32,099 bases of DNA from Thermoplasmata archaeon. Its GTDB lineage: Archaea > Thermoplasmatota > Thermoplasmata > Lutacidiplasmatales > UBA184. The notes under the pieces were generated by a model. The model ran no database searches and was not told the DNA's origin. It worked only from the letters and a program-made list of their open reading frames with translations. Location of the stretch: NCBI GenBank assembly GCA_021823345.1, contig JAKAOF010000005.1, positions 4,206 through 36,304 on the forward strand, in the 5' to 3' direction. How positions within the stretch are numbered: position 1 is the stretch's first letter; every line of letters starts with the position of its first letter. Positions 1 to 32,099 of the stretch are shown here, one piece after another. A program made the position numbers and the translations under genes.

Positions 1-3
1 GGA

Positions 4-267
4 ATGACAGACGAAGGTCTACCCGCCCCGGAGGATCGCCTCGGTCGGAAGTCGCGGTATGCCCTGATCGGGGTCGGCGTCACATTGATCGTTTTCGGGT
101 CCCTGGGCACGATCATCGCCATCCTTCCGCAGATCGAGACGCTCTTGCTGGCCCTGGCCGGGCGGGGCTACGGCTACCTTGCATTCGGTATCGTAGGGGG
201 CATTCTCCTCTACATCGGCCGTCGCAAATCCCCGGGGGAGGGGCCGGCTTCGACCGGAGCCAAGTGA
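4..267 (+). CDS. small predicted membrane protein (two hydrophobic helices), unknown function
   Basis: 87 aa ORF; segments YALIGVGVTLIVFGSLGTIIAIL and YGYLAFGIVGGILLYIG are hydrophobic. Confidence 0.55.
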   Translation: MTDEGLPAPEDRLGRKSRYALIGVGVTLIVFGSLGTIIAILPQIETLLLALAGRGYGYLAFGIVGGILLYIGRRKSPGEGPASTGAK

Positions 268-408
268 TTCAGCCGACCCAGTAGACCCGCGGGTGAGGAC
301 CAAGGGACCCCCTGGTGGTAATCCAGGTTACTGGTTCCACCGCTCCGCCAGCGATCGGAAATCGGCTATCGGGGGCCCGGTGTCGAACCGGACCCCGTGG
401 GACCCGAT

Positions 409-1053
409 TCAGAAGCCGTGGCGCTGACGGACCAGGATGACGGTCGTCCGTCCGGGGAAAGCGGACTTCCGGATCTGAAGGACCTGGTTGAGCGAGCTCG
501 GCATCCCGTAGGCCTTGCGAGCCCGGGCATCTTCTCGGGGAAGGGAGTACTCGGATAGGCGCAGGAGGGCGTCCTCTTCCGTCGGGACGATCTTTTGGGC
601 CCCTACGACCCAGATCATCTTGTCGGCGCCAAAGGCATAGATCCCCAGTTGGCTCCCGGTAGCCGACGCCACGAAGATCTCCCCCGATTGACTGATGGCG
701 TGCACCGAACCTACGGCGAAACTCGGGGAAGCGAGCAGGCGCTTGATCTCCCGACCATCCCGTTCCCGGTCCATGGCCGCGACCTTGTCGCGGAGCAAGA
801 CGTAGTGCCCACCCTGGGCCAGGGCCTCCATGACCCCGGTCTCTCGGAGGGTTTCCGAAGTGGTGGTGAAGACCTCACTGCCCTGGGGGATCCGCTTGAG
901 AACCTCCTGGACCGCCTCCTCCTTCGTCCCGACGACGACGACCTCATGGTTGCGCTCCCGGAGGGCCTGGGCGGTCTTCTCGACCTCGGAGGCACTCGGC
1001 AACTGGGCGAATCGTTCGTTGGGCTTGAGCGGGCTTTCTACTGCGACCGACAT
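409..1053 (-). CDS. LUD-domain (LutC/YkgG-like) protein
   Basis: 214 aa; GSEVFTTTSETLRETGVMEAL and FAVGSVHAISQSGEIFVASATGSQLGIYAFGADKMIWVVGAQKIV resemble the LUD domain; minus-strand TATA-like CTTATAAC about 25 bp upstream. Confidence 0.8.
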   Translation of the reverse strand: MSVAVESPLKPNERFAQLPSASEVEKTAQALRERNHEVVVVGTKEEAVQEVLKRIPQGSEVFTTTSETLRETGVMEALAQGGHYVLLRDKVAAMDRERDGREIKRLLASPSFAVGSVHAISQSGEIFVASATGSQLGIYAFGADKMIWVVGAQKIVPTEEDALLRLSEYSLPREDARARKAYGMPSSLNQVLQIRKSAFPGRTTVILVRQRHGF

Positions 1054-1177
1054 GATGCCACTATAGAATCAGTAGTTATAAGACTTGCGCCAGCGAAGCC
1101 ACTACACTTACCGTAACCATTGCCCGTCCCACGGCGGACCACGCGCAGCGACGTTCCCGGGATGCCGGACCGGGGAT

Positions 1178-1606
1178 TCAGGCCACGCTGACGGAGACGA
1201 TGTCACTATGGCGGGCAAGAAGGGCGCGGGCGATCTTGAGGTGTTTTCCCTCCTTGCCGATGGCCCGGGCCTTCCAGCCGTCCTCGACCTGCACCGTCGC
1301 ATGCCGCCCGCCGCCGGGATGGGCGGTCAACGTCACTCCGACGGGCGAGAACGGGTAGAAGATGTTCATCACGAGCTTCTCGGCCTCCGCGGCGTTCGCC
1401 ACGACCTGGATCTCCCGATGCATCCGTTCCTTGAGCATGACGGCCTTCTCTCCCCGGGGCCCCAGGGCCCGCCGGACGTCCTTCGGCTCGATGAGGAGGA
1501 CGATCTTTCCTTCCGCCACGATGCAATCGATCGGACGGACCCCGGTGGCGTCCTCGAAGACGCGCATGTACCCCAGTGTGTCGGTGTCGAATGAGAGCGT
1601 CGTCAC
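1178..1606 (-). CDS. nusA: archaeal NusA-like transcription factor (KH domains)
   Basis: GTG start at 1606 inside longer ORF 1178..1912; EGKIVLLIEPKDVRRALGPRGEKAVMLKERMHREIQVV and ARAIGKEGKHLKIARALL; located after rpl30e as in other archaea. Confidence 0.85.
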   Translation of the reverse strand: MTTLSFDTDTLGYMRVFEDATGVRPIDCIVAEGKIVLLIEPKDVRRALGPRGEKAVMLKERMHREIQVVANAAEAEKLVMNIFYPFSPVGVTLTAHPGGGRHATVQVEDGWKARAIGKEGKHLKIARALLARHSDIVSVSVA

Positions 1607-1611
1607 GCTCG

Positions 1612-1902
1612 CTACTGGTTCTCTATGCCCAAGATGGCCGAGGAACCAGCGTCGATGATCGCGAGCGTGGAGATCGGAAAGGGTTTCCCGCAGGCTGCGC
1701 CGAGCTCGGAGGCGGACCCTTCGTAGTGGTAGACCGGGACGGTCCCCCACTTGGAGTCCTTGCGCAGCTTTTCCTCGGGGCAAGTCGCGGAGACGACCAG
1801 GAGCTTCGCTTCCCCGGCCCCGGCGCTCGCCAGGGATTCCGTCAATCCGATCTTGACCCGTCCAGTCGACAGTGCGAGTTTCAATGCGTGAGCTACGTCC
1901 AT
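1612..1902 (-). CDS. rpl30e: ribosomal protein L30e
   Basis: 96 aa, L7Ae/L30e-type sequence, between rpoA2 and nusA. Confidence 0.88.
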   Translation of the reverse strand: MDVAHALKLALSTGRVKIGLTESLASAGAGEAKLLVVSATCPEEKLRKDSKWGTVPVYHYEGSASELGAACGKPFPISTLAIIDAGSSAILGIENQ

Positions 1903-1908
1903 CGATGT

Positions 1909-5942
<4,034 letters not shown>

Positions 5943-5949
5943 GGTTACC

Positions 5950-8900
5950 TCACCGGATGTCCTCCATGTTGATGCGCATGACCACGCCCATGCTGATGAG
6001 CTCGTTCAAGAGGAGCTTGAACGAATAGCTGATCTCGACGGGGTAGATGGCGGAAGTGTTCCCGCAGACCGGGCAGCGCAGGGCGCGGGCCCGAGAGTCC
6101 ATGATGGCGATGTGCCCGCACGAGGGGTTCCCGCAGACGTACTGGACGGTGCGGTCCGACTCGTCGAGCAGACGGTCCTTGATCACCATCGCGGCCCCGT
6201 GGCCGATGAGGGTGTCCCGCTCCATCTCTCCGAACCGGAGACCCCCTTGGCGGCTCCGCCCCTCCGTGGGTTGCCGGGTCAGGATCTGGACCGGTCCCCG
6301 GGAACGCATGTGGAGCTTGTTGGCGACCATGTGGTGGAGCTTCTGGTAGAAGATCACGCCGATGAAGACCTCCCCTTTCAGCTGCTGGCCCGTGACGCCG
6401 TCGAACATGACCTGGCGGCCGTTGGAGTGCAGTCCCTGCTCCTTGAGCATGTCCCGGATCGCCTCTTCCCGGTCCCCCGAGAAGGCCGTTCCGTCGATGA
6501 ACCGGCCGTCCAAGGCACCCATCTTCCCCCCGATCATCTCGAGGATGTGGGCGACCGTCATCCGCGAGGGGATGGCGTGCGGGTTCATGATCACGTCCGG
6601 CTGGATGCCGTCCCGTGTAAAGGGCATGTTCTCCTGGGGCACGATGAGTCCGACGACCCCCTTCTGTCCGTGCCGGGAGGCGAACTTGTCCCCGAGCTCG
6701 GGCACCCGCTCGTTCCGCACCTTCACCTTGACCAGCTTGGAGAAGTTCTCCCCATCCGTCAGGGTGACGGAGTCGACGAAACCGCCCTCTCCGGCCCGTA
6801 CGGTGACGGAGCTCTCCCGGCGCTTCTGGGGGGTGAGCAGGTCGGTCTTCTCCTCGAGGAAGCGCGGAGGAGAGGTCTTGCCGATGAGGACGTCCCCTTC
6901 GGAGACCGCGAGTTCCGGGTAGATGAGACCGTCCTCACCGAGGTGACGGTAGGCCGTGTCGACCCGGGCACCGGCGACATCCGGACGCGGGATCTCGAAC
7001 CGGTCGTCGTGGTTGCCGGGGTACTTGCGCTCCTCGGCCCGGTAGGTACGGAAGAAGGAGGAGCGTCCGAGCCCCCGCTCGATGGCCCCCTTGCTGATGA
7101 CCACGGCATCCTGCATGTTGTAGCCTTCGAAGGAGAGCAGGGCCACGACGAAGTTCTGTCCGGCCGGTCGCTCCATGAAGTGCGTGTAGCGTTGGGTCTC
7201 GGTCGCCACGAGCGGGGCCTGCGGGTAGTGCAGCACGTGCCCGCGGGTGTCCGGGCGGTACCGGTAGTTGACGGACTCGAGCCCGAGGGACTGCTTGGCC
7301 ATCGCGGCGCCCATGGTGTTCCTCGGCGCGGAGTTGTGCTCCGCGTAGGGGATGAGCCCGGCGGCGACGCCCATGATGAGGTAGGGGTCGATCTCGAGGT
7401 GCGTGGTCTCCTTGGACAGGCCGAGGGGGACCTTGAACGGCTTCGAGCAGTACTGGCACACGAGGACCGAGTCGGTCTCCTTGGCGCCCACGTTCTGCCA
7501 GGTCACGTCCTTCTTGGAGAGGGTGTGGGAGCACTCGGGGCAGCGCTCGGGGGTCTCGTAGGCGTCGACCGCGACGAGGGAGTCCTCCTCCTCTTCGGCG
7601 TCGAGCCACTCGATCTTGCCGGTACGGATGAGGTCCGAGAAGCTCATGGTGCCGCCCAAGAGCGCCTCGATGTCCGGGCGCGTCACCCGGGGGGTGCCGT
7701 TCTGGACGACGATGAGGGCGCGTCGGAGCCGGCCCCGGTCGCAGTTCACGATGACCTCGTTCATCTGCCCGTCGTAACGGACGTTGACCTCGCTGCCCCG
7801 GCTCATGAGCGCGGGGGAGAGGTTGCCGGTCCGGCGTCGGGCCCGGATCTCGTTCACGAGCGTCTCGGGATTGGAATGGAGCCCCACGAGGTTCCCGTTC
7901 ACGAAGACCCTAGCGGCGCGCTTAGCGCCCCGCGGAGCGTTCTTCTCGACCGCGAGGTGGCTGGAGATCTCGCGGGTGTCGAGATCGCGCAGCACCAGCG
8001 TCACTTCCTCGTCGTCCGCGCCCTCGCTCACGTCGACCATGAGGGCGTAGTTCTTGACGAGACCGCAGTTCTGCCCTTCCGGGGTCTCGTTGGGACAGAG
8101 CCGTCCCCACTGGGTGGGGTGCAGGTCTCGAGCCTCGAAGTGGGGCTGGCTGTGGGTAAGCTGGCTGGTCACCCGTCGCAGGTGGGAGAAGGTGGAGACG
8201 TAGCTCGTGCGGTCGAGCATCTGGGAGACGCCGGCGCGGCCGCCCACCCAGTTCCCGGTCCCCAGGGCATGGACCATGCGCTGGGTCAGGAGGTCCGGAC
8301 GGATGGCGGAGGACACGCGGAGGTCGCGCTTCCGAGCGAAGGAGCGCTCCAGCTGGTACTTGAGGTCCTTGAGGAGCATGGTGAACGCCACGCGGAAGAG
8401 GTCCTCCATGAGGTCCCCGGCGAGCTTGAGCCGCTTGTTCGCGTAGTGGTCCTTGTCATCCTCCTTTCGCATGTCGAGGTTGAGTTCGAGGACGGTCCGG
8501 GCGATGCGGCCGAGGTAGAGGGCCTTCTTGAGCCGGTCCCCGGGCATGTCGCCCAGGTGCGGGAGCACGAGGTGGTCCAAGATCCCGGCGACCTTCTTCG
8601 TCCGGTACTCCTTGGCCTGTCCGGTCGCGAACTTCTTCTCAAGGTAGAGGAGCGCATCTTCCGGGGTCGAGATCCCCTCGGGGGGGTAGGACTGCGGGTT
8701 GGCGGCATCCTCCAAGTTCACGTTGAGGATGTGCTTCATGGTCTGGACGAACGCTTCGTCCAGGTTCATGAGCTCGGCGAGCACGGCCTGCTCGATCTCC
8801 TCATCGTTGGACATCCCGAGGGCCTTCATCAGGACCACGAGGGGGATCTGCCCGGCGGTGGAGGGGATCGACACTTGCAGGATACCGTCCTTCTTCTTCT

Positions 8901-9639
8901 CGACGGTGAGCGGGCTCCGATAGCCTCCCCGCTGGGAGAAGATCCGGGCGCTCTCGACCGGCACGGTCCCGTAGCGGTCGCTGAGCTCGGCGAAGATCCG
9001 GTTGCTGGCGCGGTCCTCGAGCGAGATGATGACGCGCTCGGTACCGGAGATGATGAAGTACCCGCCGGGGTCGTAGGGGTCCTCGTTGTATTCCATGAGC
9101 CGGGCACGGTACTCCTCTTCCGAGAGGGGCATCCCGCAGCCGCGCTCCATGCCCGCCTTGCTCAGGCTGCACAGGCGGCTCCGGACCATGATGGGCATGT
9201 CGCCGATGTGGACGAGCTCGGATTCGCGCTCGACCCCGTTTTCGACCACGGTGACCTTGAGGTAGACCGGGGCCTGGTAGGTAAGGTTCCGAAGACGGGC
9301 CTCCATCGGGGTCGGGGGAGAAATGGCGGGCTTGGTGTCGACGGGCTGCTTCCCCTGGAGCGGGCCCACGAAGATGGTGGGTTCCGAACTGGGGTCGATC
9401 GCCCCCGTGCGGTGGTCCCGCCGGCGGCCGACCCGTACGTAGATGGAGCTCTTGGTCTTCTCGACATCGAGCTTGATGATCCCGCGGTCGCTCGAGTCCT
9501 CGCTGAGACGGGCCTCGTCGACCACCATCTGCATGCGCGAGAAGGGGTTCTCGGGGGACGGAATGAAGTCATTGAAGCTGGCGAGGTGATGATTCACGGC
9601 GGAGCGTTCCTTGAAGAATGCGCTGATGATCTCTCGCAT
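5950..9639 (-). CDS. rpoB: DNA-directed RNA polymerase subunit B (unsplit B''+B')
   Basis: 1229 aa; [44 protein letters not shown]-terminal zinc ribbon CGNPSCGH...CPVCG. Confidence 0.98.
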
Positions 9640-9653
9640 GTTCCTTTACCTCC

Positions 9654-9983
9654 TTAATCCAACCGACCTTCAGTGATGACCCGATAATGCACGGTCTGGC
9701 CTGCCGTGGGGGAGTTCCGGCGGATCTCCACGATCCGACCGACCAGGTTCTCGTTCGCGGCGATCGCGGCCCGGTAGGCCGGGTCGCTGGCGAGCCCGGG
9801 GTCGTAGAGGGTGATCTTGGGGAGACGGTCCGGGGTGGTCGCGAACTGGGAGAGGATCTTCATCCCGGCCTCATGGGAGAGCAGGAAATGCTCGGGCACC
9901 ATGTTGTGCCGGACAAAGTCGGTCCCCTGGAGCGCTTCCTTCGCCTGAGACTCCTTCTTCTTCCTAGAACTTCGTGCGGGCAT
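9654..9983 (-). CDS. rpoH: DNA-directed RNA polymerase subunit H
   Basis: 109 aa; HNMVPEHFLLSHEAGMKIL...LPKITLYDP...VGRIVEIRRNSPTAGQTVHYRVI; directly upstream of rpoB. Confidence 0.95.
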   Translation of the reverse strand: MPARSSRKKKESQAKEALQGTDFVRHNMVPEHFLLSHEAGMKILSQFATTPDRLPKITLYDPGLASDPAYRAAIAANENLVGRIVEIRRNSPTAGQTVHYRVITEGRLD

Positions 9984-10030
9984 GATTTTTACACCTCAGT
10001 GGAGACGGAAAAGGGGCGGGCCCGCGGGGA

Positions 10031-10064
10031 GTCCCGGGCGGAAACGGAGTACCGTAGACCGCCT
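10031..10064 (-). other. predicted BHB intron (34 nt) in tRNA-Lys T-loop, position 59/60
   Basis: Exon helix = T-stem CGGGG/CCCCG; central helix TTCG/CGGG (two G-U); bulges AAA and ACT; intron stem GGCGG/CCGCC with inner hairpin ACGG-TACT-CCGT; cleavage after the second bulge nucleotide restores TTCGAAT. Confidence 0.87.
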
Positions 10065-10103
10065 TTCGAACCCCGGACCAACCGGTTAAAAGCCGGATGC
10101 TCT

Positions 10104-10134
10104 ATCCCGGGCCGGGGGTACCACCCTCCGACCT
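10104..10134 (-). other. predicted BHB intron (31 nt) in tRNA-Lys D-loop, position 20/21
   Basis: Central 4 bp helix CCCG/CGGG; 3-nt bulges GCA and ATA; intron stem GGTCGG/CCGGCC continuing to GGG/CCC. Confidence 0.8.
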
Positions 10135-10164
10135 GCCGGGCTGAGCTACGGACCCACCCCAACT

Positions 10165-10494
10165 TCACGGCAAACTCTCCAGGCGGCTTATCACAGACCA
10201 GAGAGACGTACGACCATGCACCGGAAGGTTCGAATCGTTGGCGAGATCATCCAGGATCCCGACCGCGCTCGCCACCCGCACATCTTCTGCCACGGATTGC
10301 TTGTTGAGCTGGTCCATGGCCCCCTGGATCCCCCGGCGCAGGTTGCGGGGGAGCGAGGTGTCCTGGCTCAGCTCGTGCAGGAGGTCGAGAACCCCCTTCA
10401 TAGCGACGGATGGCTCCGGAGAAGGAGTCGGAACGGCGGGCCCCGCGAAACCATTCGCGGAGACGCCCTTGGAGGAGTTCGTGCTGACGTTCAT
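10165..10494 (-). CDS. UPF0147 family protein
   Basis: LLHELSQDTSLPRNLRRGIQGAMDQL...RVASAVGILDDLANDSNLPVHGRTSLWSVISRLE; ATG at 10494 overlaps the upstream stop by 4 nt. Confidence 0.85.
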   Translation of the reverse strand: MNVSTNSSKGVSANGFAGPAVPTPSPEPSVAMKGVLDLLHELSQDTSLPRNLRRGIQGAMDQLNKQSVAEDVRVASAVGILDDLANDSNLPVHGRTSLWSVISRLESLP

Positions 10495-10832
10495 CCGGTC
10501 GCCTTCCGCTCGCCGCTCTCCTTGTAGGAGGTCACCACGAGCAAGGTCTTCGATTCCCGGATGCCGCGCACGTCGGGGAGACGGTGGAGCACGAATTCCT
10601 TGAGATCCCCGTAGTGGGGGAAACGCACCTTGAGGAAGATATCGATGTCCCCGGTGACGAGGTAGACGTCCTCGACCTCGCTGAAGCGCGAGACCTCGAG
10701 CGCCACATGGTCGGCCTCGGTGGTCTCCACCTTCAGCCCGATGATCGCGACGACCGTGTCCTCTCCCCAAACCTTTGTAAAGGCGCCTTCGACCGCTGTG
10801 CCGACCGGAGACTTGTCCCTATCCTGTGCCAT
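10491..10832 (-). CDS. Lrp/AsnC ligand-binding-domain (RAM-like) protein without an HTH
   Basis: 113 aa; VVAIIGLKVETTEADHVALEVSRFSEVEDVYLVTGDIDIFLKVRFPHYGDLKEFVLHRLPDVRGIRESKTLLVVTSYKE. Confidence 0.8.
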   Translation of the reverse strand: MAQDRDKSPVGTAVEGAFTKVWGEDTVVAIIGLKVETTEADHVALEVSRFSEVEDVYLVTGDIDIFLKVRFPHYGDLKEFVLHRLPDVRGIRESKTLLVVTSYKESGERKATG

Positions 10833-10850
10833 TGTGCTCGACCCGGATCT

Positions 10851-11039
10851 TCACCGAGGGGGCAGGGATTCCACTTCTTCTCGCAGATCGTCGATTACCA
10901 TGTCAATGAGCGCCGAGGGGGATACCGCGCGGTATTCCCGCCGACCATTGGCCTCCGAAGCCACCCGGGCCACCAGCCCTGCGGTGGTCCGGATGAATTC
11001 CACATTGACTATGAGCTCGTCTACCAAAGAGTACCCCAC
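10851..11039 (-). CDS. small conserved-looking protein of unknown function
   Basis: GYSLVDELIVNVEFIRTTAGLVARVASEANGRREYRAVSPSALIDMVIDDLREEVESLPPR; GTG at 11039, or ATG at 11063; TATA-like GGCTTAAT on the minus strand near 11071-11078. Confidence 0.5.
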   Translation of the reverse strand: MGYSLVDELIVNVEFIRTTAGLVARVASEANGRREYRAVSPSALIDMVIDDLREEVESLPPR

Positions 11040-11241
11040 GCACCCGCCCTCTGGGGCAAACATCCTCCCTATTAAGCCTTTTGGTTCTTTTGCTCCGCGC
11101 CCCGGGTACGGCGGGCGTTCCGGAGCACCAAGAACCGCCGGGAAAGCGACTCCACGAACCATCCCTCGAGGGTGGCTCCCCAGGTTTGGAATCGCCGCGG
11201 GCCATTTGAAAGCCTCCTCCCCATATTTCACTGAGGAAGAC

Positions 11242-11877
11242 ATGTCGCAGTACTGTGACGCGATGGATGGCCCCGTGGCGACCGCGGCCCGGAGGGCGAT
11301 CGAGACCAAGGATGTCCGGGAAGTTCTGGCCTGGGTCCCTCAGTCCAGCGAGGAAGAGTTGACGACCGCCTTTGACCGGACCTTGACCGAACGGGACAAG
11401 AGCCGGGAGGCGAAGGACATCGCCGACCTGTGGTTCATCGAGACGGTCGTCCGTCTCCACATGCCCGAGGAGGGACTCCCCTTCACCGGGCTCAAGCCCG
11501 AGGGGCTCGAGGAAGGACCGGTCTACGCTCGAGCCAAGCGGGCCATCGCCGATGAACGGCCCGAACTGCTCGTCCGGTACCTCCAGAACGTCCTCGACGA
11601 TGAGGTCCGGATCCGCTTCCGCGAGGTCCTCGCCCACAAGGGCTCCCATCCCAGCGACACCGAGGAAGGACGGGCCTACATCCGGGCGTTCCTGGAGTTC
11701 ACCGGGTTCTGCCAGGGGGTCTACGACCACGTGACGACCTCCCTCGGGCACGCGCACGGCATGTCCATCCCGATGCCCCGTCCGGAAGAGCAGCGACCCA
11801 CCCCCCCCGGTCCGACCCCGCCCCCCAAGGGCCCCACGCTCGACTTGAGGAATCTCGAAGAGCCTAACCCGGCGTAG
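11242..11877 (+). CDS. DUF6448-like protein
   Basis: CDAMDGPVATAARRAIETKDVREVLAWVPQSSEEELTTAFDRTL...ADLWFIETVVRLHMPEEGLPFTGLKPEGLEEGP; Pro-rich C-terminus. Confidence 0.75.
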   Translation: MSQYCDAMDGPVATAARRAIETKDVREVLAWVPQSSEEELTTAFDRTLTERDKSREAKDIADLWFIETVVRLHMPEEGLPFTGLKPEGLEEGPVYARAKRAIADERPELLVRYLQNVLDDEVRIRFREVLAHKGSHPSDTEEGRAYIRAFLEFTGFCQGVYDHVTTSLGHAHGMSIPMPRPEEQRPTPPGPTPPPKGPTLDLRNLEEPNPA

Positions 11878-11910
11878 GGGCGTGACCGAAACGGGTCCCG
11901 GTATCGGGAC

Positions 11911-12555
11911 TCACACGGGGTGCTGCAGGGCCGCGTAGACCTCGCGGTTCGTGCGGGCCCAGTGCTTCGGGGTCGAGAACGGACGATGGACGTGGGCGCG
12001 GATCGGAGCGACCCGGCAGTTGATCCCGGCCTTGCGCATCGTGGCGCCGAACCAGAGGTCCTCGAGGAGGGCCCGGGGATTGAAGGTGTGTGCCTGGGCC
12101 ACCTTCCGACGGACGACGATGCAGGGCCCGATGCTCGCTGGCCACAAATGCAGGTGATTGATGCCGTTGATGAAGACCACCCCGAGCGCGGAGTAGAAGT
12201 CGTCCGTGTGGCACACGTAGCGCGGCACCCAGAACGACTCGGAAAAGGGCCGGTCCCGGAACCAGGTGAGGTCGCCCTCGATGAGCGTGTCATTGTCCAC
12301 GAACAGGATGACGTCCTCGGGGTCTCCGGGCGGCAAGGAACGGAATCCCTCGTTCTTGGCGTTGGAAAGACCTCGAATGGTGGAGATCGCCACATCCTGG
12401 GCGCCGGCGGCCCTCAAAGAATCCGCGGTGTCCTGGGCCCAGGGCAGCTCCGCCTCCCGGCTCGGGATCACCCCGAATATCTTGACCGGGCGCGGAGCGC
12501 GCGGGGTTCGAGCCCCGCCTTCCGTGCCGATCTCGAAGACATTCCAAGAGTTCAT
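11911..12555 (-). CDS. GT2-like glycosyltransferase
   Basis: Rossmann-like start VKIFGVIPSREAELPWAQDTADSLRAAGAQDVAIS, DVILFVDNDTLIEGDLTWF (DxD-like), LEDLWFGATMRKAG. Confidence 0.65.
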   Translation of the reverse strand: MNSWNVFEIGTEGGARTPRAPRPVKIFGVIPSREAELPWAQDTADSLRAAGAQDVAISTIRGLSNAKNEGFRSLPPGDPEDVILFVDNDTLIEGDLTWFRDRPFSESFWVPRYVCHTDDFYSALGVVFINGINHLHLWPASIGPCIVVRRKVAQAHTFNPRALLEDLWFGATMRKAGINCRVAPIRAHVHRPFSTPKHWARTNREVYAALQHPV

Positions 12556-12732
12556 CTCAGTTCCAAGCCTCCAAAGGTGAGAGAGTGGCCAGAGGGTCGC
12601 GGGCGGATGGCGCCGTCGGCGCTCGCCACTGTTCCATCGGCTCAATGAGGCGGATTATCCACCCGTATATATCTCTGCGGTAGAGTTCCGCGCTATGAAA
12701 GTAGTCGGGGACCGCAGGATCCGTAGGTTCCT

Positions 12733-12903
12733 CTACTCGTGCTCTTTGTAGGACACGAGATACAGGCCGCCCGCGGTGAGTGCGGTGATCGCTCCCACGA
12801 ACGGGAGCGGATTCAGACTGAAAAAGATCGCATCGGCGGCAAGCACACCGAGGGGAATACCGACCCCGATCGCTGCGGCCGCGATCTTGCCCTTGGCACT
12901 CAT
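12733..12903 (-). CDS. 56 aa predicted membrane protein, not in the supplied ORF track
   Basis: MSAKGKIAAAAIGVGIPLGVLAADAIFFSLNPLPFVGAITALTAGGLYLVSYKEHE; AT-rich TATA-like element AAGTATTTTAAG just upstream on the minus strand. Confidence 0.6.
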   Translation of the reverse strand: MSAKGKIAAAAIGVGIPLGVLAADAIFFSLNPLPFVGAITALTAGGLYLVSYKEHE

Positions 12904-13036
12904 GCACAGACCGGCACATCTTTCCCCTTAAAATACTTGAGGTGGGGTCGGGGAGGGGTTTTGGTACTCCGGGTGCGGAGGGGGTGGTTTCCCGGAGTAC
13001 CTTCATTCGGATGCATTCACTCAGCGATGGATCGTC

Positions 13037-13981
13037 TCACAGGGGCTCCTCAGGAGGGCGAGGGGAAACGGGTCCGGTCGGCGGGATCTTGGGACGGGCC
13101 TCGAGCGATTCGGAGGACTCGGCCTCGAAGAGCAGTTCGACCTCGTGGGGGGGCGGGGTCCCGGGCGGTGTCGCGGATGCCGGGGAAAGCCGGGCCGTCG
13201 CCATGTCCGACAACGATGGTTGCTCGAGGGGGAGGAAGTTCGACTGGGCCGCCGGGATCCGGGGGATGCCGACGGACGAGCCGATCACCTGGCCCTCGCG
13301 CAGCCAGCTCACCATCGTCTCGACGTTGCTGATCGAGATGTACTTCCGCACGTGCTCGGCGATCTCTCCCGCATAGAGGTTGGAGAGGCCCGAGATGCTG
13401 AGCTGGGGGTTGCTCCGGAAGGTCGTCTCGTTGTCGAGCACCACGATGTGGGCTCGTCCCTCCTCGTTGAGCTCGGTGAGACCATCCAGGAACCACAGGT
13501 TCCCCATGGTCTGGTCCGAGATCCTCCGCCGCTTCTCCTCCGCGGCGAAGGGAGCAATGAGGTAGAGCGTGAGGTGGGCCAGGTCGGGGCTCTGCGTGGC
13601 GAGGTCGATGAGCACCGGGAGGATCCCGGAGCCACTGCCTCCGCCGAGGCTGGCGACGATGGTCGTGCATGTGGCTCCCTGGAACAGGGAACTGAGTTCC
13701 TGTTGTGCGGCGAGCGCCCGCATGCTGCCATCGCGGACCGTGGTGTCACCGTCCGCTTCTTCGTCGCCGGGAAGTCCCTTGACGAAGAACTTCCGGTCGA
13801 ACAACTTCTCTTCGTAGACACGACGGTCGCAATTGACCGCCGCCGTCTCAAGGTACTGGATCTTGCGCCGCGCGATCTCGCGACCGACCCGGATACCGCC
13901 TCCTCCTACAGCGACCAGCAGGAAACGAACGTCCCTGCCGAGCGCCAACCGGCGACCCTCACTCTCTCCCTTCGTCCCCAT
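13037..13981 (-). CDS. divergent FtsZ/tubulin-superfamily protein with short Pro-rich C-terminus
   Basis: ATG at 13981 with upstream GGAGG; FLLVAVGGGGIRVGREIA, AVNCD, VASLGGGSGSGILPVLIDLA (G-box like), LYLIAPFAAEEKRRR, GLTELNEEGRAHIVVLDNE. Confidence 0.78.
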   Translation of the reverse strand: MGTKGESEGRRLALGRDVRFLLVAVGGGGIRVGREIARRKIQYLETAAVNCDRRVYEEKLFDRKFFVKGLPGDEEADGDTTVRDGSMRALAAQQELSSLFQGATCTTIVASLGGGSGSGILPVLIDLATQSPDLAHLTLYLIAPFAAEEKRRRISDQTMGNLWFLDGLTELNEEGRAHIVVLDNETTFRSNPQLSISGLSNLYAGEIAEHVRKYISISNVETMVSWLREGQVIGSSVGIPRIPAAQSNFLPLEQPSLSDMATARLSPASATPPGTPPPHEVELLFEAESSESLEARPKIPPTGPVSPRPPEEPL

Positions 13982-14441
13982 CGTAGATTCCTCCCCTCTT
14001 GGACGGACGTCGAACGCGATCCGGGGATCCATCCTCAGACAGCTCATTGTCGGGCTCCCCCAGCGTCACGGACCGCGTGACGACAGGGGCGTCCATGAGC
14101 CGCTTTTCTCCGACCTTCGCCATCTCGTCGACCCGGAGCGCAAGCATGCCGTAGCGGACGCACTGGGCGATCGCGTCCTCGATCCTTCCACCATGCACGC
14201 GTTGAGCGAACCTGCCAAGGAGTTCCGCTTCTTCTGGCGAAAGGTTGGCGACCGGGCCGGTCGCAGGCGCGGGTCGGCCGGACATCTCCCGAAGCTTGTC
14301 TTCAAGGAACTGCTGGATCGCGGTACGAACGAGCGCCGAGCGGTTCCGGAAGTCTCCCGCGAGCACATAGGAGTCCATTGCCTTGAGCTCCTGCGGGGAA
14401 CACCGCACCGCTAGTTTCTCTTCGCCCACTTTCTCATGCAT
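13959..14441 (-). CDS. ribbon-helix-helix DNA-binding regulator (CdrS/CdrL-like position next to an ftsZ-like gene)
   Basis: MHEKVGEEKLAVRCSPQELKAMDSYVLAGDFRNRSALVRTAIQQFLEDKL; overlaps the downstream FtsZ-like CDS by 23 nt. Confidence 0.75.
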   Translation of the reverse strand: MHEKVGEEKLAVRCSPQELKAMDSYVLAGDFRNRSALVRTAIQQFLEDKLREMSGRPAPATGPVANLSPEEAELLGRFAQRVHGGRIEDAIAQCVRYGMLALRVDEMAKVGEKRLMDAPVVTRSVTLGEPDNELSEDGSPDRVRRPSKRGGIYDGDEGRE

Positions 14442-14447
14442 TTTTCC

Positions 14448-14483
14448 TTTTGTCGGACAATACCATGTGGATTTTGTCGGACA
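14448..14483 (-). promoter_or_regulatory. two direct copies of TTTTGTCGGACA (plus-strand reading), each holding the palindrome TGTCsGACA; candidate operator
   Basis: 14448-14459 and 14472-14483 identical 12-mers, 24 bp apart; TATA-like GGTTTAAATAAT on the minus strand upstream near 14507-14518. Confidence 0.65.
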
Positions 14484-14548
14484 CCCGAGAGGCATAACCG
14501 TGTTCGGATTATTTAAACCATTCGCTCGACTGGAAGCGAAGGTGCCTT

Positions 14549-15418
14549 TCACCCGACCCGGGTGAGCCGTTCCGCGCCATCTTCGGTCAAGAGGAAGGTG
14601 GCCTCCGCTTGGGAGACGATCCCTCCTCCCACCTCGATAAAGACGGGATACGACTGGATAAATGGCTTCTTCCGGAAGGGCAGCCGGTGCAGCTCTCGGT
14701 CCTTCACCCATCGGAGACAGAACGGCAATGTTCGGAACTGGGAATAGAGGGCGTGCAGATCGCTCTCGCGCTCCCGGTCCGGCTCCTGGCGGAACCGCAT
14801 GATGTTGCCGAACGGACCGTTGTGGATCTCTCCGGCGCCATTCGTGGCGAAGGGCTCCACCGCCACGACCTCCCCGGTCTCGAGGTACGCCGGTTCGACG
14901 ACGGAGGAATTCGGGACGGATTTGCCGGCGTGCAGGCTGTACGGCTCCACCGTGTGGCCCATGAGGTTCGTGACCGGCTTGAAACCCCGGCGCTGGATGG
15001 CGCCTTCGATGACCGAAGTAACCTCGGTGGTGTCGAGACCCCCGTGAAGGACCCGTTCGGCGGAGTCCAAGGCGTCGCGGGAGGCCGCCAGCAGTGTGGA
15101 CCGCCGCGCACTTCCCACCTCTATGGTGGTCGCATTGTCGGAGATGCACCCCTCGAGGTGCGCCCCCACGTCCAGCTTCACGACCTCGCCCTCCTGGAAC
15201 CGGCGGTCGTAGTCCGGTGGCGGGGTGAAGTGGGCAGCTTCAACGTCCACGGAGATGTTCGCCGGGAACGAGGGAAGGCAACCTCCCCGACGTATCTCCG
15301 CTTCGACCTCTTCGGCCACGTCGAGCATCGAGGCCCCCGGTCGAACGAGGGAGGCTCCGAGCTGGAGCGCCTTCGCTCCCACCGCGCCCGCCGTTCTCCA
15401 CTTCTCGAGATGTTCCAT
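14549..15418 (-). CDS. map: methionine aminopeptidase, type II
   Basis: KLDVGAHLEGCISDNATTIEV, NLMGHTVEPYSLHAGKSVPN, GEVVAVEPFATNGAGEI, SQAEATFLLTEDG. Confidence 0.93.
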   Translation of the reverse strand: MEHLEKWRTAGAVGAKALQLGASLVRPGASMLDVAEEVEAEIRRGGCLPSFPANISVDVEAAHFTPPPDYDRRFQEGEVVKLDVGAHLEGCISDNATTIEVGSARRSTLLAASRDALDSAERVLHGGLDTTEVTSVIEGAIQRRGFKPVTNLMGHTVEPYSLHAGKSVPNSSVVEPAYLETGEVVAVEPFATNGAGEIHNGPFGNIMRFRQEPDRERESDLHALYSQFRTLPFCLRWVKDRELHRLPFRKKPFIQSYPVFIEVGGGIVSQAEATFLLTEDGAERLTRVG

Positions 15419-15510
15419 GAGGTTCAACCGTCCAGAGAGCGGCTTCCCTCTTATCCTTGGCTTGACCCAGATGGGACGAGCGGATCCGTCCGAGGAAGGG
15501 CCCCCCGAGC

Positions 15511-16086
15511 TCACCGTGAGATCACTCGAGGCCGGGCTCCCGACAGGTCGATGATCGTCGACGGGGTCCCCGACGGAGAGGGGGGCAGGTCCAGGTACAC
15601 GGCCACTCGGTCACCAAACACCTTGCGAATGGCGGGCATCGAGGTTCCGGCGGGAGCTCCGTGCCGGTTCGCCGAGGTGGAGGTGATGGGCCCGGCGCGA
15701 CGGGCAAGCTCCCGTGCACCCTCGTGCTGGGGGATCCGAACCCCGAGAAGACCTCGAGGAGAGATGAGCTCAAGTGCCAACGTTTCCCGGGCGTGCTGGC
15801 TCGCGGGCAGCAAGAGCGTGTAGGGCCCGGGAAGACGCTCCCGGACCGCCTGCCGGTCCTGGTCGCGTAGGACGACGAAGGGCTCGAGTTCCTCGGTCGA
15901 CGAAAAGAGGACGGAGACGGGGCTACCTTCGGGCCGGTCCTTCGCCTGGAACAGGGCCTTGACCGCGGAGGAAGAGTCGGCCCGCACGCCGAGCCCGAAG
16001 AGGGTGTCGGTCGGATAGGCGACGACCGCGTCGCCCCGGAGCGCGGCTACGGCGGCGGAGAAGAGTCGCTCAGTAGTACTCTTCAT
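15511..16086 (-). CDS. YrdC/Sua5-type threonylcarbamoyl-AMP synthase
   Basis: VVAYPTDTLFGLGVRADSSSAVKALFQAKDRPEGSPVSVL...PGPYTLLLPAS...GLLGVRIPQH...ITSTSANRHG...STIIDLS. Confidence 0.92.
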   Translation of the reverse strand: MKSTTERLFSAAVAALRGDAVVAYPTDTLFGLGVRADSSSAVKALFQAKDRPEGSPVSVLFSSTEELEPFVVLRDQDRQAVRERLPGPYTLLLPASQHARETLALELISPRGLLGVRIPQHEGARELARRAGPITSTSANRHGAPAGTSMPAIRKVFGDRVAVYLDLPPSPSGTPSTIIDLSGARPRVISR

Positions 16087-16558
16087 CGGTCCGGGAATAC
16101 TCGAGATAGTCCGCGTCCCGGAAATAGAGGGCAAGTTCGCGCTGGGCCGTGGGGACCGAATCCGAGGCGTGGACGACGTTCGGGGTGAGGGCGATGGCGA
16201 AATCCCCTCGGATGGTTCCCGGAGCGGCTTCCCAGGGCTTGGTCGCTCCGTTGAGGGAGCGGACGACCTGGACCGCGTTGCGGCCTTCGAGCGCGAGCAC
16301 GAGCACCGGGGAGGAGGTGATGAATCGTACGAGCTCCGGGAAGAACGGCTTGGCCTTGTGCTCCTCGTAGTGCTTCTCCGCGAGATCCCGGGAGATCAGC
16401 ATGAGGCGGGCGGCGACGACCTTGAGCCCCTTCTCCTCGTAGCGGGCCAATACCTTGCCGGCAAGCCCCCGTCGCATGCCATCTGGCTTGACCATGACGA
16501 AGGTGCGTTCGGCCCGTGCGGGATCCTTGGGGGCAGCGGGTGAGGGATGTTCCGGCAT
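16070..16558 (-). CDS. ndk: nucleoside diphosphate kinase
   Basis: TFVMVKPDGMRRGLAGKVLARYEEKGLKVVAARL, GATKPWEAAPGTIRGDFAIALTPNVVHASDSVPTAQREL. Confidence 0.97.
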   Translation of the reverse strand: MPEHPSPAAPKDPARAERTFVMVKPDGMRRGLAGKVLARYEEKGLKVVAARLMLISRDLAEKHYEEHKAKPFFPELVRFITSSPVLVLALEGRNAVQVVRSLNGATKPWEAAPGTIRGDFAIALTPNVVHASDSVPTAQRELALYFRDADYLEYSRTDEEYY

Positions 16559-16778
16559 GGTGGGGGAGAGTGGCGGGGGGATTTAAGGGGAAAGAAGCCG
16601 CGTCGATCACGGACCATACTGTGGGCAGTTCTTCCTCGATGAGCCGACCAGAACAGTAGCGACCGACAAGAAGCAGCGAACCGTCGAGACGTTCCACGCG
16701 AGGTCTCCAAACGAGTTCTGCCCGATCCCCTACGGCAGATCGTGACCGACGGGCGAATAGGGTGCGGGGCCATGAACA

Positions 16779-18089
16779 TCATTCGTTCAGGGGTGGACCG
16801 TTCGATGCTTCGACAGGTGCGCTGACGTGTTGCCCCGTCCGCACGCGAGGGTCGAGATAGGCGTGTCCCACATCGATGACGAGGTGGACGAAGACCGCCA
16901 TGAAGGAGAGGATCAATAGCGAGCCTAGGAGCGTGCCAGGGTCCGAGTATCCGAGCAAGGCATACGAGAAGAGCTGGCCGATCCCATACTGCTCGAAGGT
17001 GGTCTCCACAATCATGATGCCCCCGAAGAAGAATGAGAAGGTCCATCCCAATGCGGCGATCGTGGCCGTCAAGGACACGCGGCCCACATGCCGATTGGCC
17101 ACCATCCTCTCCGTCAATCCCTTGGCTCGTGCGGTTCGAACGAAATCCACTCCCATCACGTCCAACGTCCCATTACGGACCAAACGCAGAACGATCTCGA
17201 CCAGGCCGAAGGCGAGAATCAGCGCCGACAGGAGAACGCGCATGAATCCCTCGGCGAGGATGTACCAGAAGTAACCGGAGTCCCCGGCGGGCCCCGGATG
17301 GCTTGCGGCATACAGCAAGGCATCCAAAAGAGGAAGGTGAGTGGGGGAAGTCACGCCCGACGCATTAGCGAAGGGCAAGGCACGGGCAGAGGGGGCAAGG
17401 CAGACGGCCCCAGGCAGCTGGGTCTCGCCCGGGGGCCAGCTTCCGACAACCGAGTCGATATTGGCCGTCCCGGCACAACTCAGGACCGTGCTGCTTTGGA
17501 ATGCCACGAAGAGCAGGAAAAACGCGAATATCGCGAACCAGTACCCCGGAATGGCGTAGCCGGAGAAAAAGAACATCCGAAGACCTCGGTCCCTCGAGCG
17601 CGGGCGCTGACCCAAGGTGCGGGACACGAGGGGCACGGCCAACAAAACGATGATCAGAATGGAAAGAACGACCAGCTGGAGGGTATATGGAAACCAAGCC
17701 GAGACCAGATACCACACCGGGCAGCTGCCATTGTTTGCGATATCGCACTTTTCCAGGAGCGGAGCAAAGTTGGATAGGTCATCGCCGCAGATGATCCCGC
17801 TGATACAACTGCCAATAGTCACGTAGCCCCAGTTGAAGGTGAAGATGTTGGCGACGTAGCTCGCATACTGAACGTAGATGGGCTGGTCCAACCCGCACGC
17901 TTGCACTTCGGCTTGGTAGTGGCTCTGGTCGCAAGGGTTCTTGAAGGTGCAGGGGTAGCAATAGTCGATCCTCTCCTGCACAGGGAGTGTCTGAAGGACT
18001 ATGAAGGTCACAGTAACTATTCCCAAAAGAACTGGAATCAGGAGGATCAGCCTACGGACGAAGTACGTCCAAAGCCTCACACCTAGCAT
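16779..18089 (-). CDS. ABC transporter permease, DppB/OppB type, with Cys-rich external insert
   Basis: YFVRRLILLIPVLLGIVTVTFIVLQTLP N-terminus; DFVRTARAKGLTERMVANRHVGRVSLTATIAALGW EAA-like loop. Confidence 0.9.
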   Translation of the reverse strand: MLGVRLWTYFVRRLILLIPVLLGIVTVTFIVLQTLPVQERIDYCYPCTFKNPCDQSHYQAEVQACGLDQPIYVQYASYVANIFTFNWGYVTIGSCISGIICGDDLSNFAPLLEKCDIANNGSCPVWYLVSAWFPYTLQLVVLSILIIVLLAVPLVSRTLGQRPRSRDRGLRMFFFSGYAIPGYWFAIFAFFLLFVAFQSSTVLSCAGTANIDSVVGSWPPGETQLPGAVCLAPSARALPFANASGVTSPTHLPLLDALLYAASHPGPAGDSGYFWYILAEGFMRVLLSALILAFGLVEIVLRLVRNGTLDVMGVDFVRTARAKGLTERMVANRHVGRVSLTATIAALGWTFSFFFGGIMIVETTFEQYGIGQLFSYALLGYSDPGTLLGSLLILSFMAVFVHLVIDVGHAYLDPRVRTGQHVSAPVEASNGPPLNE

Positions 18090-18405
18090 AAATGGGGCCG
18101 CGAGTATTTAACCTAAAATCAAGTGCAGAGTCCGTGTCACTTGGACCATCATTTCGTAGCATCGAGACTAAACCAATGGTGGATCCCGTCGACTCGGAGC
18201 TGCTCAGTGCGGGTGGCGCCCCCACTCGAGCTCTTGGACGCATGTCGGGAGGGTCTGGAAACCCCACGTCGCTCCAACGTCCTTCGCTGGCACCGAGGGT
18301 TCGCTCTTCCTGGGAAGATCCTCGTCGGCCACCCCCCCGTTCGTCGCTTTAGAGTCCCGCTCCTCCTTATATTGCCCTCCCACTTTGAGGGGCCAGGTGC
18401 GTCCC

Positions 18406-19008
18406 ATGATATCGAAAAAACTCCCGGAGTACACTCTCGAGCTCTACGACCCGAAGACCGAATCGAGCAAGAAGATCAACCTGCCCAAGGACATTGCGGG
18501 CCACTTCACCCTGCTGTTCTTCTACCCGGCGGACTTTACCTTCGTCTGCCCCACGGAACTCGCGGACCTCCACAAGCGGAGCGCGGAGTTCGAGAAGCTG
18601 GACCTCAAGGTGATCGTCGCGAGCACGGACACCGTGTTCACCCACAAGGCGTGGATCGAGACGGAAGAGCTCCTGCACGGGTTCGACTACCCGATGATCG
18701 CGGACCACAACGGGAGCTTCTCCCGGGCACTCGGCATCTACAACGAAGAGACCGGGGTCGCCCGCCGGGGCTCCTTCATCATCGACCCGGACGGGATCGT
18801 CCGGGCGACCTACCACGTCGAGTCCAACATTGGCCGCAGCGCCGGGGAGATCCTACGCCTCGCGAAGGCCCTCAAGTTCGTCCGGGAGAACCCGGGCGCC
18901 GCCTGCCCCGCTAGCTGGGACGAAGGTCGGGCCACCCTTGCCCCCGGTCTCAAGATCGTGGGCCACGTGGGAGCCGAACTCCAAAAGGCCGAGAAGGCCA
19001 AGAGCTGA
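18406..19008 (+). CDS. 2-Cys peroxiredoxin (AhpC/Prx1-like)
   Basis: FFYPADFTFVCPTELADL peroxidatic Cys; ACPASW resolving Cys region. Confidence 0.95.
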   Translation: MISKKLPEYTLELYDPKTESSKKINLPKDIAGHFTLLFFYPADFTFVCPTELADLHKRSAEFEKLDLKVIVASTDTVFTHKAWIETEELLHGFDYPMIADHNGSFSRALGIYNEETGVARRGSFIIDPDGIVRATYHVESNIGRSAGEILRLAKALKFVRENPGAACPASWDEGRATLAPGLKIVGHVGAELQKAEKAKS

Positions 19009-19016
19009 ACCGGCCG

Positions 19017-19952
19017 CTAACGGCGGGCCCCGGGGGGAGGGGCTTTCGATATGCGCGCAGCGAGCTCGAGCGCCGCCTGGATGTTGTGGCGGGAGACCTC
19101 CTCCACATTCACCCCGAGAGGGACCCGGAGGTGCTTGCGGCGCACGAAGAGAATAACGTCCCGATAGAGCCGCATCGCGAGCTGAATGGAGGACTCGACG
19201 GAGTCCTTGCGCCCCGTGAGGACCGAGGACTCGACCGGCTCGGGGATCTCGATCCCGAGCCATCGGACGAACTCGAGATCCCCGTCGTCGTGGATGGGGG
19301 CGAAGGAGAGGAGCACGGTCGCGGGCTCGACCCCATGGGTCCGGCAGAGGTCATCATAGCGCAGCAAGAGGTTCTTGACCGCCCGGGTGTCGTAGATGAT
19401 CTGGGTGGTCGCGAAGAACGCTCCCGCCAGGGTCTTCGAAAAGAGACGTTCGGCCTCCCCTTCGCGGGAGGGAATGGTCACGCACCCGGAGAGCCCGGAC
19501 TCGACCCCCTCGGCGTGGAAGAGATGCGAGAGGATCCCTTCGGCTTCGAGCACGTTCGGTCCAGGATACTTCCGAAGATGGCTCGAGCCCCCGACCAGGA
19601 CGATGTTGTGCGCATCGTAGCGGTTGATGGTCTCCTTGGCCCATCGCAAGAAATCCCCGTGGGAGTGGAGATGCACCACGACCTTGTTCACCACCACTTC
19701 AATGTCCAGCTTCTTGCGGATCATCTGGGAGTATTCCCGCGGGTCGTAGGTCCGATAGAACGGGAGACCCAGGTGGTTCTCATCGACGATCTCCGGGAGG
19801 TTCACCGCAGCGACCCGTGGCAGTCGGGACAACCCTTCCTGCAACTTCTCGATCGTGCTGTAAACGTACGCCGGAGTCGCCCGCCGGGGAGGTGGTAGCG
19901 CGGCGAAGAATATGGGTCCCTTCCGCAGTACCTCTTTCAGAACCTTGCTCAC
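19017..19952 (-). CDS. methylenetetrahydrofolate reductase-like (MetF family) protein
   Basis: NLPEIVDENHLGLPFYRTYDPREY, NIVLVGGSSHLRKYPGPNVLEA, GCVTIPSREGEAERLFSKTLAGAFFATTQIIYD; divergent from metE-like genes. Confidence 0.75.
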   Translation of the reverse strand: MSKVLKEVLRKGPIFFAALPPPRRATPAYVYSTIEKLQEGLSRLPRVAAVNLPEIVDENHLGLPFYRTYDPREYSQMIRKKLDIEVVVNKVVVHLHSHGDFLRWAKETINRYDAHNIVLVGGSSHLRKYPGPNVLEAEGILSHLFHAEGVESGLSGCVTIPSREGEAERLFSKTLAGAFFATTQIIYDTRAVKNLLLRYDDLCRTHGVEPATVLLSFAPIHDDGDLEFVRWLGIEIPEPVESSVLTGRKDSVESSIQLAMRLYRDVILFVRRKHLRVPLGVNVEEVSRHNIQAALELAARISKAPPPGARR

Positions 19953-20048
19953 AATAGTCCCGGCTTCTACAGGAGCACGACGCTCTTAACGTGTTAGTCG
20001 TGGTTTATCGAATATCTTAAGAACGGAGCCTACCTCAGGCGGCCCGCA

Positions 20049-20990
20049 ATGGCGACTACGGCGGCGGTCACGACGTTCCTTCCCCGGTCAGAGGAAGTGA
20101 TCTCGGCGACCCGAGAATGGGAACGCGGGCGACGGAGCAAAGAAGACGTTGACACCCTCTACCAGAAGTGGACCCACGAGGTGCTCCGTTTTGAAGAGGA
20201 GCAGGGATTCGGCTGGAAGACGGGGGGCCACCTCGCCTGGCACGACCTGTTCCGTCCGCTGATCGGAGCGTCCCAGGGCATCGCCGTGGGTGCGCTCACC
20301 CGCTGGTTCGAGACCAACACATTCTACCGACGGCCCGTGATCGAGGAGCTGCCCCAGTTCGTCCCCGGAAAGCTCGCCTCGTATCTCCCCCAGTCGTCGG
20401 ACCTCGTCGTGATCCTACCCGGCCCCTGGACCCTGGCGGGCCTGGCGGAGAACCGGACCGGTCGGCGCGAGTCCGAGGTCGCCGAATCCCTCGCTCACCT
20501 GCTCCACTCGGTGATCGCGGAGCTTTCCGCTGAAGGCGAGCGCCGGTTCCTCTTCCACGAGCCGCTCCTTGCCTACGCCGGGGAAGCCCCCGAGGACGAG
20601 CTGCAGAAGCTCTACGGCATCGTGACCGCGGGCGGCATCCCCGCTCAGTTCCTCATGTGGACCTACTTTGGGGACGGTTCCTGGATCGTCCCGGAGGCCC
20701 CTCGCCTCGGAGTCTCGATGGTCGGGGTCGACCTCAGCGAGACCCCGCTGGGAGAGCTCACGCGCAGCCGCGTCCCTTCGGGGGTCGCCCTGGGGCTCGG
20801 CTGCATCGATCCCCGCACGTCCCTCCCGGAGAGCCAAGAGGACATCGCTCAGCTCGTCCATGAGGTCGATTCGAAGTTGCACCCGGGAAGCATGGTCCTC
20901 GGCCCGGCGGCGCCCATGGACCTCCTGCCCTGGGAGACGGCGCGGGAGAAGCTTTCCGTGCTCCGGCACTTTGCCGGGAGGTCGGGGTGA
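20049..20990 (+). CDS. MetE-like protein, N-terminal-type half of a split pair
   Basis: TIM-barrel-like MetE features (LTRWFETNTFYRRPVI, LPGPWTLAGLAENR, GVALGLGCIDPRTSLPES); abuts the catalytic MetE-like gene. Confidence 0.72.
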   Translation: MATTAAVTTFLPRSEEVISATREWERGRRSKEDVDTLYQKWTHEVLRFEEEQGFGWKTGGHLAWHDLFRPLIGASQGIAVGALTRWFETNTFYRRPVIEELPQFVPGKLASYLPQSSDLVVILPGPWTLAGLAENRTGRRESEVAESLAHLLHSVIAELSAEGERRFLFHEPLLAYAGEAPEDELQKLYGIVTAGGIPAQFLMWTYFGDGSWIVPEAPRLGVSMVGVDLSETPLGELTRSRVPSGVALGLGCIDPRTSLPESQEDIAQLVHEVDSKLHPGSMVLGPAAPMDLLPWETAREKLSVLRHFAGRSG

Positions 20991-22129
20991 ACATGGGAGC
21001 CGAACCGCTCCTGCCGACCCAAGAGGTCGGCTCGCTCCGCAAGCCGTTCTGGCTGGTCGAGGGTGCCCGCGGAGGCACGATGTCTCCGGGAGCCCTCCGA
21101 GAGCTCGCGGATAACCTGGACCGGGCCCCGTTCTCGGAGACCCTCAGCACGCCTACGCTCGAGCAGTTGAAGAAAGGCTCCGCGGCCGGGATCCCCACGG
21201 ATACGGTACGGGAAGTCGGGTCGCTCTTCGGCCTCCGGTTCTTGGAGAAGGCCGGTCTCGACCTCGTCTACGACGGAGAAATGCGCCGGGTCGAGATGTA
21301 CGAGTATCCCGTCCAACACTCCACCGGGTTCCGGTTCCTGGGCCATGTGCGGTCCTTCGACAACAAGTACTACCGCAAGGCCGCCTGTGTCGATGGGGTG
21401 GGCCTGAAGAACCCCTACCACCTCGAGGAGTTCTCCTTCGTGAAGGAGCATGCTCAACGCTTGCCGAAGGTGCCGGTCACGGGGGCGTACACGCTCGCCG
21501 ACTGGTCCTGGAACGAACACTACCTGCGGCAGCAGCCCGGCTGGAAGGGGCCCGAACAACGGCGTTCCGCCCAACGGGAGTTCGTGGTCGACATCGCGCG
21601 CAAGATCATCCGGCCGACTTTGAAGGCGCTCGTGGAAAAGGGCGCCCGGGTCATCCAGATCGATGAGCCCGCCGCCGGGACGCACCCGCTCGAGACGGCC
21701 CTCGTCGTGGAATCCTTCAACGAGTCGACCCAGGGGATCGATGCGAAGTTCGTCATGCACATCTGCTTCTCGGACTACAACTCGCTCTTCCCGGGGATGT
21801 TCGAGGCGAAGAACTGCCGGCAGTTCCTGCTGGAGTTCGCCAACCGGGACGTGGAGGGTCGGGATGGCTACGAGGACCTCGCGCTCTTCGAGGACATGAA
21901 CGATGGCCGCGAGGTGGGCGTGGGGGTCGTGGACATCCACCGGGACAACATCGAGACGGCCGAACTCGTCCATCAACGGATCATGAAGGCGGTCAAGTAC
22001 CTCAAGGACCCCACCCGGGTCTACGTGAACCCCGACTGCGGTCTGCGCACACGATCGCTCGACGTTTCTTGGCAGAAGCTCGTGCGGATGGTCGAAGGGA
22101 CCGAGCTCGCCCGCAAGGAGCTCACCTAG
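20987..22129 (+). CDS. MetE-like methionine synthase, catalytic (core) protein
   Basis: QIDEPAAG, HICFSDYN (HxC zinc ligands), VYVNPDCGLRTRSLD; GTG start overlaps the upstream stop by 4 nt. Confidence 0.85.
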   Translation: MNMGAEPLLPTQEVGSLRKPFWLVEGARGGTMSPGALRELADNLDRAPFSETLSTPTLEQLKKGSAAGIPTDTVREVGSLFGLRFLEKAGLDLVYDGEMRRVEMYEYPVQHSTGFRFLGHVRSFDNKYYRKAACVDGVGLKNPYHLEEFSFVKEHAQRLPKVPVTGAYTLADWSWNEHYLRQQPGWKGPEQRRSAQREFVVDIARKIIRPTLKALVEKGARVIQIDEPAAGTHPLETALVVESFNESTQGIDAKFVMHICFSDYNSLFPGMFEAKNCRQFLLEFANRDVEGRDGYEDLALFEDMNDGREVGVGVVDIHRDNIETAELVHQRIMKAVKYLKDPTRVYVNPDCGLRTRSLDVSWQKLVRMVEGTELARKELT

Positions 22130-22256
22130 GCGGGCTCGTGCACCCCCGTCGGACCCCGACGCCGACGTTCCCCGGGAACCGTCGTGGTCTCCGGGGGGGC
22201 CCTTTCCTCGTGCGCGACCGTGAGAGGGAACCCTGACGGACTTTCTCCTCGCCGCC

Positions 22257-24254
22257 GTGGAACTTTGCCTGTTCTTCGTTGCGCTGGTGCCGTGCGGGGA
22301 CCTGGCGGCATCCCTCCTCTTCCTCGGGCTGAAGAAGCCGTACCGCCTCGCGGTTGTCGAACGGGCGCTCCTTGGGTTCTACGTGGCGCTGGGGACGCTC
22401 TACGTCGTGTCGTACATCCCCGGAGGGTGGTTCTATCCCGTGACCGTGGTCGGGTTACTCGTTCTGGGCGGGATAGGATGGCTTTACCGCTTCGGGAAGG
22501 GAGCGGTCCGGACCGCGACCGCCTGGAGCAAATCCATTCAAGCCGGCCTGCGCGAGGATTACCACCTCAGCGTAGTTCTTGCATTGTCCTTCGGGCTGCT
22601 ACTGTGGGCGTCCTGGATCTTCGACTCGGCGGTGGCCCCGAACACCTTCGATGGGGGAATGCAGATATTCTTCCAGGCGGTCCTCCTCCACAGCCATAGC
22701 GCGGCGCAGACCCTCGAGCCGTATGCCCCCATGGGGGTCACGTACCCCCAGGGGTCACCGGTCGTCTTCGCTACCGCGTCCATCCTCCTGGGATGGTCGA
22801 TCCTCGAGACACCGATCGCGGTCCCCCCGCTCTTCATCGCACTGTTCCTACCGGCGGCGTATCTTTGGGTCGAACGGATATGGGGAAGGCAAGGACGCCA
22901 CGCCGCCCTCGTTCTCGTGGTCTTCCTGGCGCTCGTGGAGACTTGGCCCCGGTTCTTGGTAGGAGGATCGTACGATTTTCTATTGTCCCTGCCGCTGCTC
23001 TTCTTACTGTTGGGCCTGGCGAACGGGATCCTCCCCCTTCGGAGCTGGGAGGACGCCCTGCTGCTCGGTCTTGGCGCCGGAGCCCTGGGTGCGCTCTCCG
23101 TCGTGTCCCTGGAGCTGCTCTGCACCATTGTCGTTCTCCTCTCGCTCTACCGATTCCGGAAGGTGGGGGCGAACCTCTGGAAAGTGGCCTCATCCTTCGT
23201 CCTCTTCGTGGGAGTGAGCGTTGCCTTTCTCGTCCCGAGCATTCTCGGCGTAGTTCGTTGGTGGGGGTATCCGGACCATGTCTGGGCGCCCACGGGGGGT
23301 ACCTTCGTCCCCAATCTGGCAGCCAACCCTCCGCTACTCCAACAGATACCCACGTTCCTTGACCCGTTCCTCTTCCGCCCCCAAGACGTGTGGCTTTCCC
23401 CGTTCTTCCCAATGAAGGTCCTCTTGGCGGTCATGCTCATCGCCGGGATACTAGTCCTCGCCATGATCACCCTCGAAGTCCTCCCCCGTCCCAAGGGATG
23501 GGGCAAGGGGAGCTTCTTCGAGCAGCTGATGGCGACCGCGGGGGCGAGCGCGCTGATCATCGTAGGCGGGATCCTGATGGCCACATATCTCACCGCAGGA
23601 GTCGTTTTCACCAACCTCACCGAGGTCTCGCTCGTTCTCTTCTTTTGCTACGGTGTCGTGGCGCTGGTACCGATCCTTTGGGCCCTCAACCAGTTCCAGG
23701 TTCGATCGCAGCGAGAGCAGTCTGGGCGGGCGACCTGGGCGGTGGTCACCGTCATCCTGCTGGCGCTCCCGGTAGGAGCCGGCGTGATGGCGACCGCAGG
23801 ACCTGCCCCCATCTACCTTACCACCCTTACGGGATCGTTGGCTAACGTGACCCCCGCCGACTTTAGTACCCTCCAATGGAGCGGCAGCCACCTTCCATCA
23901 TGCTCCACCGTGTTTGTCGCCCCGGGGTCCGCCGCCCAGTTCCTGCCAGCCTATGTGAACGTGCACGTGGACTTCCCCATGGTCCCCGGCCCACGGAACG
24001 CTTCCTACACTTCGGCGGTGGGCGATCTCGACAATGGCACGCTGAACAATGGGACGTTACAAGACCTCCGAACGTTGGGGGTCACGGAGGTCTTCGTGAC
24101 CGGGCAGAGCAACCTACTATGGCGCCCCTTGCTCCCCGGTCCCTTGTCCGCAGACCCCACGGAGTTCCCGCTCCTGGACCATGTCTCTGGAAGTGATGCT
24201 TATCTCTTTGAGTTCGAGCCAATAGCTTCCGCGGAGAACTGCCTACCCACGTAA
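22257..24254 (+). CDS. large polytopic membrane protein with extracytoplasmic C-terminal domain
   Basis: 665 aa, many hydrophobic helices; C-terminus with NAS/NGT sequons; start codon uncertain. Confidence 0.75.
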   Translation: MELCLFFVALVPCGDLAASLLFLGLKKPYRLAVVERALLGFYVALGTLYVVSYIPGGWFYPVTVVGLLVLGGIGWLYRFGKGAVRTATAWSKSIQAGLREDYHLSVVLALSFGLLLWASWIFDSAVAPNTFDGGMQIFFQAVLLHSHSAAQTLEPYAPMGVTYPQGSPVVFATASILLGWSILETPIAVPPLFIALFLPAAYLWVERIWGRQGRHAALVLVVFLALVETWPRFLVGGSYDFLLSLPLLFLLLGLANGILPLRSWEDALLLGLGAGALGALSVVSLELLCTIVVLLSLYRFRKVGANLWKVASSFVLFVGVSVAFLVPSILGVVRWWGYPDHVWAPTGGTFVPNLAANPPLLQQIPTFLDPFLFRPQDVWLSPFFPMKVLLAVMLIAGILVLAMITLEVLPRPKGWGKGSFFEQLMATAGASALIIVGGILMATYLTAGVVFTNLTEVSLVLFFCYGVVALVPILWALNQFQVRSQREQSGRATWAVVTVILLALPVGAGVMATAGPAPIYLTTLTGSLANVTPADFSTLQWSGSHLPSCSTVFVAPGSAAQFLPAYVNVHVDFPMVPGPRNASYTSAVGDLDNGTLNNGTLQDLRTLGVTEVFVTGQSNLLWRPLLPGPLSADPTEFPLLDHVSGSDAYLFEFEPIASAENCLPT

Positions 24255-24266
24255 GTGCGGCTCAGC

Positions 24267-24285
24267 GGCCCCCCGTTCAGGGGCC
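24267..24285. terminator. perfect 6-bp inverted repeat between convergent genes
   Basis: GGCCCC-CCGTTCA-GGGGCC, 13 bp after stop of 22257..24254 and 17 bp from stop of 24302..24694. Confidence 0.3.
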
Positions 24286-24301
24286 ATCCACGGTCGAGTG
24301 C

Positions 24302-24694
24302 CTACTGTCCCGACGAATCTTCGTCGTCGTCTTCGTGGAAGTCGCTGTCCTTGGAGTCGGAGGACTCTTCCTCAGACTTCTCGGAGCTTTCCTCGGATTT
24401 CGAATCGGAGTCTCCTCCCGAAGCCTCGTCATCCGAGGGTGCGGCGCCGCCCTTGCGTCCGAAGAGCATGAAGTAGAGCAATCCTGCAACGATGATCGCG
24501 ATGACAACTCCGATGATCGCATAGTCAGCCACCGGGAGGCCGGAGTTGTTTGTGGTCGGAGTATTGTACTGCGTCTGGGCCGGAACCGTGCTCGCACTTG
24601 CCGACGTTCCCACAAGGGACGCCCAAAGGACGAAAACGATCATCGCGCCACCCAAGGCGATACCAATGCTCTTCCGCAGGTTCGAAGGAAGCAT
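24302..24694 (-). CDS. secreted/membrane-anchored small protein with acidic Ser/Asp/Glu tail
   Basis: Signal-like N-terminus, Thr/Asn-rich linker, TM ADYAIIGVVIAIIVAGLLYFMLF, tail SDDEASGGDSDSKSEESSEKSEEESSDSKDSDFHEDDDEDSSGQ; TATA-like TTAAATAC about 25 bp upstream. Confidence 0.75.
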   Translation of the reverse strand: MLPSNLRKSIGIALGGAMIVFVLWASLVGTSASASTVPAQTQYNTPTTNNSGLPVADYAIIGVVIAIIVAGLLYFMLFGRKGGAAPSDDEASGGDSDSKSEESSEKSEEESSDSKDSDFHEDDDEDSSGQ

Positions 24695-24905
24695 GTCATA
24701 ATAGCAGCAAACGGGGTATTTAACCGTTCGTCATGCTCGCGGCTCAGGTGAAGGAAAGTTGCGCTTTCCGACAATTCAAGGGGGGTACCCCAGCATTTAG
24801 AGACGAACAAGCGTGATTCGGTCAGCCAAAAGCGACACAAATTCGCATCCTCTTCGGGTGGTCGAGACCGTCCGATACCGACTCACGAATCCCGCGCTTA
24901 CCCAA

Positions 24906-24914
24906 GGTTAAATA
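24906..24914 (+). promoter_or_regulatory. TATA-like element upstream of alba
   Basis: GGTTAAATAG, about 155 bp upstream of the alba ATG, about 50 bp upstream of the small ORF at 24961. Confidence 0.5.
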
Positions 24915-25067
24915 GGCGTATCGCCTTCTGCGAGAAGACATTCTTCGTTCCCGAACCACCATGAAGATCAGACCAGTTCGCAACATTCCGCACACCGTGC
25001 AACATTTCGGGGTAAACGGTCCTCGGCCCGGCGACCGGACCCCGGGAGATCACACTAGGGAGGGAAA

Positions 25068-25418
25068 ATGTCCGAAACCGTGAACGAGCCCAGCGGCGGC
25101 CAGCAAGAGGCGATCGTCTATATCGGAACGAAGCCGGTCATGACCTACGTGTTCGAGGTCATCAGCCAGTTCAGCAGCGGGCTCAAGGAGGTCCGCATCA
25201 AGGCGCGCGGAAATTCCATCGCCCATGCCGTGGACGTGGCCGAAGTGGCCCGCCGGCACAAGATGGTCGAAGGAAAGCTTCAGCTCAAGAACGTGGGCAT
25301 CGGGACCGAACGCCTGGTGAACCGAGCGGGCCGAGAGACCAACGTCTCCACGATCGAGATCACCCTGGCGCGGACGGGAGAGATGCGGCTGGACTCGGCG
25401 TCCACGGCAGCGCAATAG
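25068..25418 (+). CDS. albA: Alba family DNA/RNA-binding protein
   Basis: VYIGTKPVMTYVFEVISQFSSGLKEVRIKARGNSIAHAVDVAEVARR; SD-like GGAGGG before the ATG. Confidence 0.93.
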   Translation: MSETVNEPSGGQQEAIVYIGTKPVMTYVFEVISQFSSGLKEVRIKARGNSIAHAVDVAEVARRHKMVEGKLQLKNVGIGTERLVNRAGRETNVSTIEITLARTGEMRLDSASTAAQ

Positions 25419-27117
25419 GCCGCTCGTTCGATACCACGGTCCCCGCCATCAGGTCCCCGATCCGTCGTCGGGCCAGGTTCGTGGCGATCGTCAGAAGGGC
25501 CACCCCTCCGACGATGATCGCCACCCCGATCCCCCCCAGGAAGATCACCAGGCCCTCGAAGCTCGTGTAGAAACCCGAAAGCACCAGCGGGATGGCGATC
25601 CCCAGGGAAAGGCCCAACGCGGTGGTGGTCAGCAGCTTCGGAATGTTCCGGATGAAGACCTCAAGGAGGGTGGGCTGGCCGAGCCCCCGACCATGCACCC
25701 GCACACGGAGGAGCCACTTCCCCGGGGTCTTACCGGTCCTCCATTCGCTCGCGACGAAGAGGACGAAGGGGTAGCTCGCAGCGGCCAACATCGCGGCCTC
25801 GTAATCCAAACTGGCTAAGGCGGAGAATACGCCGTCCAAGTGCCAGAAGAAGTAGAGACCCCACAGGGCCAGTCCGGCCGGGCCGATCGTGATGAGGAGG
25901 TCGACCACGAAGGCGCCGGAACGCAGCCACATGGTTGCGAGCTTGCGCTGCACCAATTGGTCCAACGAACGCATGAGGTAGAAGCCCGTGCTCAGTGCCT
26001 TGTGCGCGGTCTCCCGATTGATGGGCCCCGTAGTCCCGCCCCGCGTGAGGTTCGCATAATCCCCCGCCATCAGCGGGTGGGCCGGGTTCCCCCCCACCCC
26101 GACGGTGGTTCCCAGCCCGGACACTCCAAGGAAGGCGCTCACATGGGAGGCCCGTGCATTGACCGCGTCCTGAACCTGGCGGGGCACCAGATCATACTGA
26201 AGGGACTCGAAGCTGGCCATGGCGGCGAGCATCCCCGAGGCAGCGGGCGGGACCGGAGCCTTGGTGCCCGAAGTCATGCGGGCGATCAGGACGACCAGCA
26301 CGTAGGTGACGCACAGCGCGATCAGCCCGGATAGGTAAACCAAGTCCTGCACCCCCGCTCCACCGATCGCGCCGAAGATCGTCGGAACCCCGGGGGCGTA
26401 GAGCTGGGGCTGGTGAACCACATCGGCGCCTACCAGGTCGCCCAAGGTGGCCGTGACGTAGGCCAGGGGAAGTGCCGAGGTCAGCCGCCCCCCTTCCATC
26501 CGGAAGAAGAGCAGCGAAAGCAGCGAAGCCAGGACCGGGGGCAGGAGGAAGTCCGGGAATGCCGACACGATCCCTTCCGAGGGGATGACCTGGGTGGTCA
26601 GGAAGGTGCCCGACATGACGACCATGAGTATGCCGTAGACCACCGACGCGGCACGAAGCTCGCCGGAGTTCCATTTCCTTGCGATCACGGGAAGGGCGGG
26701 GGCCACGACCAAGGAGCCTAGGACGACGAACCAGGGAGCCTCCCCGAGCGCCACGAGGGCGGTGGCGACAGTGACACTGCCCGCCCAGACCGCGAGCGCT
26801 CCCGTGATGAACCGCTTCCCTCGGTCCCGGCCCAACGAATAGACCAGGGTGGCGGAGATGAGGAGAGGAGCGACGGCCCCTCCCACGTTGATCGCCATGA
26901 TCGAGCCCCGGAAATAGAAGAACGGGATGTTCGCGAGAGAGCCGATGAGGCCCCCGACCACGAGCACCCAGAACTGGGTCGGGGTGATCGGGGATTCCCG
27001 AAAGACCGCGCTCTCCTTCCAAGCCAGCAGGTAGAACAGGGCCAGCGCGACGGGAAGGATCGCAACGAAGATCACGACCGAGGTCACGTCGAAAAGGATC
27101 TGGATCCAGCCGACCAT
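25360..27117 (-). CDS. membrane protein: DUF1614-like N-terminal region fused to RDD domain
   Basis: N-terminal ...SALPLAYVTATLGDLVGADVVH...IGGAGVQDLVYLSGLIAL; C-terminal LRSGAFVVDLLI...EWRTGKTPGKWLLRVRV...RRRIGDLMAGTVV. Confidence 0.75.
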   Translation of the reverse strand: MVGWIQILFDVTSVVIFVAILPVALALFYLLAWKESAVFRESPITPTQFWVLVVGGLIGSLANIPFFYFRGSIMAINVGGAVAPLLISATLVYSLGRDRGKRFITGALAVWAGSVTVATALVALGEAPWFVVLGSLVVAPALPVIARKWNSGELRAASVVYGILMVVMSGTFLTTQVIPSEGIVSAFPDFLLPPVLASLLSLLFFRMEGGRLTSALPLAYVTATLGDLVGADVVHQPQLYAPGVPTIFGAIGGAGVQDLVYLSGLIALCVTYVLVVLIARMTSGTKAPVPPAASGMLAAMASFESLQYDLVPRQVQDAVNARASHVSAFLGVSGLGTTVGVGGNPAHPLMAGDYANLTRGGTTGPINRETAHKALSTGFYLMRSLDQLVQRKLATMWLRSGAFVVDLLITIGPAGLALWGLYFFWHLDGVFSALASLDYEAAMLAAASYPFVLFVASEWRTGKTPGKWLLRVRVHGRGLGQPTLLEVFIRNIPKLLTTTALGLSLGIAIPLVLSGFYTSFEGLVIFLGGIGVAIIVGGVALLTIATNLARRRIGDLMAGTVVSNERPIALPWTPSPAASLPSAPG

Positions 27118-27237
27118 CCGTCTCCCGGACGGTCGGTGGGGTCATGTCCTTTTCGGCCCGCCCCCGGTTCCCGTTTAAGAGAGCGGTCGCAAGGTTCATG
27201 GCCTCTCGAAAACTGGTCGGCTCGGAGGAAGTGGAAC

Positions 27238-28638
27238 ATGTCAAACACTCGGGCAGAACGGGATTCGATCGGGGTGCGGGAGATACCGGCGGACGCCTAC
27301 TACGGCATCAACTCCCTGCGGGCCCAGGAGAATTTCCCGGTGAGCGGGATCACGATACCCATCCCCGTCGCGCGGGCCTACGGTTACATCAAGCGGGCCG
27401 CGGGTCGGGCCAACCAATCCCTCGGAAAGCTCGATGCCGAGCGGGCCAGAGCCCTCGACCAGGCCGCGGAGGAGTTCCTCGCGGGCAAGTTCGACCACGA
27501 CCTCATCGTGGACGCCTTCCAGGCCGGGGCAGGCACCTCGACCAACATGAACGTCAATGAGATCCTGGCGAACCGCACGCTGGAGATCCTGGGAAAGTCG
27601 CGCGGAGATTACGCGTATCTCTCGCCCAACGACCATGTCAACATGGGCCAATCCACCAACGACACCTATCCGACGGCGCTCAATCTCGCCATCCTGCTCG
27701 CCTGGAAGGACCTCGAGCCGAGTCTCCGTCTCCTCATCCGGAGCCTCCGGGGAAAGGAGCGGGAGTTCGCGGACGTGCCCAAGTCCGGACGGACGCACCT
27801 CAAGGACGCCATGCCGATCACCCTGGGTGAGGAGTTCGGGGCGTACGCTTCGGTCCTGGAGCGACTCTTGGAGGGACTTCCTCGCGTGCGAGAAGGCCTC
27901 GAAGAGATCCCCCTCGGCGGAAATGCCGTCGGGACGGGCATCAACACCCCGGTGGGGTTCCGGGAATCGATCGTACGGAACCTCTCGGAGCTCTCCGGAT
28001 TCTCCTTCCGAAGGAGCCGGGACCCTTTCGAAGGGATGCAGAGCCGCTGGGCCCCCCTGGCCGCCTCCGGGCTCTTGCGCGGCATTGCGGTCGAGCTCTC
28101 GCGGATCTCGAACGACCTCCGTTTGCTCTCCTCGGGGCCTGCCACGGGACTGGATGAGATCCGGCTGCCGGAAGTCCAGGCCGGTTCCTCCATCATGCCC
28201 GCCAAGGTGAACCCGTCGCTCGCGGAGTGCCTCAACCAGATCTGCTTCCATATCGTGGGATCCGACACGGCCGCCACCCTCGCGGCGGAGGCGGGCCAGC
28301 TCGAGATCAACGTCATGATGCCCGTCATGAGCTTCGAGATCCTCTTCTCGATGGGCTTGCTCACGCGCTTCCTCCCCGTCTTTGCCTCCAAGGGGGTCGA
28401 TGGCATCACGGCGAACCCGGAGAAGTGCAACGCGTATCTCCTCGCCTCGTCCTCGATCGCCACGATCCTGACACCGAAGCTCGGATACCTCAAGGTCGCC
28501 GAGGCGATCAAGAAGTCCTCCAAAGAGGGGATCTCCGTGAGCGAGTACCTCGTACGCGAGCAGCTCCTCTCGTCTGCCGAGGTCGACGCATTGCTCGGCC
28601 GAAAGGCATTGCTCGAGATCACGAAACCGGTGGCTTGA
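27238..28638 (+). CDS. aspartate ammonia-lyase / class II fumarase family
   Basis: AGAGTSTNMNVNEILANR, HVNMGQSTNDTYPTALN, SGRTHLKDAMPITLG, GSSIMPAKVNPSLAE signature. Confidence 0.95.
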   Translation: MSNTRAERDSIGVREIPADAYYGINSLRAQENFPVSGITIPIPVARAYGYIKRAAGRANQSLGKLDAERARALDQAAEEFLAGKFDHDLIVDAFQAGAGTSTNMNVNEILANRTLEILGKSRGDYAYLSPNDHVNMGQSTNDTYPTALNLAILLAWKDLEPSLRLLIRSLRGKEREFADVPKSGRTHLKDAMPITLGEEFGAYASVLERLLEGLPRVREGLEEIPLGGNAVGTGINTPVGFRESIVRNLSELSGFSFRRSRDPFEGMQSRWAPLAASGLLRGIAVELSRISNDLRLLSSGPATGLDEIRLPEVQAGSSIMPAKVNPSLAECLNQICFHIVGSDTAATLAAEAGQLEINVMMPVMSFEILFSMGLLTRFLPVFASKGVDGITANPEKCNAYLLASSSIATILTPKLGYLKVAEAIKKSSKEGISVSEYLVREQLLSSAEVDALLGRKALLEITKPVA

Positions 28639-28672
28639 ACCGGAGCACCCCGGCTCCTGCGAGGAAGCCGAG

Positions 28673-29518
28673 TTAACCGAGGGAGACGACCGAGTCGCGG
28701 AGATCCTCGATCTCCGTGACCAGGCCCTCCAGGGCCAGTCGGAGGGCTTCGCGGGGGGTCATCGACCCGTCCGTCTCAAACGTGAAGAGATACGAGCTCG
28801 GGTCGGTCTCCACCTTCACGCTGCCATGCGTGCAGGCGTGCTCGCAATCCTTGCAGAGGATGCAGGCATCGGGATTGCTCGCCTCGAGGTCTCCGCCGGA
28901 GAACTTGAACACGTTGGTCGGGCAGACCCCTGCGACCTTCTTCAGGCACGCCTCGGTGCACCCGTTCGCCTTGGTCACCTTGACGACCGGCTGCGGGGTG
29001 AATCCGACCGAATGGGCCACTTGCCACTTTGCGTGCTGGCGGCCCGTGCCCATCACGGCCGTCGCGTAGGCCAAGATCGCCTGCTTGGCGCCCAGGGTCA
29101 CGATGGGGACGTCCCCCTCGGCAACTGCGAGCTCGGGGTCCCCGAGCGGCACGAGGTCCCGCGCATAGACAGTGCTCGGTCCCTTCTTGTCCATCGTGTA
29201 CACGATCTGGCAGTGGGCACAGCCCTCACCCTTACAGGTGCACTTGTCCTTGAACTTGAAGCTCTTGGGCTTGGTGGGAATGGGAAGCAGGCCGAGGCGC
29301 AGCGCAACGGCCTCATCGAAGAGGCTGGTGGAAAGGTCGTAGTCCGTCGCGGTGGCGTCATCGTGGACGGTCCCAAGGTGGAACTCCACGTCGTCGATCG
29401 CCATCTTGGGGATGTCGGAGATGAGGGACCGGCGTACCGCGTTCACCTCGGTCGCCGTGGTGTCGTGGAACCGGATGAGGGCCTTCTTGGTGGACAGCTC
29501 CTTGACCTCAACTTCCAT
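28673..29518 (-). CDS. rpoD: DNA-directed RNA polymerase subunit D with Rpb3-like zinc loop and ferredoxin-like Cys motifs
   Basis: FHDTTATEVNAVRRSLISDIPKMAIDDVEFH; CTCKGEGCAHC; CTEACLKKVAGVCP and CILCKDCEHAC. Confidence 0.97.
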   Translation of the reverse strand: MEVEVKELSTKKALIRFHDTTATEVNAVRRSLISDIPKMAIDDVEFHLGTVHDDATATDYDLSTSLFDEAVALRLGLLPIPTKPKSFKFKDKCTCKGEGCAHCQIVYTMDKKGPSTVYARDLVPLGDPELAVAEGDVPIVTLGAKQAILAYATAVMGTGRQHAKWQVAHSVGFTPQPVVKVTKANGCTEACLKKVAGVCPTNVFKFSGGDLEASNPDACILCKDCEHACTHGSVKVETDPSSYLFTFETDGSMTPREALRLALEGLVTEIEDLRDSVVSLG

Positions 29519-29557
29519 GGACTTGACCTCCTGAGTTTGATATCAAATGGGACGAGC

Positions 29558-29941
29558 CTACACCCGGCGCCCGCGGCGTCCTCCCTTGGGTTTGGTCCCG
29601 TCGTGCGGCACCGGAGTGACATCCTCGATGCGTCCGATCTTCATGCCGGCTCGGGCGAGTGCGCGGATGGCGGCCTGGGCCCCGGGGCCCGGGGAACGGG
29701 GTCCGTTCCCGCCGGCGGCGCGCACCATGACATGCAGCGTGTCGTAGCCCTTCTCCTTGAGGATCCCGGCCACGGCGTCGGCGGCCTTCATGGCGGCGTA
29801 GGGGCTCGACTCGTCTCGAGCGTTCTTGACCACCATCCCCCCGCTCGTGTTCGCGAGGGTCTCGGCACCGGTGATGTCGGTGACCGTGATGTGGATGTTG
29901 TTGTAGGAGGCGAATACGTGAGCGATACCGACCTTCCCCAT
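29558..29941 (-). CDS. rps11: ribosomal protein S11
   Basis: [86 protein letters not shown]. Confidence 0.98.
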
Positions 29942-29944
29942 GAC

Positions 29945-30526
29945 TTACCCTGGAACGGAGGGAGCCCGTGAAGTGGCTTCTCCGCTCTCGATCTTCTGTT
30001 TGATGGCGACCCGGAGTGGGTGGCCCTCGTCAAGGAATGGACTGTAGGCGTTGTACGTCACCTTGGCCTCGTCGTCGCGGCTCGTGAGGTATCCCGGGGA
30101 GCGCACCTTGTGGTTGCCCACGGAGACGTGCCCATGGACGATGAGTTGCCGTGCCCCGGAAAGCGTGCTCGCCAATCCCTTGACGTAGACGATCCACTGC
30201 AGCCGGCGCTCGAGGAGCGACTCGATGGTGAGGGAAAGCACATCGTCGAGCGAGTTCGAACCCACGGGAAGTGTCCCGAACCGGACGAGCGACTCGAGGA
30301 GGGCCTTCGTCTCCTTCTCGGCCTGGACCTCCTTGGCCCGCACTCGGGCTTGAAGTTCCCGGGCCTGGCCACGGTAGTTCCGGAGACGGAACTGGGCCTT
30401 CCAGAGCTCCCGCTTGTTCTTGAGCCCGAACTTGGTCATGAGCTTGTTCTCCTCGGCCATACGGGCCTCCTCCCAGGGATGCTTCGGCCGTTCGTACGTT
30501 CTTCGGAGGAATTTGGGGTCACCCAT
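29945..30526 (-). CDS. rps4: ribosomal protein S4
   Basis: MGDPKFLRRTYERPKHPWEEARMAEENKLMTKFGLKNKRELWKAQ; S4 domain ARQLIVHGHVSVGNHKVRSPGYLTSRDDE. Confidence 0.98.
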   Translation of the reverse strand: MGDPKFLRRTYERPKHPWEEARMAEENKLMTKFGLKNKRELWKAQFRLRNYRGQARELQARVRAKEVQAEKETKALLESLVRFGTLPVGSNSLDDVLSLTIESLLERRLQWIVYVKGLASTLSGARQLIVHGHVSVGNHKVRSPGYLTSRDDEAKVTYNAYSPFLDEGHPLRVAIKQKIESGEATSRAPSVPG

Positions 30527-30537
30527 GGACTATCCTA

Positions 30538-31173
30538 CTACGCCTTCTTCTCCTTGTCGGAGCTCTTCGCGGCCTTGGCGGCTTCTTGCAGGCTCTTCTT
30601 CATCACACCGGCGGCCATGCCCGTGCGTCCGTTGGAGCGCGTGCGTTGTCCGCGGACCTTCTGACCGCGCTCATGTCGGATCCCACGGTAGCACCGGATC
30701 ATCCGCATGAGGTTGACATCGTCACGGACAGCCGTGTCCAGCTCGGCGGAAACATAGTGTCGGTTGTCCCCGTTGGACCGGTCCAGCCGGTGGTTGATGA
30801 GCCAGTTCGGGACCTTTTCGTTGAATGCCAAAAGAAGTTCTTCCAGGCTTTCGGTCTCGGCCTCGGAGTAGTCCCCCATGCGCTTCCGGGGGTCCATTCC
30901 CGAGAGATGTGCGACGGTTTCCGCCACTCGGCGTCCAACCCCCTTGACATCGCTCAGGGCCATCAGCATCGGGCGTTGACCACTAAGGTCGGTGTTCGCG
31001 AAGCGAACGATGTGTCGGAAGTTCGGATTCTCCACCTTGACGGGGGCGGGCTTGGCTCCTCCCGATTCGGACTTTCCCTTCTTCTCTCCGCCCTTCTTCT
31101 GCTTCGGGGTGGAGGGAGCGGGCGTGGTCGCTGGAGGGGCTTCGGTACTTTCCGCTTCCTTCTTTCCGGGCAC
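30538..31173 (-). CDS. rps13: ribosomal protein S13 with long low-complexity N-terminal extension
   Basis: NPNFRHIVRFANTDLSGQRPMLMALSDVKGVGRRVAETV; CYRGIRHERGQKVRGQRTRSNGR; GTG start at 31173 with upstream GGAGG. Confidence 0.96.
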   Translation of the reverse strand: MPGKKEAESTEAPPATTPAPSTPKQKKGGEKKGKSESGGAKPAPVKVENPNFRHIVRFANTDLSGQRPMLMALSDVKGVGRRVAETVAHLSGMDPRKRMGDYSEAETESLEELLLAFNEKVPNWLINHRLDRSNGDNRHYVSAELDTAVRDDVNLMRMIRCYRGIRHERGQKVRGQRTRSNGRTGMAAGVMKKSLQEAAKAAKSSDKEKKA

Positions 31174-31621
31174 TACGTTTCCTCCGTTGAGGCGAGTGTC
31201 CGAATATCAACTTGCTTTTAAGATTACCTAGTGCGAGAACGAAGACCTGCCCCTGTTTTCCCTCCCGGACATGGGAACGCGGGATCTCCGCGTGACCCGC
31301 GGTACTCGGAATCCTTGACGTAGGAAAGGCCATCGATTAACGGATTGAACTGGTAGAGGGGGAATCCCACTTACCTATAGCGAACGCAGTTCGGTACAGG
31401 CCGGGCCGCAGTATCTGCCGAAGTCGAGTCATAGTAAGCATAACGGGCACCACTCAACGCAACCTGTAAAGGAATCTCAAAGAAACACCTAATATTGCCT
31501 CGTTCCATATACTTGGTATGCCCATGGGTCCACCGAGACCGTTCCCGACAGCCCGTCGATCTCCTGAGCCGTCTCCCTCCGGTACGGAAAGATTCTCACC
31601 TGAGCTGAATGGATGTGGAGC

Positions 31622-32099
31622 ATGAGTCCTCCCTCCCAGACTCGAACCAACTCCGGTACCGTTCGGCGAAGGGCATTGCGGGGTTCGGTCCTCGTGCTAC
31701 TCGGGCTCGTAGTGCTCGTGGCCGCCTCGATGAGTACGTGGTACTCGATCGTGAATACGGAGACGCTCACACCGACCTCGGGACAAGCGAGTTCGTCGCA
31801 GACGGGGCTGACCTTCGGCCCGTTCACCCCCTGTCCCAACATCGTGGTCTTCAATGCCCCCGCCTTCACGCAGAATGCGTGCGCAGGAAGCGACCTCAGC
31901 TTGCTCTACAATACGGTCCGGGACATCGAAGTTATCGGCATGGGAGTGGGACTTTTGACCGGTTTACTGGGATTGGGACTCGCGATCGGCCGGTCCCTTG
32001 CACAGAAGATTTCCCCCAACATGGTGGTGGTGTTGGCCCTCGTGGCCACCATTCTTTTGGTCGCCGCACCGCTCGCGCTCGCCGTAGAACAACCTGCAG
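31622..32099 (+). CDS. predicted membrane protein, incomplete at window edge
   Basis: Open frame to window end: MSPPSQTRTNSGTVRRRALRGSVLVLLGLVVLVAASMSTWYSIVNTE...IEVIGMGVGLLTGLLGLGLAIGRSLAQKISPNMVVVLALVATILLVAAPLALAVEQPA. Confidence 0.65.
   Translation, partial: MSPPSQTRTNSGTVRRRALRGSVLVLLGLVVLVAASMSTWYSIVNTETLTPTSGQASSSQTGLTFGPFTPCPNIVVFNAPAFTQNACAGSDLSLLYNTVRDIEVIGMGVGLLTGLLGLGLAIGRSLAQKISPNMVVVLALVATILLVAAPLALAVEQPA

Follow-up and report, generated by a model that had tools for sequence, protein, structure and literature searches.

The window, a 32,099-nt stretch of a Thermoplasmata genome, carries a tRNA-Lys(UUU) gene with two interruptions, one at 20/21 in the D loop and the other at 59/60 in the T loop. 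We estimate a probability of about 0.94 that this is a functional, single-copy gene with two archaeal protein-spliced introns, which would be removed by EndA cleavage and RtcB ligation. The gene is real and appears to be functional, and its splicing is strongly inferred. The nearest named relative of the source genome is isolate FK3.bin56, with 94% rpoB identity.

Structure of the interrupted gene

The gene occupies positions 10017–10155 of the minus strand and is 139 nt in length unspliced and 74 nt spliced; CCA is not encoded. Exon 1 (10135–10155, 21 nt) comprises the 5' acceptor strand, the 5' strand of the D stem and the D loop through position 20. It is followed by intron 1 (10104–10134, 31 nt) and by exon 2 (10065–10103, 39 nt), which runs from the 3' strand of the D stem through the anticodon arm (UUU) and the 5' strand of the T stem to T-loop position 59. 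Intron 2 (10031–10064, 34 nt) separates this from exon 3 (10017–10030, 14 nt), made up of position 60, the 3' strands of the T stem and acceptor, and the discriminator G. The adjoining genes are on the minus strand as well: upstream, across a 9 bp gap, a gene for a UPF0147 protein (10165–10770; start codon uncertain), and downstream rpoH (Rpb5 C-terminal; 9654–9983), a conserved neighbour that serves as the basis for orthology. On the same strand is rpoB (5950–9639, 1229 aa), the source of the tree discussed below. On the opposite (plus) strand, an ORF with a DUF6448 domain (10720–11877; E 6e-43) overlaps the UPF0147 ORF in its 5' part.

The elements listed in the initial annotation are all in place: a GGGTCCG/CGGGCCC acceptor arm, a CTTTTAA anticodon loop, 4-bp helices and 3-nt bulges, with introns at 20/21 and 59/60 and none at 37/38, in a genome of euryarchaeal type. 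Both inserts are of the archaeal EndA-spliced (BHB) type, with a 4-bp central helix between 3-nt bulges at the exon-intron boundaries, and the motif assignment needs one refinement. The T-loop intron is a full BHB, in which the outer helix is the T stem, the central helix is TTCG/CGGG, the bulges are AAA and ACT and the intron stem has 5 bp; it also fits the strict hBHBh' motif. The D-loop intron has a CCCG/CGGG central helix, a GCA bulge on the 5' side and a 6-bp intron stem. At its 3' site, ATA stands opposite AG below the D stem to give a 2x3 internal loop; this intron is therefore a relaxed BHL and not a symmetric BHB (as defined in PMC8707768) and, with its 3' site in the internal loop, does not fit hBHBh'.

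Neither ARAGORN nor Rfam finds a tRNA anywhere in the window, the unspliced tRNA-Lys(UUU) gene included. When each of the four sites is cut behind the second base of its bulge, as had been proposed, the result is a 74-nt product that ARAGORN calls as tRNA-Lys(TTT); the boundary of the D-loop intron is ambiguous by one A, and the product is identical either way. The spliced sequence and the genome's tRNA-Lys(CUU) (contig C13), which has no intron, are collinear, with 90.5% identity over 74 nt. A search with the spliced sequence for a second tRNA-Lys(UUU), a check that the initial annotation had put forward, found none in the 1.86-Mb, 93.6% complete assembly. The inserts do not belong to the self-splicing group I or II introns, being only 31 and 34 nt long and having no Rfam match; the catalytic core of such introns is about 100 nt or more. 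Free folding of the whole precursor gives nearly the motif structure and surpasses shuffled sequences by only a modest margin (z -2.1; 5 of 200 shuffles as good), and folding energy alone is too weak to carry the claim of introns.

Seven further non-canonical introns were identified in the source genome (contigs C62, C44, C9, C43, C36 and C52). One is in the D region of tRNA-Arg(GCG); the others, mostly 32–34 nt in length, are at T-loop position 59/60 of tRNA-Arg(TCT), Asp(GTC), Gln(CTG), Asn(GTT), His(GTG) and Gly(TCC), and all six of these genes become ARAGORN tRNAs once spliced. With tRNA-Lys(UUU) included, seven different tRNAs of this genome use the 59/60 site. Canonical-site introns are present in tRNA-Met, Tyr, Trp and Leu(TAA). 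A relaxed second scan of the source genome found no more interrupted tRNAs; since several isotypes were not found, the count given here is a minimum. The 94-nt canonical-site intron of tRNA-Trp(CCA) (C18:25022–25188) seems to hold candidate box C/D-like motifs, such as are known for the guide-RNA intron of other euryarchaea. Contigs C3, C13, C23 and C31 each end a few bases from a tRNA gene: assembly breaks cluster at tRNAs.

Conservation and age of the introns

The introns had been described at the outset as unusual for a euryarchaeal genome. This is so with respect to published generalisations, but they are ordinary in their own family (f1): the tRNA-Lys(UUU) gene adjoins rpoH and has the D-loop intron in all 30 genomes examined at the rpoH locus, and 29 of the 30 have the T-loop intron also. 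The D-loop intron is 31 nt long in every f1 locus aligned. Named Thermoplasmata and several Methanomassiliicoccus-type records have introns at the same sites of the syntenic gene, and in many Thermoplasmatota families this gene, beside rpoH/rpoB, has one or both introns, again with the sites unchanged and with compensatory changes between exon and intron.

Pairing in the inserts is maintained as their sequences change. Among 32 distinct D-loop sequences, 93.8% of cells in the D-loop intron are paired, and changes on both sides of a pair are seen in 49 cells (shuffled mean 19; 0 of 500 shuffles reach 49); when the partners are slid by one column, pairing is only 44–46%. Of 54 distinct sequences, 41 retain all 4 pairs of the D central helix and 13 retain 3. 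The T central helix is fully paired in 46 of 49 distinct sequences; the fixed T loop leaves it free to vary on its intron side alone. In the relatives compared, all spliced D arms and T loops are normal. Rfam RF00005 scores of the orthologues form a series: 73.1 bits for the intronless gene, approximately 31 with one intron and no match with two. ARAGORN calls tRNA-Lys in 2 of 63 interrupted relatives unspliced and in 63 of 63 after the same cuts. Dozens of genomes thus have the inserts in their orthologue, with compensatory changes and with this uniform outcome of splicing, which is more than chance.

The distribution of the introns was determined by a pattern search of 390 genomes of the phylum. 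The tRNA-Lys core pattern is present in 338 of the 390, some of these matches being tRNA-Lys(CUU) as one mismatch was allowed. The D-intron pattern matched in 60 genomes, against 0 for reversed-pattern controls. Of these matches 59 are real, from 15 families, of which 11 belong to the window's class and 4 lie outside it; the match in genome G347, where the gene is intronless, was rejected as due to chance. Families f14, f34 and f50 have the D-loop intron only, and families f28 and f51, outside the window's class, have the T-loop intron without the D-loop intron. In f47 and f54 (L203, L204 and L205), also outside the class, tRNA-Lys(UUU) has, besides the D-loop intron, one at the canonical 37/38 site. 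The gene still adjoins rpoH in f14, f34 and f54. A T-loop intron is found at the same position in the tRNA-Lys(CUU) of f25, f23 and f11 (L381, L382 and L390). A viral-contig scan gave no match.

For the contig scan, rpoB was chosen because the rpoH alignment was too variable. On the rpoB tree (68 rows; a quick search under a simple model, with some long branches meeting), the distribution of the D intron can be explained with 1 change and that of the T intron with 3. The gut-type Methanomassiliicoccales clade that includes Methanomethylophilaceae and Methanoplasma has exactly intronless copies of the gene throughout and is nested among intron-bearing lineages. The two introns probably date far back in Thermoplasmatota, with precise loss in some lineages.

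The main rival to precise loss is repeated gain, in which the introns are not ancestral and were inserted time and again at favoured sites where exon sequences (CTAGG, TTCG) pre-form half of the motif. The number of different tRNAs interrupted at 59/60 in the source genome marks this as a favoured site; in addition, intronless orthologues retain the identical exon CTAGGTAG, and intron sequences and lengths differ widely between families. Repeated gain fits less well with the occurrence of the introns in the same gene and the same neighbourhood in distant families, with the few changes needed on the rpoB tree and with the constant length of the D-loop intron in f1, and we regard it as rather unlikely.

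It is very improbable that the gene is a pseudogene, that is, a decayed tRNA-Lys(UUU) whose role has been taken over by another tRNA-Lys. The codon AAA is rare relative to AAG in six window genes (5 versus 128 codons), so demand for tRNA-Lys(UUU) may be low, and the anticodon stem has one T-T mismatch (27-43). However, the assembly offers no other UUU copy, tRNA-Lys(CUU) is unable to read AAA under standard wobble rules, and selection acts across families on both the exon sequence and the pairing of the introns. Least credible of all is that the mature RNA keeps the inserts, its D and T arms being enlarged by them: although they form compact hairpins inside each arm, the conserved 4-bp helix and 3-nt bulges fall exactly at the boundaries, intronless orthologues are precise, and an interrupted T loop would be without the TTCGAAT fold.

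Splicing enzyme

The source genome encodes EndA as a single 383-aa ORF with two PF01974 repeats (contig C73); PF01974 has no match elsewhere in the genome, so there is no separate beta chain. The order of the repeats, with the catalytic one C-terminal, and the match of the protein to A. fulgidus EndA both fit an alpha'2 type for the sole EndA. At the Lys-bearing loop, A. pernix EndA (3p1z) has 11 extra residues, whereas the source EndA and those of 30 relatives keep a short loop. The link to a relaxed-specificity endonuclease drawn in the initial annotation was not borne out: the enzyme has neither the Crenarchaea-specific (CSL) nor the ARMAN-specific (ASL) loop that serves as the criterion for broad specificity. 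A gene for the RtcB ligase is present (contig C14).

We infer that the gene is transcribed and that its precursor is cleaved by the source EndA and ligated. In the folded precursor, both the D arm and the T arm would bear an intron hairpin, with a 4-bp helix between exon and intron at its boundary; homodimeric (alpha'2) EndA would cleave all four bonds, the RtcB ligase would then join the exons, and CCA would be added after ligation.

Enzymes of the alpha2 and alpha'2 types have been said to be unable to cut relaxed motifs (PMC4033280, PMC6379350). BHL cleavage has been reported for homodimers (PMC8707768), and A. fulgidus EndA has been reported to cleave BHL on full-length pre-tRNA (PMC6379350). 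The genomes compared here suggest that some alpha'2 enzymes cut BHL motifs. It seems reasonably likely that two introns, at least one of them relaxed, have stood at fixed sites since early Thermoplasmatota and are removed by a loop-less alpha'2 EndA. If this is true, a lineage can have a varied set of introns without the loop, and non-canonical introns need not be recent acquisitions.

Comparison with known systems

The introns have a cost in annotation, as the tRNA-Lys(UUU) gene is missed by standard finders. In Methanomassiliicoccus luminyensis, tRNA-Lys was not detected (PMC4153887); relatives labelled Methanomassiliicoccus (L071, L074, L076, L083, L092 and L093) have a tRNA-Lys(UUU) with both introns, and a doubly interrupted UUU gene may explain part of what is missing from M. 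luminyensis. The idea that introns hide both lysine tRNAs of this species is weakened by the fact that, in four f22 genomes, tRNA-Lys(CUU) has no intron.

Euryarchaeal tRNA genes have been described as having a single canonical-site intron (PMC4090602). Reviews assign one canonical intron to Euryarchaeota with alpha4 or alpha2 EndA, and hold that enzyme type, via the specific loop, sets the introns that a lineage can carry (PMC4090602, PMC4033280, PMC6379350). Thermoplasmatota, a large euryarchaeal lineage in which several non-canonical introns go together with loop-less alpha'2 enzymes, are a direct counter-example to this generalisation, and they form a clean test set because close relatives carry both, one or neither intron. 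BHB introns at 20/21 and 59/60 are already known from Thermoproteota and others (PMC4090602); what appears unreported is the depth of such introns in Thermoplasmatota with a loop-less alpha'2 EndA. No description of the Thermoplasmatota case was found in the accessible papers that were searched, and priority is not claimed.

Among Euryarchaeota, Methanopyrus kandleri and Methanothermobacter resemble the present case in having tRNA genes with more than one intron, and Thermoplasmatota are not on the list of such genes in the same paper (PMC4033280). The M. kandleri EndA is (alpha-beta)2 (PMC6379350, PMC4033280), unlike the alpha'2 enzyme of the source genome. The epsilon2 EndA of ARMAN-2 (Micrarchaeum) is likewise a single polypeptide, in an organism with introns at varied positions; it has three units, the catalytic one central, and an 11-aa loop with Lys161 (PMC12397907), whereas the source EndA has a C-terminal catalytic repeat and no insertion. 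Korarchaeum cryptofilum, with a homodimeric alpha2 EndA and non-canonical introns, has been presented as the only archaeon with this pairing; its EndA is said to bear the specific loop (PMC4033280), which the Thermoplasmata enzymes examined are without. The BHB/BHL introns of Thermoproteales and other Thermoproteota are alike in position (20/21 and 59/60), in occurring two per gene, in being short and in being cut within the bulges (PMC4090602, PMC8450103). These organisms differ in their (alpha-beta)2 EndA with the Crenarchaea-specific loop, as against a loop-less alpha'2 enzyme in the source genome. Thermoproteales introns, moreover, have been described as recent and transposing, whereas the Thermoplasmatota gene keeps its introns across many families.
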